DNA from: an uncultured Planctomycetia bacterium
GTDB taxonomy: Bacteria > Planctomycetota > Phycisphaerae > Phycisphaerales > SM1A02
Length of the DNA: 64,000 bases
NCBI GenBank assembly: GCA_937871505.1
Contig: CALMPF010000008.1
Location: forward strand, 62,001-126,000
Direction: 5' to 3'
The notes under the pieces are model-generated. The model did not search any database and was not told the DNA's origin. It saw only the letters and a program-made list of their open reading frames with translations. Positions 1 to 64,000 of the stretch are shown here, one piece after another (position 1 is the first letter of the stretch; every line of letters begins with the position of its first letter). Position numbers and translations under genes: made by a program.

Positions 1-1
1 G

Positions 2-688
2 GGCGACCCCGCCGAAGGAGAGCGTGCTCCTCTCGCAGGCCTCTCGGGCACCGACTATCGCGGGCTCCGAAAGCTCTACGCGCGCTACGCGCGCGGCTAC
101 GACCGGCGTTTCGCGCGGTACAGCGCCGCGACGTTGGGCGAGGCGGTCAGCGCGCTCGGAGCCGAAGCGCCGGGCCGCCTCGTCGATGTCGCCTGCGGGA
201 CCGGGATGCTGGTCGAGGCGGTGCGCCGACGCTGGCCGGAGACTCCGGCGATCGGCGTGGACCTGAGCGCCGAGATGCTCGAGCAGGCGGAGCGGCGCGT
301 TCCGGCGGGCGACGGCGCGTCCGGGCCGCCGACGCAGTGGCGCATCGGGCCCGCCGAAGCGCTTCCGCTGGAGGAGGGCGCCGCCGACACGCTCACCTGC
401 ACCAACGCGTTTCACCTCGTCCAGCGCCCCGTCGACGCGCTCGCGGAGTTCCGGCGCGTGCTCGTTCCGGGAGGCCGCCTCGTGATCGTCGACTGGTGCG
501 CCGACTTCCGGTCGATGCGGGCGCTGCTCGCGGCGCTCGAGGTCGTCCGGAGGCAGCGGCGCAGCGCGTGGACGCTTGACGACCTCGGCGCCGCCGTGGC
601 CGGCGCCGGATTCGAAATCGCCCGCAGCCATCGGTTCAAGGTCGGCCCGATCTGGGGCCTGATGACGATCGTCGCGCGGAGAGCCTGA
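2..688 (+). CDS. Class I SAM-dependent methyltransferase (5' end cut by window edge)
   Basis: The frame is open to the left edge, so the true start lies outside the window. A TTG at 134 could be read as a start, but the same frame upstream encodes YDRRFARYSA, a typical pre-domain helix of these enzymes, so I extend it. The SAM-binding motif I is VACGTGM, followed by the acidic motif II GVDLSAEML. Later strands LTCTNAFHLV and GGRLVIVDWC fit a methyltransferase_11/25 fold. About 228 residues are visible. The substrate cannot be told; the family includes small-molecule, quinone and lipid methylases. The next gene starts 55 bp downstream on the same strand. Confidence 0.85.
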   Translation, partial: GDPAEGERAPLAGLSGTDYRGLRKLYARYARGYDRRFARYSAATLGEAVSALGAEAPGRLVDVACGTGMLVEAVRRRWPETPAIGVDLSAEMLEQAERRVPAGDGASGPPTQWRIGPAEALPLEEGAADTLTCTNAFHLVQRPVDALAEFRRVLVPGGRLVIVDWCADFRSMRALLAALEVVRRQRRSAWTLDDLGAAVAGAGFEIARSHRFKVGPIWGLMTIVARRA

Positions 689-743
689 CGCATCAGCGCC
701 CGGCGCGCTCCGACCCCGCCCTCCGCTCCGGGTACCCTCCACC

Positions 744-1334
744 GTGGATCCCTTCGCACTCCTCGGCCTGCCGCGCCGGTACGACCTCGATCTCCGCGCG
801 ATCGAGGGGGCGCATCTGCGCCTGCTCGCGACGCTCCACCCGGACCGGATCGCGGACGAGGTCGAACGACCCGAGGCGGCGCGGCGGATGGCCGAGGTCA
901 ACGCGGCCCGCGAGGTTCTTCTGGACGATGAGCGCAGGGCGGACGCGCTCGTGGTCCTCCTCGGCGGGCCGACGCGCGAAGAGGAGCGCGCGCTTCCGGA
1001 GGGCTTCCTCGCCGACGTGCTCGAGCTGCGCGAGCGGCTGGATGAGGCGATCGCCTCCGGCGACGGGTCGGCGCGCCGGGAGTTCGAGCGACTGGTCGCC
1101 GAGGAGCGCAGCGGACATCTCGAAGCGGTCGGGCTCCTGCTGGCGCAGGCGGGCGCAGCCGGGACCCGCGCGGGGGCGGCCGGGACCATCGAGCCCGCCG
1201 CGCTGCGAGCGACGCTGAAGGCCGCCCGCCTGCGCCTCAATGCGTGGCGCTACGTCGAGCGGATGCGCGAAGCGCTCCGCGACGGCGGGCGCGGCGGCGC
1301 TTCAGCGGCCTCCCCTGCGAGGGGGCGGGAGTAG
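744..1334 (+). CDS. hscB: HscB-like J-domain co-chaperone for iron-sulfur cluster assembly
   Basis: The 196-residue product has an N-terminal J-like domain (residues 1-75) with the invariant HPD tripeptide in TLHPDRI, which stimulates the ATPase of an Hsp70 partner. It is followed by a helical C-terminal region (about residues 90-185) of the kind that binds the scaffold protein IscU. Start is a GTG. Length and two-domain layout fit HscB rather than DnaJ: there is no G/F region or zinc finger. It lies 6 bp upstream of the first CNNM gene. No isc genes are nearby. The Ala/Gly-rich stretch near residues 135-150 is unusual for the family. Confidence 0.8.
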   Translation: MDPFALLGLPRRYDLDLRAIEGAHLRLLATLHPDRIADEVERPEAARRMAEVNAAREVLLDDERRADALVVLLGGPTREEERALPEGFLADVLELRERLDEAIASGDGSARREFERLVAEERSGHLEAVGLLLAQAGAAGTRAGAAGTIEPAALRATLKAARLRLNAWRYVERMREALRDGGRGGASAASPARGRE

Positions 1335-1340
1335 ACCGGC

Positions 1341-2909
1341 GTGGACGAGCTCGACGCGGGCCGACTGTTCCTTGCGCTCTGCCTGATTCCGCTCCTCGCG
1401 GGAAGCGCGTTCTTCTCCGGGTCGGAGACGGTCCTCTTCGGGCTCGGCGACAACGAGCGGCTCCAGTTCCGCCGTCGCACCGACCTCGGAGGACGGGCCG
1501 TCAATCGCCTGCTCGCCGAGCCGCGGATGCTCCTGATCACCGTCCTGCTCTGCAACATGACGGTGAACACGCTCTACATGGTGATCAGCTCGGTGCTCGC
1601 CTCGAGCCCCGGGATCGGCTGGGGCGAGACGCTCCTGCTCGGGCCCGGGGCTCTCGTCGCACTGATCGTCGTCGGAGAGATCGTGCCGAAGGTGGCGGCG
1701 AACGCCGCCCGGATGCGCTTCGCTCCGGTGGTCGCGCCGCCGCTCTTCGTCGTGCATCGGGTGATCGGTCCGCTTCGCGTCGCGCTCGAGAGGGCGGTGG
1801 TCGCGCCCCTGGCGCGCCTGACGGCGCCCGCGGTGCAGCCGCCGAGGATCACGGCCGAGGAGCTTGCCGCCCTGCTTTCCCAGTCAGGCGAACAGGGCGT
1901 CATCGACTCGGAGGAGCAGCGGCTGCTGCGTCAGGTGGTCCGGCTCCGCAGGCTCCGCGTCCGCGATGTGATGACGCCGCGGATGCGGATGGAGACGGTC
2001 CGGACGACCTCGGCGCGGAGCGAGGTGGTGGCGATCTCGAGGCGTTTTCGCTTCACGCGCCTTCCCGTCCATCGCGGCGATCTTGACGAGATCGTCGGGC
2101 TGCTTCCGGTCAAGACCTACCTGCTCGATCCGCGCGGAGGCCGGACCCCGATCGAGGAGTTCATGGAGCGACCGCTCTACGTCCCCGAGATCGCGACCCT
2201 CGAGCAGCTCCTCGAGCTCTTCCGCGCCCGCGGCGCCGAGCTGGCCATCGTCGTCGACGAGCGCGGCGGGACGGCGGGAATCGTCGCGGCGGAGGATGTC
2301 GTCGAGGAGATCGTCGGCGACATCGTGAGCCCTGAGGAACGCGCGGTCGAGCCGCCGCGACGGGCCGGAGCGGCGCGCTGGATCGTCGACGGGGACATGG
2401 GCGTGCACGACTGGAGCGACTTCTTCGGCGAGGCCCTGATCTCGCCGCACGTCGCCACCGTCGGCGGTCTGGTGCTCGAGCGCCTCGGCCACGTTCCTGC
2501 GGCGGGCGAGTGCGTGGTGCTCGGCAACGTCTCGCTCGAAGTGCTTCGGATGGATGGGCACCGGGTGGCGCAGGTGGCCGTCGATGTCGACCTGAACCGC
2601 GACGGGGAGCGGGCCGGGGCGGCGGCGGGCGGAACCGTCGACGATGCGCCGCCGACTGAACGGGCGGGCGCTCGGATCGAAGCGATTAGGGAAGCGCGGA
2701 GCGGACCCGGAGAGCGCGGCGGTGAGAGCGGCACCGGGGCGCGGGCACGCCATCGAAGCGAGACCGCTCAAGGCGAGACCGATCGAAGCGGATGGGCCCG
2801 GAACGAGCCAGATCAAGGCGAACCAGATCGAGAGGAGCGAGATCAGGGCGATCGAGACGGCCGCGACTTCGGTCGGTCGGCCTCGGTCCCCGAGGAGCGG
2901 CATCCATGA
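1341..2909 (+). CDS. CNNM/CorC-type membrane protein (DUF21 plus CBS pair), long odd C-tail
   Basis: The protein has 522 residues. The N-terminal DUF21/CNNM membrane domain begins with hydrophobic helices containing the FFSGSETVLF signature. Then come a CBS pair (VRDVMTPRMRM, LPVHRG..., IVVDERGGTAGIVAAEDVVEEIVGDI) and a small CorC/HlyC C-terminal domain (WIVDGDMGVHDWSDFF...). Relatives are linked to Mg/Co efflux or resistance. Start is GTG, 6 bp after hscB. The last 90 or so residues are low-complexity, rich in E, R, G and D, and are encoded by degenerate repeats of roughly 10-11 bp. The stop overlaps the next ATG by 4 bp (ATGA). Confidence 0.85.
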   Translation: MDELDAGRLFLALCLIPLLAGSAFFSGSETVLFGLGDNERLQFRRRTDLGGRAVNRLLAEPRMLLITVLLCNMTVNTLYMVISSVLASSPGIGWGETLLLGPGALVALIVVGEIVPKVAANAARMRFAPVVAPPLFVVHRVIGPLRVALERAVVAPLARLTAPAVQPPRITAEELAALLSQSGEQGVIDSEEQRLLRQVVRLRRLRVRDVMTPRMRMETVRTTSARSEVVAISRRFRFTRLPVHRGDLDEIVGLLPVKTYLLDPRGGRTPIEEFMERPLYVPEIATLEQLLELFRARGAELAIVVDERGGTAGIVAAEDVVEEIVGDIVSPEERAVEPPRRAGAARWIVDGDMGVHDWSDFFGEALISPHVATVGGLVLERLGHVPAAGECVVLGNVSLEVLRMDGHRVAQVAVDVDLNRDGERAGAAAGGTVDDAPPTERAGARIEAIREARSGPGERGGESGTGARARHRSETAQGETDRSGWARNEPDQGEPDREERDQGDRDGRDFGRSASVPEERHP

Positions 2910-3868
2910 CCATCGAGCTTCTGCCGTGGTTCTGCGTCGCGCTCGCCGGGTTGGCGCTGAGCGCCCTGTTCTCCGGGATCGAGACGGGGCTCTACTCCCT
3001 CAATCGCGTCCGACTGGCGGTGCGCGCCGGACGGGGGGAACCCTCGGCGAAGCGCCTGCGCGACGAGCTGGCCGCTCCGGGACGGCTGCTTTCGACGATC
3101 CTCATCGGCAACAACATCGCCAACTACCTCGGTTCCCTCGGCGTCGCGATGATGCTCCATCGCAGCGAGATCGGACAGGCGGGGCAGGTGATCGTCGGCG
3201 TGATCGTCCTTGTGCCGCTGCTCTTCGTCTTCGGCGAGACGCTGCCGAAGGACCTCTTCAGGACCTTTGCCGACTCCTGGAGCTATCGCTGGTCGGGATA
3301 TCTCCGAGCGTGGCGCATCGGCCTCACCGCGATCGGGCTCGTGCCGACGGCCGAGCTCGTCGGCGCGTCGGTGGCGCGGGCGCTGGGAAGCTCGACGGAG
3401 GGAGCTCCGTCGGCCCGCGCGCGGATCAGCCAGCTCTTCCGCGAAGGCGCCGGTGCGGGCGTCCTGAGCGAGCGGCAGGCCACGCTCGTCGATCGCGCTC
3501 TCACGCTGCGGGAGCGCACCGTCGAGTCGCAGATGACGCCGTGGCGCCGCGTGCTCTGGCTTCCCGAGGCATCGCGCCGCCCGGCCTCCGAGCTGATCCC
3601 GCGCGTGCGCCCCGTCAGCCGCCTGCCGGTGGTCGATCACGGGGGTCGGGTGGTGGGCGTCGTGGCGACGATCGAATCGCTCTGCGAGCCGACGCGCACC
3701 GTGTCCCAGCTCATGACGCCCGCGACGACCCTCCCTCCGCGGATGCCGATCCTCGACGCCATCCGGACGCTGCGGCTCGCCCGGACCAAGATCGGCATCG
3801 TCGTCGATTCCGGCGGACGTCCGATCGGGGTTGCGACCATGAGCGACCTCGTCGCGCCGTTCCAGTAG
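2906..3868 (+). CDS. CNNM/CorC-type membrane protein, second paralogue
   Basis: This 320-residue membrane protein is a shorter paralogue of the gene just upstream. The DUF21 motif is FSGIETGLYSLNRVRLA and TM helices fill residues 1-190. A CBS pair follows (VESQMTPWRRVLW, SRLPVVDHGGRVVGVVATIE, IGIVVDSGGRPIGVATMSDLV). There is no CorC C-terminal domain. The ATG at 2906 shares four bases with the preceding stop, so translation is probably coupled and the two may form a heteromeric transporter. An earlier in-frame methionine at 2792 lies inside the low-complexity tail of the upstream gene and is rejected as a start. Confidence 0.85.
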   Translation: MTIELLPWFCVALAGLALSALFSGIETGLYSLNRVRLAVRAGRGEPSAKRLRDELAAPGRLLSTILIGNNIANYLGSLGVAMMLHRSEIGQAGQVIVGVIVLVPLLFVFGETLPKDLFRTFADSWSYRWSGYLRAWRIGLTAIGLVPTAELVGASVARALGSSTEGAPSARARISQLFREGAGAGVLSERQATLVDRALTLRERTVESQMTPWRRVLWLPEASRRPASELIPRVRPVSRLPVVDHGGRVVGVVATIESLCEPTRTVSQLMTPATTLPPRMPILDAIRTLRLARTKIGIVVDSGGRPIGVATMSDLVAPFQ

Positions 3869-4047
3869 CGCCTCCGGCTTCGCCGCTCCCCGCGGCGGCA
3901 CACGAGCCCCTCCGACGAGACCGCGCGTTGAGTCCCGCTCTCGGCTGCTCGCCAGCCTCTCCGTCGCGGCGCGCGGTCCCCTGCGAAGCGACGGCGCGAG
4001 CCTCGTCCCTCTGTCGGCGGAACGCCCCGCAGCGATCCATCGACCGC

Positions 4048-4275
4048 GGGGCGTTCCGGCGACGGCCGATCGTGCCAGCGACCGCGGGGCGTTCCGGCGG
4101 CGGTGGGTCATGCCTGCGACGGCGGGGCGTTCCCGCGACTGCGGGGCGTGCCTGCGACGGCGGGGCGTTCCCGCGACTGCGGGGCGTGCCTGCGACGGCG
4201 GGGCGTTCCCGCGACGGCGGGTCGTGCCGGTGACGGTGGAACGTCCCTGCGTCGGCGAGGCGTGCCTGCGGCCGA
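4048..4275. repeat. 19-bp tandem repeat, 12 units
   Basis: Twelve back-to-back 19-bp units with consensus GGGGCGTTCCCGCGACGGC; units start every 19 bases from 4048. Central units alternate two sequence types (…TTCCCGCGACTGC and …TGCCTGCGACGGC). This fills most of the 570-bp gene-free stretch between the second CNNM gene and tRNA-Ile. No spacers, so not CRISPR. No convincing gene is seen in 3869-4438. Confidence 0.9.
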
Positions 4276-4438
4276 TCTCGCAGGCCCATCCCGGCGCCCC
4301 GATCCGCGCGGCCGCCGCAGATCCTCCGGTCAGCGCCGCAGGCGGACGCGGCGGAGGCGCCCGGCCCGAGGCCCTTCCCACACGATCGCTCGACCGCTAC
4401 ACTCCCGCCTCGCTCAGCCGGCCCCCGGCGCGTGCGAA

Positions 4439-4512
4439 GGGCTAGTAGCTCAGATGGCTAGAGCGCACCCCTGATAAGGGTGAGGTCGGCAGTTCGAGTC
4501 TGCCCTGGCCCA
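4439..4512 (+). tRNA. tRNA-Ile (GAT)
   Basis: A complete cloverleaf can be folded. The acceptor GGGCTAG pairs with CTGGCCC (two G-T wobble or weak positions) and the discriminator is A. The D-arm starts AGCTCAGATGGCTAGAGC, the anticodon stem-loop is CACCCCTGATAAGGGTG with anticodon GAT, and the T-loop is TTCGAGT. CCA is not encoded. The last 21 bases are part of the 23-bp attachment core of the integrated element; integration has rebuilt an intact tRNA 3' end. A possible -10 element TACACT lies at 4398-4403. Confidence 0.95.
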
Positions 4513-5822
4513 TTACCGAGGTTTGACGTTTCGCCGCAAGCGGTCGCATTCGCTCGCGAAACTCCGGGAAAACAAGGCGTTTTCGTCATTTCCGCCGAAG
4601 CCCTGCGAACGGGTGCGGACGCGTGCTGCGCCGCATTTTGCGCCCCGAGTGCGCCGGATTCTGCGCCGCTTTCTGCGCCCCCCTCCAAGGGCCGGTTCCG
4701 GAGGTCGGGATCGAGCCCGGCGGCGCGGGCGAAGTTCTCGTCGCGGGTCGTGAGGTAGTGCGTCGCGGCGACGCGCTCGGAGTGCCCGAGCCAGCCCGCG
4801 ACCGTATGCGACGGGAATCGCTCAACCCAGTCCGTCGCGCAGCTCCCCCGCATCGCGTGAAAGAGCCTCGGCCACGGCTTGAACCCGGCGCGGGCGATGA
4901 TCCGACCGAAGCCGGTCCGGAGGTTCGCGACGGAGCAGCCGACGCGACCGACCACGGCTTCGGTTCCGGGCTCGGCGGCGTCGAAGAGGCGTTGGAGGAT
5001 CGGCCGCAGTTCGGGCGAGATCGGCACGATTCGCGAGGCGTGCCCCTCGTGACGCGCGGTCTTGGGGCTCCGGACGTGCATCCTGCCGCGTGCCCAATCG
5101 ACGTCGCCCCATCGGAGCAGAGCGAGTTCCGAAGGGACGCGGAGGCCCGCGAAGCGACTCAGGGCGATGATCGCGCGCCAGTCGTCGTCGGGGCATTCGG
5201 CGAGAAGCGCCTCGACGGTCTCGCGCGGAACGTAGAAGGCGCGGTCGGGGTTCGATTGAGGGCCGGCGACGAGATCGGCGAGCGGGCTCTGCGGGATGAG
5301 CTTCCAGCGGACCGCCCGCGCGAAGAGCGCCTTCGCGGTTCGAACGCGCTTCGAGACCGTCGCCTTCGCGATGCCCGATCCCGCGATCGACTTCCGCCAG
5401 TCGTCGGCATCGCCCGGCGCGATCGAGCCGAGCGGCTTGTCGGCGCCGAAGAACTCGACGAGGCTCTTGAACGTCTGCGGATAGGCGGCGCGCGTCGCGG
5501 CCGCGACGTCGGCATTCGCGACGAACCGCTCGATCAGCGCTCCGAGCGTCGTCGTCGTCGGGTCCACGCGAGCGGCGACGAGCCCGACCGCCGCAAGGCG
5601 GGCGTGCATCGAGTCGGGGAGGCTCCGCGTCCATGCCGCAAGATCGGCGTCCCACGGGATGCCCGCCGCCGCCGCGGCGACAAGCGCCTCGACGCGGCCC
5701 TTGAACGATTCCGCGGGCTTCATGGCGATCCTGCCGAGCCGGATCGCGCGGCGGGCGCCGGAGTCTGGATCGACGAAGAGGATTCGGCGTCGGCCGCCGG
5801 GATCGAGAGTGATGCTGGCCAT
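4458..5822 (-). CDS. int: Tyrosine recombinase / integrase whose 3' end lies in the tRNA
   Basis: 454 residues as integrated. An N-terminal SAM-like core-binding domain occupies about residues 90-180. The catalytic domain carries R228 (AGLRVPSE), a lysine near 254, H322-x-x-R325 (HAMR), H347 (LGHS) and the nucleophile candidate Y356 (THYL). After residue 380 there is an Ala/Gly/Ser linker. The frame enters the attachment core at residue 437 and ends with ADLTLIRGAL, the last residues and the TAG stop being read from the strand opposite the tRNA. The ATG at 5820-5822 was chosen because the upstream frame is low-complexity. In the excised circle the frame would continue to 10151, giving 519 residues. 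Confidence 0.88.
   Translation of the reverse strand: MASITLDPGGRRRILFVDPDSGARRAIRLGRIAMKPAESFKGRVEALVAAAAAGIPWDADLAAWTRSLPDSMHARLAAVGLVAARVDPTTTTLGALIERFVANADVAAATRAAYPQTFKSLVEFFGADKPLGSIAPGDADDWRKSIAGSGIAKATVSKRVRTAKALFARAVRWKLIPQSPLADLVAGPQSNPDRAFYVPRETVEALLAECPDDDWRAIIALSRFAGLRVPSELALLRWGDVDWARGRMHVRSPKTARHEGHASRIVPISPELRPILQRLFDAAEPGTEAVVGRVGCSVANLRTGFGRIIARAGFKPWPRLFHAMRGSCATDWVERFPSHTVAGWLGHSERVAATHYLTTRDENFARAAGLDPDLRNRPLEGGAESGAESGALGAQNAAQHASAPVRRASAEMTKTPCFPGVSRANATACGETSNLGNGPGQTRTADLTLIRGAL
4492..4514. repeat. attL core (23 bp)
   Basis: Positions 4492-4514 are identical to 10380-10402. The core covers the T-arm and acceptor 3' strand of tRNA-Ile plus two downstream T residues. 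On the minus strand it encodes NGPGQTRT within the integrase frame, with codon boundaries in the same phase as at attR. Confidence 0.9.
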
Positions 5823-5889
5823 CGGGTGATTCGCCTTTCGTGGGCTCCGTCGGGCGGGGCCTGTAACCGTAGTCAAACTTGTACCGGGT

Positions 5890-6336
5890 TCAGCGCGCGG
5901 CGCCCGCCCTGCCCGCGGCGCGCCTCGGTCGCGCTCCGGCGCGGCGTGCGATCTCCCGCACGATGATCGGGCCGTCGGAGTCGAGCCGCTCGAGCGCCCG
6001 GCCGCCTTCGGCGCGGATCTCGGCCTCGATCTCCGCCCGTCGCTCGGGGGCGAGTTCGGCGACGCGGCGCCGGTCATCGGCGAGCGCGTTCTCGGCGCGC
6101 TGGCGCTCCGAAACCGGGGGCGTCCGCGCGAAGCGGGGCGGCTCGATCTCGCCCGCGTCGAGGGCGAGCGCGAGCGCGACGAAGGTTCCGCAGTTCGGGT
6201 CGGCCGCGGCGAGGTCGGGCCGGAGCGCGAGCGCTGCGGCGAGGAGCCAGTCTCGGCGCGGGGCCGGAAGGCGGGCGAGTGCGTCGATCGCGAACCAGAG
6301 TCCGCGGCCATGAAGTTCGGTCGGATCGGGTCTCAC
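5890..6336 (-). CDS. Hypothetical element protein, 148 aa
   Basis: Not recognised. The N-terminal half has LLAAALALRPDLAAADPNCGTFVALALALDAG, a hydrophobic helical pattern. The C-terminal half is Arg/Glu-rich and probably helical (ERRAEIEAEIRAEGGRALERL). Its ATG overlaps the stop of the rep-like gene by four bases (ATGA), which supports both the start and co-translation. It sits between rep and integrase. The last 25 residues are Arg/Ala-rich. Confidence 0.6.
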   Translation of the reverse strand: MRPDPTELHGRGLWFAIDALARLPAPRRDWLLAAALALRPDLAAADPNCGTFVALALALDAGEIEPPRFARTPPVSERQRAENALADDRRRVAELAPERRAEIEAEIRAEGGRALERLDSDGPIIVREIARRAGARPRRAAGRAGAAR

Positions 6337-7892
6337 GTGCGGTTCTCCGGGAGGGCGGGCTCAGCGACGGCGGCGGCGGAGCGCTTCCGCGCGAGCGCCG
6401 CCGCCGCGGGTCGAAGCAGGGGCGAGCCGGGCGGGATGGCAGCGAGCGCGGGCGATTCGCGTCGGATCTCGGCCTCGAGCGCGGCGTACTCGGCGGCGCT
6501 GAGCCCGGCGAGGGCGTCCTCGCGGTCGGCGGCGACGGCGGTGGCGGCGGCGTCGATCTCGGCGCGGCGGCGCGCCTTCACCTGGGCGAGTCGCTCTCGC
6601 GCGGTCCGCCCTTCGATCGGCGGCGGCGGCTCGAGCGCCGGGGGCGGCGCGGTCGTCGGAAGAGGATCGAGCCGGGCGCCGTCGGCCTCGGTCGTTGCAG
6701 GCCGCTGGCGATCGGTCAACATCGACGCGACGGCGGCGCGGATGAACCGCCCGCCCGGCGGCGCCATCGCCGCGCCCGGGTGCGTGCGTCGGATCTCGGC
6801 CGCGAGCGCGGCGTACTCGGCGGGGTCGAGGGCGGCGATCGCCTCGTCGATCGCTTGCCGCTCAGCGTCGCAGGATGCCCGCTGGGCCGCTTCGGCCGCT
6901 CGGGCGTTCGCAGAGCGGGCCGCGATGCCTTCGGCGGCTTGGCGCTCGGCCTCCGCCCGCTTGGCGGCAAGCCGCGCGGTCTCGACGAGCGGGTAGTAGT
7001 CTCGGTCGCGTGCCCACGTCCGGAGCCAGCGCGGGCCGCGCGGATGGCGCTGAGCGGAGTAGGTCTCGGCCGCGAGGAGGATCTCGTCGGGCGTCGCGCC
7101 GTCGGGGAGGGCGGCTTCGCGCTCGAGGGCCTCGACGACGGCGCGGAGATCGGCGGCGGGGCTCGCGTCGGGCGAGCTGGGATAGGCGGCGACGATTCGC
7201 TCAGCGGCGGCGCGGCGTTCGGCGTCGGCTTGTGCGCGACGAGGCGGGGGCGTCGAGGTCTCGGTTTCTTCGTCTGCCCCGATGAATGAACCCCCCCCCC
7301 TCTTGGTCTTCGCTCTTGGGGGGCTTGGTCCGACTTGGTCTTCCTTGGGGTGTCGGCATCTGGTGCCGCCTTGTCCGGCATTTCCTGCCGCCTTGCTCGG
7401 CGTTTCGTGCCGCCTTGTTCGGCGTGTGGTGCCGCCTTGCCCGCACTTCGGCGCATCGCTCAAGGCGGCATTTCGTGCCGCCTTACTCGGCGCGATGGTC
7501 GGCACGTTCTGCCGCCGACTCGGAGCATCGAGATCGACCGTCCAGCATGACGGATAGCCAGCGCCCGACGCCTTGCGCCCGCCAACGTGGTGACCCTTCT
7601 CGTTGAGCCTGCCGGTCGGAATCAGGACGCCGAACGATTCGAGTTCGCGAACCGCGCGCCGTGCAGCGCGAGTGCCCGCGCCGGCGCGGCGTGCAAGCTC
7701 CGCGACCGTGGTCGAGACGGCCATGTTCTCGCGCCAGAGCGAGCCGAGCGCGGCGTAGGCGACCGCCGTCGCGGTGAGGCTCGGTCGATTCATCACGTTC
7801 GCCCATCGCGCGATGGCGTCGAATCCTTCCGCGTGCGTGTACCCGCGTGCGGTCGCCGGCGTCGCCGAGGTTGTGCCACCGCTCGGCCTCAC
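6333..7892 (-). CDS. Replication-initiator-like winged-helix protein with iterons inside its gene
   Basis: 519 residues from a GTG at 7890-7892 that overlaps the upstream stop (GTGA). Residues about 12-110 form a winged-helix domain: MNRPSLTATAVAYAALG, TTVAELARRAGAGTRAARRAVRELESFGVLI, then a wing region. This resembles the N-terminal DNA-binding domain of phage replication initiators. Residues about 121-176 are encoded by 22-bp direct repeats, and a C10 tract follows at 7291-7300. The C-terminal half is helical, Ala/Glu/Arg-rich, with repeated motifs of the type LDPAEYAALAAEIRRTHPGAA and LSAAEYAALEAEIRR. No Walker motif is seen, so it is not a helicase. The replication role is an inference from architecture. 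Confidence 0.6.
   Translation of the reverse strand: MRPSGGTTSATPATARGYTHAEGFDAIARWANVMNRPSLTATAVAYAALGSLWRENMAVSTTVAELARRAGAGTRAARRAVRELESFGVLIPTGRLNEKGHHVGGRKASGAGYPSCWTVDLDAPSRRQNVPTIAPSKAARNAALSDAPKCGQGGTTRRTRRHETPSKAAGNAGQGGTRCRHPKEDQVGPSPPRAKTKRGGGSFIGADEETETSTPPPRRAQADAERRAAAERIVAAYPSSPDASPAADLRAVVEALEREAALPDGATPDEILLAAETYSAQRHPRGPRWLRTWARDRDYYPLVETARLAAKRAEAERQAAEGIAARSANARAAEAAQRASCDAERQAIDEAIAALDPAEYAALAAEIRRTHPGAAMAPPGGRFIRAAVASMLTDRQRPATTEADGARLDPLPTTAPPPALEPPPPIEGRTARERLAQVKARRRAEIDAAATAVAADREDALAGLSAAEYAALEAEIRRESPALAAIPPGSPLLRPAAAALARKRSAAAVAEPALPENRT
7364..7531. repeat. 22-bp iterons, candidate origin of the element
   Basis: Direct copies of TGCCGCCTTG or close variants start at 7364, 7386, 7408, 7430, 7476 and 7510. 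The first four are exactly 22 bp apart. One inverted copy lies at 7461-7470. A less GC-rich stretch with several CTTGG motifs lies at 7301-7350. Iterons inside a replication gene just after its DNA-binding domain resemble the lambda O/ori arrangement. Confidence 0.65.
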
Positions 7893-8134
7893 CGCGGCGC
7901 CGCCTCGTCGGCGGGTTCGGTCGCGCCGGGTTCGATCGACCGCGCCGCGGCGGCAGCGAGCCACGCGTCGAGGTCCGCGACGCGATAAACGATGCACGCG
8001 CCGAGCTTGGCGCAGCGGATCGGTCCGCGGGGAGCGGTCATGCCCCAGAGCTTCCGTTCCGACACTCCGAGCGCGCGGGCGGCTTCGCGAGGTCGTAAGG
8101 CGAGGCGTGCGGGCGTCGAAGCTTCAGCGGGCAT
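7889..8134 (-). CDS. AlpA/excisionase-like HTH protein
   Basis: 81 residues from the ATG at 8132-8134. The core LRPREAARALGVSERKLWGMTAPRGPIRCAKLGACIVYRVADLDAWLAA is a MerR/HTH_17-type DNA-binding domain: a helix-turn-helix, then a short wing ending in a YRV-x-DLDAWL strand-helix. Small proteins of this type act as excision directionality factors or element regulators. It overlaps the rep-like gene by four bases and the preceding small HTH gene by about 11 bp. A further in-frame ATG at 8158 would add MRRVTGGA; the closer GGGGGG tract favours 8134. Confidence 0.75.
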   Translation of the reverse strand: MPAEASTPARLALRPREAARALGVSERKLWGMTAPRGPIRCAKLGACIVYRVADLDAWLAAAAARSIEPGATEPADEAAPR

Positions 8135-8333
8135 CGCGCCCCCCGTCACCCTTCGCACGCTCGGCGAGAATCGCGACGATGGTCGGAAGATGGAAGAGGT
8201 AAGCGCGATCCGCGCGGAGCGATGGAACCCTGCCCGCCGCGGCTTCCGCGCGAAGCCATCGGGGAGGAACGCGAAGCCATCGCGCGGCCTCGCTCAGGGG
8301 GCGGGGATCATCGGGGAGTGGTCGTTCGGTCAT
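8124..8333 (-). CDS. Small HTH DNA-binding protein, 69 aa
   Basis: This short acidic-to-basic protein has a helix-turn-helix like that of the adjacent AlpA-like protein: LSEAARWLRVPPRWLRAEAAAGRVPSLRADRAYLFHLPTIVAILAERA. The helix pair, the basic recognition segment and the final DLxAxLA-like helix match the HTH_17/MerR fold. The two neighbouring genes may be a repressor/excisionase pair or a recent duplication. Its 3' end overlaps the next gene. Confidence 0.65.
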   Translation of the reverse strand: MTERPLPDDPRPLSEAARWLRVPPRWLRAEAAAGRVPSLRADRAYLFHLPTIVAILAERAKGDGGRDAR

Positions 8334-8384
8334 GCCCCGGAAGATCGGGCACGATCCGGCAAACTACCGGCAGCGAACCGGCAA

Positions 8385-9206
8385 TCAAGGCGCAATCTTC
8401 GGCACCAGTCGGCGCCCTTGCATCGTCAGTCGCGCACCGCCGCGCGGGCCTTCTGTCCGCTCGACGAGCCCTTGGGTCATCAGCCGCTTGATCGAGTCGC
8501 CGATCGTGCGCTCCGAGCGAGCGTCGCACGGCGGCATCGCTTCGTGCACCATCGCGATGGTTGCGAGCCTGGCCGGGTTGAAAGTGGCAAGCGCCGCCAA
8601 GACTGCCACGTCGGTGGTGGTGAGCGGGGGCGGAACCGGTTCGTCCTTCTCGGCGGGATTGGTGATGGAGCGTTGGAGACTCGCTCCGCGCGGCTCCGAG
8701 AGCGCGAGCCTCAGTCCAGCGCCCGCAGCATTCAAGCGATCAAGTGTGACGGCGTCGAGCCCCTCGCCCGCTTCGAACCGCAAGTGTGCTGCGCCGGGAT
8801 CGTTCGCTTGCAGTTCATTCCAGCGCCGTAGCGGGAAGGCGAGCGCCTCGGTGCAATCCTCAATCGCGGCGATGAGTCGGGCGTCGGCGTCCTGCCCGCC
8901 GAAGGGAAGGATCGCAGCTTGGATCTCTTCGACCGGTACCCGGGTCCAAGGTCCGTCGGGGGAGTCGGCTTCGAGTAGCACGATCTCCGCCGGCGTCGGA
9001 ACCCGCTTCGCATGGGAGCGTCGGAGTTCCTCATGCAACGAGGTGAGCGCGTGCGAAACGGTCTCGTGCGCTTCGGAGAGTGCGACCGCGTGAGGTCTTC
9101 CAATGACGCGTCGACCGCCGAACGGGGCGGGAGTCGTCGAGGCTTCGACCGTTCGTTGAAAACGCTCCAGCGCGTCCGCCAATGCGGCGATCGGACAACG
9201 CTCCAT
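8385..9206 (-). CDS. Hypothetical protein with C-terminal winged helix, 273 aa
   Basis: The start at 9206 is supported by a GAAAGGCGAG purine tract about 10 bp upstream; a longer in-frame extension is possible but low-complexity. Residues 1-180 are not recognised (MERCPIAALADALERFQ..., LEADSPDGPWTRVPVEEIQ). Residues about 195-270 form a winged helix: TTTDVAVLAALATFNPARL, SERTIGDSIKRLMTQGLVER, GARLTMQGRRLV. A regulatory or partition role in the element is possible but not shown. Same strand as its neighbours, 97 bp after the zinc-ribbon gene. Confidence 0.6.
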   Translation of the reverse strand: MERCPIAALADALERFQRTVEASTTPAPFGGRRVIGRPHAVALSEAHETVSHALTSLHEELRRSHAKRVPTPAEIVLLEADSPDGPWTRVPVEEIQAAILPFGGQDADARLIAAIEDCTEALAFPLRRWNELQANDPGAAHLRFEAGEGLDAVTLDRLNAAGAGLRLALSEPRGASLQRSITNPAEKDEPVPPPLTTTDVAVLAALATFNPARLATIAMVHEAMPPCDARSERTIGDSIKRLMTQGLVERTEGPRGGARLTMQGRRLVPKIAP

Positions 9207-9303
9207 GCTCACTCGCCTTTCTCGTCGCGGGCCGGTCGGGCGGGGCTTCGGCGCGAGTGTGAGCCGACACCGCCGCCCGGACCGTTCGCGGGGGATCAGC
9301 CCG

Positions 9304-9972
9304 CTACCCGTTGTTCGGGGATTGTCTGCCGCGAGCGTAGTCGACAACGCCGCAGGTCCGGCACCCGACGCCCTTCGCGTCGGGGAAGAGGTGAGCGCGG
9401 CGGATCAAGCATCGCGGGCAGCGGAAGAACGCGCGACGTGCGCCACGAGGCATCGGCACCAGCTCGACGGCGATCTTCACTCCCGGATCGTCGGGTCGGT
9501 CGGCGTCGCGGACGACGACGACGAGGGCGTCGAGGTCTCGCCCCTCGTCGCGGGCTTGTGCGGCGATGAGGGCGGCGTCGAGAATCGCCCCGGCGTCGGC
9601 GCGGCGCGGTCTCATACGAGGGCGCCCGGGCGGGCGTACGGGTGTCGGGGAAAGGTCGTCCAGCGTCTCGCCGGCGGCCTTGGCGTTGAGTTCCTCGATC
9701 GCAACGATGGTCATGGCGAAGCCAAGCCCGTGCCGCCCGGCAGCGTTCGCGGTCGTGAAGCCGCGCCCCGTGCGCTCCGCGTGCGTCTCGGCCATCCGCT
9801 CGGCGAGGCTCGCGAGGCGCTGCCCCGGCGTGCGCTGGAGCCAGCCGCGCCGGAGCGCCGTCCGAAAGAGCCGGGCGTCGCCCCGGAAGTGCCGCGTGTC
9901 CGCGAAGAGGGCGTCCCCTGCGGCGGCGTGCCGCTCGGGCGTCGCATCGGGGGCGTGCGGGCGTGCGGTCAT
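9304..9972 (-). CDS. Zinc-ribbon hypothetical protein, 222 aa
   Basis: Not assigned to a family. The C-terminus has a four-cysteine zinc ribbon, CPRC at about residues 187-190 and CRTC at about 206-209, in FFRCPRCLIRRAHLFPDAK and GVGCRTCGVVDYARG. The N-terminal half is helical and charged. It is the first gene of the element's unidirectional set when the circle is drawn, lying just downstream of the integrase tail. The 178 bp upstream (9973-10150) hold no clear gene and could carry the element's promoter. Confidence 0.6.
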   Translation of the reverse strand: MTARPHAPDATPERHAAAGDALFADTRHFRGDARLFRTALRRGWLQRTPGQRLASLAERMAETHAERTGRGFTTANAAGRHGLGFAMTIVAIEELNAKAAGETLDDLSPTPVRPPGRPRMRPRRADAGAILDAALIAAQARDEGRDLDALVVVVRDADRPDDPGVKIAVELVPMPRGARRAFFRCPRCLIRRAHLFPDAKGVGCRTCGVVDYARGRQSPNNG

Positions 9973-10150
9973 GGCGTAGGCTTGGCGGGCAGTCGTGGAC
10001 GATGAACGGCGATACCCGCCGCGCGAAGCGATCGGGGGGCTCGGGGGGCCTCTGCGCGGATCGCCGCGGGGAGTTCGACTCCGCCCGGCGCGGGAGAGGC
10101 GACGTACCCGTTCGCCTCTCGCGTCCGCAAGGCGGGCTCGGCGTTGCCGG

Positions 10151-10402
10151 TCACGTCCCCCGCGCCGCGATCACCATCGCGAGGATGCCCGCCCGAATCG
10201 CCGGCGGGAGCGTCGGCCAAGCGTCGGCGACCGAGGCGAGGTCGGGATCGGCCACGGGTTCCGGGCCGGTCTTGGGAGCGGTCTTGCGGCCTTCTCCGCC
10301 CTCCCGATCGTCGCCAGGTGCGCCGGATTCTGCGCCGCCCTCGGCGCCAAGTGCGGTTTTCTGCGGGAACGGCGCGCCTGTTCGAGTCTGCCCTGGCCCA
10401 TT
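10151..10402 (-). CDS. Displaced 3' segment of the integrase gene (tail read only in the circular form)
   Basis: From the attR core the minus-strand frame encodes NGPGQTRT, shared with the integrase, and then 75 residues to a TGA at 10151. The tail has a polar linker (GAPFPQKTALGAEGGAESGAP...) and a compact hydrophobic end, DLASVADAWPTLPPAIRAGI followed by LAMVIAARGT. The phase matches the integrase frame exactly across the core, so circularisation joins them. In the integrated state no obvious start precedes it, although the frame stays open into the chromosome to about 10768. Confidence 0.7.
   Translation of the reverse strand, partial: NGPGQTRTGAPFPQKTALGAEGGAESGAPGDDREGGEGRKTAPKTGPEPVADPDLASVADAWPTLPPAIRAGILAMVIAARGT
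10380..10402. repeat. attR core (23 bp)
   Basis: This is an exact copy of 4492-4514 at the far end of the element. It is the displaced original 3' end of tRNA-Ile; no 5' half of a tRNA precedes it. Minus-strand reading gives the same NGPGQTRT peptide in the same phase, continuing into the integrase tail segment at 10151-10379. Confidence 0.9.
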
Positions 10403-10674
10403 CGTCGGCTCCTCCCGCGGCGGCAAGCCGTCGCAGGGGCGGGTCTTGGACCCGCGCGCTTGATTCGAAGAACCGCGCCCTTCGGTACTCCGAAGCGCGC
10501 GCTTCGTCAGTTCGCCGGAGAGACCCGGCGTCGCGGGGGGATCACCCGCGCGAAGATCGCGGCGACCTCGACGGTCGCGCTCTCGGCGACCCGAAGATCG
10601 AGTCCATCTCAGACCGCGTCGGCCGTCTGCGGCATTTCTGCCGACGGTGATCAGCCGGAGCGAGGTCGAGGCAC

Positions 10675-11079
10675 TCACGCCCGGACGATCGCGCGGATCA
10701 GATCGGTGAAGTCGCCAAGCCGCTCGCGGATGATCGACTCGACGATGGCGCGATCGAGGCGCTGGCACTCGTGCACCGCGAGATCCCTGAATCCGACCAT
10801 GCGCTTCAACCGCTCTCCGAGGTCCTTCGGGATCACTTCCGCCTCAACGAGAAGCTCGAAGGCGTGACGGCCGTCGCGGGCGATTCCCAGCCTCCGGATC
10901 GCGATGACATGAGTGGCGAGCTCGATCGACTGCTCGCACGCCCGCTGGAGGTTCAGGACGACCGAGTCCATCACCGTCTGATCACCGAGGGCCGCCATTC
11001 CACCAGCGGTCTCCTCCCCGACGCGCGCGAGGCACCGTTCGATCGACGCCACCTTGCTCGCGACCCGGTCACCGCCCAC
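10675..11079 (-). CDS. hepT: HepT-like RNase toxin (DUF86) with Tyr-to-Cys change
   Basis: 134 residues. The opening (VASKVASIERCLARVGEE) and the helical HEPN core are typical. The catalytic RX4HX(Y) motif reads RDLAVHEC: Arg and His are kept, but the tyrosine that is AMPylated by MntA in the characterised pair is Cys (TGC). HepT acts as an RNase toxin neutralised by the MntA nucleotidyltransferase. The GTG at 11077-11079 overlaps the mntA-like stop by 11 bp, so the order is antitoxin then toxin. An upstream GTG at 11085 is an alternative start. Confidence 0.85.
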   Translation of the reverse strand: MGGDRVASKVASIERCLARVGEETAGGMAALGDQTVMDSVVLNLQRACEQSIELATHVIAIRRLGIARDGRHAFELLVEAEVIPKDLGERLKRMVGFRDLAVHECQRLDRAIVESIIRERLGDFTDLIRAIVRA

Positions 11080-11566
11080 GTGCACTCACCTCGCGGTAGG
11101 GCGTGAGAAAGGCCTCGACCGCCTTCCCGCGGATCTCATTGAACCACGCGTAGTCGGCGAGCGCTTCGGCAGCGAACCGGTCGGCGGCGGAGGCATCTTC
11201 GGCCAGCGTTCGCACGCCCGTGCCGATCACCTGGGCGCGCATCGTGCCATCGGCTCGCCGAAGATCGATGAGATCGACGTCGCGCTCGAAGAGCACCGCA
11301 AGATCCTGAGCCGCGTCGTAGAGACCGACCGGATCGAGTGGACGATCGGCCAGTACGGCCAGGTCGATGTCGCTCCCCGGGTGAACCACACCTCCGACGG
11401 TCGAGCCGAATCGGTACACGGCGAGGACGCGGACATGCTCGCCGCACCGCGCCGCGATGCAGTCGCGGACGACGTGATCGGGTTCTCTCTGGGCAGCGGA
11501 ATCGTCGCAAGGCCGACCCTCGGACCTGCTTTCCGGTTCGAACTGTCGTCCAGCGCCGAGAGCCAT
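11069..11566 (-). CDS. mntA: MntA-like nucleotidyltransferase antitoxin
   Basis: 165 residues from the ATG at 11566. The nucleotidyltransferase signature GSX10DXD is complete: FGSTVGGVVHPGSDIDLAVL. A third acidic strand follows in FERDVDLIDLRRA. The family AMPylates HepT. The first 45 residues (to DHVVRDCIA) are longer and more charged than usual, so the real start may be further in. It is paired with hepT through an 11-bp overlap. Confidence 0.8.
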   Translation of the reverse strand: MALGAGRQFEPESRSEGRPCDDSAAQREPDHVVRDCIAARCGEHVRVLAVYRFGSTVGGVVHPGSDIDLAVLADRPLDPVGLYDAAQDLAVLFERDVDLIDLRRADGTMRAQVIGTGVRTLAEDASAADRFAAEALADYAWFNEIRGKAVEAFLTPYREVSARGR

Positions 11567-11834
11567 GAGCGAATGGTACACGTTCTCGCAGGCGCGATCT
11601 TCGGTGGCGAGCTTCATCATCAGTCGATTCGTGAAGGCGTGGCGCTCTCCGATGACGACGGACCCGTCGGCGCCTCCAGCGCAGTGCTCACCAGCGCCGA
11701 GGTCACCCTCGACAACGTCGGCGAGCACCGGCTCATCGCCGAGCAGCCTGTGCGAAAGTGCCTTGCAGGCGAGGGCGAGCGGGGAGGTCGCGACGGCCTG
11801 CTCGATGCTCGTCGTCTGCGATGCCTCGCGCTCG

Positions 11835-12160
11835 ACCCCAGATCGTCAGCAGGAAGTCCATGTCGCTGCCATTCGCAAGCCCGTCGTTGTGAAGGTCGAC
11901 TGGACATCCGGGGGCGCCGCAGTTTCCCCGCGCGGCCAGCGGCACGCCGAGGTTCGCAGCCTTGACGAAGGACTCCCGGTCCATGTCGCCCGGCGGCGAG
12001 TCAGTTGCTGGAGGCGGCCCACGCCTCGCGCGAGTCGGCGCCGCCGCCGACGTCGCCCAGTCCGCAGGGCAACGCATCGGCGCCGGCGACCGATGCCAGG
12101 CAGGCGACCGCCGCCGCGATCAGGCGGCAGGATGGCGAACGCGCCGTGCGCGAGGCCGAA
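11835..12160 (-). pseudogene. Relic of a secreted dockerin-type protein
   Basis: Two frames must be joined. About 12001-12150 encodes a signal-peptide-like CRLIAAAVACLASVAGADA followed by DVGGGADSREAWAAS and a stop. Then 11835-11987 in another frame encodes GAPGCPVDLHNDGLANGSD and MDFLLTIWG, a decayed form of the CPxDLNGDGxVxGADLxxLLxxWG ending seen intact at 21579. The frames do not connect and the middle of the protein is missing. The rest of 11567-12206 shows no other gene. Confidence 0.5.
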
Positions 12161-12206
12161 GGGCGGCAGCCTCGACGGTTGAGACGGCCATCGGCGCGGG
12201 TGCCTC

Positions 12207-12400
12207 GCACTCCAGCGCCCCTTGTCTCCTGCTGCGGCGTCCGGAGGCGGCGTTCTGCTGCGTCGAAGCTCGCAGCTCGTTTGATCGATGGGTGCTTGAT
12301 GGCCCGCAGCGGGGCCACCGGCGCCCCATCTGCTTCGCTTCTCCTTGCAGAACATCCGCTTCCGACCGCCTCGCGACGGACCCAAGGGGCGCTGGAGTGC
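12207..12400. repeat. Dispersed repeat copy A, 194 bp with perfect 18-bp inverted ends
   Basis: GCACTCCAGCGCCCCTTG at 12207-12224 is the exact reverse complement of 12383-12400. The interior resembles 21403-21572: shared blocks are CTGCGGC, GCGGCGTTCTG, AGCTCG, CTTC(G)CTTCTCCTTGC, CCTCGCGACG and GCTGGAGTGCTC. It has no coding capacity, so it looks like a MITE-like or other non-autonomous repeat. A degenerate partial copy of the right end (CCGCCTCGCGACGGA...GGCGCTG) follows at about 12439-12470. Confidence 0.7.
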
Positions 12401-12487
12401 TCGGGCACGAGGGAGCGTGTGCGATGCGACGGAACCGACCGCCTCGCGACGGAGCCATGGGGCGCTGTCGTGCGATCGCTTCGCACG

Positions 12488-12793
12488 CGCGAAGTCATCG
12501 CGACCAGGTCGAACACGACCCTCGTCAGCGCGGCCGCCGCCTGGGGACTGTCGATCAAGAAGCGACTCGGTCGGATCGACTTTCCTCAGAACCTCGCCGA
12601 GGCACTCGACGCCGGTCGCACCGACGTTCTTCCGGTCGATCTCGCGCACGTCCCGGCCGCGGCCGCTCTCCGACTTGATCACCGCCGCCCCTTCGACCGG
12701 GTGCAGATCGCCCACGGGCTGACCGAACAGCGCGTGCTCGTGACCTCCGACGCCCGGTTCGACGCGTACGGCGTCACGCTGCTGGGGGCGTGA
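12488..12793 (+). pseudogene. 5'-truncated PIN-domain toxin (vapC-like)
   Basis: The frame encodes the C-terminal 100 or so residues of a PIN toxin: TLVSAAAAWGLSIKKRLGRI, VDLAHVPAAAALRLDHRRPF, DRVQIAHGLTEQRVLVTSD, RFDAYGVTLLGA. The catalytic acidic DHRRPFDR and TSDARFD regions are present. The N-terminal strand with the first catalytic Asp (usually near DTHxLLW) is missing. Upstream the frame runs into the dispersed repeat, which suggests that the insertion removed the 5' part. No antitoxin is seen. The end overlaps the convergent ycaQ-like gene by 20 bp. Confidence 0.7.
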
Positions 12794-14270
12794 ATCGGGT
12801 CTCGCTCGCCCGCTTCGAGGAGTGGTCGCGGGGTCGACGGCTGCCCGCGCGGCCAGCTTCGATGCGTGGCCTTCGCAGCCCCCCGTCGGCAGCCCGCTTG
12901 GCCGACGCAGCTCGGGCCTCGGCCGACTGCTGTGCACCTCTCGTCGCGGCAAGGACGATCGCAGGGCGCTCACCGACGGCCATCACGACCGAGTACGGCT
13001 CGCCCTCCGCGGCGACGATGCGGGCGAGTCGATGGAGGGACTCTTCAAGCGAGTCGTCCAGGGCGCTGCGCCGGGCCCGAGCAAGCCGGGGAGTGGCCTC
13101 CCACCAGAGCCCATCGACCACCAGACGCCGCGCCGGGCGATCGGCGCGGATGTGGGCTCGCCCGACGAACCGCTCCCCTTCGAGCAATGGCAGCGTGTAG
13201 TAGCCGTAGACGCGCTTCGCCGCGGGAACGAAGGCCTCGAAGCGGTAGTCGAAGTCGAAGAGGCGAGCGAGTCGCGCGCGGTCGCGGATCACCGGATCGA
13301 AGGGACTCAGGATGCGGACGCGCGGTGGCGCTGCGGGTGCCGCGTCGAGACGGGTGCGCCAATCGACGAGCGCTACGCCCTCGGTGAACGGGCCGGCGAG
13401 AGCGGACGAGTCGCGGCTCGCACCACGACCACGGGCAGGCGAGCCGGCGCCCGCGATCCGCACCGGACTCACGCGGCCGTCGCGGACCGCCGCGTCGCAC
13501 CAGCGTTTCGCTTCCGGGAGCTCGATCGCGTGCCAGAAGCGCGCGAGCTCGCGCGGCGTGGCCGTGCCGAGGCGCTCGAGCGCCGAGATGCACGCCCACT
13601 CGATGAGCTCCGCTCGCGTCGGCTGCGGCCGCGCGTGGTGCTCGCCATGCACGCGCTCGACGAGGTCGTAGACCTTCTCGAAGCGCTCGCGCCGGGCCAC
13701 GGCGAGTTTGCCGGTCCGCCAGAGGTACTCCAGCGCCGCCTTCTCCGGCTTCCAGTTCCACCATCCGGCAGGTTCGTCTCGCGGCGCGGCCGCACCGCCG
13801 CGCCGCTTCGGGCCGTCGAAGTCGCGCGCCTGAAGCGGCCCTTCCGCTCGAACGCGCTCGAGGACGCGGTCCAGAATCCGCTGCGGCCGGGCGCCCATGC
13901 GCTCGCGCCACCACGCGTTCCGGCGGATCTTCACCGCCGAGCGCGCGAAGCGGTCGTGCCAGAAGGGATAGAACGCCAGCGGAATCGCCGAGGCGTCGTG
14001 CGTCCAGTGCTCGAAGAGCATGCGCTCGTCCTCGAGAAGTGCATGCAGCGAGGCCGGCCGATACTCGTCGAGCCGCGTGTGCAGCGTCAGGTGGTGGGCC
14101 CTCTCGACGACGTTGATCGAGTCGATCTGGACGAACCCGAGCCGCTCTACGCACGCAGCGACGCGATTCGCAGGGGCGGCGCCGACGGGCGAATCGAGGA
14201 GGCCCTGAGCGAGCAGAAGCAGTCGCGCTGCCTGGGTCGTGGAGATCCTCTGCGCAGCTCGAGCGGGCAC
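12774..14270 (-). CDS. ycaQ: YcaQ-like winged-helix DNA glycosylase (crosslink repair)
   Basis: 498 residues of the HTH_42/YcaQ family, whose studied members unhook DNA interstrand crosslinks and alkylated bases. Typical segments are RLGFVQIDSINVVERAHHLT, LFEHWTHDASAIP, GTATPRELARFWH, LSPFDPVIRDRARLARLFDF and RFEAFVPAAKRVYGYYTLPL. The central QxD motif is present as VQID near residue 50. The last 60 residues are Arg/Ala-rich and extra. Start is GTG. Tail-to-tail with the truncated vapC; 15 bp downstream of the next minus-strand gene. Confidence 0.88.
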   Translation of the reverse strand: MPARAAQRISTTQAARLLLLAQGLLDSPVGAAPANRVAACVERLGFVQIDSINVVERAHHLTLHTRLDEYRPASLHALLEDERMLFEHWTHDASAIPLAFYPFWHDRFARSAVKIRRNAWWRERMGARPQRILDRVLERVRAEGPLQARDFDGPKRRGGAAAPRDEPAGWWNWKPEKAALEYLWRTGKLAVARRERFEKVYDLVERVHGEHHARPQPTRAELIEWACISALERLGTATPRELARFWHAIELPEAKRWCDAAVRDGRVSPVRIAGAGSPARGRGASRDSSALAGPFTEGVALVDWRTRLDAAPAAPPRVRILSPFDPVIRDRARLARLFDFDYRFEAFVPAAKRVYGYYTLPLLEGERFVGRAHIRADRPARRLVVDGLWWEATPRLARARRSALDDSLEESLHRLARIVAAEGEPYSVVMAVGERPAIVLAATRGAQQSAEARAASAKRAADGGLRRPRIEAGRAGSRRPRDHSSKRASETRFTPPAA

Positions 14271-14285
14271 GGGCGAAGCGTAGCG

Positions 14286-15290
14286 TCACCGCACCACGCG
14301 TCTGGATCCGCCCTTAGGCAGCAGCCTGAGGGTGCCGTCGAGGCGAATCGCTCCCGGAGCGGTGGTGACCACCTCGCCGTCGTTCTCCCACGAAGCCGTG
14401 AGACCTCGCCAACCGAGCGCATCCGAGGCATTGAACTCCATCTCGACTTCGCCATCGATGCGCTCGGCCGCGTGGATGGGAATGCCGGCTCCCCAGTCGA
14501 GCCCGAGCGCGTCAGGATCGAGGCGGGGGGTTCGCAGCGCCGAGATTCGGTCGAGGAGCTCCCGTGAGACCAGTGCAGACCTTCCATCGCGCCGGGCTGC
14601 GGCCCACACCGTGGGCGCCTTGCCTTCGCCGAGATCGCCAAGAGGTCTCGGACGGGGCCTATATCTGGACTCGGTGCGGATCTGGCCGCTCGGCTCAACC
14701 ACGAGGCGTGCGGCTTCGAGCGCGAGGATGACGAAAGCGTCATCGTCGGTGTATTCCGCAGGCCAGCTCAGATTGAACGACACCGACGCCATCTCCGGAT
14801 CTCGCGGGATCCGGACCTCTTGCCCTTCCGACTCGCCAGGTGCGATGGTGAGAGGGAGATCCCAGGTGTATCCCGCCGGGGAGCGTGCGTGGATTCGATA
14901 GGTCCCGGGCCGGACGGGACCGATCGCGGCGCGGCCGGCACCATCTGTCGTCCGATCGAGCGTCGTGCGTTGCTCGCTCTGATATGCGTTGCCCGTGAGA
15001 CTGAAGGAGGAGTCGGCCATCGGCAGGTCCGAATCCGCGTAGACGATCCGAAGCGTCGGATTCGGCCACATCAACGAAGCGAGCCGCGCATCGTCCGAAG
15101 GCGCGCCGGGAGTCGAGCCCGGCGTGTGCGCAGCGACCTGCGGCGCCTTCTCATTGAGAGCGTCGAGGCGGGCAAGCACTGCATCATGGAATGACCGGCC
15201 GTCGCGCACCATCACGGCAAGCATCACACCTTGCCCCAGGAGCGTGACGCAGAGGAGGGCGAGAAGGACGGCAGCGGTTCGAGGAGTCAT
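14286..15290 (-). CDS. Membrane-anchored hypothetical protein with beta-rich exported domain
   Basis: 334 residues from ATG 15290. One N-terminal transmembrane segment or uncleaved signal (TAAVLLALLCVTLLGQGVML) is followed by a helix and a Pro/Thr linker. The rest looks beta-rich; residues about 80-160 resemble a carboxypeptidase-regulatory-like fold (TDGAGRAAIGPVRPGTYRIH). Not recognised otherwise. It lies just upstream of the ycaQ-like gene, perhaps co-transcribed. An in-frame ATG at 15320 is possible. Confidence 0.65.
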   Translation of the reverse strand: MTPRTAAVLLALLCVTLLGQGVMLAVMVRDGRSFHDAVLARLDALNEKAPQVAAHTPGSTPGAPSDDARLASLMWPNPTLRIVYADSDLPMADSSFSLTGNAYQSEQRTTLDRTTDGAGRAAIGPVRPGTYRIHARSPAGYTWDLPLTIAPGESEGQEVRIPRDPEMASVSFNLSWPAEYTDDDAFVILALEAARLVVEPSGQIRTESRYRPRPRPLGDLGEGKAPTVWAAARRDGRSALVSRELLDRISALRTPRLDPDALGLDWGAGIPIHAAERIDGEVEMEFNASDALGWRGLTASWENDGEVVTTAPGAIRLDGTLRLLPKGGSRRVVR

Positions 15291-15858
15291 CGCGAGTTCC
15301 TTGGCAGGGCGCCGCAGCACGCCGAATGCGACGCTGCGAAGGCGCGGATGGTGATGGGAAGGCCAGATGTCGATCGTGCGCAGCGCAGGCCCGATGGAGA
15401 CGCGCCCGAGGCGATGAATGCACGTCGATGCACCGCACGCGTCCCAGGATGAAACGGCCTCGAGGCCGGCCTCTCACGCGGTTGGTCGAGCGCGTCGGCC
15501 TGTGCGCTCGCGGGTGGCGAGGCTGAGGGAGGAACGCCCGATCAGGCAAGCCCATTGCGAGTGCGATGCGCATTCGACCACCCGGAGGCGGGAGCCAGCA
15601 TGCAGGATCGGCGCCGGCTCAGCGATGGGCCGCGCGGTCGCGAACGGAGGAGAAGGCCGAGCCGCTCCGGCCCCACGCGACCGGTCGGCCGTCACCAGCA
15701 TCGAGCGGGCGACGGATGAACACTCACCGTTCGGAGTCCGCGGCCCGGTGCACGCGGAGCGAGCGCACGGCGGCGTCGCCGTCCCCGACGGACAGGGTCG
15801 ATCTCTGGCTGATCCCAGGATCCGCTTGAGTGCCGCGGGTGCGTCGGCCGCGCGTCGC
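15291..15858. other. Gene-free stretch
   Basis: About 570 bp with no convincing coding frame on either strand. It probably includes the decayed 3' part of the PadR-linked gene to its right: one minus-strand frame still shows a hydrophobic FIMGFAPVALMMIVPL segment at about 15870-15940. Confidence 0.4.
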
Positions 15859-16214
15859 TCAAGGCTCGCCGCGACCGCGGCCACCGGAGGCACCGACTCC
15901 AGAGGGACGATCATCATCAGCGCGACCGGCGCGAACCCCATGATGAACGTCGAGCGACGCGGTCGTGCGCTCGTCCTTCGTCCCGGCGGAGCCGAGGTCG
16001 GGTGCATGCGCCCGATCGTGTGGGTGATCGGAGAGAAGTTCGAATGGCGATTCGGATGCTGAGCCGGTCAGCAGCCCGCGATGCAGTTCGCGCCGCGTAG
16101 CGCCATGCAGGTGATCCTCGATCTCGTCGAGGATGGCGCGGCGAAGATCGGGGGGTTCCCCTTCGATCGGATCGGGCTGCCAATGGAGTTGATGGCGTCG
16201 ACGGGATCGCTCAT
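15859..16214 (-). pseudogene. Frameshifted PadR-partner membrane protein
   Basis: The ATG at 16212-16214 overlaps the padR stop (ATGA), which is usual for a PadR regulator and its membrane-protein partner. The frame gives MSDPVDAINSIGSP and then stops after 48 residues. Shifting frame after about residue 10 restores the expected sequence DLRRAILDEIEDHLHGATRR of the permease-prefix type, which then degenerates. A single-base indel near 16180 followed by decay explains this best. A sequencing error is the alternative. Confidence 0.6.
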
Positions 16215-16543
16215 GCCAGCGGCTGCGGTGCGAGGACGGAGTCGACCGCCGCAGAGAAGCGATTCCACTCTTCGCGCTTGGCCTCAAGTGCCGCGCGGCC
16301 CGCCGGCGTGAGCCGGTAGTACTTGCGAGGCCGTCCCCCGGAAGCCTCGTCCCAGCGCGCTGCGATCAGCTCCTGCCGCTCGAGTCGATGGAGCGCGGGA
16401 TAGAGGCTCCCTTCGTTGAGATCGAAGCGACCGGTCGAGCGGGCGAGGACGGTCTGCGCGATCGCGTAGCCGTAGCTCTCGCCGCGCGCGAGAACGTCGA
16501 GGACGAGCATCTCGATCGTGCCGGTGAGGAGGCGGGTGTCCAT
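16211..16543 (-). CDS. PadR-family transcriptional regulator
   Basis: 110 residues with the whole PadR winged helix: LLTGTIEMLVLDVLARGESYGYAI, LNEGSLYPALHRLERQELI, GRPRKYYRLTPAGRAAL. Such regulators usually repress their own operon and a neighbouring membrane protein. The start at 16543 is set by the conserved MDTRLLTGT opening. The frame stays open upstream only because of the C-rich tract. No Shine-Dalgarno is visible because the leader is almost pure C/G. The downstream partner is broken. Confidence 0.85.
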   Translation of the reverse strand: MDTRLLTGTIEMLVLDVLARGESYGYAIAQTVLARSTGRFDLNEGSLYPALHRLERQELIAARWDEASGGRPRKYYRLTPAGRAALEAKREEWNRFSAAVDSVLAPQPLA

Positions 16544-16544
16544 C

Positions 16545-16611
16545 GGAGGCCGGGGGGGCGGAGGCCGGGGGCTGAGGCCGGGGGCTGAGGCCGGGGGGCG
16601 GGGGGGGGCGG
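16545..16611. repeat. G-tract repeat (possible G-quadruplex) directly before padR
   Basis: Plus strand: repeated GAGGCCGGGGG units of about 13-15 bp with at least four runs of 5-9 G, ending in a G9 run. It begins two bases upstream of the padR start codon, so the whole padR leader lies in it. G runs are on the template strand for padR. Confidence 0.7.
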
Positions 16612-16868
16612 AAGCCGCGAGCGGCCGAAAGAAAGCCTCGTCGGGCGGAGCTGGAAGCGGGGCAGGAGTCGAGGAGGCCCGCAGCCGCGAGCAAAGAGTC
16701 CGCGACCCGATCCGCGGCGGCCGCGCGGCGGGGGAGCGATCCGGGCACGGGGGCGTTGAGCGACCGAAGGCCCTCAGCAGCGGGAACCGGGGTCGCCAGA
16801 GCGCCCGGCGGTGTGGCCAAGCCTCAATGGCCGGTTCGGAGGCGGGGAGCTCGCCTGGCACGGCGTCA

Positions 16869-16958
16869 CCCGGTGGCCTTGGTGGGCATGGCCTTTATGG
16901 GCGTGGCCCCAGTGGCCCCACTGGCCCCCCTGGCCCCAATTGCATGGCCATGCTCCGG
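16869..16958. repeat. TGGCC-rich low-complexity repeat
   Basis: Repeated TGGCC/GGCCCC words spaced by about 9-12 bp, with small palindromes such as CCAGTGGCCCCACTGG. It lies in the 660-bp gap between padR and mdh. It can be translated (WPWWAWPLWAWP...) but the composition shows it is not coding. Confidence 0.6.
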
Positions 16959-17203
16959 GGCCGGGTGAATGGCCACGCTTGGCGGCCACCGTCTCCGGTC
17001 GGCTCGTTCCCGACGGAGCCATCTCTGCCGCTGCGGTCCACTTCCGAGTTCATCACAGAGCGACAGAGTCGTCACACGATGGACCGCTGTATCCTGACCC
17101 CCTTTCGCTCGGTCGACCCCGAGCCGCTTCATCCGCCACTCTCGCGAACTCCCGAACCTTCCGCGCTTCCCGCGCGAACCCCAACGCGACGAGCCCAACC
17201 CCC

Positions 17204-18166
17204 ATGCGACGCGCCAAGATCAGCATCATCGGAGCCGGAAACGTCGGAGCCACCTGCGCCCACTGGGCCGCCGCCCGCGAGCTGGGCGACATCGTGCTGC
17301 TCGACATCCCGGAGAAGCTCGGTGTGGCCCAAGGCAAGGCGCTCGACCTGGCCTGCTGCGCTCCGATCGAGCGCTTCGACAACCATGTGCATGGCACCGC
17401 CGACTACGCCGACACCCGCGACAGCGACGTGGTGATCGTCACCGCAGGAATTCCCCGCAAGCCGGGAATGAGCCGCGACGATCTCATCGCCACCAACGTG
17501 AAGATCGTGCGCAGCGTGGCCGAGCAGATCGCCAAGCACGCCCCCAACGCGGTCATGATCCTCGTGAGCAACCCGCTGGACGCGATGGTCTACACCGCGT
17601 GGAAGGCCTCCGGGTTCCCGACGCACCGCGTGATGGGGCAGGCGGGCGCGCTCGATGTCGCCCGATTCCGACACTTCATCGCCAAGGAGCTTGGCGTCTC
17701 GGTCGAGGACATCCAGGCCCTGCTCCTCGGCGGACACGGCGACGACATGGTGCCGCTGCCGCGATTCACCTCGGTGCACGGCATTCCGGTCTCGCAGTTG
17801 CTTCCGAAGGCGACCATCGACGCCTGCGTGCAGCGGGCCAAGGTCGGAGGCGGCGAGATCGTCCAGCTCATGGGAACCAGCGCCTACTACGCGCCTGCGT
17901 CGGGCACCATCCAGATGGCGGAGGCGATCATCCGGGACAAGAAGCGGATCCTCCCCTGCGCCGCGTACTGCGAGAAGGAGTTCGGCGTCGGGAGGCCAGG
18001 CGACGGCTACTTCGTGGGCGTCCCCGCGCTGCTCGGCAAGGACGGCGTGGAACGCATCGTCGAGGTCGAGCTCGACCACGACGAGAAGAAGATGATGGAC
18101 GAGTCGATCCAGCACGTGAAGGACCTCGTCGGCGTGGTCCGATCGACCTTCCCCGACCTCGCGTAG
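17204..18166 (+). CDS. mdh: Malate dehydrogenase
   Basis: 320 residues of the lactate/malate dehydrogenase family, oxidising malate to oxaloacetate with NAD+ in the TCA cycle. Seen are the Rossmann motif GAGNVGATCAHW, the substrate-loop arginines in IPRKPGMSRDDL (malate-type), VSNPLD, and the catalytic His in GGHGDDMVP. Start ATG 17204 is the conserved RRAKISIIGAGNVG opening; the frame stays open upstream through the TGGCC repeat, which is not coding. It appears monocistronic and converges on the ABC operon. No strong promoter could be assigned. Confidence 0.93.
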   Translation: MRRAKISIIGAGNVGATCAHWAAARELGDIVLLDIPEKLGVAQGKALDLACCAPIERFDNHVHGTADYADTRDSDVVIVTAGIPRKPGMSRDDLIATNVKIVRSVAEQIAKHAPNAVMILVSNPLDAMVYTAWKASGFPTHRVMGQAGALDVARFRHFIAKELGVSVEDIQALLLGGHGDDMVPLPRFTSVHGIPVSQLLPKATIDACVQRAKVGGGEIVQLMGTSAYYAPASGTIQMAEAIIRDKKRILPCAAYCEKEFGVGRPGDGYFVGVPALLGKDGVERIVEVELDHDEKKMMDESIQHVKDLVGVVRSTFPDLA

Positions 18167-18239
18167 CGATCGGCCCGGTCGGCCGGAGCCCGCCGATCGT
18201 CCAGCGCACCGCTCCGGCGCGGGCGGCGAGCCTCCGTGG

Positions 18240-18320
18240 CGTCGCGCCCGGTTCGTCGAGCCCGGTTCGTCGCGCCCTTTTCCTCGAGCCCTCTTCCTCG
18301 AGCCCTCTCCCTCGAGCCGG
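18240..18320. repeat. 15-bp degenerate tandem repeat
   Basis: About five units of the kind CCCGGTTCGTCGAGC / TCTTCCTCGAGCCCT between the convergent mdh and ABC permease genes. No terminator-like hairpin was found here. Confidence 0.6.
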
Positions 18321-18426
18321 GGCTTCGGACGTCGTCGCGCGCTGCGCGCTTCCCTCGGCTGCGGGTCTCGGCTGCGCCGCGGGAGCGTTCGAACGTCTGG
18401 CGGAGCGCCTCCGGAACCGGAAGGCG

Positions 18427-19218
18427 TCACCGCCCGGCGCGCCGGGCTGCGACGACCGCGGCGGCGAAGGCGAGCAGCGCGAATCCGGCGGCGCCGAGCA
18501 GCGGCCACGGCGCCGGTGCGCCGTCCCGGAGGGCGGACCGAACGGCTTCGGCGCACCAGCTCAGCGGGTTGAGCTGAATCACCCAGCGCAGCCACGCAGC
18601 GGCGCCATCGACGGGGAAGAACGCGTCGGAGAGCAGCCAGAGCGGCATGAGCAGCAGGTTCATCACGGCGTGGAAGCTCGCCGCGTCGCGGCAGCGCCAT
18701 GCGAAGGCGGTTCCCAGCGACTGGATCGCCACGGCGGGCAGCCAGAGGACGATCAGGGCGGCGATCGCGGCACCCGCGCCGACGGGGATCCCGGCGATCC
18801 AGGCCAGCGGCAGAAGCAGCGCCGCCTGGAGCCATGCCACGGCAGCGCCGCCGGTCACGATCCCCGCCGCGATCGCCCACCGCGGGGTCGGCGAGACGAG
18901 GACCGCCTGCAGAAAGCCCTCGCGACGGTCCTCGATCACCGCGATCGACGAGAAGATCGCCGCGAACATCGCCACCAGCGTCATCGCTCCCGGCACGAGA
19001 TACGCGGCGTAGCCGAACCGCTCCTCCTCGCTCCCCGTTCCCGGGGAGACGACGCTCCCGGCGAGGCCGCCGCCGACCACGAGCCAGAGAAGCAGCCCCG
19101 TGCCGACCGCGGCGACGAGCCGCACCGGAGTCCGCAGGAAGCGCAGGAACTCGCGCCGCGCGAGGACTCCGGCGCCGCGCAGCGCCAGGGCCGCGCCGCT
19201 GCGGCGCTCAGCGTCCAC
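18427..19218 (-). CDS. ABC-2 type exporter permease
   Basis: 263 residues with six hydrophobic segments: LVAAVGTGLLLWLVVGGGLA, VPGAMTLVAMFAAIFSSIAV, AAIAALIVLWLPAVAIQSLG, VMNLLLMPLWLLSDAFFPVD and ALLAFAAAVVA among them. The EDRREGFLQAVLVSPTPRW loop is the usual coupling helix region of ABC-2 permeases. The GTG start overlaps the ATPase gene by 11 bp. The pair probably exports a drug, lipid or polysaccharide; the substrate is unknown. Confidence 0.85.
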   Translation of the reverse strand: MDAERRSGAALALRGAGVLARREFLRFLRTPVRLVAAVGTGLLLWLVVGGGLAGSVVSPGTGSEEERFGYAAYLVPGAMTLVAMFAAIFSSIAVIEDRREGFLQAVLVSPTPRWAIAAGIVTGGAAVAWLQAALLLPLAWIAGIPVGAGAAIAALIVLWLPAVAIQSLGTAFAWRCRDAASFHAVMNLLLMPLWLLSDAFFPVDGAAAWLRWVIQLNPLSWCAEAVRSALRDGAPAPWPLLGAAGFALLAFAAAVVAARRAGR

Positions 19219-20200
19219 GCCGGCCCCCTTGACGCCCGCGGGGCCCCGTCCGCGAGTCGGCGGGCTCGGCTGCGCCGTCTCCTCCGGCGTCGAGCGCCTC
19301 GCCGGTGGCCCGTGCGAAGAGGTCCGCCAGGGTCGGCGGTGCGACCGCGAACGAGCGGTGGCCCCGCGTGAGCGCCTCGATCAGGGCGGCAGCGCTCGCC
19401 TCGTCGTCGATGATCGCACTCCAGCCGTCGCGGCCGCGCATGAAGGGCGCGGCCGCGCTCGCGGCGCCTCCGCCGCGTCCCGCCGAGGGCGGCGTCTCCG
19501 TCCCCTGCACGACGATCCGGCGCGGACCGAGCTGCGCCCGCAGGGCCGCGGGCGCGCCGTCGGCGACGATCGCCCCGCGGTGAAGCATGACGACGCGATC
19601 GCAGCGATCGGCCTCCTCGACCAGGTGCGTCGAGATGAGCACGGTCGTGCCGCGGCGATCGCGTTCGGAGAAGACCGCGTCGAGGAAGGCCGCCCGGCTC
19701 GGAGGATCGAGCCCTGTCGTGGGCTCGTCGAGGAGCAGTAGATCCGGTTCGTGAAGCAGGCTGCGGATGAGATCGACGCGGCGGACGAATCCGCCGGAGA
19801 GCGTCTCGACGCGGTCATCGGCGCAATCGGCGAGGCCGTGCAGCGAGAACAGCGCGGCGATGCGCCGCTCCGCCTCTGCGCGGGGGAGACCGTGGAGCGC
19901 CGCGTGGGCGCGGAGGTTCTCGAGCACCGTCATCCGGCGATCGAGCGCGGGCGTCTGGAAGACCACGCCGAGCCGGGCGCGGATCCGCCGGTCATCGCGT
20001 TCTCCGAGGACATCGATCGATCCGGCATCCGGCCTCCCGATCCGGGCGACGAGGCGGAGCAGCGTGGACTTTCCGCTGCCGTTGGGACCGAGCAGCGCGA
20101 CGATGGAGGACGGCTCGACCGAGAGCGAAGCGCCCCTGAGCGCCATTGCCCCGCCGCGGTAGCGGTAGGAGACGTCGCGGATGATCACGGCGGCGACCAC
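19208..20200 (-). CDS. ABC-2 exporter ATP-binding protein
   Basis: 330 residues. Walker A GPNGSGKST, Q-loop VVFQTPALDRRMTV, signature LSGGFVRRVDL (F replaces the usual Q), Walker B LLLLDEPTTGLD, and switch His in STHLVEEADRC. After residue 220 there is a DrrA-like C-terminal extension of about 100 residues, Gly/Arg-rich at the end. The GTG start lies 4 bp after the GAPDH stop, so gap, ATPase and permease may share a transcript. Confidence 0.9.
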   Translation of the reverse strand: MVAAVIIRDVSYRYRGGAMALRGASLSVEPSSIVALLGPNGSGKSTLLRLVARIGRPDAGSIDVLGERDDRRIRARLGVVFQTPALDRRMTVLENLRAHAALHGLPRAEAERRIAALFSLHGLADCADDRVETLSGGFVRRVDLIRSLLHEPDLLLLDEPTTGLDPPSRAAFLDAVFSERDRRGTTVLISTHLVEEADRCDRVVMLHRGAIVADGAPAALRAQLGPRRIVVQGTETPPSAGRGGGAASAAAPFMRGRDGWSAIIDDEASAAALIEALTRGHRSFAVAPPTLADLFARATGEALDAGGDGAAEPADSRTGPRGRQGGRRGR

Positions 20201-20204
20201 GCGG

Positions 20205-21572
<1,368 letters not shown>

Positions 21573-21578
21573 GAGTGC

Positions 21579-22721
21579 TCATCCGCCGCAGGGCTCCCAC
21601 GCGGCAAGGAGAATGCCGAGGTCGGCGCCTCCGACGTTGCCGTTGCCGTTGAGGTCGGCGGGGCATCCGGAGCAGGGTCCCCAGCTTGCCAGAAGGATGC
21701 CGATGTCGGCGCCGTCGACCTTGCCGTCGCCGTCGAGATCCGCCGGCCCCGCGTCGAGGAACCACGGGCGCGTCGCGGGGTTGCCGGTGAAGAACTGCAT
21801 GAGCAGCTCGGCGACCTTCTGCTGTCCGTCGGGAGCAGGGTGCACGCCATCGGCGGCGAAGTCGGAGCACTCCCAGATCAGCCCGTCGGCGCGGGGCGTG
21901 AGCCCGTCCGCCCAGAGGTAGGGGCCCCAACCGATCCACGGGGCGTTCACCGGCCCGAGCGAGGGGCTGTAGTTGAGCTCGGTGTCGCCGCCGATCTGGT
22001 CCGCGATGGTCCAGCGCACGGCGAAGGCGCTCTCGTAGGCGTATGGCTCCGGGTTGAGCGGAGTCGCCGCGTAGCCTCCATAGCTCCGGCTCGAGAGGAA
22101 GCACAGCCGCGCGTTCGGGAGCTTCTCCTTGATGTTCGTCACGGTCGCGCGGAGCCCCGCGTAGAGCGGCATCGCCGAAGCGGGGAAGCTCCCAGAGGGA
22201 CCGGCGAGCGCCTGCTTGAGCCAGACGACCTGGACCTGCGCAGACGTCACGCCCGCCGTCGCGAGCCGCTGCTCGAGGACGTGCCAGTAGTCGGAGCCGG
22301 GATCGGCCGTCTGGGTCACGTCCTGCCCGCCTTGGGCGCCGTTCACGAGGACCAGCCGCGGCTCGAGACCCGGGGTCTGCTGGGCGAGCTGCCGGAAGCG
22401 GCTGAACTCCATCGAGGTGTTCGACATGCCGACGGAGACGACGACGATCTTCCCGCCGACGTGATCGACGCTGCCGTCCGCCGCGAGCGGGCAGATGGCG
22501 CGGGCGATCGCGACTCCTGCGGAGGCGTGCTGAGGCGGCGGGACGTTGCCGCCCCCGGGATAGAGACCTCCGGGGAAGCCCAGATAGGTCTCTCCGAGCA
22601 GTTCGCTCAGCGGCACGCGATCGACCGAGACCTGATCGCAGTCGGCGGCGAGCGAGGGCGAGGCGGCGATGAGAGCGAGGACGAGCGAGGGCGCAGCGAC
22701 AGTCGATGCGGCGGTGCGCAT
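21579..22721 (-). CDS. Secreted SGNH-type hydrolase with dockerin-like C-terminus
   Basis: 380 residues. A signal peptide (about residues 1-25, SLVLALIAASPSLAA) is followed by an SGNH-like esterase domain: VVVSVGMSNTSMEFSRF carries the candidate nucleophile Ser, VNGAQGGQDV the Gly/Asn block, and CSDFAADGVHPAPDGQQKVA the Asp-x-x-His dyad. Residues about 325-380 hold two calcium-loop repeats (DLDGDGKVDGADIGILLASW, DLNGNGNVGGADLGILLAAW) each followed by GPC/EPC. This tail is typical of exported proteins in Phycisphaerae, perhaps for sorting or attachment. Substrate unknown. Confidence 0.82.
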   Translation of the reverse strand: MRTAASTVAAPSLVLALIAASPSLAADCDQVSVDRVPLSELLGETYLGFPGGLYPGGGNVPPPQHASAGVAIARAICPLAADGSVDHVGGKIVVVSVGMSNTSMEFSRFRQLAQQTPGLEPRLVLVNGAQGGQDVTQTADPGSDYWHVLEQRLATAGVTSAQVQVVWLKQALAGPSGSFPASAMPLYAGLRATVTNIKEKLPNARLCFLSSRSYGGYAATPLNPEPYAYESAFAVRWTIADQIGGDTELNYSPSLGPVNAPWIGWGPYLWADGLTPRADGLIWECSDFAADGVHPAPDGQQKVAELLMQFFTGNPATRPWFLDAGPADLDGDGKVDGADIGILLASWGPCSGCPADLNGNGNVGGADLGILLAAWEPCGG

Positions 22722-22982
22722 GGCGGTGTTCTCCTGGTGGATCTGCTGATGGGTTGAACAGGCGAAGTGTCGGTCGACCGTGCGGGCAGGCGCGAGGGCG
22801 CCGGCTTCCGGAAGTCTGCCGCCGCACCCAGGACGCTCCGACGGCGCCAGTGTGCCTCACCCGGCGCAGGTGGGACGGTGCACCGCGGGCGCGCCGCGCG
22901 GGGCCGACTTCGCTCGACCCCCGGGCGTTCCCGGCGCCGCCGACCGCAGCGCCGGCATCGATCCTCCATCGCGCCAGGGCGC

Positions 22983-23825
22983 TCAGCCCTCGCGGAGGCG
23001 CTTCGCCTCGCGGCGCATCACCATGTCGAGGACCGAGGGAAACGCGTTGAAGAGACCCGAGCTCAGCCGCACGATGTGGCTCGTCCAGACCTCGGAGCGC
23101 GGGCGACGAAGGCACTGGATCACCGCCGCGGCGACGCGCTCCGGCGTCTGGATCATCCAGCGGGGGACGTGGTCGTGCACCCCCGACGGAGTCGACTCGC
23201 GCCCGCTTCGCTCGGCGGCGCGGTCGAAGAACTCCGTGACCGTCGTGATGGGGTGGACGCTCGAGACCTCGATCCCGTGCGGTGCCAGCTCGAAGCGCAT
23301 GGCGCGGCAGAGATGGGCCTGGGCGGCCTTGGTCGCGGAGTACGCCGAGAAGCCCGGGAGCGTGAACTTCGCGAGACAGCTCGAGCACATGAGCAGATGC
23401 CCCGGCCGCCCGGACGCGATCAGCCGCAGCGCCGAGAGCCGGATCAGCTCGACCGACGCGAAGAAGTTGGTCTCGAAGATCGCCCGGAGCGCCTCCTCGG
23501 GGACCTCGGTCGCGGGGAGCTCCATCCCGTAGCCCGCGTTGGCGAAGACGGCGTCGAAGCGCCCGAACCGCTCATCCGCGGCATCGAGCAGCCGCTGCGA
23601 GAGGCCCTGCTCCGCGACATCGCCGACGACGATCTCGGCGCGGCGGCCGCGCTCCTCGACCAGCTCGGCCACCCGTGCCAGCCGCTCCATCCGGCGGGCG
23701 TTGATCAGGACGTCCATGCCCGCTTCCGCCGCGGCGAGCGCCGTCGCGGCGCCGATGCCGGAGCTGGCGCCGGTGACGATCAGGACCTTGTCCGCGAGGG
23801 TTCCGACTCCGCGCTTCGTCGCCAT
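22983..23825 (-). CDS. Short-chain dehydrogenase/reductase (SDR)
   Basis: 280 residues of the classical SDR fold: cofactor motif TGASSGIGAATA, VGDVAE, NAGYGMEL, catalytic Ser in LMCSSCLAKFTLPG, and YSATK (Y-x-x-x-K). The arginine after the first strand (NARRMERL) suggests NADPH. The C-terminal region contains a hydrophobic LFNAFPSVLDMVMRREAK segment that could be membrane-associated. The substrate is unknown. Flanking gaps (22722-22982, 23826-24003) hold no other gene. Confidence 0.88.
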   Translation of the reverse strand: MATKRGVGTLADKVLIVTGASSGIGAATALAAAEAGMDVLINARRMERLARVAELVEERGRRAEIVVGDVAEQGLSQRLLDAADERFGRFDAVFANAGYGMELPATEVPEEALRAIFETNFFASVELIRLSALRLIASGRPGHLLMCSSCLAKFTLPGFSAYSATKAAQAHLCRAMRFELAPHGIEVSSVHPITTVTEFFDRAAERSGRESTPSGVHDHVPRWMIQTPERVAAAVIQCLRRPRSEVWTSHIVRLSSGLFNAFPSVLDMVMRREAKRLREG

Positions 23826-24003
23826 GGGCGGGCAGTGTAGATTCGGACGAGGTCGCGTCCGGCGCGGCGGCGACCCGAGCGGCGGGTCCGGCGCGCAGGT
23901 CCCGCGTGCGGAATGGCGCGCTCCGCTGCCGGAGCAGGCTCTTCGGGGAGGCCCGAGTCGTCGCTCGTCGCGCGATCATGGTCCTTCGGTCAGGGTCCTT
24001 CCA

Positions 24004-24960
24004 TCACCGTCGCTCGATCACCGCCTCCTGCGCGCGATGCCTCAGGATCCGGTCCCCGAGCAGACGATGGTCCGTCGCCCGCAGCTCCGGGCCGAGGAGC
24101 ACATGGTCGATGTGCCAGAGCGGCAGCGGCGATGGCCAGCTTCCGGACCAGCCGCGTCCGGCGTCGTCCCACGCGTGGCGCATCCCCGGAAAGAGCGCTG
24201 CGATCGCCGCTGAGCCGCGCGTGGCGTTGAAGTCGCCCACGGCGATGTCGAAGTCCGGTGCCAGCTCCTGATCGAGGACGTATCGAAGCTCCCGAGCGAG
24301 GTTCATCCGACCGATGAGAGGGTTCGACGGAAGATCGACCAGCGCGATCGTCAGCGCGCCGAGTCCGCGGCTGGAGGCGTCGACGCGGAGCATCGTGATG
24401 TCGAGGTCGTGGCGGCGGACGAGCGAGCGGACCTCGAGGATCGGGATGTGGCTCAGGATCGCATACCGACCGCTGCGGACGAGGATCCACCCGGCTTCGA
24501 TCAAGGCCTTCCCTCGCTCCTCGAGCAGGAGCCACCCCGGCTCGGTCAGGAGGATCAGGTCGTCGGAACGATCGATGATGGCCTCGAGGAGCGCCGGGGC
24601 GGCTCGGCGGTTCGGCCAGTGCAGGTTGCGGTGGTAGATGCGAAGCCCGGGCGTCTCCGCGGGGGTCGTCGGGCCGCGGCGCAGGGGCCTGTGCTCGACC
24701 ATGAAGAGCCACGCGGAGAGTCCCGCGGCGAGCCCGAGGGCTGCGATCGTGCCGGGATGCCGCAGGGCGCCGCGCTTCCAGAGCGCCGCGACGAGCAGCC
24801 ACGACGGGATCAGCGTCAGGATCGAGGGCACCCAGAAGAGCGCCTGCGTGCCGAGCCAGCGATCGTTCAGGAGGCGCCCCGCCGCCCAGATCGCAAGGGC
24901 GATGACGCAGAGGATGGCGACGGACGCTCGAACGCGCCCGAGCGGCGGGAGCAGGGTCAC
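24004..24960 (-). CDS. Membrane-anchored endonuclease/exonuclease/phosphatase (EEP) family protein
   Basis: 318 residues from GTG 24960, 14 bp after the upstream stop. Three N-terminal membrane helices (VAILCVIALAIWAAGRL, FWVPSILTLIPSWLLVAALW, AALGLAAGLSAWLFMVEH) precede an EEP domain with IYHRNLHWPN, ILLTEPGW, VGDFNATRGS and LWHIDHVLLG (catalytic Asp-His). Such VanX-like EEP proteins sit in the membrane with the hydrolase outside; their substrates are poorly known. A longer frame overlapping the phosphatase gene is rejected. Confidence 0.82.
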   Translation of the reverse strand: MTLLPPLGRVRASVAILCVIALAIWAAGRLLNDRWLGTQALFWVPSILTLIPSWLLVAALWKRGALRHPGTIAALGLAAGLSAWLFMVEHRPLRRGPTTPAETPGLRIYHRNLHWPNRRAAPALLEAIIDRSDDLILLTEPGWLLLEERGKALIEAGWILVRSGRYAILSHIPILEVRSLVRRHDLDITMLRVDASSRGLGALTIALVDLPSNPLIGRMNLARELRYVLDQELAPDFDIAVGDFNATRGSAAIAALFPGMRHAWDDAGRGWSGSWPSPLPLWHIDHVLLGPELRATDHRLLGDRILRHRAQEAVIERR

Positions 24961-24973
24961 GCTCGTGCGCTCC

Positions 24974-26008
24974 TCATCCCTGGCCCGCGACCGCGAATGG
25001 ATCGAGGTCGATGGTGGCGGCGCCGCGGAGAATCGCCTCATGCAGCTCTGCCGCGCAGGCGACGACGCCTCGGTTGGAGCGGAGGGAGCGACCGCGGCCG
25101 AAATCGAGCGGCTTGCCGTCGAGATCGCTCACCGCCGCCCCGGCCTCGAGCGCCACCAGCGTGCCCGCCGCGTGATCCCAGATGCTCTCGACCGGCAGCG
25201 TCGGTCGGGGGAGGCGCAGATAGATGTCTCCATCCCCGCGCGCGACCATCGCATACTTCGACTGGCTGTCCAGGCCGATCGAGCGGAAGCGCACCCTTCC
25301 CGCCTCGAGCAGATGCGCTCGTCGCGCCGTCGTCCGCGCCCCCTGCGACACGGAGTCGCACATCACCGCTTCGTCCGCCGGATCGATCGGTCGGCGTCGC
25401 ACGCGCCTCCCGGACCCTCCCGGCGCCGACTCGCGCCGCTGCCAGCAGCCGGCGCCGCGCTCGGCGACGAACAGCGCCCCTTCCGACGGATGCGGGTCGT
25501 CCGGCCGAAAGGGGGGCCGTCCCAGATTGGGGCAGCCCAGCACCGCCGCGACGACTTCGCCGTGGACGATCCGGCCCAGCGCGATGGCATACTGCGCGTC
25601 GCGAATGAAGCCCTTCGTGCCGTCGACGGGGTCGATCGTCCAGAACCCGTCGGCGTGGGCCCCCGCGTGCGTGCCGAGGTCGATCGCGGCGAGGATGCGC
25701 GCCGCGCCGGCGTCGGGATGGACCTCGCGCACGGCGGCGACCACCGCGGCGAGCTCATCCGCGCGCGCCGGGTCGCGCAGCGCCGCCGCGGACTCCTCGC
25801 CGACGAGGAGCGGCGGAGCGCCCGCCGCTTCCTCCAGCGCGATGGCGACGATCGCCTGGATCGCGAAGTCGGCGACCGTGACCGGGCTGGTGTCGGCCTT
25901 GGCGATCGCGTGCCCCGGGTCGAAGCGCGCGCGGACGCGCCGCGCGACTCCCATCGCGGCGGCGACCGCTGCGGCCGCCGGCTCGAGCAGTTCGACCTTC
26001 GGGCTCAC
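24974..26008 (-). CDS. CysQ/inositol-monophosphatase-family phosphatase
   Basis: 344 residues from GTG 26008. Metal-binding motifs of the lithium-sensitive phosphatase family: GEES (first Glu pair), DPVDGTKGF, and WDHAAGTLVALEAGAAVSDLDG near the end. The spacing and the ADTSPVTVADFAIQAIV opening fit 3'(2'),5'-bisphosphate nucleotidases (PAP to AMP in sulfur metabolism), though histidinol-phosphatase and inositol phosphatase relatives share them. Same strand as the EEP gene, 13 bp apart. The frame continues upstream over the divergent gene's leader, where composition is not coding-like. Confidence 0.85.
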   Translation of the reverse strand: MSPKVELLEPAAAAVAAAMGVARRVRARFDPGHAIAKADTSPVTVADFAIQAIVAIALEEAAGAPPLLVGEESAAALRDPARADELAAVVAAVREVHPDAGAARILAAIDLGTHAGAHADGFWTIDPVDGTKGFIRDAQYAIALGRIVHGEVVAAVLGCPNLGRPPFRPDDPHPSEGALFVAERGAGCWQRRESAPGGSGRRVRRRPIDPADEAVMCDSVSQGARTTARRAHLLEAGRVRFRSIGLDSQSKYAMVARGDGDIYLRLPRPTLPVESIWDHAAGTLVALEAGAAVSDLDGKPLDFGRGRSLRSNRGVVACAAELHEAILRGAATIDLDPFAVAGQG

Positions 26009-26223
26009 GAAGCGAGGATAGGAATGACCGCGGGGTGATTCGATCGGCGTACCGTTCGCGGCGGTGCCGGAGTCAGACGACTCCTGCGTCGGGTCGTCGC
26101 TGATCGAACGGCGGGAGGCGCTGGCGCCGCACGCACGCTGCTCGACATGACGAGCCCGTCCGAGCGGCGCTGCCGCACTCCTTGGTCGCGAAACCGACCG
26201 CGACACTCTCCGATGGAGGCAGC

Positions 26224-26589
26224 ATGCCGCAGCACATCCCCCAGAATCCCAGTTCGTGGCGCGACGTCGCCGCTCCGGTGCCCGGTTCCAACGCGCTGGG
26301 GACGGCCGGGTTCGTCGTCGCGCTTCTGGGTCTCTTCACCGGGGGCGTGCTCAGTCCGATCGGGATGATCCTGAGCCTGTTCGCGCTCGGGCGCGAGCCG
26401 CGCGGCCTCGCGATCGCCGGCGCGATTCTCGGGTTCATCGGCTCCTGCGGCGGGATCATCGTCTTCCTGCTCTTCGGCGGGGCGATCCTCGCGCTCCTCG
26501 GCCTCGGGGCCGCGTCGCTTCCCGTGGTCGCGCTCGGCGTGGTCCTCGTGGTGATCGCCGTGACGGGGATCCTGCTCCTGGTCGGTTGA
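26224..26589 (+). CDS. Small membrane protein, DUF4190-like
   Basis: 121 residues. A Pro/Ser N-terminus is followed by [60 protein letters not shown] and a last pair of hydrophobic helices. The first two helices and the Gly-rich turn are the usual DUF4190 pattern. The ATG at 26224 is preceded by GGAGGC. It is divergent from the cysQ-like gene. Function unknown. Confidence 0.7.
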
Positions 26590-26888
26590 GCGAGGGTGAG
26601 ACGGGCGCCGGGGACGCCTTCGTCGCCCGCCATTTCGGCAGGGGGCGACGGTCGCATCGGGCTCCGGAATTCGGCACCCGCTTCCGCGTGGAGCAGGCTG
26701 GGCGAGCGGATCCAGCAGTGCTCGCGGCGAGCTGCGCAGGGCGCCCGGGCGGCCGGGACGCGCTTCTCCGAGGAGCGGACGTCGACGTCCGGCGCCCTCG
26801 GTTCTCAGCCGGGGCGGCCGCAACGCCGGGCCTGGATGGAGACTCCGGCGGGGCGGCGGAGCCGGAGGCTGGCCGCCCGGCGCGGTTC

Positions 26889-26904
26889 TGGCACCCCGAT
26901 TGCT
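26889..26904 (+). promoter_or_regulatory. Sigma-54-type -24/-12 promoter before dnaK
   Basis: TGGCACCCCGATTGCT fits the consensus TGGCACRNNNNTTGCW at all fixed positions except R (here C). GG at 26890-26891 and GC at 26902-26903 have the required 10-bp separation. The dnaK start is 63 bp downstream. The rest of the 377-bp gap (26590-26966) shows no gene and no CIRCE element. Confidence 0.5.
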
Positions 26905-26966
26905 CCCAAGACAGTCCGGCCGACGCCCCGCCTCGAGCGCGGACGATGGTCAAGGAGCACGACAGC

Positions 26967-28895
<1,929 letters not shown>

Positions 28896-28969
28896 CGGCG
28901 AGGGCCGCCTCCGCGCCCTGAGACCGCACTCGATCAGCTCCCGGCGAGAAGCCGGGAGACGGACCGCTG

Positions 28970-28997
28970 GACGCCGGCGCGACTTCGCGCCGGCGTC
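28970..28997 (+). terminator. Strong hairpin after dnaK
   Basis: GACGCCGGCGCGA at 28970-28982 is the exact reverse complement of 28985-28997, giving a 12-bp stem with a 4-nt loop 75 bp after the dnaK stop. There is no T-tract, only CTGTCGTTG, so it is a candidate terminator or transcript-end stabiliser. Confidence 0.6.
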
Positions 28998-29109
28998 CTG
29001 TCGTTGGGCGCGCTGCCGGCTGACTCCGATCCACGTGCGACCCGGCCGGCGCGGAGGAGTCGCGCGGCGTACCGTCCGGCGTCTCGCGTTCCCGAGGAGC
29101 ACCTTTCCC

Positions 29110-29538
29110 ATGACCCTGCTGCGTTCAGTTCTGGCGTTCGTCGTCGGCGTCGTCGTCGCCGGTATCACGATCGCGATGGTCGAGTTGATCGGCCAGCGGG
29201 TCTACCCGCCTCCGCCGGACCTCGACTGGACCGATCTCGACGCGCTTCGCGCGCACATTGCGGCGCTCCCTCTCGGCGCCCTGCTTGTCGTCCCGCTCGC
29301 ATGGGGGATCGGAACGCTCCTCGGAGGTCGTGCGGCCAACGCGGTGGCGCGCGGCGGTGGCGTCGCGCTGCCGACGTCGGTCGGCGTGGTCATCCTCGCC
29401 GCCGCGGCGTTGACGGTCGCGCGCATTCCCCACCCGGCCTGGCTTCCTGCGCTCGGGGTCGTCGCGATCGCGGCGGGCGTGGTCGGCGCGATCGCGTGGA
29501 GCCGGAGGGCCGGGCGCGTCGACGCTCCGCTCGCGTGA
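29110..29538 (+). CDS. Small integral membrane protein, 142 aa
   Basis: Four hydrophobic stretches: SVLAFVVGVVVAGITIAMVE, GALLVVPLAWGIGTLLGGRAA, SVGVVILAAAALTVA and ALGVVAIAAGVVGAIAW. A short YPPPPDLDWTDLDAL loop lies between helices 1 and 2. The ATG at 29110 starts right at the first helix. The pattern resembles small planctomycete proteins of unknown role; I cannot name a family with confidence. Confidence 0.65.
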   Translation: MTLLRSVLAFVVGVVVAGITIAMVELIGQRVYPPPPDLDWTDLDALRAHIAALPLGALLVVPLAWGIGTLLGGRAANAVARGGGVALPTSVGVVILAAAALTVARIPHPAWLPALGVVAIAAGVVGAIAWSRRAGRVDAPLA

Positions 29539-29680
29539 ATCGCCCACCGGCGCCGGGCTGATGCCGATCCTGTCGGCAACGCGGACCCTCTGGCGTCCGT
29601 GCAGCGGGAGCGCACCGGCCGGCCGCGTATCCAGCGCGCCGGGGGATTCCCGGGATGCCGGGGGTGCCGGGCGCGCTGCG

Positions 29681-30313
29681 TCACGTCTCCTGCCGCGCTT
29701 GCCCGTCCGAAGTCCCCCCGGTCCGATCGCCGCGACCGATGCTGCTCTGACGACCCGGCCGGGCCGCCCTGCGCGAGACGACGCACCACGTCAGCGCGCC
29801 CGACCCCGCGACGAGGATCGCCCCGGCAATCCACATCTCCCAGCGCTCGAGCTCGCCGAGGATGCGCGTCGCCGTCTCGCCGAAGAGGTAGCCGAGGAGC
29901 CCGAAGCCGATCGCCCAGATGGCGCCGCCAAGGGCGTTGATCGCCGCGAATCGAAGCGGGGGGTACTTCGTCGCGCCGAGCATGATGGGCGTGATCGTCC
30001 TCGCGCCGTACACGAACCGGAAGCCGAGGGCGACGAGCAGCTCGTTGCGCTTGATCAGCCGGGCAGCGCGGTCGGCGTGGCGCTGCCAGTGCGGGCGCCG
30101 CTCGATCATCGCGACGCCCCGGAACCTGCCGATGAAGAACCACGCCTGATCCGCCACGAGCGACCCGACGAAGGCGGCGACGATCACCCAGGGCAGCGAG
30201 AGGTACCCGCGGTGGGCGAAGAACCCCCCGAGCACGAGAAACGTCTCGCCCTCGATGGCCGTCCCGAGCAGGACGGCGAGATAGCCATAGGTGGAGACGA
30301 TCGACTCAAGCAT
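29681..30313 (-). CDS. DedA-family (SNARE-associated) membrane protein
   Basis: 210 residues. The family core is clear: YGYLAVLLGTAIEGETFLVL, GSLVADQAWFFIGRFRG, FRFVYGARTITPIMLGATK and a last helix pair. The E-x-x-x-P/G and R-x-x-P-x-x-R-like motif region (FRFVYGARTITP) is conserved. DedA proteins are inner-membrane transporters or flippases thought to act on lipid carriers. The 20 residues at the C-terminus are polar and basic. Confidence 0.85.
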   Translation of the reverse strand: MLESIVSTYGYLAVLLGTAIEGETFLVLGGFFAHRGYLSLPWVIVAAFVGSLVADQAWFFIGRFRGVAMIERRPHWQRHADRAARLIKRNELLVALGFRFVYGARTITPIMLGATKYPPLRFAAINALGGAIWAIGFGLLGYLFGETATRILGELERWEMWIAGAILVAGSGALTWCVVSRRAARPGRQSSIGRGDRTGGTSDGQARQET

Positions 30314-30509
30314 GCGGCCTTCGCGTTCCGCTCAGGGTCGCCGCCGGGCGCCATCCCCGCCCGGCGGAGACCCGGGCGCCGTTGGCGGCGTCAGGCAGGC
30401 GGAGCATACCGCGACGGGAATGAACGTCGCGGAGGTCGCGTTGGCGCCGTGGGTCTCCGCGTGGAGAACCCGCCATACCCTCCGGCTAGCACTCCGACGC
30501 ATCTCGTCC

Positions 30510-31142
30510 ATGCTCCACGCCCCGTGTTCCCGCCTGCTCTGCTCCCTGCTGCTGGTTGTCCAGGCGATGACCGGCATGTTCGGAGCCGGTCGCGCGGTGC
30601 ACCTGCATGGAGCGCACGGCCTCCTGCTCGGCGGTCCGAGGATCCACCAAGGCGCGGGCCAGTCCGTCCGCCCGACCGCCGACGAGCCTGGAGGACCGAC
30701 GCACCGCGGAGCGTCGACGGTCGACCGGAGCGGATGTCGGGGATCGACTTGCTGCGATGCCGTTCGAGCGCATGCGAAGCCTGAGACGGGGGAAGCCGCT
30801 GCGGGACTGCATCTTCATCTGATTCCGCGTGCGAGCCGCCCAGCGCGCGGCGCCGGGGGCTCGCCGTTCGAGTTCGAAGGCCCGGGGACGGCTTCCGACG
30901 CCGACTTCCACGCGCCCGGCGGTTGCATCGCGATCGATCTTCCGGATGACGATCGCCGCGTCGAGCAGGGGGGCTTGCCCAGTCGAGCCGACGGCGCCGG
31001 CTCCGACGCAGCCTTGCCGGCCGCGTGGGCGACGGCTCTCGCAGCGGCCGAACGGCGCTGCATTGGACGGCTCGGCTGCGCGCCTGAGCCGAGGCCGACG
31101 TGGGAGCACTGCGCGCTGCGCACGGTCCGGCTGCGGATCTAG
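30510..31142 (+). CDS. Exported hypothetical protein at the head of the metal-efflux operon
   Basis: 210 residues from ATG 30510. It has a signal-peptide-like start (CSRLLCSLLLVVQAMTGMFG) followed by His-containing segments HLHGAHGLLLG and LHLHLIPRAS. The remainder is low in recognisable motifs, with several Cys (CRGSTCCDAV). Its place 165 bp before the RND adaptor and its histidines suggest periplasmic metal binding; this is inferred. Confidence 0.5.
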   Translation: MLHAPCSRLLCSLLLVVQAMTGMFGAGRAVHLHGAHGLLLGGPRIHQGAGQSVRPTADEPGGPTHRGASTVDRSGCRGSTCCDAVRAHAKPETGEAAAGLHLHLIPRASRPARGAGGSPFEFEGPGTASDADFHAPGGCIAIDLPDDDRRVEQGGLPSRADGAGSDAALPAAWATALAAAERRCIGRLGCAPEPRPTWEHCALRTVRLRI

Positions 31143-31306
31143 CTTCGGTCGAGGAGTCGTGACGAACCCGTCGTCTCGCCGCGCTCGGGCGATGGCTCTC
31201 GCCATCGATCGTCGCGGTCGCGTGGGGCGCCGCTCGGCGCCCGCACCCTCACCCGTCGCCGTCGGCGGCTTCGCCGCGGCGCCGCCCTCGACCCTTCGGA
31301 GCCCCT

Positions 31307-32773
31307 GTGAAGCCACTCTGTGCGCTTGCCGTCGCGGCGGGCCTGATCGCCGCCTGTTCCGAGCGGTCGCCGCTCGCGCCCCCCGCGCCGCCCTCGACGA
31401 GCGCGGGGTTCTCGGTGGAGGCGCCGACGAACCGCATCGACATCTCGGCGCCGGTGCGGCGCACCCTCGGGCTGACGTTCGTCCGCGTCGAGCGCCGCGC
31501 CGTCGGCGGCGTCATCCGACTCCCCGGGCGCGCCGAGCCTGCGCCCGATGCGCGGCGCGAATATGGCGCTCCGCTCGACGGGAGAATCGAGCTGCTCGTC
31601 GACGAGCTCGAGCCGGTGCAGCCGGGGCGACCGCTCGCGCGGCTCGACGCGCCGGGGTGGCGGGCGCTCCAGCGCGAGATCGCCGAGGCCGAGAGCGGCA
31701 TGCTCGCCGCCGAGGCGGGGATCGCGGCGATGCCCAGCCTTCGGGCAGCGCACGAGCTGCATGAGCGGGGACTTCGCGCCAGGGCCGACGTCCTGCGTCG
31801 GCGCGTCGAGGAGCTCGACGCGCTCGCGGCCGCCGGGGCCGCGCGGCGCGACGAGATCGTCGCCGCGCAGAGCGCTCTCGCCGAGGCGGAGTCGGCCCTC
31901 GGCGAGGTGCTCGAGAAGGACGCGCAGCTCGACGTCCGCCTGACGCAGCTCGAGACCGATCGCGTGATCGCCGCGACCCGCGTCGCGCTCTTGCTCGAGC
32001 AGGCGGCGATGCTCCACGGGCTCGACGCGGAGGCGCTCGCGGCGCCGGTCGGGAGCGCGGACGGCTCGCCACCGCTCTGGCGCGCCCTCCGGGAGATCGA
32101 GCTGCGAGCGGTCGAGCCCGGGATCGTCGAGCGCCGCCACATCGCCTCCGGTGCCGGCGTCGCCGCGACGACGACGGTGCTTACGACCATCCGGCCTGAG
32201 CGTCTCCGCTTCCGCGCGGCCCTGCCGCAGGCCGATCTCACCCGCGTCCGCGACGGTCTCCCGGCCGAGGTGGTGCCCGCCTTCCATGGCAGCGCGGGGG
32301 TTGGTCCCTCGACGGCGGTTCGAGGGACTCCGCCCGTCGATTCCGCGGAGTCGGTTGCGACCTCGATCGCGCTGGTCCCCGCGATCGACGTCAGTCGGCG
32401 CACGATCGATGTCGTCGCCCCCCTCCAGCCGCGCCCGTGGCTTCGTCCCGGAGCGAGCGCCTTCATCGAGATCATGCCGGGAAGCGGCGAGCTCGAGAGC
32501 GCGATCCCGCTCGCCTGCGTGGTGCGCGAGGGCACGCGGAGCGTCATCTTCCGGCGCGACCCGCGCAACCCCGATGTCGCGATCCGGCTCGATGCCGACC
32601 TCGGACCCGACGATGGGCGCTGGGTGGCGATCCGCAGCGGAGTGCGGGAGGGCGATGAGATCGTGCTCGACGGGGCCCGCGAGCTCGCCCGGGCGATGTC
32701 CGAGGCGAACGCAGGTCCGCAGCGCCGCGGCCACTTCCACGCCGATGGCACATTCCACGCGGAGGACCACTGA
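31307..32773 (+). CDS. RND efflux periplasmic adaptor (CzcB/CusB-like lipoprotein)
   Basis: 488 residues. A lipobox (GLIAAC) at residues 12-17 suggests lipidation. The half-lipoyl motif (YGAPLDGRIELLVDELEPVQ PGRPLARLDAPG) is followed by a long helical hairpin (about residues 120-230) and the matching beta-barrel/membrane-proximal strands (RTIDVVAPLQPRPWLRPGAS, IRSGVREGDEIVLDGARELA). The C-terminus is His-rich (RRGHFHADGTFHAEDH), as in Zn/Cu/Ag adaptors. GTG start. The stop overlaps the RND gene by one base. It links the pump to an outer-membrane channel, which is not encoded here. Confidence 0.85.
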   Translation: MKPLCALAVAAGLIAACSERSPLAPPAPPSTSAGFSVEAPTNRIDISAPVRRTLGLTFVRVERRAVGGVIRLPGRAEPAPDARREYGAPLDGRIELLVDELEPVQPGRPLARLDAPGWRALQREIAEAESGMLAAEAGIAAMPSLRAAHELHERGLRARADVLRRRVEELDALAAAGAARRDEIVAAQSALAEAESALGEVLEKDAQLDVRLTQLETDRVIAATRVALLLEQAAMLHGLDAEALAAPVGSADGSPPLWRALREIELRAVEPGIVERRHIASGAGVAATTTVLTTIRPERLRFRAALPQADLTRVRDGLPAEVVPAFHGSAGVGPSTAVRGTPPVDSAESVATSIALVPAIDVSRRTIDVVAPLQPRPWLRPGASAFIEIMPGSGELESAIPLACVVREGTRSVIFRRDPRNPDVAIRLDADLGPDDGRWVAIRSGVREGDEIVLDGARELARAMSEANAGPQRRGHFHADGTFHAEDH

Positions 32774-35700
32774 TGCTCGCGCGGCTGATCGGTCTCTCGG
32801 TCCGCCATGCGCGGCTGGTCGTGGTTCTCTCGGCGCTGCTGCTGGTCGTCGCGGGGCTGCGGCTCCCGCAGCTTCCTGTCGACGTGTTCCCCGAGCTCAA
32901 CGCGCCGACCGTCGTCGTCGTCGCGGAGTCGGGCGGGCTCGCCGCGGAGGAGGTCGAGCTCAACGTCGTCTTCCCGCTGGAGTCGGCGCTCAACGGCCTC
33001 CCCGGGATGCGCCGGCTCCGCAGCGCGAGCTCCACCGGACTCGGGTTCATCTGGGTGGAGTTCGAGTGGGGCGCCGACATCTGGCGCGCCCGGCAGATGG
33101 TGGGGGAGCGGATCGCCGCGGTGCGATCCTCGCTCCCTCCCGAGGTCGACGTCGAGATGGCGCCGATGACCTCGATCACCGGCGAGATCATGCTCGTGGC
33201 GCTCTCTTCGCCAGACTCGTCGCGAAGCGCCCTGGAGCTGCGCTCGGAGGCGGAGTTCGTCGCGCGGCCGCGCCTGCTCGCGGTTCCCGGCGTCGCCCAG
33301 GTCGTGGCCATCGGGGGCGAGCTTCCGCAGTATCAGATCGATGTGCGGCAGGACCGGCTGGCGCTCCATGGCCTCTCGATCGGCGACGTCGTCGAGGCGG
33401 TGCGCGGTGCGCACAGCACGGCCTCCGCGGGATACCTCGCCGATGTGCGGCGTGAAGAGCTTCCCATCCGTCAGGGGGCCCGCGTGCGCTCCGTCGAGGA
33501 CGTCGCTTCGACGCTCGTGACGTGGCGCGACGGCGCCCCGGTCGTCGTCGGCGAGGTCGCCGACGTCCGCCTCGGCGCCGCGCCGCGCCGAGGCGTCGCG
33601 GCGGACCGGGGCGAGCCTGCGGTCATTCTCTCGGTCCAGAAGTCCCCGGGCACGAACACGCTGGCGGTCACCCGCGATGTCGAGGCCGCCCTCGACGGCA
33701 TCGAGCGCGTCCTTCCGGCGGGCGTCCACCTGAACCGCCACGTCTTCCGCGCGGAGGACTTCATCGTTCGCGCCGTCCGCAACGTGATGCACGTTCTCCG
33801 CGACGCGGCGATCGTGGTCGGGATCGTCCTGGTGCTCTTCCTTCTCAACGCCCGCACGACGCTCATCACCCTCGCGGCGATTCCGCTTTCGCTGGCGGCG
33901 GCGGTGCTCGCCCTCGAGATCCTCGGGCTCTCCATCAACGTGATGACGCTCGGCGGCCTCGCGGTCGCCATCGGCGAGCTCGTCGACGATGCGATCATCG
34001 ATGTCGAGAACGTCTGGCGGCGCCTGCGGGAGAACGGGTCGCTGCCGCCGGAGGCGCGACGCCCCGGCGCCGAGATCGTCGTCGAGGCGAGCAACGAAGT
34101 GCGCTCGGCGGTGGTCTTCGCCACCGCGATCATCTGCCTGGCCTTCGTTCCGCTGCTCTTCCTCGAAGGCCTCGAGGGGCGGTTCTTCAGGCCTCTGGGA
34201 CTGGCCTACATCGTGGCGATCCTCGCGTCGCTGCTGGTGGCGCTCACCACCACGCCGGCGCTCTGCCGCCTCCTGCTCGCACCGCGAACCGGCCGTCCTC
34301 CCCGGCGGGCCGACTCGCCGCTGGTGCGACTTCTCAAGGCGGCCTATGCGCCGACGCTCCGCGTCGCGCTCCGGGCGCGGTGGCTCGTGCTCGGCGGCGC
34401 CGCCGCGGCGACGGCGGCGTCGCTCTCGCTCGCGACGACCTTCGGCACGTCGTTCCTCCCCACCTTCAACGAAGGGACGTTCACCGTCTTCCTGATGGCG
34501 CCGCCGGGAACGTCGCTGGCCGAGAGCGACCGGCTCGCCCGCGGCGTCGAGCGGCGCCTCGTCGAGATCGACGGCGTCGCGAGCGTCGGGCGCCGAACCG
34601 GCCGCGCCGAGCGCGACGAGCACGCGGAGCCCGTCTGGCACTCGGAGGTCGACGTCGTCACGAGACCCGGCGCCGACAGAGCGGAGATCCGACGCGCAAT
34701 CGACGAAGTCATCGCGGCCGTTCCCGGCATCGCCACGATGATCGGGCAGCCGATCGAGCACCGGCTCTCGCACATCCTCTCCGGCACGCCTGCGGCCATC
34801 GCCATCGATGTCTACGGAGAGGACCTCGACCAGCTCCGCGCCGTCGCACGGCGCATCGAGCAGGCGCTCGCCGGCGTCCCCGGCGCCCGCGACGTCCTGG
34901 CCAACCGCGAGATCCTCGCCAACTCCCTGCCTATCCGCTTCCGTCACGCGGATCTCGCCGCCGCCGGGCTTCGGCCCGCGGAGGCTGCGGAGCAGGTCCG
35001 ACAGGCGCTTGCGGGCGAGACCGTCGCGCGGATCGGCGACGGCAGCCGGCGGTTCGATCTCGTCGTCCGCCTTGCCGAGGATCAGCGGGAGCGCATCGAC
35101 CAGATCGGCGAGCTGCTCGTCCGCGTGCCATCCGCAGTGCACGGCGGCGGGAGCGGGATGGCGGGCGAAGGGCCTGAGCACTCCTACGTGCGCCTGCGGG
35201 AGATCGCTGAGATCGTCCCCGAACCGGCGAGCCGCCTCATCGCCCGGGAAGGGGCTCGGAGGAAGGCGACGATCTCCTGCAACGTCGCCGAGGGCTCGAA
35301 TCTGGGCGACCTTGTCGCTGCGGTGATGGAGGTCGTCGATCCGATCGTCCGGGAGGAGGGGCTCTCCGTGCGCTACGGCGGTCAGTTCGAAGCGCAGCAG
35401 TCTGCGGCCAGGAGCATCGCGATCCTCGGCGCCGCCGTGGTGGGGGCGGTCTTCCTGCTTCTGCGCATCGCCACCGGCTCTTCCGGCGCAGCGCTGCTGA
35501 TCCTCTTGAACCTGCCGCTTGGCCTGATCGGAGGGATCGCCGCGATCTACCTCGTCGAGGTGCCGAGTCCCTGGAAGAACACGCTCGCGCTCATCGGCGG
35601 CGGCGAGTTCATCGCGCCGATCGTCTCGATCGCAGGGCTCGTCGGCTTCGTCACGCTCTTCGGGATCGCCGTCCGCAACGGCCTCCTGCTCGTCGGTCAC

Positions 35701-35991
35701 TGCGAGGCGCTGCGGCGCGCCGGGGCGACGCCCGCCGAGGCGGCCATCCGCGGCGCGACCGAACGGCTGGTTCCGATCCTCATGACCGCGCTGACTGCGG
35801 CGCTCGGGCTCGTGCCGCTGGCGATGGCCCGCGGCGAGCCGGGGAGCGAGCTCCTCGCGCCGCTGGCCGTCGTCGTTCTCGGCGGCCTGCTCTCCTCGAC
35901 GGCGCTCAACCTCGTCGTCGTTCCGGCGGGATACGCGGTGCTCCGACGCGTCGACGCCCGGGATCCTCTGCTGAGGGGAGCGGCGCGATGA
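32773..35991 (+). CDS. Heavy-metal efflux RND transporter (CzcA/CusA-like)
   Basis: 1072 residues with 12 membrane helices in the RND layout: one helix, a large periplasmic loop (about 35-330), six helices, a second loop (about 560-860) and five helices. Landmarks are LPVDVFPELNAPTVVVVAES, the proton-relay helix LAVAIGELVDDAIIDVENVW, GTSFLPTFNEGTFTVFLMAP and PIEHRLSHILSG. The porter-domain sequence and missing multidrug motifs point to the HME (metal) branch. The His-rich neighbours suggest zinc, cobalt, cadmium or copper export. The ATG overlaps the adaptor stop (TGATG). Confidence 0.92.
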   Translation: MLARLIGLSVRHARLVVVLSALLLVVAGLRLPQLPVDVFPELNAPTVVVVAESGGLAAEEVELNVVFPLESALNGLPGMRRLRSASSTGLGFIWVEFEWGADIWRARQMVGERIAAVRSSLPPEVDVEMAPMTSITGEIMLVALSSPDSSRSALELRSEAEFVARPRLLAVPGVAQVVAIGGELPQYQIDVRQDRLALHGLSIGDVVEAVRGAHSTASAGYLADVRREELPIRQGARVRSVEDVASTLVTWRDGAPVVVGEVADVRLGAAPRRGVAADRGEPAVILSVQKSPGTNTLAVTRDVEAALDGIERVLPAGVHLNRHVFRAEDFIVRAVRNVMHVLRDAAIVVGIVLVLFLLNARTTLITLAAIPLSLAAAVLALEILGLSINVMTLGGLAVAIGELVDDAIIDVENVWRRLRENGSLPPEARRPGAEIVVEASNEVRSAVVFATAIICLAFVPLLFLEGLEGRFFRPLGLAYIVAILASLLVALTTTPALCRLLLAPRTGRPPRRADSPLVRLLKAAYAPTLRVALRARWLVLGGAAAATAASLSLATTFGTSFLPTFNEGTFTVFLMAPPGTSLAESDRLARGVERRLVEIDGVASVGRRTGRAERDEHAEPVWHSEVDVVTRPGADRAEIRRAIDEVIAAVPGIATMIGQPIEHRLSHILSGTPAAIAIDVYGEDLDQLRAVARRIEQALAGVPGARDVLANREILANSLPIRFRHADLAAAGLRPAEAAEQVRQALAGETVARIGDGSRRFDLVVRLAEDQRERIDQIGELLVRVPSAVHGGGSGMAGEGPEHSYVRLREIAEIVPEPASRLIAREGARRKATISCNVAEGSNLGDLVAAVMEVVDPIVREEGLSVRYGGQFEAQQSAARSIAILGAAVVGAVFLLLRIATGSSGAALLILLNLPLGLIGGIAAIYLVEVPSPWKNTLALIGGGEFIAPIVSIAGLVGFVTLFGIAVRNGLLLVGHCEALRRAGATPAEAAIRGATERLVPILMTALTAALGLVPLAMARGEPGSELLAPLAVVVLGGLLSSTALNLVVVPAGYAVLRRVDARDPLLRGAAR

Positions 35992-36302
35992 GGACCCGCG
36001 CCCAGCGCGCGCGTCCGAAGCCCCGGCAGGCGCGGCACCCCGCCCGCAGCCCCCGGAGCCCCCGCAGCCCCCGGAGCCCCCGCAGCCCCCGCAGCCTTCT
36101 CATCCCGATCGACGGCGCGGGTCGATGGTGCGGATCGACACCGCCTCGGGGACCGCTCTCCGCACGTCGAACAAAGCCTCCGCCGACTCCGCTTGCATCA
36201 CAGATCCAGACGCCGATTCCCGCACCGATCTCACGACCGATCCACGACCAGAGCGCCGGCCATCCCGTGCCGGCTCGATCCGCAGGAGACACCCAGCCAT
36301 GA
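35988..36302 (+). CDS. Arg/Ser/Pro-rich small protein, coupled at both ends
   Basis: 104 residues. The ATG overlaps the RND stop (ATGA at 35988-35991) and its own stop overlaps the next gene's ATG (ATGA at 36299-36302). Such overlap at both ends argues that the frame is translated. The product has RSPRSPRSPRSPRS from a 9-bp DNA repeat and a Pro-rich second half (PPPTPLASQIQTPIPAPISR). No signal peptide or known domain is seen. The alternative is that the frame is chance reading of a repeat-bearing spacer. Confidence 0.4.
   Translation: MRTRAQRARPKPRQARHPARSPRSPRSPRSPRSPRSLLIPIDGAGRWCGSTPPRGPLSARRTKPPPTPLASQIQTPIPAPISRPIHDQSAGHPVPARSAGDTQP
36044..36095. repeat. 9-bp tandem repeat
   Basis: About five units alternating CCCCCGGAG and CCCCCGCAG inside the small Arg/Ser/Pro frame; encodes R-S-P repeats in that frame. 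Confidence 0.75.
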
Positions 36303-36919
36303 CCCCGATCAGCACCTCGAACCACGTCGTCACTCTTCCCGCAACTCGGCGTTCGAACGGAGCCCTGCGGACCTCGCCGCAGCGCATCCTCGTCGCCCTC
36401 GCTGCCATCTGCATCGCGGCCGCGCCGCTCGTGCTCGGAGGCTGCGAACGCGGGCACGACCACGCCCACGGCGACCACGACCATGATCATCACGGCGCTG
36501 GGTCCTCGGAGGGTGGATCCGGGACATCCCGCGGCCACGGTCACGATCACCACGATGACCACGACCACAGTCACGGCCCGATGTCGGCGCTGGGAACGAC
36601 GTCGGTCGGCCCCTTCGTCGTGCGCGTCGCGCGCGGCGGAGAGCTCGCTCCGGGCGCTGAGATCGTCGTCGATCTCTGGATCGAGGAGAGCCCGGGCGAT
36701 GTGGTGCCAGCGGCGGTCCGCGCCTGGATCGGCACCGAGGATGCCGCCGGAGCGATCCGGGTGCGCCTGAACCGCGAAGGGGACGGCCCCGGCGCGGCCT
36801 GGCACGAACATCTCGAAGCGCCGGCCACCCTCGCCGAGTCGCCGCTGATCTGGATCGAGATCGAGACCCCCGGCGGCGAGCGCCATCGCGGGTCGATTGC
36901 GGCGAAGGAGCAGGCGTAG
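36299..36919 (+). CDS. Histidine-rich lipoprotein, metal-binding
   Basis: 206 residues. Signal peptide with lipobox LVLGGC at about residue 43 (LVALAAICIAAAPLVLGGCE). The mature N-terminus is a His/Asp cluster (HDHAHGDHDHDHHG and HGHDHHDDHDHSHG) that should bind Zn or similar ions. A beta-rich domain follows (TTSVGPFVVRVARGGELAPG ... IWIEIETPGGERHRG). AGGAG precedes the ATG. It ends the RND operon and may buffer or hand over metal in the periplasm. Confidence 0.8.
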   Translation: MTPISTSNHVVTLPATRRSNGALRTSPQRILVALAAICIAAAPLVLGGCERGHDHAHGDHDHDHHGAGSSEGGSGTSRGHGHDHHDDHDHSHGPMSALGTTSVGPFVVRVARGGELAPGAEIVVDLWIEESPGDVVPAAVRAWIGTEDAAGAIRVRLNREGDGPGAAWHEHLEAPATLAESPLIWIEIETPGGERHRGSIAAKEQA

Positions 36920-37343
36920 CTGAGTCCTGTGAGGGAGTTGCCGAACGTGGCGGCCCGTGCATGCGGCGCGGTGTGGACTGCCGTGCGGACCAGCCAGCCC
37001 CGCTGACGAACGCAAGCCGCGGCCCAGCGCGAGTTGCCGATGATCCCGCCTCTCTGAAGGGCCCCGCGCGCGGCGCCGGCCCGATCGTTCATCGACGTCG
37101 ATCGCGCGACCGCGCGTGGGGTGCTACACGATCTTCCGCCGATCGTCGGACGAACTCGGCAGCGGCGCGAGCGGGTGCGTGAGTCGGCGGCCTGCGCGGT
37201 CGCTGGTACGCGGCCCTCCGGGCCGCTCCTGCTCCACCGGACTCGCTTCGGACGACTGTCAGCACCGCAGCAAGTCGCGTGCGGCGCGGGCCGAGTCCGG
37301 CGCCGATGTGGACGAGAGTGCGACGGACCACCAGATGCGGCCT

Positions 37344-37411
37344 GGAAGGCCGCGCACCGAGGAAGGCGGCACACCGAGAATGGCCGCGCACCGAAGATGG
37401 CCGCGGGATCG
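37344..37411. repeat. 17-bp tandem repeat, 4 units
   Basis: Units start at 37344, 37361, 37378 and 37395, consensus GGAAGGCCGCGCACCGA. It lies in the 760-bp gap between the RND operon and the XRE/TPR gene. No gene is supported in 36920-37679. Confidence 0.75.
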
Positions 37412-37679
37412 GTCATGCACCCGCCTGTCGACGCGCGGTGGCTCCCTCCGGCCGCCCCCGGGAGTGCCGCGCGCCCGTGCCGCGCCCCAGTGCGGCGGAC
37501 CGAAGGAGGCCGGTTCGGGGTTGGGGGGCGCTCGCGGGGCGCTCATGCCGGCGTTCTTGCTTGCGTCGGATCTCCGCCGGAGGTACCGTCGTGACGTTCC
37601 GAGTGCCGCCGTCGGGTGTGGGAGCACTCCGCGGCACGCGCGTGCGCGTCGGTGTTCCGGCGCGAGGAAGGACAAGTCG

Positions 37680-38981
37680 ATGGCGGGTCGACGTGAGCGT
37701 GGGTCGGGTGGAAGCCGTGACCGTCTCGCCGAGATGGTTGAGCTTCTTCAGTCCTACCGGGGGTGGACGCAGAAGGAGGTCGCCGACGCGCTCGGGCGGA
37801 ACGTCCACGCCGTGGTGCCGGAATCCGGCAATCCCAAGCTTGATCTCGTCGAGAAGCTCTCGTCGGTGCTGGACTGGCCGATCGAGATGATCGCCGCCGA
37901 CCTTCGCGAGGCGGGGCGCGATGCGGAGCGGGAGGCGGCGGCAATCTCGAGCGACCTCGACTCATCTGCGTCGGATCCGTCCACGATCGTCGATGAGGTC
38001 TGGCGTCTGGTTGACGGCGAGTGCTGGGAGGCCGTCATCGAGCGGACAAGCCCTTCCCGAATCGATCGCCTTGATCGGGAGATCCGCGGTCGGTTGCTGA
38101 TGTATCGGCAGGCGGCGCTCGAGAGCAACGGGCAGTACCTCGCGGCGATCGAGGCGTGCCGAGAGGGACTGGACTGCGTCGCGCGGGGTACGGAGACCTC
38201 GTACAGGCTGCGCGGAGCGCTGGCCTACCTCCTGTTGGTGACGGACCACCCGTATGACGCGGAGGCGCTCGCGGCATCGCTGGTCTCCGAACTTCGAGAC
38301 GAGCCCGCCGAGAGCCCGCTCCGACTGCATCTCGGCATGTCCCTCCTCGTCCGGGGCCTCGCTCTGAGATCTCAGGGCGCGCTGCCGGGACCGCGGCGGC
38401 TGCAACTCCTCAACGAGGCGCGCGACTCGCTGAATGCGGCGTCGATGATGCTCACTGCGCTCTCGGAGAACGCCGGACCGCCCAGGGTGCGGAGCCCGGG
38501 GCGGACTGCGGATGTCGCCGCCATGGAGGTGTCGGTGCTCCTCGGAGAGATGGGCGCGCAGGAGTTCGTCGACTCCGTCGTGGCGCTGCTCGATGATTCG
38601 CCGGACGTGACGACGCTCGACAGCATCGCGGCGGAGAGCCTTGGATGGTGCTGCGTCTTCGCGTCGAGGACGATCGTCGCCGAACCCGAGAGGATTGACT
38701 CCCCGGATCGCGCGCTGGCGATCCTGACGAACAAGGTCGACGAGATCGCCGAGCGTCTTGGCCACTGGGCGCTTCGCGAGCGTCTGTTCACCATCGAGCA
38801 CCTCCACCGCGTCCAGTCGCTCCGCGATCGCGGCGAGTCGCCTCCATGGAATCTGGATGACCAGGATGTTCGCGTCCTGATGGGAACGATGGGTCGCTTT
38901 CCGAAGTTCCGACGAGTCGGATGGCGCATTCTCCGCGAGGTGCGGCGGGAACGTCGCGAAGAGAGCGAGTCGCGCCCATGA
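37680..38981 (+). CDS. XRE-type HTH protein with TPR-like helical domain
   Basis: 433 residues. The N-terminal HTH is RLAEMVELLQSYRGWTQKEVADALGRNVHAVVPESGNPKLDLVEKLSSVLDW, a lambda-repressor-like domain followed by a helix (IEMIAADLREA). Residues about 110-420 are alpha-helical repeats (GQYLAAIEACREGLDCVARG, YDAEALAASLVSELRDEPAE), similar to TPR regulators such as Rgg/PlcR types. AGGAAGG precedes the ATG. It is translationally coupled (ATGA) to a small membrane protein, suggesting a regulator/partner pair. Confidence 0.75.
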   Translation: MAGRRERGSGGSRDRLAEMVELLQSYRGWTQKEVADALGRNVHAVVPESGNPKLDLVEKLSSVLDWPIEMIAADLREAGRDAEREAAAISSDLDSSASDPSTIVDEVWRLVDGECWEAVIERTSPSRIDRLDREIRGRLLMYRQAALESNGQYLAAIEACREGLDCVARGTETSYRLRGALAYLLLVTDHPYDAEALAASLVSELRDEPAESPLRLHLGMSLLVRGLALRSQGALPGPRRLQLLNEARDSLNAASMMLTALSENAGPPRVRSPGRTADVAAMEVSVLLGEMGAQEFVDSVVALLDDSPDVTTLDSIAAESLGWCCVFASRTIVAEPERIDSPDRALAILTNKVDEIAERLGHWALRERLFTIEHLHRVQSLRDRGESPPWNLDDQDVRVLMGTMGRFPKFRRVGWRILREVRRERREESESRP

Positions 38982-39448
38982 TCCGAGAGTCACGAAGAGT
39001 CCACGAGGGGATCCGCTCGGAGATTCCCGCCGGTGAGGCCGATCAGGGTCGCTCAGAAGGTCGACGATCGCGGCACGCTGCGATCGCGCGAGCGTCGCTG
39101 CGGCGGTTCCGCCGCCCTCGAGCGGTGGTCGCTGCAATCGGCGTGCTCATCGGCTGCGCCGGGGTGGCGCTGCCTTCGGCGGCCGCGTGGCCGGAGAGCC
39201 GGCTGCTCGCAGGCTGGCATCTCGCCACCGGCTATCCGTCGCAGCCCCCTCCGCCGCATCTTGCGCCGCTGCTTCCGCGTTTCTACGCGCTGCTGCACGG
39301 CTATCTGCTGCTGGAAGGGGCGCTGGACGGGAACGCGAAGCTCCCGTTCTCCTCGTGGGTGGTGGGGCACGGGATCGTCGATCCGGCCGCGGTTCAGGCG
39401 ATGGTCGACCTCTACGCGTGGTACCTCGCCACCGGCGGACGCCGCTGA
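38978..39448 (+). CDS. Small exported/membrane protein coupled to the XRE/TPR gene
   Basis: 156 residues. The ATG at 38978 overlaps the upstream stop by four bases. A basic N-terminus leads to one hydrophobic segment (AVVAAIGVLIGCAGVALPSAAA), then a conserved-looking domain with Trp, Tyr and Pro (AGWHLATGYPSQPPPP, LLPRFYALLHGYLLLEGALD). Function unknown. It may be the target or anti-regulator of the XRE protein. Confidence 0.65.
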   Translation: MIRESRRVHEGIRSEIPAGEADQGRSEGRRSRHAAIARASLRRFRRPRAVVAAIGVLIGCAGVALPSAAAWPESRLLAGWHLATGYPSQPPPPHLAPLLPRFYALLHGYLLLEGALDGNAKLPFSSWVVGHGIVDPAAVQAMVDLYAWYLATGGRR

Positions 39449-39522
39449 TCTCCGCTGCGCCCGGGCATGCCGGCATGCCGACGAGCCCTCCGCGAAGCAG
39501 CACGTCGGTCGCTCCGATCGCA

Positions 39523-40155
39523 TCACCGCTGCGCAGCGCCGGCCTTCAGGCGCACCGCCAGCGCCGGGGGGAAGTTGCTCAGCACGAGCTGGCGCTTTCC
39601 GTGATGGCGCTTGGTGAGCGCCCGCGAGAACGACGCGATCCGCTTCAGCGCCTCGCGCCCGCGCGATCCGACGAGCGGCGCCTTGAGCATGCGGACGCCG
39701 GCATACTCGAAGTAGACCAGCTCGCCATCCGGCTTGAGCAGCGCGAGCATCCGGCGGAAGATCGATCGGACCAGCGACGGCGGGAAGTTGTTGAACGGCA
39801 GGCCGCAGACGATGAAGTCGAATCCGCTCTCCAGAGGGGCCTGCTCGATCGGCGCGTTGTGCAGCGTGACGACGATCTCCGGATGCATCCGCCGGAAGGG
39901 CGCCAGGATCCGCCGCTCGAGGTCCTCGCAGAATGCGCGGTTGAGCTCGACGATCACGAACTCGTCCCCGGGACGGAGCGACCGCAGCGCGACCTTGGTG
40001 AACGGACCGGTGCCGGGTCCGATCTCGAGCAGGCGCTTCGGTCCCTTGGCGGCTCGCAGGGAGCGCGTCATCGCCCGCGCGAGCAGCGGCCCCGACGGCC
40101 AGACGCTGCCGGTGTGGCGCATGTCCTTCACGACTGCTCGGACGAAGCTGAACAT
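39523..40155 (-). CDS. Phospholipid N-methyltransferase-like SAM methyltransferase (PmtA/RsmA-like)
   Basis: 210 residues. SAM motif I LLEIGPGTGPFTKV, acidic motif FVIVELNRAF and the NPPF-like motif as CGLPFNNFPPSLV match the rRNA-dimethylase-like group that includes PmtA-type phosphatidylethanolamine N-methyltransferases. Its length and the N-terminal MRHTGSVWPSGPLLARAM favour the lipid enzyme over KsgA. It stands alone between the XRE/TPR pair and the peptidase. Confidence 0.75.
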   Translation of the reverse strand: MFSFVRAVVKDMRHTGSVWPSGPLLARAMTRSLRAAKGPKRLLEIGPGTGPFTKVALRSLRPGDEFVIVELNRAFCEDLERRILAPFRRMHPEIVVTLHNAPIEQAPLESGFDFIVCGLPFNNFPPSLVRSIFRRMLALLKPDGELVYFEYAGVRMLKAPLVGSRGREALKRIASFSRALTKRHHGKRQLVLSNFPPALAVRLKAGAAQR

Positions 40156-40326
40156 GGGCGGGGTGCGCGGTGCGGCCGGAGGCGGGCGTGAGACTGAGCG
40201 GGCGAGGCGGCGAAGGTCCGGGGAGTCCGTCTGGCTGCCGCGGCAGGGAGTTCGTCACCGAGAGGTCCGCGCTTCGCGGGCAGGGCGAGGGCTGGAGCCC
40301 GCCGCTCGGCCGTCCGCGGCGAGCTG

Positions 40327-41430
40327 TCAGATCTGGGCGACGAACCGTTCGCCGTCGGCGAGGTCGAGCGCGAAGGCCGTGAAGAGCGCCGCGATCCGGT
40401 CCAGATCGGCGAGGCTGGTCATCTCGACCGTCGTGTGCATGTAGCGTATCGGAAGACTCACCAGCGCCGAGGGGATTCCCCCGCCGCGGCGGAAGATGGC
40501 GTCCGTGTCGGTGCCGGTCTTCCCCGGGACGGCGAAGCGCTGGAGCGGGATGCCGGTCCGGGCCGCGATCGCCTCGAGCCGAGCGACGATCGCCGGGTGG
40601 AGAGTCGCCCCGACCGCGATGCGCGGGCCGCCTGCGAGCCGGACCATTCCGTGCTGGGCGTTGCTGATCCCCGGACTGTCGGTGGCGTGGCCGACATCGG
40701 TCACCAGGGCCACATCCGGGCGCAGTCCTTCGGCGAGCATCTCCGCGCCGACCAGCCCGACCTCCTCCTGCACAGTCGACACTGCGACGAGGCGGCAGCG
40801 AAGCTCGTCGCGGCGCTCGGAGACGCGAGCGAGCGTCTCGGCGGCAACCCATGCGCCGGCGCGGTTGTCCAGCGCGCGGGCGACGAGCAGATCGGCGCCG
40901 ATCCGCTGCGGGCCCTCGGCGAAGACGCCGGGATCGCCGATGCGCAGGCGCCGCTCGGCGGCGCCGCGATCCGGCGCGCCGATGTCGATGAAGAGCTCAT
41001 GGAGCTTGCGGACCTTGCCCTCGACGGTCTTGTCCTGGAGGTGCGTCGCGGTGGCGCCGACCACGCCGAGCACCGGCTCGTCCACTCCGTCGACCGACGA
41101 CCGGAAGCTGATCCGCTTTCCGACGATGGTGGCCGGATCGATGCCGCCGATCGCCTTGCAGTAGACGAACCCCCGCTCGTCGATGTGCGCCGCCATCAGG
41201 CCGATCTCGTCGATGTGACCGAAGACGGCCACGGTCGCCGGCCGCTCGACGGCGCGGCGCGGAAGGAGCTCCGCAAAGCAGTTTCCGTAGGCGTCGTGCC
41301 AGGTGCGGTCGGCGGCGGGAGCGACACTGGCAAGCCAGCGCCGCTGTCCTTCGTGCTCGAACCCCGAGGGCGTGGGCGTGGCGAGAAGCTCGAAGAGAAA
41401 GCGGAGGCGGTCCTCGTGCACGTCGGTCAC
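40327..41430 (-). CDS. M42-family aminopeptidase/endoglucanase-type peptidase
   Basis: 367 residues. Metal and catalytic motifs of M42 enzymes are visible: PSGFEHEGQRRW, GHIDEIGLMAAHID, the Asp of VARALDNRAGAW, STVQEEVGLVGAE with the catalytic Glu pair, TDVGHATDSPG and PGKTGTDTDAIF, then a metal His in RYMHTTVEM. A dodecameric co-catalytic zinc aminopeptidase is expected in the cytosol. ATG/GTG start at 41430. Confidence 0.92.
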   Translation of the reverse strand: MTDVHEDRLRFLFELLATPTPSGFEHEGQRRWLASVAPAADRTWHDAYGNCFAELLPRRAVERPATVAVFGHIDEIGLMAAHIDERGFVYCKAIGGIDPATIVGKRISFRSSVDGVDEPVLGVVGATATHLQDKTVEGKVRKLHELFIDIGAPDRGAAERRLRIGDPGVFAEGPQRIGADLLVARALDNRAGAWVAAETLARVSERRDELRCRLVAVSTVQEEVGLVGAEMLAEGLRPDVALVTDVGHATDSPGISNAQHGMVRLAGGPRIAVGATLHPAIVARLEAIAARTGIPLQRFAVPGKTGTDTDAIFRRGGGIPSALVSLPIRYMHTTVEMTSLADLDRIAALFTAFALDLADGERFVAQI

Positions 41431-41742
41431 GATAGCCGGATGCGCCGTCGGCGCAGGATCGTCGGGCGTCGTGGCGAGGAGGCGCCTGAAGCGGGCTCGT
41501 CGAAGCGCTCAGTTCACGCGGTGGAGGATCAAGGAAGGCGTCCCCCAGCGTGAGCCACCCGGCGCGGTCGGGCGAAGCGCCGGCCGCGCGCAGCAGGTAC
41601 GCTGGAGGCCGCCCGGAAGTCGCATGGCTCGTGTGCGGGTCGCTCGCGCCGTGCGGCACGCTGCGAGGCGAGGCCGCGCACGTCGGCGCTGCGGCGCAGG
41701 CGGAGGACGCTGTCGAAGCGCCCCGCCGCGTCGCCGCCGCTG

Positions 41743-41919
41743 CTAGCGAGCGCCGTCGCGACGCTCAAGGCGGGAGGCCCTCATCCGTCCGGCGACGAGG
41801 GCCTGGGGAACCGGCTGCGCCGGGATTCCCAATCGCCGCCGCCGCGCCTCTTCGAGGGAGCGATCGACGCTGCGGACGAGTTCGCGCATGCGAAGGAGTC
41901 GGTCGAGGTGTCTGTTCAT
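41743..41919 (-). CDS. Possible small basic protein, 58 aa
   Basis: The sequence MNRHLDRLLRMRELVRSVDR followed by SLEEARRRRLGIPAQPVPQA looks like a small helical protein rather than random GC-rich frame. It could start upstream at 41988. No family is recognised. It is the only candidate in the 670-bp gap (41431-42099) before the protease gene. Confidence 0.3.
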   Translation of the reverse strand: MNRHLDRLLRMRELVRSVDRSLEEARRRRLGIPAQPVPQALVAGRMRASRLERRDGAR

Positions 41920-42099
41920 CTGCTTCGGGATCGCTTTCTTCTCTCCGTGAAGGCGATACGGCTTTCGGACGCCCCCCGTTCGAGGCAAGGCGTGAAACTT
42001 GCGGGCACAGGTAGGATGTCCCCGGCGCGCCTCCGCTCGCCGGGGAAGCGCTCGCGGCGCCGTGCACCCGATCCGTTCTCATCCAAGGAGCCGATGCCG

Positions 42100-45000
42100 A
42101 TGTCGACCTTCCGCGATGCTCTCCCGTCGATGGCGCTGTCGATCCTGGCCGCCGCCGGCGTCGCCCTCGCCATGGCCGTGCCGCGCGCGGTTGCCGATGT
42201 CGTCGATCTCCCGCGCCATCCCTCGATCAGTCCGGACGGGAGCGAGATCGTCTTCTCGTGGCGCGGCGATCTGTGGAAGGTCGGTTCCGGCGGCGGGCTC
42301 GCGAGCCGGCTGACCAGCCATCCGCAGGATGAACTCGCCTCGGCATGGAGCCCCGATGGACGGACGATCGCCTTCGAGAGCGACCGCGACGGGACGCGCA
42401 ATCTCCACCTCATGAACCCCGACGGGACGGGGCTGCGGCAGGTGACGCAGCTCGATCGCGCCGCGTCGCTGGCAGGGTTCGGGGTCGACGGCGAGGGTCG
42501 GACGGTCCTGACCTTCCACTCGACCCTCGAGCATGACAGCTACCGCTCTGCGCGGCCCTACATGGTGTCACCCGATGGCGGCGAGGCGCTCCGCGTGCAC
42601 GACGCCTTCGGCACGATGCCGGTGGTTTCGCCGAGCGGATCGCTCGTCCTCTTCGAGCGCGGCGGATCGTCGTGGTCGCGGCGCCACTATCGCGGTCCCG
42701 ATCAGCGCGACGTCTGGCTCTTCGATCGCCGCGACGGATCGTTCGCGCGGCTCACGGAGTGGATCGGCAATGATGGTCAGGCGCGCTTTCTCGACGACTC
42801 GACGATCCTGTTCCTCTCCGATCGGGCCGGCGACACGGTGAACCTGTGGCGCCTCCCCCTCGGCGGTCCCGACGCCGGGGCGGAGCAGGTCACGCGCTTC
42901 AGCGACGCCGACGTGGTCTCCTTCGACGTGGCGCGCGACGGACGCACCGCGGTCGTGCACTCGTGGGATGCGCTGCATCGCGTCGATCTCGCAACCGGGG
43001 CCGTCGAGCGCCTCTCGATCGTCGCCCCCGCCGATGCAGGTGATGCGATCGAGATCCGCGACGTCGGGAGGAACGTCTCCGAGGCGCAGCTCAGCCCTGA
43101 CGGAAAGACGCTCGCCCTCGTGGCGTTCGGCGACATCTACGTGCGCAGCGTCGATGACAAGAGTCAGACGAGAACCGTCTTCCGCGGCGAGAGCCGCGAG
43201 CGGGACATCGCCTGGTCGGCGGATGGGTCGACGCTGTATTTCGTCTCCGACCGGGATGGGGCCGACGCGATCTTCGCTGCGACCGTCACCGCGACCCGCA
43301 GCGGCCTGCGCGACTCGGCCCGGACGGCGGTGACACCGATCGATCCCTCTCGCCCGGCCGCGGCGGGCAATCCGGGAGCGGCGAGCGAGCCAGCTCCGGC
43401 GGCTGATCCGGCTTCGGCTCCGGCCCTCGATCCGACGGTCGACCCGGGCGCCGGTCCGGGACCGGATCCGCCCGCCGATCGCGAACTCCGCAACGCGCCC
43501 GCTGCTTCGTCGGGTCTCTCGCCGGCCTCCGGCGCGCTCTCCGCATCGGCCTCGGATGTGCCCGGCGCCGCGCTGCCGCGTCGGGCGGACGACGGCGCGC
43601 TGCGCCGAGCCTCTCCGTCAGCGAGCGCCGACCCGCCCGCGAGTGATCCCCCGGCAGCCGGCGCAGGCAGCGATGACTCCGCCGAGGTCGATGCCGAGCG
43701 CTCCGCGCCGAAGCCGACGCCCGCCGAGCTGGCGAAGCGCTGGCCGGATGCGGTCCGCTTCGAGATCCGTTCCGTCATCGAGCATCCGGACGGCGCCCGC
43801 GCGCCGTCGCCCTCGCCGGACGGCAAGGTGCTGGCGTTCCGCCGCGGCCTCGGCGATCTCGTGCTGCATGATCTCGCCGACGGTTCGGAGAGAGTCTTGG
43901 TCCAGGGCTGGGACACGGGGCTCGACTGGGCGTGGAGTCCGGACAGTCGGCACATCGCCTACGCACAGAACGACCGCAACTTCAACAAGGACGTCTTCAT
44001 CGTCCGCGCGGACGGATCGCAGAGCCCGGTCAACATCACCCGCCATCCGGACAACGACGACCGACCGCGCTGGTCGGCGGACGGCAAGGTCCTCGTCTTC
44101 CTCTCGGAGCGGATCAACAACGAAGCCGATGTCTGGATGGTCTACCTCGACAAGGCGCTCGAGGCGATGACACCGCAGGAGTTCGAGGCCTACTACAAGG
44201 AGGCGGTCGAAGCGGCCAGGAAGCGCAAGCCCGTCGGCGCGGAGACGGCGGCAGCATCGCCGCGCAGCGGAGCGCGTCCTGCCGGCGCGCGGCGCAGCGG
44301 CGGTGCGGGGGCGTCGGGCGATCCTCCACCGGAGGCCGACGATCGGGAGCCGGCAGCGGCGGCGGAAGGCGGCGATGGACCGGAGAAGAAGGAGGAGCCG
44401 GCCGCAGCGCCGCCGCGCGAGCTCGACCTCACCGACGCGTGGCTGCGCCTGCGGCGCATGACGAGCTCTCCGGGGCGGGAAGGCAACGTCGAGATCACGC
44501 CCGGCGGGGACCGGATCATCTTCAGCGGCTCAGCCGCGGGAGCCGAGGACGGACAGGGCGGGGGGCTCTTCTCGATCAAGTGGGACGGAAGCGACCGCAA
44601 GCGCTTCGGGCTCTCGGGCAGCGTCCAGCAGGTCTCGCTCACGGGCGATCGCGTCGTCGTCGTCTCCGGCGGACGGGCCGCGACGATCCGGCCCGATGGC
44701 GGCGACCAGAAGTTCCTCGACATCGAGTCGACGATCGTCATCGACCGCGCGGAGTTCGCGGAGCGGCGCTTCCGCGAGCTCGCGAGGGTCCTCGGGCAGC
44801 AGTTCTACCACCCCGACATGAAGGGCCTCGACTGGCCCGCGCTCACCGATCGATACGTCGAGCTGGCGCGGGCGACGCGAACCGCGGAGGAGTTCAACTT
44901 CGTCGCCAACCGGTTCCTCGGAGAGCTCAACGCCTCGCATCTGGGCGTCAGTGCGCCGTCGGGACGATCCCCGCTCCGGCAGGCGCAAGGACGGATCGGC

Positions 45001-45900
45001 ACGGTGCATCGGCGCGACGGCGACGCGTTCCGCATCATCGAGGTCTATCGCGAATCTCCCGCGGCCCGAGCGATCCCGGCCCTCGCGGCCGGCGACCGGA
45101 TCGTCGAGGTCGACTTCGAGGCCTTCGGTCCCGCCGAGACGCTCGAGACGCGGCTGCGCGGCAGGGTCGGCCGCGAGACCGCCTTCACGGTGCGCCGGGC
45201 GACCGAGGCCGGCGCCGTCGAGTTCGTCGCCTTCATCACGCCGATCTCATGGGAGGCGCAGTCGCGGCTGGCCTATGAGGCGTGGCAGGAGTCGATGCGC
45301 CGCTTCGTCGACGAGCGCTCCGGAGGGCGCGTCGGCTACATCCACATCCAGGGAATGAACCAGCCGGAGCTCGACAAGTTCGAGCGCGACCTCTTCGCCG
45401 CCGCCGAAGGGCGCGAGGCGCTGCTCATCGATGTCCGGAACAACGGCGGCGGGTGGACCGCCGACCGTCTGCTCGCCTCGATCATGGTCCAGCCGCACGC
45501 CTATGCGATCCCGCGAGGCATGGCGGAGCGGGCGACCGACGCGTATCCGCAGGACCGGCTCTTCATTCAGCGCTACAGCCTGCCGATCAACATGCTCTGC
45601 AACGAGAAGAGCTTCTCGAACGCGGAGATCACCGCGCACGCATTCAAGACGCTCGGGCGCGGGACGCTGGTCGGAACCCAGACGTACGGCGGGGTGATCT
45701 CGACGGGCGGCTTCTCCCTGCTCGACGGGACGACCGTCCGCCTCCCGTTCCGCGGCTGGTATCTTCTCGACGGCACGGACATGGAGAACAACGGCGCGAT
45801 CCCCGACCTCGTCGTGCCCCAGACCCCCGAGGCGGAGTCGGCCGGGACCGATGAGCAGCTCCTCGCGGCGCTCGACGACCTTCTCACGCGACTCCGATGA
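42100..45900 (+). CDS. Tricorn-type S41 protease with TolB-like beta-propellers
   Basis: 1266 residues. A signal peptide (SMALSILAAAGVALAMAVPR) is followed by a TolB/WD40-like propeller (repeated SPDGxxIxF/W motifs from residue 40), a low-complexity Ala/Pro/Asp linker (about 410-530), a second propeller, a PDZ-like domain (DGDAFRIIEVYRESPAARAI) and an S41 peptidase domain (IHIQGMNQPELDKFERDL, DVRNNGGGWTADRL, NEKSFSNAEI with nucleophile Ser). ATG 42100 sits 9 bp after AAGGAG. The exported location and co-translation with two zinc-ribbon membrane proteins are notable. An insert SPLRQAQGR lies between the catalytic half-domain and the PDZ. Confidence 0.88.
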   Translation: MSTFRDALPSMALSILAAAGVALAMAVPRAVADVVDLPRHPSISPDGSEIVFSWRGDLWKVGSGGGLASRLTSHPQDELASAWSPDGRTIAFESDRDGTRNLHLMNPDGTGLRQVTQLDRAASLAGFGVDGEGRTVLTFHSTLEHDSYRSARPYMVSPDGGEALRVHDAFGTMPVVSPSGSLVLFERGGSSWSRRHYRGPDQRDVWLFDRRDGSFARLTEWIGNDGQARFLDDSTILFLSDRAGDTVNLWRLPLGGPDAGAEQVTRFSDADVVSFDVARDGRTAVVHSWDALHRVDLATGAVERLSIVAPADAGDAIEIRDVGRNVSEAQLSPDGKTLALVAFGDIYVRSVDDKSQTRTVFRGESRERDIAWSADGSTLYFVSDRDGADAIFAATVTATRSGLRDSARTAVTPIDPSRPAAAGNPGAASEPAPAADPASAPALDPTVDPGAGPGPDPPADRELRNAPAASSGLSPASGALSASASDVPGAALPRRADDGALRRASPSASADPPASDPPAAGAGSDDSAEVDAERSAPKPTPAELAKRWPDAVRFEIRSVIEHPDGARAPSPSPDGKVLAFRRGLGDLVLHDLADGSERVLVQGWDTGLDWAWSPDSRHIAYAQNDRNFNKDVFIVRADGSQSPVNITRHPDNDDRPRWSADGKVLVFLSERINNEADVWMVYLDKALEAMTPQEFEAYYKEAVEAARKRKPVGAETAAASPRSGARPAGARRSGGAGASGDPPPEADDREPAAAAEGGDGPEKKEEPAAAPPRELDLTDAWLRLRRMTSSPGREGNVEITPGGDRIIFSGSAAGAEDGQGGGLFSIKWDGSDRKRFGLSGSVQQVSLTGDRVVVVSGGRAATIRPDGGDQKFLDIESTIVIDRAEFAERRFRELARVLGQQFYHPDMKGLDWPALTDRYVELARATRTAEEFNFVANRFLGELNASHLGVSAPSGRSPLRQAQGRIGTVHRRDGDAFRIIEVYRESPAARAIPALAAGDRIVEVDFEAFGPAETLETRLRGRVGRETAFTVRRATEAGAVEFVAFITPISWEAQSRLAYEAWQESMRRFVDERSGGRVGYIHIQGMNQPELDKFERDLFAAAEGREALLIDVRNNGGGWTADRLLASIMVQPHAYAIPRGMAERATDAYPQDRLFIQRYSLPINMLCNEKSFSNAEITAHAFKTLGRGTLVGTQTYGGVISTGGFSLLDGTTVRLPFRGWYLLDGTDMENNGAIPDLVVPQTPEAESAGTDEQLLAALDDLLTRLR

Positions 45901-46685
45901 GCGAGCCATCCGACGCCATTCCGCGGGGACCATGGTCGGTGCCGATCCACATCCTTCGAGGCGCCGGAGTGGTCGCGTTGCTCGGCCTCTGTGCATGCGG
46001 CGCCGCGCTGGCCCTGTCGCTTCGAGGTCCGCCGCCCGCTGCGCTCGTCTTCGGAATGCAGTCATCTCTGGTCGTCGCGATCGGATCGGTCCCGGCGGTG
46101 GCCTGCGCGAACATGCTCCTTCGGGCGCGGCTGCGGTCGGCGATGTGGTTCGGCCTTGCCGCCGCAGTCGCCTCGATGGCGCTCTGGATCGCCGTCGCCG
46201 TCGCCGACGGGCGCGGCGAGGATCCGCGCACCGTGCACGCGCTCGCCGCGCTGGCGGCGATGACGACCATCCCTGCGCTCGTCCTTGGTGCGGTCGCCGG
46301 GCTTCTGCGACGTCGGCCCGTCGCGCCGATGGAACGCTGGGGGACGGGTCTCGCGATCGTCGCGTGGACGCTTCTCGTGGCCCTCGGCGGCACGCTCGCG
46401 ATCGGCGGTTTCACGAGGCTCGCGGGCGGGCCCGACTTCTCGGCGACGATTCAGCGGCACGAAGCCGCGCTCGCGATGCTGGGCGTGGCCTCGGCAGGCG
46501 GATTCCTGACGGGTCTCACCCTGGTCGCCGTCGGACAGTCTCGGCGGACGGGAGCGCGCTCTGCGGGTCCCTCGGACTTCGCGGTCTCCGTCACCTGCCC
46601 GCGGTGCGGGGTGGCGCAGACGATCGCCGGTGGAGGCGCCTCGTGCCAGGGCTGCCGGCTTCGCATCGTCGTGGAGGCCGCATGA
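45897..46685 (+). CDS. Polytopic membrane protein with C-terminal zinc ribbon (1)
   Basis: 262 residues. Six or so membrane helices (GAGVVALLGLCACGAALALS, SLVVAIGSVPAVACANMLL, AMWFGLAAAVASMALWIAVA and others), then a soluble C-terminus with CPRCG and CQGCR, a zinc ribbon. The ATG overlaps the protease stop by four bases and its stop overlaps the next ATG by four bases. No family recognised. Confidence 0.65.
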   Translation: MSEPSDAIPRGPWSVPIHILRGAGVVALLGLCACGAALALSLRGPPPAALVFGMQSSLVVAIGSVPAVACANMLLRARLRSAMWFGLAAAVASMALWIAVAVADGRGEDPRTVHALAALAAMTTIPALVLGAVAGLLRRRPVAPMERWGTGLAIVAWTLLVALGGTLAIGGFTRLAGGPDFSATIQRHEAALAMLGVASAGGFLTGLTLVAVGQSRRTGARSAGPSDFAVSVTCPRCGVAQTIAGGGASCQGCRLRIVVEAA

Positions 46686-47569
46686 CGGCGCATGACGCCT
46701 CAGGGCGAGCGCCCGAGGCCGACCGCGCGCGGCGCATCGTCGACCTGCTCGGCGTCGTCGGCACGATCCTCGTTCCCGCCGTCCTGATCGTGGTGACCGG
46801 CGCAGGCATCGTCGCGATCGCGACGGAAGGCTCGCTCCTCTGGCGGATTCCGATCGGAGGGCTCGTCGGGGCGGGTGCGATGATCATCATCGCCGGCACC
46901 GCGATGATCGGTGCGGCTGCGACGGCCCGCGCAGGCGGTCGGGCAGCCCGACTTGCCGCCGGGTCATGCAGCGCCGCCGCGGCGGTGATCGCCTCCCTGA
47001 TCTTCCTGGCCGAGGCCGCGGCGATCGACGGCTGGAGCACGGGGACCGCCGCGGCCGCACTCCGGGTCGCCTCGGGGCTCATCTGCATTGCGCTGCTGAT
47101 CGTCGTGGACGAGACGCTCGCCCGGCGAGCGCCGACGTCGGCCGCGGTCGCCCAGCTCACGCGCGCCGCCCGGCTCTTCGGCGCCCTCGGCGCAACGGCG
47201 ATGCTCCTTCTGGTGATCCTGATCGGAACCGATCGCTTCATGCCGGGCGCCGACCGGTACTTCGGGTGGATCGTCGCCGCAGGCATCTTCGGGTGGATCG
47301 CCTGCGCAGCCGCCGCTCGCTCCGCGAACCGGCGCGCAGCCGCCGACCGGACGGCGCGCGACACGATCTCTCCGTCTGCGAAGCTCCTCCTGGGCTGTCC
47401 GAAATGCTCCGCCGCGCTGAGTCTCCCGCAGGGCGTCCACGTCTGTCCGCACTGCCGCTTCGCGCTGCGCGTCGCGTTCGAGGAGCCGCGGTGCCTGTGC
47501 GGCTATGCGCTCTACCGGATCACCGGCGCGACCTGTCCGGAGTGCGGACGCCCGGTCGCCGGAGGGTGA
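46682..47569 (+). CDS. Polytopic membrane protein with C-terminal double zinc ribbon (2)
   Basis: 295 residues. Membrane helices occupy about residues 20-230 (LLGVVGTILVPAVLIVVTGA, LVGAGAMIIIAGTAMIGAAA, FGALGATAMLLLVILIGTDR). The tail carries two zinc knuckle pairs: CPKC...CPHC and CLCG...CPECG. It resembles the preceding gene in layout and may be an old paralogue. It is the third gene of the protease operon, coupled by ATGA. Confidence 0.65.
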   Translation: MTAHDASGRAPEADRARRIVDLLGVVGTILVPAVLIVVTGAGIVAIATEGSLLWRIPIGGLVGAGAMIIIAGTAMIGAAATARAGGRAARLAAGSCSAAAAVIASLIFLAEAAAIDGWSTGTAAAALRVASGLICIALLIVVDETLARRAPTSAAVAQLTRAARLFGALGATAMLLLVILIGTDRFMPGADRYFGWIVAAGIFGWIACAAAARSANRRAAADRTARDTISPSAKLLLGCPKCSAALSLPQGVHVCPHCRFALRVAFEEPRCLCGYALYRITGATCPECGRPVAGG

Positions 47570-47636
47570 TGGCCGCCCGCTGTGCGCGTCCGGAGCCCGG
47601 ACGAAGCATCGCGCGGAGCCGCGACCGAGCCCGGCG

Positions 47637-48812
47637 CTACAGATCGCCGCGAATCCGTCTCGCCTCCTCGCGCACGCTGTCGTAGATGCTGGCGAGGAGA
47701 CCGACAAGCGGGAACCTCCCCGGGAAGGGCGAAGGGCCGAGGCGCCGCAGCAGCGCGTGCGGAACGTGCTCCGCCGACTCAGGCCGCTCGAGCTCGGAGA
47801 GCTGCGGCCCCGGCCGCCAGAAGTCGACGAGGCATGCTTCGAAGGGACGACCGGCGCTGTGCTGAGCCGCCGCGCCGTGGGCGGCGGAGTGGCCGTGGGT
47901 GTGGAGCGCCCGCGCTTCGTGCAGCCGTGCGAGGGCGGTCTCGTGGGGAAGCCCGCGGAGGTTGAACGCCGCCAGCGGCGCATCGGCAAGGCGCTCCGCG
48001 AGCAGAAGCGCGATGGCGACGAGGTGCTTGCAGGGCTGCGACTCCGCTTCGGGACATGTGCAGCGACGGACGATCCCCTCGTCGTCGCGCGGCAGGAGCG
48101 ACGCGCCGAGCGAGGCGCAGAGCTCCTCGACCGCGGCAGGCAGCTCGCCGGCGAGGAGCTTCGCCGAGTAGATCGCCTCCCGCGCCATCGCCTCGACGGC
48201 CCGCTCCCACTGCGCCCGCGTCCAGGACGCGATCTCGATCGACGTGGCGTACGGCCTCGGCGCGCTTCCCTGCACCGTCGCCTGCACGGTCACGCGAGGC
48301 TGCGGCGCGTCGAGGGCGAGGTCCGGCACGATGATCGCGAAGCTCGTGACCTGTCCCTGCCGCGCGTAGTCCTCTCCCGCGATGAGCGCAGCCTCGGCGG
48401 CGTCGGAGAGCAGCGCGTCCTTCCAGCGTCCTGCCGGGAAGGGGAAGTGCGCTTCCTTGCGCCGGTACTTGATCCCGTTGCGGACGCGCCGCGGTCCCTC
48501 CCGTCGCCTTCGCCGCGGAGTCGGCGCTGCGGGTGCCTCATCGGGACCCGGCGCATCCGCCGGCGCGGGCTCCTCAGGCGATCGTTCGGCGGGCGTGGCG
48601 CCGGTCTGCCCGGCCCTCGGCTCGGTACCCGGCTCGCGCGCGCCCGGGTCGGGCGTGGTCGGAGGCGGAGCGGCGCTTTCCCCCCTGTCCTTCGTCTCCG
48701 CCGACTCCGCCGAGCGTGGCGTCGCGGGCGCGGCCTGCGGCTCCTCGGCCGGGCGCGCGTCCGGCCGCACCTTGACGATCGACCTCGGCGGCTTGATCTT
48801 CGACTCGGCCAT
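47637..48812 (-). CDS. SWIM zinc-finger protein
   Basis: 391 residues. The first 120 residues are Pro/Ala/Glu-rich and disordered. The SWIM motif CxCx(n)CxH appears as RCTCPEAESQPCKHLVAIAL at about residues 252-271. The rest is helical. SWIM proteins often pair with SNF2-family ATPases in bacteria, and here the ATG overlaps the stop of the SNF2 gene by one base. It probably recruits DNA or the helicase partner. Confidence 0.85.
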   Translation of the reverse strand: MAESKIKPPRSIVKVRPDARPAEEPQAAPATPRSAESAETKDRGESAAPPPTTPDPGAREPGTEPRAGQTGATPAERSPEEPAPADAPGPDEAPAAPTPRRRRREGPRRVRNGIKYRRKEAHFPFPAGRWKDALLSDAAEAALIAGEDYARQGQVTSFAIIVPDLALDAPQPRVTVQATVQGSAPRPYATSIEIASWTRAQWERAVEAMAREAIYSAKLLAGELPAAVEELCASLGASLLPRDDEGIVRRCTCPEAESQPCKHLVAIALLLAERLADAPLAAFNLRGLPHETALARLHEARALHTHGHSAAHGAAAQHSAGRPFEACLVDFWRPGPQLSELERPESAEHVPHALLRRLGPSPFPGRFPLVGLLASIYDSVREEARRIRGDL

Positions 48813-51800
48813 CAGCGCAGCTCCTCCGCCGGGTCGACCGCGCCGAGGCCGTCAAGCTCCGCGAGCTCCTCGTCGCTGAGGACGGCGTCGTCCGAGGGCG
48901 GCCGGATCGAGATCGTCCGCGCCCGCCGCGCCGCGATGGCCTCGGCATCGAGGTCGTCGCTGGCGAGCGTCTCGTGGCGCAGCGCGAAGAGGTCGCGAAG
49001 CTGCCCGGTCGAGAGCTCCGTGAGCCACGACTCGCCGCTGCCGATGATCTGGCTTGCAAGCTCGGTCTTCTGCTCGATCATCTGGTCGATGCGCTCCTCG
49101 AGCGTTCCGGCCGAGATGAGCTTGTGGACGTGGACCGTGCGCCGCTGTCCGATGCGGAAGGCGCGGTCCGTCGCCTGGTTCTCCACGGCCGGATTCCACC
49201 ATCGGTCGTAGTGGAAGACGTGGTTGGCCGCGGTGAGGTTGAGCCCCACGCCGCCCGCCTTGAGCGAGAGGACGAAGATCGGCGCGCCGCCCTCGGGATC
49301 CTGGAAGCGGTCGATGAGCTGCTGTCTCCGGGCCGCAGGCGTGCCTCCGTGGAGGAAGAGCGACTCGGTGTCGAGATGGCGCCGGATCATCGAGACGAGG
49401 ATGTGCCCCATCTCGCGGTACTGCGTGAAGACCAGCGCCTTGTCGCCCGCAGCGAGAAGCTCTTCGACCATCTCCAGCAGCCGGATCGACTTGCCCGAAC
49501 GCTCCGAGACGATCCCCGCAGCGGTGGCGGGATCGGAGAGGCTCTCCTTGAGGTAGTTGGCCGGGTGATTGCAGATCTGCTTGAGCTTGACCAGTGCCGC
49601 GAGGACGAGGCCGCGCCGCTGGATGCCTTCCGCGCGGTCGACGCGGGCGAGCATCTCGGCGACGATCCGCTCGTAGAGCGCCGTCTGCTCGACGGTCAGC
49701 GGAACCGCGTGCTTGGTCTCCACCAGCGGCGGGAGATCGGCGATCACGTCGGGATCGGTCTTCACGCGACGGAGGATGAACGGGCGCACGAGGCGGCGGA
49801 GCCGCTCGGCCTGCCGCCGGTCTCGGTGCCGCTCGATCGGCATGGCGAAGGAGCGGCGAAAGTCTCCCGTGGTGCCGAGATAGCCGGGATTGCAGAACTC
49901 CATGATCGACCAGAGCTCGCTGAGGCGATTCTCGACGGGCGTGCCGGTGAGCGCGACGCGGTGCCGAGCAGGCAGCGAACGGATCGCCGCGGTCTGCTTG
50001 GTGGGCGGGTTCTTGATGTGCTGGGCTTCGTCGAGGCAGATGCGCCGCCAGAGCACGCGCTCGAGCGTCTCCCGGTCGCGCGTGACCAGCGCGTAGGTCG
50101 TCACCACGAGGTCGCTCCCCGAGGCGATCCGAACGAAGTCGTCGCCGAGGGGCCGTTCGAGTCCGTGATGGACGTGCACCTTCAGCTCCGGGGCGAAGCG
50201 GTTGGTCTCGCGCTCCCAGTTCGCGAGGACCGACATCGGGGCCACGAGCAGCGTCGGGCCGCCGGGATCGGTCCCGTCGCGGCGCTCGTGCTGGAGCAGC
50301 GCGATGAGCTGGATCGTCTTGCCAAGACCCATGTCGTCGGCGAGGCAGGCGCCGAGGCCGAACCGGTCGAGGAACGCCATCCAGCTCAGGCCCGCGAGCT
50401 GATACGGCCGCAGCGATCCGAGGAACGCCCGCGGCTGCTCGATCGACTCCAGCCGCGCCGCGTCCGCGTCGGGACCGAAGACCTTGCCGACCCATCCGGT
50501 CGCCTCGAGACCGGCGATCGGCAGCGCCTCCGAGTCGGCCGCGGCGCCATATGCGAGGCGCATCGCCTCGAGGACGGTCGTCTCGCCGCCGGGGTGCTCC
50601 TCGAGGAAGCGCATCGCGCCGACAAGATCCTGCTCGCGGATCTCGACCCAGCGATCGCCGACGCGCACCAGGGGAACGCCCCGGTCGGCCAGCGCACGGA
50701 ACTGATCGATCGTCATCGGCCGGTCGCCGAGTGCGATCTGCCATCGGTAGCGGACGAGGTTTTGAAGGCCATGGCGCGAGTCGGCGCCGTTCACGCCTGG
50801 TTCGGGCGCCTCCTCCGCGCTCTCGATGAGCAGCCGCGCGGCGAGGCGGCTCTGCGGCTGATCCCACCACGGCGGCACTTCGACATGGAACCCCGCGTCG
50901 ACGAGCACGCCGCGATGCTCCCGAAGGAACGCGTACGCCTCCTTCGTCGAGAGGAAGAGCCCCGTCGGGGCCGCTTCCGCGAGGGCGCCTTCGAGCCGGG
51001 CGAAGAGCCGGCTGGCGCGGCCGAGCTCCTTGAGCAGGAGCTCGCTCGCACGTTCGCCTCCCGGCGCGCCGCGGCCGGCGGCGCCGCGCGCCCAGAGCGA
51101 ACCGGCGTCGATGATGTCCGTCGGGTCTTCCGGCGCCACCAGATGCAGACTGAGCCACCAGCGGGCCTCGCGCGAATCCTCGTCCGGCGCCAGCTCCGGT
51201 TCGTTGAGGCGGAGCAGCAGGCGATAGGGGAGACCCTCGCCGGTGTCATCGAGGGTCGCGAGCCACTGCCTGGCCCCGCGCAGGAGCGTCACGTCCTCTC
51301 CCGGCGCCGCGGGCACGTCGTCGCTCTCGTCGAGCAGTCCGTGGAGCCACGCCACGTGCGGATCGCCTGCCGCGTCGCGTCCGTCGAGCGCATCGGAGTA
51401 GGTCTCGCGGAGGAGCATCTCGCGGACCACCGCATCGATCACGGTGCCCAGAAGGTCTTCGAGAATCAGCGCAGCATCGTGCTCGTGCTCGTCGGTCGCC
51501 GCACGGGCGATCCCCGGCATCGCGGCGACCAGCGCAGCCATCCGCGCAGCCGTGCCGGTGTCGCGCAGCCACGGATGCCACGCGCCCTGCAACGGTCCGC
51601 CCCTGCGCTGAACCAGGGTCGGCACCACGCGCTGATCCTCGAGGAGGTCCAGCGCGAAGCGGATCGCGGCGATCCAGAATCTGAAGGCGTGACCGAACTG
51701 GATCGACCCGTCGCCCGACCAGTCCTCGACCGAGCGAAGGAACGCCGCGATGCGCGCGGGGGCGATCGCGATGCTCTCGACGACGACGGCGACGGGTATC

Positions 51801-52186
51801 GGATCGTCCTCGGGCTCATCGGCGGCGAGCAGCGCCTCAAGCCTGCGGCTCGGCCACGGGCCGCGCGTGCTTCCCGGCAGCCAGAGCTTCATCATCCGGC
51901 GCTCCGCCGAGGGTTCCACTCCCTCGATCCCCGCGTCTGCGAGCGCATCGGAGAGCTCGGCGGCGGACGCCGCAAAGGGATGGTGCTCCTCGCCGCGGGG
52001 CGCCGCAACGCTCCCGCGGTTCGACCCGGCCTGCGGCGCGGCCTCGGCGGCATTTCCGTCGCGATCGCGCACGGCGCAGGTCGCGGCTCGCTCGGCCGAT
52101 TCGGCCCAGATCCTCAGGGCACCGCCTGTGAAGTTCGCATGCACCACGATCGTCGAGGTCGTGGTGACGTTGGGCGGATTCGTCAT
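48812..52186 (-). CDS. SNF2-family DEAD/DEAH helicase-like ATPase
   Basis: 1124 residues. The N-terminal half (about 1-560) contains the bacterial SNF2-associated region. The ATPase core has motif I DDMGLGKTIQ, motif II in LDEAQHIKN (DEAQ), motif III TGTPVENRLSELWSI, motif V SLKAGGVGLNLTAANHV and motif VI QATDRAFRIGQ. Such enzymes translocate on DNA and remodel bound proteins or RNA polymerase. It is co-translated with the SWIM protein downstream. Start ATG 52186; tRNA-Lys lies 85 bp upstream. Confidence 0.92.
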   Translation of the reverse strand: MTNPPNVTTTSTIVVHANFTGGALRIWAESAERAATCAVRDRDGNAAEAAPQAGSNRGSVAAPRGEEHHPFAASAAELSDALADAGIEGVEPSAERRMMKLWLPGSTRGPWPSRRLEALLAADEPEDDPIPVAVVVESIAIAPARIAAFLRSVEDWSGDGSIQFGHAFRFWIAAIRFALDLLEDQRVVPTLVQRRGGPLQGAWHPWLRDTGTAARMAALVAAMPGIARAATDEHEHDAALILEDLLGTVIDAVVREMLLRETYSDALDGRDAAGDPHVAWLHGLLDESDDVPAAPGEDVTLLRGARQWLATLDDTGEGLPYRLLLRLNEPELAPDEDSREARWWLSLHLVAPEDPTDIIDAGSLWARGAAGRGAPGGERASELLLKELGRASRLFARLEGALAEAAPTGLFLSTKEAYAFLREHRGVLVDAGFHVEVPPWWDQPQSRLAARLLIESAEEAPEPGVNGADSRHGLQNLVRYRWQIALGDRPMTIDQFRALADRGVPLVRVGDRWVEIREQDLVGAMRFLEEHPGGETTVLEAMRLAYGAAADSEALPIAGLEATGWVGKVFGPDADAARLESIEQPRAFLGSLRPYQLAGLSWMAFLDRFGLGACLADDMGLGKTIQLIALLQHERRDGTDPGGPTLLVAPMSVLANWERETNRFAPELKVHVHHGLERPLGDDFVRIASGSDLVVTTYALVTRDRETLERVLWRRICLDEAQHIKNPPTKQTAAIRSLPARHRVALTGTPVENRLSELWSIMEFCNPGYLGTTGDFRRSFAMPIERHRDRRQAERLRRLVRPFILRRVKTDPDVIADLPPLVETKHAVPLTVEQTALYERIVAEMLARVDRAEGIQRRGLVLAALVKLKQICNHPANYLKESLSDPATAAGIVSERSGKSIRLLEMVEELLAAGDKALVFTQYREMGHILVSMIRRHLDTESLFLHGGTPAARRQQLIDRFQDPEGGAPIFVLSLKAGGVGLNLTAANHVFHYDRWWNPAVENQATDRAFRIGQRRTVHVHKLISAGTLEERIDQMIEQKTELASQIIGSGESWLTELSTGQLRDLFALRHETLASDDLDAEAIAARRARTISIRPPSDDAVLSDEELAELDGLGAVDPAEELR

Positions 52187-52270
52187 GGGGGCGTGGGCGT
52201 CGGGTCGAGCGCAGCGTCGCCCGCGCTTCCGCTCGGGAAGACCCGTGTCGGAGGCGCGGTCGGCAAGGCA

Positions 52271-52343
52271 TGATCGCGCTGGGAATCGAACCCAGGACCA
52301 ACCGCTTAAAAGGCGGATGCTCTACCGACTGAGCTACGCGATC
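52271..52343 (-). tRNA. tRNA-Lys (TTT)
   Basis: On the minus strand the acceptor GATCGCG pairs perfectly with CGCGATC and the discriminator is A. The D-arm is AGCTCAGTCGGTAGAGC, the anticodon arm CCGCCTTTTAAGCGG with anticodon TTT, and the T-loop TTCGATT. 73 nt, no encoded CCA. Confidence 0.95.
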
Positions 52344-52612
52344 GAGAAGCGTTGAGTCTAGGAGCCTCCGTCGCCGAGCCGACCGAGGCCGAAACCGCGG
52401 ACCGCGAACCGCCGTCCGGCGCGTGGGTCGAGGCATCGCTCGACTGACACCGCTCTCGTTACCATCCGCCGTCGCTGAGCGTCCCTCGAGTCCGCGCGCC
52501 GACGACGATTCGCGGCCGCACAAGCCCCGCGACGGGGGTCCGCGGGTCGGTCGGCGCCGGTCGCCAGCGGCGCGGCTGACGCAGACGGACCGCTCGCGCA
52601 ATCTCTCCCGCC

Positions 52613-53146
52613 ATGCCCAAGGCCACCGGAACCATCCGCCTCGACCTGGCCTCGATCGAGCACCTGTTCGTCGACTGCGGCTTCTCAGCACGGAGTCCCG
52701 AGCGATCGACGTGCGCCGGACTCGAGCAGGCCCGGCGCAGAGTCGCGTCGGGCGCGGCTCGTGCGCCAGCGCACGTGCGCGTCGAAGTGGAAGAACCTGC
52801 GACCGCAGAGGCGATCGATGCGGCCCTCGCGGCGTGGCCGATCCGATGCAGGACGCTCGCGGAGGAACATCGCCAAGCCGCTGCTGCCATGCGTGCGGCC
52901 GGGCGCCTGGCGCTGGTCCTCGGGCTTGCGGTCATGGTCCTGTGCACGGTCTTCGCCGCCGCGATCGATCACTTCGAGCCGCTTCCGCGACTGCTGAACC
53001 GGCTGCTCCAGGATGGCCTGATCATCCTCGGGTGGGTCTCCCTGTGGCGTCCGTTGGACCTGCTGCTCTTCGACGGCACGGCGGAGCTGCGTCGTGCGAG
53101 GGTCTACGAGGCGCTGGCTGGCAGCACCGTCGACGTGCGGCGATGA
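52613..53146 (+). CDS. Small membrane protein, 177 aa
   Basis: Not recognised. A soluble N-terminal 100 residues (HLFVDCGFSARSPERSTCAG ... RVEVEEPATAEAIDAALAAW) precede two hydrophobic helices (LALVLGLAVMVLCTVFAAA, LLQDGLIILGWVSLWRPLDLLLF). The C-terminal segment TAELRRARVYEALAGSTVDVR is probably cytosolic. It is the last gene before a 2.7-kb repeat block. Confidence 0.65.
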   Translation: MPKATGTIRLDLASIEHLFVDCGFSARSPERSTCAGLEQARRRVASGAARAPAHVRVEVEEPATAEAIDAALAAWPIRCRTLAEEHRQAAAAMRAAGRLALVLGLAVMVLCTVFAAAIDHFEPLPRLLNRLLQDGLIILGWVSLWRPLDLLLFDGTAELRRARVYEALAGSTVDVRR

Positions 53147-53370
53147 GAGGATCCAACGAGGTCGTCCACCGGGTCCGCATCACGCGGCGATGCCGCGCGA
53201 CGCGTGCCGATCGGAGACCGTCGGCGACGGGTTTTCGGTGCGGCAGCGCACGGTCTGCCAGCACCCGATTTCGCTGAGACGGAGCTCGACTTGGACGCGC
53301 GCGGGACGCTCGTCATGTGTCGAGTGCCGGAACGCGCTCCGGATGCGGTCGCGGGAGCCCGCGGGCGCGG

Positions 53371-53550
53371 CGGACTCGGGGCGGTCGCCGACCGCGGCCG
53401 ATCGAAACACCTCACGGCGCCCCGCGCCGCCCGCAGGCACGGCGGACTTTGGGTCGTCGCCGACCGCGGCCGATCGAAGCAACTCACGGCGACCCGCTCC
53501 GCCCTCAGGCACGGTGGACTCGGGGTCGTCGCCGACCAGCGGATCCCGGG
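53371..53550. repeat. 72-bp tandem repeat, about 2.5 copies
   Basis: Copies start at 53371, 53443 and 53515, exactly 72 bp apart. Shared blocks are CGGACT, GTCGCCGACCGCGGCCGATC and CTCACGGCG. It is the first part of a gene-free stretch from 53147 to 55884; all open frames across it follow the repeat period and none looks like a known protein. Confidence 0.85.
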
Positions 53551-53631
53551 GCCCGGTCGAACGCCTCGGATTCGGCGCGACGTCGCATCCTCAGGATCCG
53601 TCGAGGCGCCGCGCCGCGCGACCCGCGCACC

Positions 53632-53938
53632 CGACCGGCGACTCGCTCCGGCGGATGCGGAAGGGCTTCGATTGCACGCTTCGCCTACGGCGGCCTTGCG
53701 CGACCGGCGGCTCGCTCGCCCGACCGGCGACTCGCTCCGGTGGATGCGGAAGGGCCTCGGTCGCGAGCTCGGCCGCGCGGCTCACGTGCCCGATCGGCGA
53801 CTCGCTTGCCCGACCGGCGGCTCGGTCTGGCGGAAGCGGAAGGGCCTCGGTTTCAAGCTCGGCTGTGCGGCTCACGCGCCCGACCGGCGACTCGCTTGCT
53901 CGACCGGCGACTCAGTCTGGCGGACGCGGAAGGGGCCA
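53632..53938. repeat. 90-bp tandem repeat, about 3.5 copies
   Basis: Full units start at 53701, 53791 and 53881; an earlier partial unit begins near 53632. Each unit contains one or two sub-copies of CGACCGGCGACTCGCT and a GGAAGGGCCTCGG block. It is similar in flavour to the 72-bp array upstream. Confidence 0.85.
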
Positions 53939-54224
53939 TCAACGTCCGTTCGATCGCGACCGCGGTCACGGGGGGCGGGCGACCCGCGTGGCGCTCGCCG
54001 CGGCCCTGGCGCTGCGACCCACCCGCGCCCCGTCGCCCACCGGGCGTTGTTCGCGGCGGGATGGATGGACGGCGGAGCCCGATCGACTCGGGGGATCCCG
54101 AGAGGAGGGCCGGTCGGAGGGATCGCGGGTGGAGCGCCGAGCGGTCGGTTCAGAACCCGCCACTGCAAAGGCGTCCATGTCACGTCCGAAAATGCTCACC
54201 CCTCCCCTGACGCTCTCCGGAAGT

Positions 54225-54711
54225 GGACACACCTTGCGCGGACAAGGACACACCTTGCGCGGACAAGGACACACCTTGCGCAGACAAGGACACACCCTGC
54301 GCGGCGCCGTCCGAGCCAGCATGGTCCGTCAACAGAGTTATCGTCCCTCGCGCATCCAGAACTGGCCACACCCTGCGCAGACATGGACACACCTTGCGCG
54401 GTTTGGTCCATGCGGGCGCGGACCGACCATAGAGTTATCGCGCCTCCCATGCTTCGAATGTGCGCGGACAAGGACACACCTTGCGCAGACAGGGACACAC
54501 CCTGCGTGCGCAGACAAGGACACACCCTGCGCGGCGCCGTCCGAGCCAGCGTGTTCCGTCAACAGAGTTATCGTCCCTCGCGTATCCAGAACTGGCCACA
54601 CCCTGCGCAGATATGGACACACCTTGCGCAGACAGGGACACACCTTGCGCGGTTTGGTCCATGCGGGCGCGGACCGACCACAGAGTTATCGCGCCTCCCA
54701 TGCTTCGAATG
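54225..54711. repeat. 21-bp repeats nested in a 180/201-bp tandem duplication
   Basis: 21-bp units (GGACACACCTTGCGC plus GGACAA or AGACAA) repeat from 54225. A larger segment 54281-54460 is repeated at 54511-54711, near-identical except that the second copy carries one extra 21-bp unit (180 + 21 = 201). Both copies contain AGAGTTATCG twice. Translation gives DTPCADK repeats, which I take as incidental. Confidence 0.9.
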
Positions 54712-55029
54712 AGGACCGGAAACCGTCGACACCGATTGTGCGGATATCCTCGAGCCCTCGTCGGATGTGAGGTTGACGGCGCCGGTCATTGGACTGACGC
54801 TCGATGCGCTGAGGCTACGCAGCGCCGATCGCGCCCCGATGTGCCCCGATTCGGGGTGGCGCGAGCCTCGGCCCGGCGCGCCGGGAGTCTCGACTCGCGT
54901 TGGTCTGGCGCGCCTCCTGCGGGTCGTCGGCCCACTCGAACCGCTCGGGCGCCAGCCTGCCGTGACCGGACCGCCAGTCTGACGCTGGTGCCCACCCGAA
55001 GCCCCTTGCATCCGAGCGGGGTCACCTTC

Positions 55030-55438
55030 GAGCCACCCCAGCGACTCTAGCGACTCCAGCGACCCACTCGAACCCCGTCGAGCCCGCCAGATCTCAGTCG
55101 ATTCCGTCGGAACCCGTCGAGTCCAGCCAACCCCAGTCGAACCCAGTTGAACCCAGTCGAGCCCGGCTGATACCAGCCGCGCCCGGTTGAATCCCATCGA
55201 GGTCCGGCGCGGTGGGGGCGAATCGCCCGGTCAGACCGGCTGATGCCCGCCGAGCCCCGTCGAGTCCATTCGCGTCAGTTCGAGGCTCGCGTCAGTTCGA
55301 GGCCAACCGAGCCGAACAGAGCTGGGCGAGTCCACGCGAACCCGCCCGAACCCGCCCGAACCCGCCCGAACCCGCCCGAACTGAGCCGAACCCCCGCGAA
55401 CCCAGCCGAACCCAGTCGAACCCAGTCCGGGCGACCGA
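55030..55438. repeat. 10-bp degenerate tandem arrays
   Basis: From about 55030 to 55200 and again 55331 to 55438 the sequence repeats every 10 bp with consensus CGAACCCAG(T/C) or CGAACCCGCC. Between them the same words recur less regularly. Nothing gene-like is seen from here to the Xer gene at 55885. Confidence 0.8.
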
Positions 55439-55884
55439 ACCACGCCGAGCCGTCGCTCGGTCCATCCGAGCGCGGCCCGGAGCGTCCGCGTACCCGTCGG
55501 CGCGTCAACGTACCCCTCGGATCGGCCCGATCCGCGTCGCGAGCAACGTCCGCAACGAACTTCTCAAGGAGCCGACGCGTCTAGCCCTTGTCCACCGAGA
55601 ACCCGAGCTGTCGCAGCACGCGTCATGCCAAGCCGTCGACACGGCCTCCTGAGGAGAGCGGGAGCAAGCGCTCGCCGAACGCAACGACGCGACGTTCGGC
55701 GCGCGTGCGTCGAACGGCAAGCGCGCCGACGACGAAGCTCATGCTCGCCAGGTGAACGGGGCCGCGACGCCCGCCGAGAGGGGGTTGAAGCTCGAAGGCG
55801 CTTCGCGATCCCCCGTCTCGCATCGGACCCGCATCGCCCCGCCGGCACCCCGTTCCGGCTCACCAGATCGGAGACAACCGCCTC

Positions 55885-56880
55885 ATGAAAGACACCACCC
55901 ACGAGCCGCTTCCGATCGTCCGCGGCTTTCTCTCCTACCTGACGGATGAGCGGCAATTCAGCCCGTGCACGGCGCGCTGCTATGGCGTCGACCTCCGGCA
56001 GGTCGTCCAGCACTTTGCGGAGCGCAGCGGACTGGCGATCGACCCCGAGAAGGAGGCGAAGGCCTACCGGGCCGGGGGAGAGTCCGACACCGACACGATC
56101 ACGGCGCAGTTCCTCCGTGCGGACGTCGAGGCGCTGCGCGGATACCTCGCCACCCTCGCGGAGAAGGGCTACTCCGCTGCGAGCACCGCGAGGAAGATCG
56201 CGACGCTCCGCAGCTTCCACAAGTGGCTCGAGCGGCGGGGGCTCATCAAGACCAATCCGATGCTCCTGATCCGCACGCCGAAGCAGCCGAAGCGACTGCC
56301 GAAGGCCATCCCCGTCGAGCAGGTCGAGCGTCTGCTCGCGGCGCCCGACGACAGCGGGCTGCTCGGCGCCCGCGATCGCGCGATCCTCGAGACGCTCTAC
56401 TCGACGGGAATGCGCGTCGGCGAGGTCGTCGGGATCGACCGGCGCGACATCGATCTCGAGGCCGCGTCCGTGGTCGTGCACGGCAAGGGGCGCAAGGAGC
56501 GGATGATCCCGCTCGGGGCCCACGCCGTCCGCGCCCTGCGGCACTACATCGGGATGCTCGACGCCTGCGGGCTCGGCGGAGGCGACGGTTCGGAAGGGCC
56601 GCTCTTCGTCAACAAGCACGGAACCCGGCTCTCGAGCCGCTCGGTGCGCCGCAAGCTCGCGAAGTACCTCGGACAGACCGGGCTCGATCCGGACATCTCG
56701 CCGCACACGCTGCGGCACAGCTTCGCGACCCACCTGCTCGACAACGGCGCCGACCTCCGGAGCGTGCAGGAGCTCCTCGGCCACGAGTCGCTCAGCACGA
56801 CGCAGGTCTACACCCACCTGACCACGGCGCGCCTCCGCGAGGCGTATGACCGCGCTCACCCGCGGGCCGAGGCGTCGTAG
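55885..56880 (+). CDS. XerC/XerD-type tyrosine recombinase
   Basis: 331 residues. N-terminal SAM-like domain (FLSYLTDERQFSPCTARCYG), then the catalytic domain: R in STGMRVGEVVGIDRRDIDLE, K in GKGRKERMIPLG, HTLRHSFATHLLDNGADLRS (H-x-x-R), LGHESLSTTQVYTH with the nucleophile Tyr. It is about 30 residues longer than E. coli XerC/D owing to an insert near residues 50-72. It likely resolves chromosome dimers at dif. Which Xer it is cannot be told. The gene follows 2.4 kb of repeats. Confidence 0.92.
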   Translation: MKDTTHEPLPIVRGFLSYLTDERQFSPCTARCYGVDLRQVVQHFAERSGLAIDPEKEAKAYRAGGESDTDTITAQFLRADVEALRGYLATLAEKGYSAASTARKIATLRSFHKWLERRGLIKTNPMLLIRTPKQPKRLPKAIPVEQVERLLAAPDDSGLLGARDRAILETLYSTGMRVGEVVGIDRRDIDLEAASVVVHGKGRKERMIPLGAHAVRALRHYIGMLDACGLGGGDGSEGPLFVNKHGTRLSSRSVRRKLAKYLGQTGLDPDISPHTLRHSFATHLLDNGADLRSVQELLGHESLSTTQVYTHLTTARLREAYDRAHPRAEAS

Positions 56881-56997
56881 CTGATCGAGGCAACGCGACG
56901 TCAGGCGATCCGCGCCCGGCGCTCGACCCGGAGTTCAGCCCGCGGCGCTTGGACCGCCGAGCTCTGACCGCCGGGTTCGGCGCCACGGACAGGACAC

Positions 56998-57040
56998 GAC
57001 GGCCCGCGAAGTCGGCGATACGCCGACTTCGCGGGCCGTC
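56998..57040. terminator. Perfect 20-bp hairpin between convergent genes
   Basis: GACGGCCCGCGAAGTCGGCG at 56998-57017 is the exact reverse complement of 57021-57040 with a 3-nt loop. It lies between the Xer gene and the convergent BI-1 gene and is a likely bidirectional terminator. Confidence 0.75.
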
Positions 57041-57131
57041 GGTTCAATTGGCTTCGCCCTTGTAGCGAAAGTCATTCCGGCTGCGGAGGCCGCGGTCCGC
57101 GATCGAACGGCGGGCTGCGGGCGCTGGAGCG

Positions 57132-57956
57132 CTAGTCACGCTTCGCCAGCGCCGCGATGCGGAAGACCAGCTTGACGGCCTCCCAGTAGATCCACGCGAG
57201 CGTGACCAGGAGCGCGAACGCGCAGTACCACTCCATGTACTTGGGGGCGCCCTGCGCGACCGACTCCTCCACGGTCCCGAAGTCGATGATCAGCCAGAAT
57301 GCCGCCAGACCGAGGATCGCCACGTTCAGCCCGATGCCGATCAGGGCGGCCGTGCCTCCGTCGAGCGCCGAGCCGATGGAGAGGAACGGCATCTGCATGC
57401 CGAAGAAGCTCATCACGAACATCGCGACGTACGCGAGCATCACGCCGAGCGTCGCGGTGCTCACGACGGAGACGAAGAGCCTCGTCGGCCGCAGCACGCC
57501 CGCCTTGTACAGCAGGAGCATCGCCGCGAAGACGCCGCCGGTCAGCAGCAGCGCCGAGAAGGCGAGCCCGCCGGGGACGCTCGAGCCGAACTTCGCGATG
57601 AGGATCTGCTCGAGCATCATCGTGAAGCCGCCCATCAGCGCTCCCTGGACGATCGCGTAGACCGGCCCGAGATACACCGCCGCCTGCGGCGACGATCGCA
57701 GCTTGAAGAAGATCCCCAGGACGAGGACGAACGAGACGATGCTGCCGATCCAGAGCCCCTGCGGGAAGTGCTGGAAGAGCGCGTAGCCGGCGGCTCCGCA
57801 GACGATGGCGATCGTCGCGAGCAGGGCGGTCTTGTTCACCACGCCCGACATCGTCGTCACGTTCGATGGGGCGATCGCCCGGCCTTCGCGATAGGCGAAG
57901 GGATTGTCCGCCTCGGAGAAGTTGAACGCTGGATTGCTGGTCTGAATCGCGGTCAT
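57132..57956 (-). CDS. Bax-inhibitor-1/YccA-like membrane protein
   Basis: 274 residues, seven hydrophobic helices. The family sequence is clear: NPAFNFSEADNPFAYREGRA at the N-terminus, then GPVYAIVQGALMGGFTMMLE, LGLAAFWLIIDFGTVEESVA and YMEWYCAFALLVTLAWIYWE. This is the Bax1-I_like group common in bacteria. BI-1 homologues are pH-sensitive calcium leak channels; the physiological role in bacteria is uncertain. Confidence 0.88.
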   Translation of the reverse strand: MTAIQTSNPAFNFSEADNPFAYREGRAIAPSNVTTMSGVVNKTALLATIAIVCGAAGYALFQHFPQGLWIGSIVSFVLVLGIFFKLRSSPQAAVYLGPVYAIVQGALMGGFTMMLEQILIAKFGSSVPGGLAFSALLLTGGVFAAMLLLYKAGVLRPTRLFVSVVSTATLGVMLAYVAMFVMSFFGMQMPFLSIGSALDGGTAALIGIGLNVAILGLAAFWLIIDFGTVEESVAQGAPKYMEWYCAFALLVTLAWIYWEAVKLVFRIAALAKRD

Positions 57957-58169
57957 GGTGCAGTGCTCCCGGCATGAGCGACCCGGCGCTGCGGACTTCC
58001 GCGGGCGCCGTCTCGGCCGGGCAGAGAATAGCCGCCGGGGCGATCTGGGGGCGTCTTCGGCAGGGAGGCGCGATCGGCACGGAGCCGATGGCCGGTCGCG
58101 GCACGCGGCCGCCCGTCCTCCACCGAGGCCGCGCGCACTCGGCGGCAGGAGACCGGCCGGTCGGACGGC

Positions 58170-59687
58170 TCAGAGGATCTCAGCCGCCAGGCTCGCGAGA
58201 TCGCTCCGCTCGGTCTTGCTGAGCGTGACGTGACCGGCGAGGCGGTGGCCCTTCATGCGCTCGATGAGGTGGGTCAGCCCGTTGCTGCTGGCGTCGAGAT
58301 AGGGATTGTCGATCTGGCCGATGTCGCCGCAGAGGACGATCTTGGTTCCGTCGCCGACGCGGCTGACGATCGTCTTGACCTCGTGGGGCGAGAGGTTCTG
58401 CGCCTCGTCGACGACCATGAACTGGTGGGGAATGCTCCGGCCGCGGATGTACGTCAGCGGCTCCATGACGACCTTGCCGCTCATCACCAGCGCATCGATG
58501 CGCTGCTCGGTCGAGCGGCTCTCCGCCTCGTTGGCGCCGCTGCCGCGCGTGCTCATCAGGTAGGCGAGGTTGTCGAAGATCGGCTGCATCCACATCGAGA
58601 GCTTCTCGTCCTTGTCGCCCGGCAGATACCCGATGTCGCGTCCCAGCGGCATGATCGGACGGGCGACGAGGAGCTTGTCGTAGTGCTCCTCGCGCATCAC
58701 CTTCTGCATTCCCGCCGCGATGGCCATGAGCGTCTTGCCGGTCCCTGCGGGACCGATCAGGGAGACCAGCCGGACCTCATCGTCGAGCAGCAGGTCGAGG
58801 GCCATGATCTGCTGGACGTTCCGCGCCATGATCCCGTAGACGGGCTTGCGCGGACCGGTGACGGGGATCACGTGGCCGGTGTCCGAGAGGACTCGGGCAA
58901 GGCCGGTGTGCGAGTCATCCGCCTCGTTCTCCAGCACGAGATACTGGTTGCAGCGCGGCTGGAAGCGCACCGGCGTGCCGTCGGGGCCGTCGATCTCAAG
59001 ATGCGCCTCGAGCCGGGCCATCGGGAGCTGGCGCTCGCCGTAGAGCTCGTCGATGAGGTCGCCCGGGATCACCAGCCGTGCGAAGCCGGTGTAGAGCCAG
59101 TCGGTGTCGACTCGGTCGGCCTCGAAGTCCTCGGCGCGGATGCCCAGCGCGTCGCACTTGACCCGCGCGTTGATGTCCTTGGAGACGAAGATCGTCCGCA
59201 CCCCCTGGCTGTGCAGTCCGAACGCGACCCCCAGAATCCGGTTGTCCGGATGGGTCAGATCGAGCCCGTGGGGCAGCGACGTGTCGAGGCGGTCGATCCG
59301 CACGGTCCCGCCTTCTTCGTTCCAGCGCACCCCCTCGAAGAGATGCCCCTTCGCGCGGAGGCGGTCGAGCTGCCGGATCACCTCGCGGGCGTTCCTCCCG
59401 GTCTCGTCGTTGTTCTTCTTGAACTGGTCGAGCTCCTCGATCACCGCCAGCGGAATGACGACGGTGTGCTCCTCGAACATGAAGACCGACCCGGGATTGT
59501 GCAGCAGCACGTTGGTGTCGAGCACGAAGTGCTTGTGCGTCGGCGCATCGCCCTCGCCAGCGGCCGCAGCCGCGGGGGCCGCGCCGAGGGCGGAGTCGAG
59601 ACGGCTGCGGCCGGGAGGGACGGCGACGTCGCCCCCGGTCGCTCCACGGGCACCCTTCGCACGGCTGATCCCGGCGCTGCTTGTCAC
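58170..59687 (-). CDS. PhoH-like PIN-domain ATPase
   Basis: 505 residues from GTG 59687, which has AAGGAG 7 bp before it. The N-terminal PIN domain (HKHFVLDTNVLLHNPGS ... VSKDINARVKCDALGI) is fused to a PhoH ATPase: Walker A GPAGTGKT, RPIMPLGRDIGYLPGD, Walker B MVVDEAQNLS and CGDIGQIDNPY. The PhoH2 family acts as an RNA helicase/RNase. The frame extends upstream across a low-complexity region that is not part of the gene. Confidence 0.93.
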   Translation of the reverse strand: MTSSAGISRAKGARGATGGDVAVPPGRSRLDSALGAAPAAAAAGEGDAPTHKHFVLDTNVLLHNPGSVFMFEEHTVVIPLAVIEELDQFKKNNDETGRNAREVIRQLDRLRAKGHLFEGVRWNEEGGTVRIDRLDTSLPHGLDLTHPDNRILGVAFGLHSQGVRTIFVSKDINARVKCDALGIRAEDFEADRVDTDWLYTGFARLVIPGDLIDELYGERQLPMARLEAHLEIDGPDGTPVRFQPRCNQYLVLENEADDSHTGLARVLSDTGHVIPVTGPRKPVYGIMARNVQQIMALDLLLDDEVRLVSLIGPAGTGKTLMAIAAGMQKVMREEHYDKLLVARPIMPLGRDIGYLPGDKDEKLSMWMQPIFDNLAYLMSTRGSGANEAESRSTEQRIDALVMSGKVVMEPLTYIRGRSIPHQFMVVDEAQNLSPHEVKTIVSRVGDGTKIVLCGDIGQIDNPYLDASSNGLTHLIERMKGHRLAGHVTLSKTERSDLASLAAEIL

Positions 59688-60103
59688 GTTGAGGCTCCTT
59701 CGGGGTCGTTCGCTCGTGCGTTCCGGCGCTCCCGACCCTGACCGTGACGCCGAGCTCGATCGTGACGCCGAGGTGGTTCGGGTGGGCCGCTTCGGGTGGG
59801 GCGTCGCCAGCCTGCTCCGATGCTCGGTCGGATCCACCGGCCGGATGATAGAGGAAGCCGCAACGACGACGAGGCCGCCCCGCCGCTCCACGCACCGCCG
59901 CTGGCGATCCGCGAAGCACGACCATCGCCGCTGCTGGTACGCTGACCGCACTCGCGGCCGGTCCGGCGGGGGCAACGTCACGTCGCGCCGGGTCGCGCGG
60001 GTCGCCCTGCGGTCGCCCGCTCCGCTCCCGTGGGCCGGCGCCGAGGCCGGCCTGCGCGTCGTCGCTTCGGACTTCCCTTCCCCGATCGCCCCTCGTTCCC
60101 ACG
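59688..60103. other. Divergent intergenic region
   Basis: 416 bp between the phoH-like and nif3-like starts. It contains two copies of CGTGACGCCGAG at about 59743 and 59761. No gene or clear promoter could be assigned. Confidence 0.4.
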
Positions 60104-61237
60104 ATGCCAACCGTCGGCGACATCTGCGCGGCCATCGAGTCATTCGCACCGGCTTCATTCGCCGAGGAGTGGGACAACGTCGGGCTGCTCGTCGGATCGA
60201 CCTCGTGGGCGGCGGAGCGGATCCTCCTGACGATCGACCTGACCGACGCGGTGCTCGCAGAGGCGATCGCGCAGCGCGTCGGGCTCGTCATCGCGTATCA
60301 CCCGCTGATCTTCAAGCCGATCGTGCGCGTCACGGATTCGGCGGGCAAGGGTCGGATCGTCCTCGGCGCGGCGCGGGCGGGCATCGCGGTGCACTCGCCG
60401 CACACCGCGCTGGATGCGAGCGCAGGCGGCATCAACGACTGGCTGGCCGAAGGTCTCGGGACCGGCGATGTCCGCGCGCTGACGCCCCACGAGGCGCTCC
60501 CCAAGAGCGAGGAGTGCAAGCTCGTCACCTACTGCCCCGTCGACGCGGTCGACCGCGTGCGCCGCGCGCTTTCCACGGTCGGCGCGGGCAAGATCGGCAA
60601 CTACGAGCTCTGCTCCTTCGAGATCCACGGCGAGGGGACCTTCCTCGGCAACGAGGAGAGCAGCCCTGCCCTCGGTCGCCGCGGCGTGCTCGAGCGGGTT
60701 CGCGAAGTCCGGCTCGAGATGGTCTGCCCGCGCGACGCGCTCGGTCTTGCGGTGACGACCTTGCGGCAGTTCCATCCCTATGAGGAGCCGCCGCTGGAGA
60801 TCCACCAGCTTCGTCCGCGGCCCCAGCGCACGATCGGCCTCGGGCGCCGGCTGACGCTCGACCGCCCGGCGCCGCTCGCGGAGCTGGTCGAGCGCATCAA
60901 GGGGCACCTCGGGATTCCCGCCGTGGTCGTCGCGGAGGGGGGAGGGGCCGGGGGCGGCGCCGTCGGCCCCATCGGAATCGTCGGCATCTGCGCGGGGAGC
61001 GGCGGATCGCTCCTCGACGAGGCCCTCGCCCAGGGATGTCAGCTCTTCTACACCGGCGAGATGGGACATCACGACGTGCTCAAGGCGCAGGAGCGCGGCT
61101 GCTCGGTCGTGCTCGCCGGACACACGAACACCGAACGCGGCTTCCTGCCCCGCCTCCGCGACCGCCTCGCCGAGCGCTGCCCGGGGGTGGAGATCCTGAT
61201 CTCGCGCGAGGATCGCGAGCCGCTGGCCGTGCGGTAG
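60104..61237 (+). CDS. Nif3-like dinuclear metal-centre protein (YqfO type)
   Basis: 377 residues, the long form of the family. N-terminal half: FAEEWDNVGLLVG, LVIAYHPLIFKPI, HSPHTALDASAGGINDWLAE. A central YqfO/CutA-like insert (residues about 140-240) carries CPVDAVDRVRRALSTVGAGKIGNYE. The C-terminal half has GICAGSGGS, FYTGEMGHHDVL and LAGHTNTERGFL, including the metal-binding His and Glu. It is a GTP cyclohydrolase I type 2/Nif3-like protein; the biochemical role is still debated. Confidence 0.9.
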   Translation: MPTVGDICAAIESFAPASFAEEWDNVGLLVGSTSWAAERILLTIDLTDAVLAEAIAQRVGLVIAYHPLIFKPIVRVTDSAGKGRIVLGAARAGIAVHSPHTALDASAGGINDWLAEGLGTGDVRALTPHEALPKSEECKLVTYCPVDAVDRVRRALSTVGAGKIGNYELCSFEIHGEGTFLGNEESSPALGRRGVLERVREVRLEMVCPRDALGLAVTTLRQFHPYEEPPLEIHQLRPRPQRTIGLGRRLTLDRPAPLAELVERIKGHLGIPAVVVAEGGGAGGGAVGPIGIVGICAGSGGSLLDEALAQGCQLFYTGEMGHHDVLKAQERGCSVVLAGHTNTERGFLPRLRDRLAERCPGVEILISREDREPLAVR

Positions 61238-61324
61238 CGATCCCTCGGCGCGGAGAGCGCCGCGGCGCTCCGGCAGCGCGGATGCGAGCGGGCTCCGGCG
61301 GCGCGAGCGACGCGGGCCCGGGCG

Positions 61325-63454
61325 CTACGTCAGCCGCGAGAACCGCCGCGTGCTCCCGGGGAAGTCGACGCCCATCGCGAACCCGAAGAGCAGGCCGAGC
61401 GCCGCCGCGGCTCCGATCGTCGCCGCTGCGAGCTCGGGCGGCCGCGCTTCCAGCGGCGCGGCGACGGCGGTCAGCCCGGCACCGGCGATCGCGCTCGCGA
61501 TGGCGCACCACTGATAGAGCCGCAGTCCGCCGATGTGCTGCGTCTGCGCCTCGCCGCGAAGACCCTCTTCGACGAACCGCGAGAGCCCCGCGAGCAGGAG
61601 GTAGGCGCCGAGCACGAAGGAGGCGTCGGCGCGGATCGCCCAGAGTCGAGCGAGAAGCGCCGCGATGACGAGATTCGCCGCGATCGAGTAGAGCGGCGTC
61701 GGGTGGATGCCCACGCCGCCGAGGCCGGAGACGAAGACCACGCGGGAGTTGGGATTGACCACCCGGAGAGCGCTCGGTCCATCGACCGGCGCGCCGTGGC
61801 AGCACCCCTGCACGAGGCAGCGCAGGCGTCCGATCGCCTGGACCCACGGTGCGGCGACGGCGGAGGCCGCCGCGAGAAGCCACGCGTCCCCGCCTGCGAG
61901 CGCGACGCCCGCGAGCGCCGCCGCGGCGCCGAGCACGGCGCCGAAGTAGCCGAACGGTCGGGTGAGGAGCCGCGATCCCGTCCAGAACTGCCCCCACAGC
62001 GCCGCGCCCACGAGGGCCGAGATGGCGACGATCGCGATCTCGCCGACCGCGGAGGCGCCTGCGAGCGTTCCCGCGACGAGAACGCCGACCGCCGCTGCGA
62101 TGCCCGCGAAGATCCCGTGATTGATCACCCGCGCCGGTCCGAGGCGCCACGCGCGCCATGCGTTCGCAAGCCGCTCGGCGGCACGGACCGCGGCGAGCCA
62201 GCCGCGCGGGAGGCTCGAAGCGATCGCGAAGAGCGCTGCGCCCGCAGCGATGTCGATGATCGAGTGCATCCCCGTCGTGGCGCAGCTCGCGGCGATGGCG
62301 AGCGCCCATGTCCACGCCGCGATCGCCGCGATGCCGCCGCGCCGGGCGATCAGCGCCGCCGCAGCGAACGTCCAGAAGACATGGAATGCCGGACAGGCCG
62401 CTCGCCCGGCGAGGCCGTCGGCGCGCTCGAAGGCGAGGAGCGGACCGGCGAAGGCCCCGGCATCGAAGTCGCGCGGCGGCGCGATCAGGGGCAGGACGAG
62501 GTAGGTCAGCAGTCCGAGCCCGCTTCCGATCAGCCCGACGAGCGCGAAGCTCCGGAGGGCGTGCCGCGTCCGCGCGGCCAGGGGCGCGAGCACGACGAAC
62601 GGATAGGCGCTGGAGTAGATGAGCGTCGTCCACGTCCAGACCGGCCAGGCGCGCTCGAAGGGCAGCCACGTCTCGATGGCGCCGGGAACGGGGAGGTGTC
62701 CCACGAACTCGTACGCGATCAGCCACGGCAGCAGGACCGCGAGCCAGAGGCCGAGGACCTCCATGAACTTCGGGGCACCTCCCTCGCTCTCGAAGGATGA
62801 GTCGAGACTCGTCGCCGGGAGCGCCACGATCGGCCGCGGCCGCTTCGGGAAGCGCCGGCGCAGCGCGGGTCCCTCATGGCCGAGCACGAGGGCGGCGCTC
62901 CCTGCGGCGACGGTCGGGGCGACCACCCAGAAGCCGCCCGGAGAACCCGCCATGAGGGCAACGCCCGCGCAGGCGACGGCGAAGCCCACGTAGATCGGAT
63001 GCGCGACGAGCCTGAAAGGTCCGCTGGTGACCAGACGCGGGGGCGGGTACGCGTTCATCGGAAGCCCGCCGCCGCGGCGCCAGAGGGCGAGCATCGCCCA
63101 CGCGGCAATGGCGAGCCCTGCGGCCGTCGATGCGGCGCCGAGCGCCGGTGCGTGCGCCGTCGGCAGGTCGAGCGTCGCCGAGAGCCGCGCGGCCCACGCG
63201 ACGAGAAGCAGCGGCAGGACCACCACGAAGAGGGCGCCGTAGCCGAGCTTGCCGATGGTCGAGCCCGCCGTCGGCGCCGCTCCTCGCTCCGCGGGGGCGT
63301 GATGCAGGGAAGCGCCCGACGCTCCGCCGCGCCCGGCGGCGGCGCGCGCTTCTGCCGCCCTCTCCGGCGACCGCGTGCTCGGATCGGCGGGTGGCTGCGA
63401 CGATGGAGCGACCGTCGCGCCTTCCGGGTCGTCGTGCCGCGCTGCGTCGCTCAT
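61325..63454 (-). CDS. Triple-domain membrane fusion: ICMT/PEMT-like + PAP2-like + Lgt-like
   Basis: 709 residues. After a disordered N-terminus comes an isoprenylcysteine/phospholipid methyltransferase-like region (about 65-230; TSGPFRLVAHPIYVGFAVAC). Then a PAP2/inositolphosphotransferase-like region (about 240-450; CPAFHVFWTFAAAA and TTGMHSIIDIAAG) and an Lgt-like region (about 470-700; RLRCLVQGCCHGAPVDGPSA, GIHPTPLYSIAANL, RFVEEGLRGEAQTQ). The HPTxLY and RFxEExLR motifs fit prolipoprotein diacylglyceryl transferases. The ATG overlaps the upstream stop by four bases. The protein may act in lipid or lipoprotein modification. Confidence 0.75.
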   Translation of the reverse strand: MSDAARHDDPEGATVAPSSQPPADPSTRSPERAAEARAAAGRGGASGASLHHAPAERGAAPTAGSTIGKLGYGALFVVVLPLLLVAWAARLSATLDLPTAHAPALGAASTAAGLAIAAWAMLALWRRGGGLPMNAYPPPRLVTSGPFRLVAHPIYVGFAVACAGVALMAGSPGGFWVVAPTVAAGSAALVLGHEGPALRRRFPKRPRPIVALPATSLDSSFESEGGAPKFMEVLGLWLAVLLPWLIAYEFVGHLPVPGAIETWLPFERAWPVWTWTTLIYSSAYPFVVLAPLAARTRHALRSFALVGLIGSGLGLLTYLVLPLIAPPRDFDAGAFAGPLLAFERADGLAGRAACPAFHVFWTFAAAALIARRGGIAAIAAWTWALAIAASCATTGMHSIIDIAAGAALFAIASSLPRGWLAAVRAAERLANAWRAWRLGPARVINHGIFAGIAAAVGVLVAGTLAGASAVGEIAIVAISALVGAALWGQFWTGSRLLTRPFGYFGAVLGAAAALAGVALAGGDAWLLAAASAVAAPWVQAIGRLRCLVQGCCHGAPVDGPSALRVVNPNSRVVFVSGLGGVGIHPTPLYSIAANLVIAALLARLWAIRADASFVLGAYLLLAGLSRFVEEGLRGEAQTQHIGGLRLYQWCAIASAIAGAGLTAVAAPLEARPPELAAATIGAAAALGLLFGFAMGVDFPGSTRRFSRLT

Positions 63455-64000
63455 CCTCTCAGCCCCGTCGCCGGTCCGAACGTGACGAGCTCGTGGATCG
63501 CCCATCCGAGGTGGCGCGTCGGTTCGGCGTCCTCCGATCCGGAGCGGAGCGTCAGGGTGCCGCGCGAGAGCCACTTGGTCTCCTGCGCCGTGCGGAGACG
63601 GCGGGGGAGCAGCCGCGCGAGAAGCTGCACCGTCGCGAGCGAACCCTCGCTGAGCGGCGCGTCGCGGAGGGTGCGGACCGGGGCAAGCTCGATCAAGCCC
63701 CGATCCCAGCGGATCGACCGGTCGTCGAGATGATCGGTGCATCCGACTCCGGCGAAGGACGGTTCGCCGAGCGCCTGCACGCGCTGCGCCGGTGTTCGGA
63801 GCGCAGGCGCGCCCGGCGGCGGCCCGGCGGACGCGCTCGTGCCGGTCGTCCGTCGCGCGTCGGCGCCGCGACGCTGCGACGGCGTGCGCTCGATCACCGC
63901 CTCATCGTCGAGGAGCAGGAGACGGCAGGGGACGGGACCGCGCCAGTCGATCCACGTCGCGCTCGTGTCGGCGGCGACCAGCCGTCCCCAGCGCAGCTCG
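63451..64000 (-). CDS. Hypothetical protein, 5' end beyond window edge
   Basis: The frame is open to the right edge; an in-frame GTG at 63897 is not needed because the upstream part (LRWGRLVAADTSATWIDWRG then PVPCRLLLLDDE) looks coding. The visible 182 residues include GVGCTDHLDDRSIRWDRGLI and a PRRLRTAQETKWLSRGTLTL segment. No family is recognised. Its stop overlaps the fusion gene's ATG, so the two are co-translated. Confidence 0.6.
   Translation of the reverse strand, partial: ELRWGRLVAADTSATWIDWRGPVPCRLLLLDDEAVIERTPSQRRGADARRTTGTSASAGPPPGAPALRTPAQRVQALGEPSFAGVGCTDHLDDRSIRWDRGLIELAPVRTLRDAPLSEGSLATVQLLARLLPRRLRTAQETKWLSRGTLTLRSGSEDAEPTRHLGWAIHELVTFGPATGLRG

Follow-up and report, generated by a model that had tools for sequence, protein, structure and literature searches.

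Does a mobile element rewrite its own integrase each time it inserts? The question is raised by a 64,000-nt stretch of DNA (here the window; positions 62,001–126,000 of the forward strand of contig CALMPF010000008.1, assembly GCA_937871505.1) from an uncultured Planctomycetia bacterium (GTDB: Planctomycetota; Phycisphaerae; Phycisphaerales; SM1A02). The original prediction, made from the sequence alone, was of a two-state recombinase, a single gene whose C terminus depends on integration, with a 23-bp att core inside the integrase frame and the frames at attL and attR matching. Homologous integrases that always stop before the core, or a tail with random codon change and no conserved sequence, would have refuted it; integrases joined to the tail in full length were what to look for in its support.

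The att core and the two ends of the integrase gene

The integration target is a tRNA-Ile(GAT) gene at 4439–4512 on the plus strand (ARAGORN), which stays intact. Its 3′ end plus two bases makes up the 23-bp core (GTTCGAGTCTGCCCTGGCCCATT), present as identical copies at 4492–4514 (attL) and 10380–10402 (attR). Identity between the two copies ends exactly at 23 bp, with no further base on either side. On the minus strand, the integrated form of int (4458–5822) encodes a tyrosine recombinase of 454 amino acids (PF00589, E 2e-10; PHROG_1 integrase, E 5e-33) with the invariant R/K/H/Y positions. The gene starts at 5822 with MASITLD, a start typical of the integrase family, and runs through the attL core, read as NGPGQTRT, to a stop at 4458. 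The last codons come from the strand opposite tRNA-Ile, giving the C terminus NGPGQTRT-ADLTLIRGAL. All catalytic residues lie upstream of the core, and the integrated product therefore keeps them.

Read in the same frame from 10402, the attR copy again encodes NGPGQTRT, followed by 75 residues and a stop at 10151. These 75 codons and the stop (the tail; 10151–10379, minus strand) would be continuous with int in the circle alone, with a predicted product of 436 + 83 = 519 amino acids. The matching frames and the two C termini are thus established at the level of sequence, and every number in the original prediction (454 amino acids, ten more residues after the core, a 75-residue tail, 519 amino acids) is correct to the base. 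Its description of the tail as having a hydrophobic end needs amending: the 75 residues stand, but the end is more aptly called a small helical hairpin, a prediction taken from the model of a homologue (L179, below), and is encoded by conserved C-terminal mini-domain codons at 10154–10249 of the minus strand (DPDLASVADAWPTLPPAIRAGILAMVIAARGT). Neither Pfam nor PHROG gave a match to the window tail. Taken alone, the frame match with its 75 open codons could well arise by chance in this element: the DNA is GC-rich, and both alternative frames after the attR core are open as well, for 68 and 135 codons. Neither a circle junction nor an empty tRNA site of the window element was seen, and neither is available at read level. 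The predicted circle junction had no exact match in IMG/VR; the circle junction of a second element and a degenerate junction had no match there either, and the window tail used as a query found no relative in that collection.

Integrated and full-length forms in relatives

Homologues of the integrase were found in 79 of the 151 relative genomes searched, and up to 20 kb was fetched around many of them. To these we added 80 loci from GTDB contigs, mostly of Phycisphaerales, Pirellulales and Planctomycetales, and 52 from IMG/VR. Redundancy between the overlapping relative-genome and GTDB sets was removed for the counts that follow. Of 130 non-redundant integrases from bacterial genomes, 100 have their stop codon within an antisense tRNA or tmRNA and at least 8 more run through one (at least 108 of 130 in total), with targets that include tRNA-Val, Glu, Ile, Leu, Met, Phe, Lys, Asn, Ser and tmRNA. 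Only about 5 of the 130 stop just before the core, far from the invariable stop that would have refuted the prediction. By profile, none of the 130 carries the tail within the int ORF. Cultured phages and plasmids gave only distant matches to the integrase.

The tail itself was left out of a second analysis, in which the sole criterion for attR was a second copy, upstream of int, of 16 nt or more of the tRNA 3′ end. In all 27 independent elements identified in this manner, the core lies inside the int ORF and the int frame continues past attR as an open tail of 41–123 codons; of the other two frames, one is open for at least 39 codons in 12 of the 27 elements and the other in 10. As far as sequences can tell, the design is widespread and conserved in a large family of planctomycete integrases.

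Full-length integrases that carry the tail are present in non-integrated records of relatives, as a two-state recombinase would require. Int and tail share one ORF on five IMG/VR contigs with end repeats of 44–123 bp: L171 (7,355 bp, 69-bp repeat, 505-aa Int in one ORF), L169 (7,437 bp, 123-bp repeat, 505-aa Int read across the contig ends), L183 (25,586 bp, 119-bp repeat), L192 (43,792 bp, 80-bp repeat) and L173 (64,283 bp, 44-bp repeat). Three further IMG/VR contigs, L179, L191 and L214, encode the full-length form without end repeats. We note that all records are MAG or viral contigs, and that end repeats suggest circularity and do not prove it. L178 and L179 looked like permuted circular versions of a single 35.7-kb genome, but the rest of the two sequences does not match, and they are not counted as circular.

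The eight full-length forms differ in their tRNA match at the core. L183 has a perfect 21-nt tRNA-Glu 3′ end within the int ORF, 67 codons before the stop, and L171, L169, L179 and L191 have only 14–15 nt of tRNA match at the expected place (controls ≤11); no clear tRNA match was found at the core of L173, L192 or L214. The two states can be compared almost directly in one pair. The Int of L169, of the circular type, and that of L105, integrated at tRNA-Val, are 80% identical over residues 1–447, and past residue 447 the L105 protein ends in antisense tRNA-Val whereas that of L169 continues into the tail.

Tail, arm-like repeats and predicted fold

The tails can be aligned as a short spacer, an SGGAESGA-like block and, in most, a mini-domain of the form DPDLAxVVxAWPxLPxAIRAGIxAMV; there are two other tail classes besides this type. 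Over disjoint pairs, substitutions at codon positions 1, 2 and 3 number 83, 49 and 114 in the mini-domain (p = 2.5e-6) and 60, 55 and 72 in the SGGAESGA block, which is the arm region described below. The pN/pS ratio falls below 1 for 33 of the 35 pairs, although these values are uncorrected and the pairs non-independent, and the codon and permutation tests count related elements as separate. Judged from these substitution patterns, the mini-domain is held by selection on the protein and the SGGAESGA block by constraint on the DNA. A tail that is conserved and changes preferentially at third positions is not the randomly drifting segment that would have spoken against a two-state enzyme.

Tail identity is only weakly correlated with catalytic-domain identity (rho 0.16), and, with several tail classes present, it is uncertain that all tails have one function in common. 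The C-terminal residues of 38 tails vary widely (ARLN, KAGR, EGEG, TSRR, ARGT and others) and are mostly not ssrA-like, and a role for the tail as a degradation tag is unsupported by these residues. The possibility that the tail is a separate small gene was also rejected: it lacks a conserved start codon, and it occurs fused to Int in full-length ORFs.

Pairs of TGCGCC half-sites spaced 11–12 bp apart occur at only two places in the 64 kb. Five tandem half-sites (4627, 4639, 4650, 4662 and 4674; array 4627–4679), 11–12 bp apart, lie inside the DNA of the int linker, and two more (10319–10336), 12 bp apart, lie 43–61 bp inside attR over the tail codons for GGAESGA. The two arrays flank the core on opposite sides in the circle. 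The same arrangement is found across the family, where the DNA-level block of the tail is a half-site pair (GGCGCAnAAnnC type) 43–57 bp inside attR and the same motif recurs in the int linker ∼110–165 bp before the core. Arm 19-mers match the linker of their own element at 16.9 of 19 positions, compared with 13.1 for the linkers of other elements and ∼11 for shuffled sequence (0 of 20,000 permutations). For roughly half of the elements, the tail copy and the best copy in the linker do not share a reading frame. In one example a single DNA motif is translated as AQQKAQQ in the linker but as GAAKSAA in the tail; the arm-block peptide is therefore not what is conserved. The natural reading is that these repeats are lambda-like arm-type integrase sites, with binding inferred in the absence of binding data.

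An AlphaFold2 model of the L179 integrase (52 sequences) predicts with confidence an N-terminal domain of three strands plus a helix and the catalytic domain. These are followed by a stretch predicted to be disordered, residues 397–461 (pLDDT 35–50, <50), which is encoded by the arm and core DNA, and then by a predicted C-terminal hairpin, residues 463–491 (pLDDT mostly 73–92). The best PDB match of the model is lambda integrase on DNA. Without binding data, the predicted N-terminal fold and the repeats on both sides of the core fit a heterobivalent, lambda-like tyrosine recombinase.

A probable self-contained module and its counterparts

We consider it probable that the locus is a self-contained module, with an attP (arm-type sites, core, arm-type site) wholly inside the frame of its own integrase, in which integration swaps the C terminus and excision restores it; arm binding, excision and the functional difference are inferred. 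In the free circle, one ORF would encode a 519-aa Int consisting of an N-terminal arm-binding-like domain, the catalytic domain, a disordered linker and a folded C-terminal helical mini-domain, with the arm sites and core placed in the DNA of the linker. Integration at the 3′ end of tRNA-Ile would split this ORF at the core and leave a 454-aa protein, complete in its catalytic part and ending in ten residues set by the antisense strand of the tRNA, while the tail would stay at attR. Excision is inferred to regenerate the long form, probably with an HTH excisionase. One candidate is an HTH_17, excisionase-like small protein at 7889–8158 on the minus strand (PF12728, E 6e-8; PHROG_66 excisionase); a second small protein, at 8124–8333 on the same strand, has a weak excisionase-like match (PHROG_1840, E 0.003; HTH_17 below cut-off).

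A tail that is attached to Int in the free element alone, yet is conserved as protein, would act in the free state or during integration. Most likely it promotes integration between attP and attB, or formation of the Int complex, and without it the integrated Int may be weaker or different, which would stabilize the insertion; the first of these is an inference, and the second rests on analogy to phage Mx8. That the long and short forms differ in activity is likewise inferred, as there are no activity data. On balance, and with less assurance than for the single locus, we favor extending the module to planctomycetes widely: an entire attP overprinted on int, and a dedicated folded C-terminal domain lost and restored with each integration and excision, so that the state of the element is written into its recombinase. 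Swapping of tails at shared tRNA cores is possible.

The tail might instead restrain the free Int, by autoinhibition or by targeting it for degradation, with integration removing the tail to give an active or stable form in the manner of the BPs repressor (below). A short folded C-terminal module would also suit autoinhibition. Such a scheme is unlikely, however, given that the restrained form would be the one needing to integrate, that conservation lies in an internal helical hairpin rather than at the terminus, and that the 38 tail ends are diverse and mostly not ssrA-like.

Two further accounts dispense with a function for the tail peptide. In one, the 3′ end of int houses attP for economy of space, and the peptide is merely what the arm-site DNA happens to encode. 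The arm block behaves in this way: the GGAESGA, AQNAAQ and AKSAA peptides are DNA-level features, with the same motif in both arms and often in different frames, and the arm motifs covary within elements without codon periodicity. What the account leaves unexplained is the mini-domain beyond the arm, with its strong third-position bias, pN/pS below 1 in nearly all pairs and a confidently predicted hairpin fold, as well as a frame that is open in every one of the 27 elements, and we already regard it as improbable. The other holds that GC-rich DNA simply keeps frames open, so that both the run-in to the antisense tRNA and the distant open frame are meaningless. The long open alternative frames after the window core lend it some color, but the family data exclude it: the in-frame tails without exception, their conserved sequence, the full-length ORFs in non-integrated records, and the same geometry in at least 108 of the 130 integrated relatives. 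The self-rewriting module is our preferred interpretation, and we compare it here with known systems.

Lambda integrase offers the closest solved fold, and the planctomycete enzymes share with it the predicted N-terminal three-strand-plus-helix domain and repeats on both sides of the core. The lambda attP lies outside int, whereas the planctomycete attP is wholly inside the int frame and shapes the peptide. The SSV-type “suicidal” integrases of archaea are also compact modules with attP inside the integrase gene, which is changed by integration. In contrast to the planctomycete Int, which keeps its catalytic residues and swaps only its tail, the SSV protein is split into N and C fragments and its catalytic domain separated. 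In mycobacteriophage BPs and its relatives, attP is inside a coding sequence and the integrated product is shorter at its C terminus (PMC4557955); there, the rewritten gene is the repressor and the piece lost is an ssrA-like degradation tag, whereas the planctomycete attP lies in the integrase gene.

SSV and mycobacteriophage immunity were the precedents named in the original prediction, and they do not prove to be the closest. That place belongs to Myxococcus phage Mx8 (and Mx9), in which attP is inside int, integration creates a new int 3′ end, and, for Mx8, the specificity of Int is modified without inactivating it (PMC6070905, review). As in the planctomycete element, the Mx8 att core is in the int frame, the C terminus is exchanged by integration and the catalytic domain is kept; we find that the Mx8 Int ORF also crosses a tRNA-antisense-like GLEPVLL before a long tail. 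Nonetheless, Mx8 Int belongs to another subfamily of the same superfamily, with a weak match to the core-binding domain only; its tail is unrelated in sequence, and its core showed no flanking 12-bp repeats. The planctomycete family is set apart by its family-wide conservation, the selected mini-domain, arm-like sites on both sides within the ORF, and many tRNA and tmRNA targets. No report of such an integrase in planctomycetes was found in the open-access literature, to which our search was limited. The kind is known from Mx8 and Mx9, and what is new is its conservation across a planctomycete family, the selected tail with its predicted fold, the overprinted arm-like sites on both sides and the range of targets.

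For annotation, the design means that integrated copies lack their true C terminus, and that end peptides such as GLEPVTSAM or WAIQGSNL are antisense tRNA. Directionality is normally credited to separate excisionases and DNA architecture, whereas here the enzyme itself is changed by its own reaction, and the many natural replicates make the role of the C-terminal domain in direction or stability testable by comparing the two natural forms. Together with Mx8, the planctomycete family provides a bacterial counterpart to the archaeal integrases, in which the enzyme is altered rather than split, and contradicts the confinement of self-rewriting recombinase genes to archaea.

Integrase tails and linkers

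Among the 38 elements with tails, tail identity correlates only weakly with catalytic-domain identity (rho 0.16, a value reached in 48 of 2000 permutations). Tails may therefore have been swapped between elements, perhaps through recombination at shared tRNA cores.

The integrase linkers of the family contain a second conserved block, situated between the core and the arm repeats (the candidate arm-type half-sites in the linker DNA). This block, at about 4515-4600 in the window, encodes a peptide of the TPCFxGV...C type and may be another DNA site.

Surroundings of the element and a second integrase

A pair of the HepT/MntA toxin-antitoxin type, comprising a HepT-like RNase and a nucleotidyltransferase (10675-11728, minus strand), is located close to attR on the chromosome side, outside the element. 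The window contains tandem repeat arrays: one of a 19-bp unit, a short way upstream of tRNA-Ile (3994-4297), and one of a 22-bp unit, within the element's ORF 6333-7997 (7353-7492).

The same genome encodes a second integrase (L002; G000:C66:86478-87704), which is 40% identical to that of the window and has a TAG inside its frame. A tmRNA gene is located nearby, and L002 probably belongs to an element of this family that has decayed.

Viral contigs and small free elements

Two 35.7-kb viral contigs, L178 and L179, have 26.3 kb in common, matching exactly wherever compared. This common stretch, past which the sequences diverge at both ends, contains a full-length integrase.

Two smaller IMG/VR contigs, L169 and L171 (7.4 kb), have end repeats and a family integrase, and carry phage packaging and capsid genes. 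Because a terminase small subunit (PF05119) is present in L169, and a prohead protease (PF04586) together with a DnaB-like helicase in L171, both contigs look like planctomycete phage satellites.
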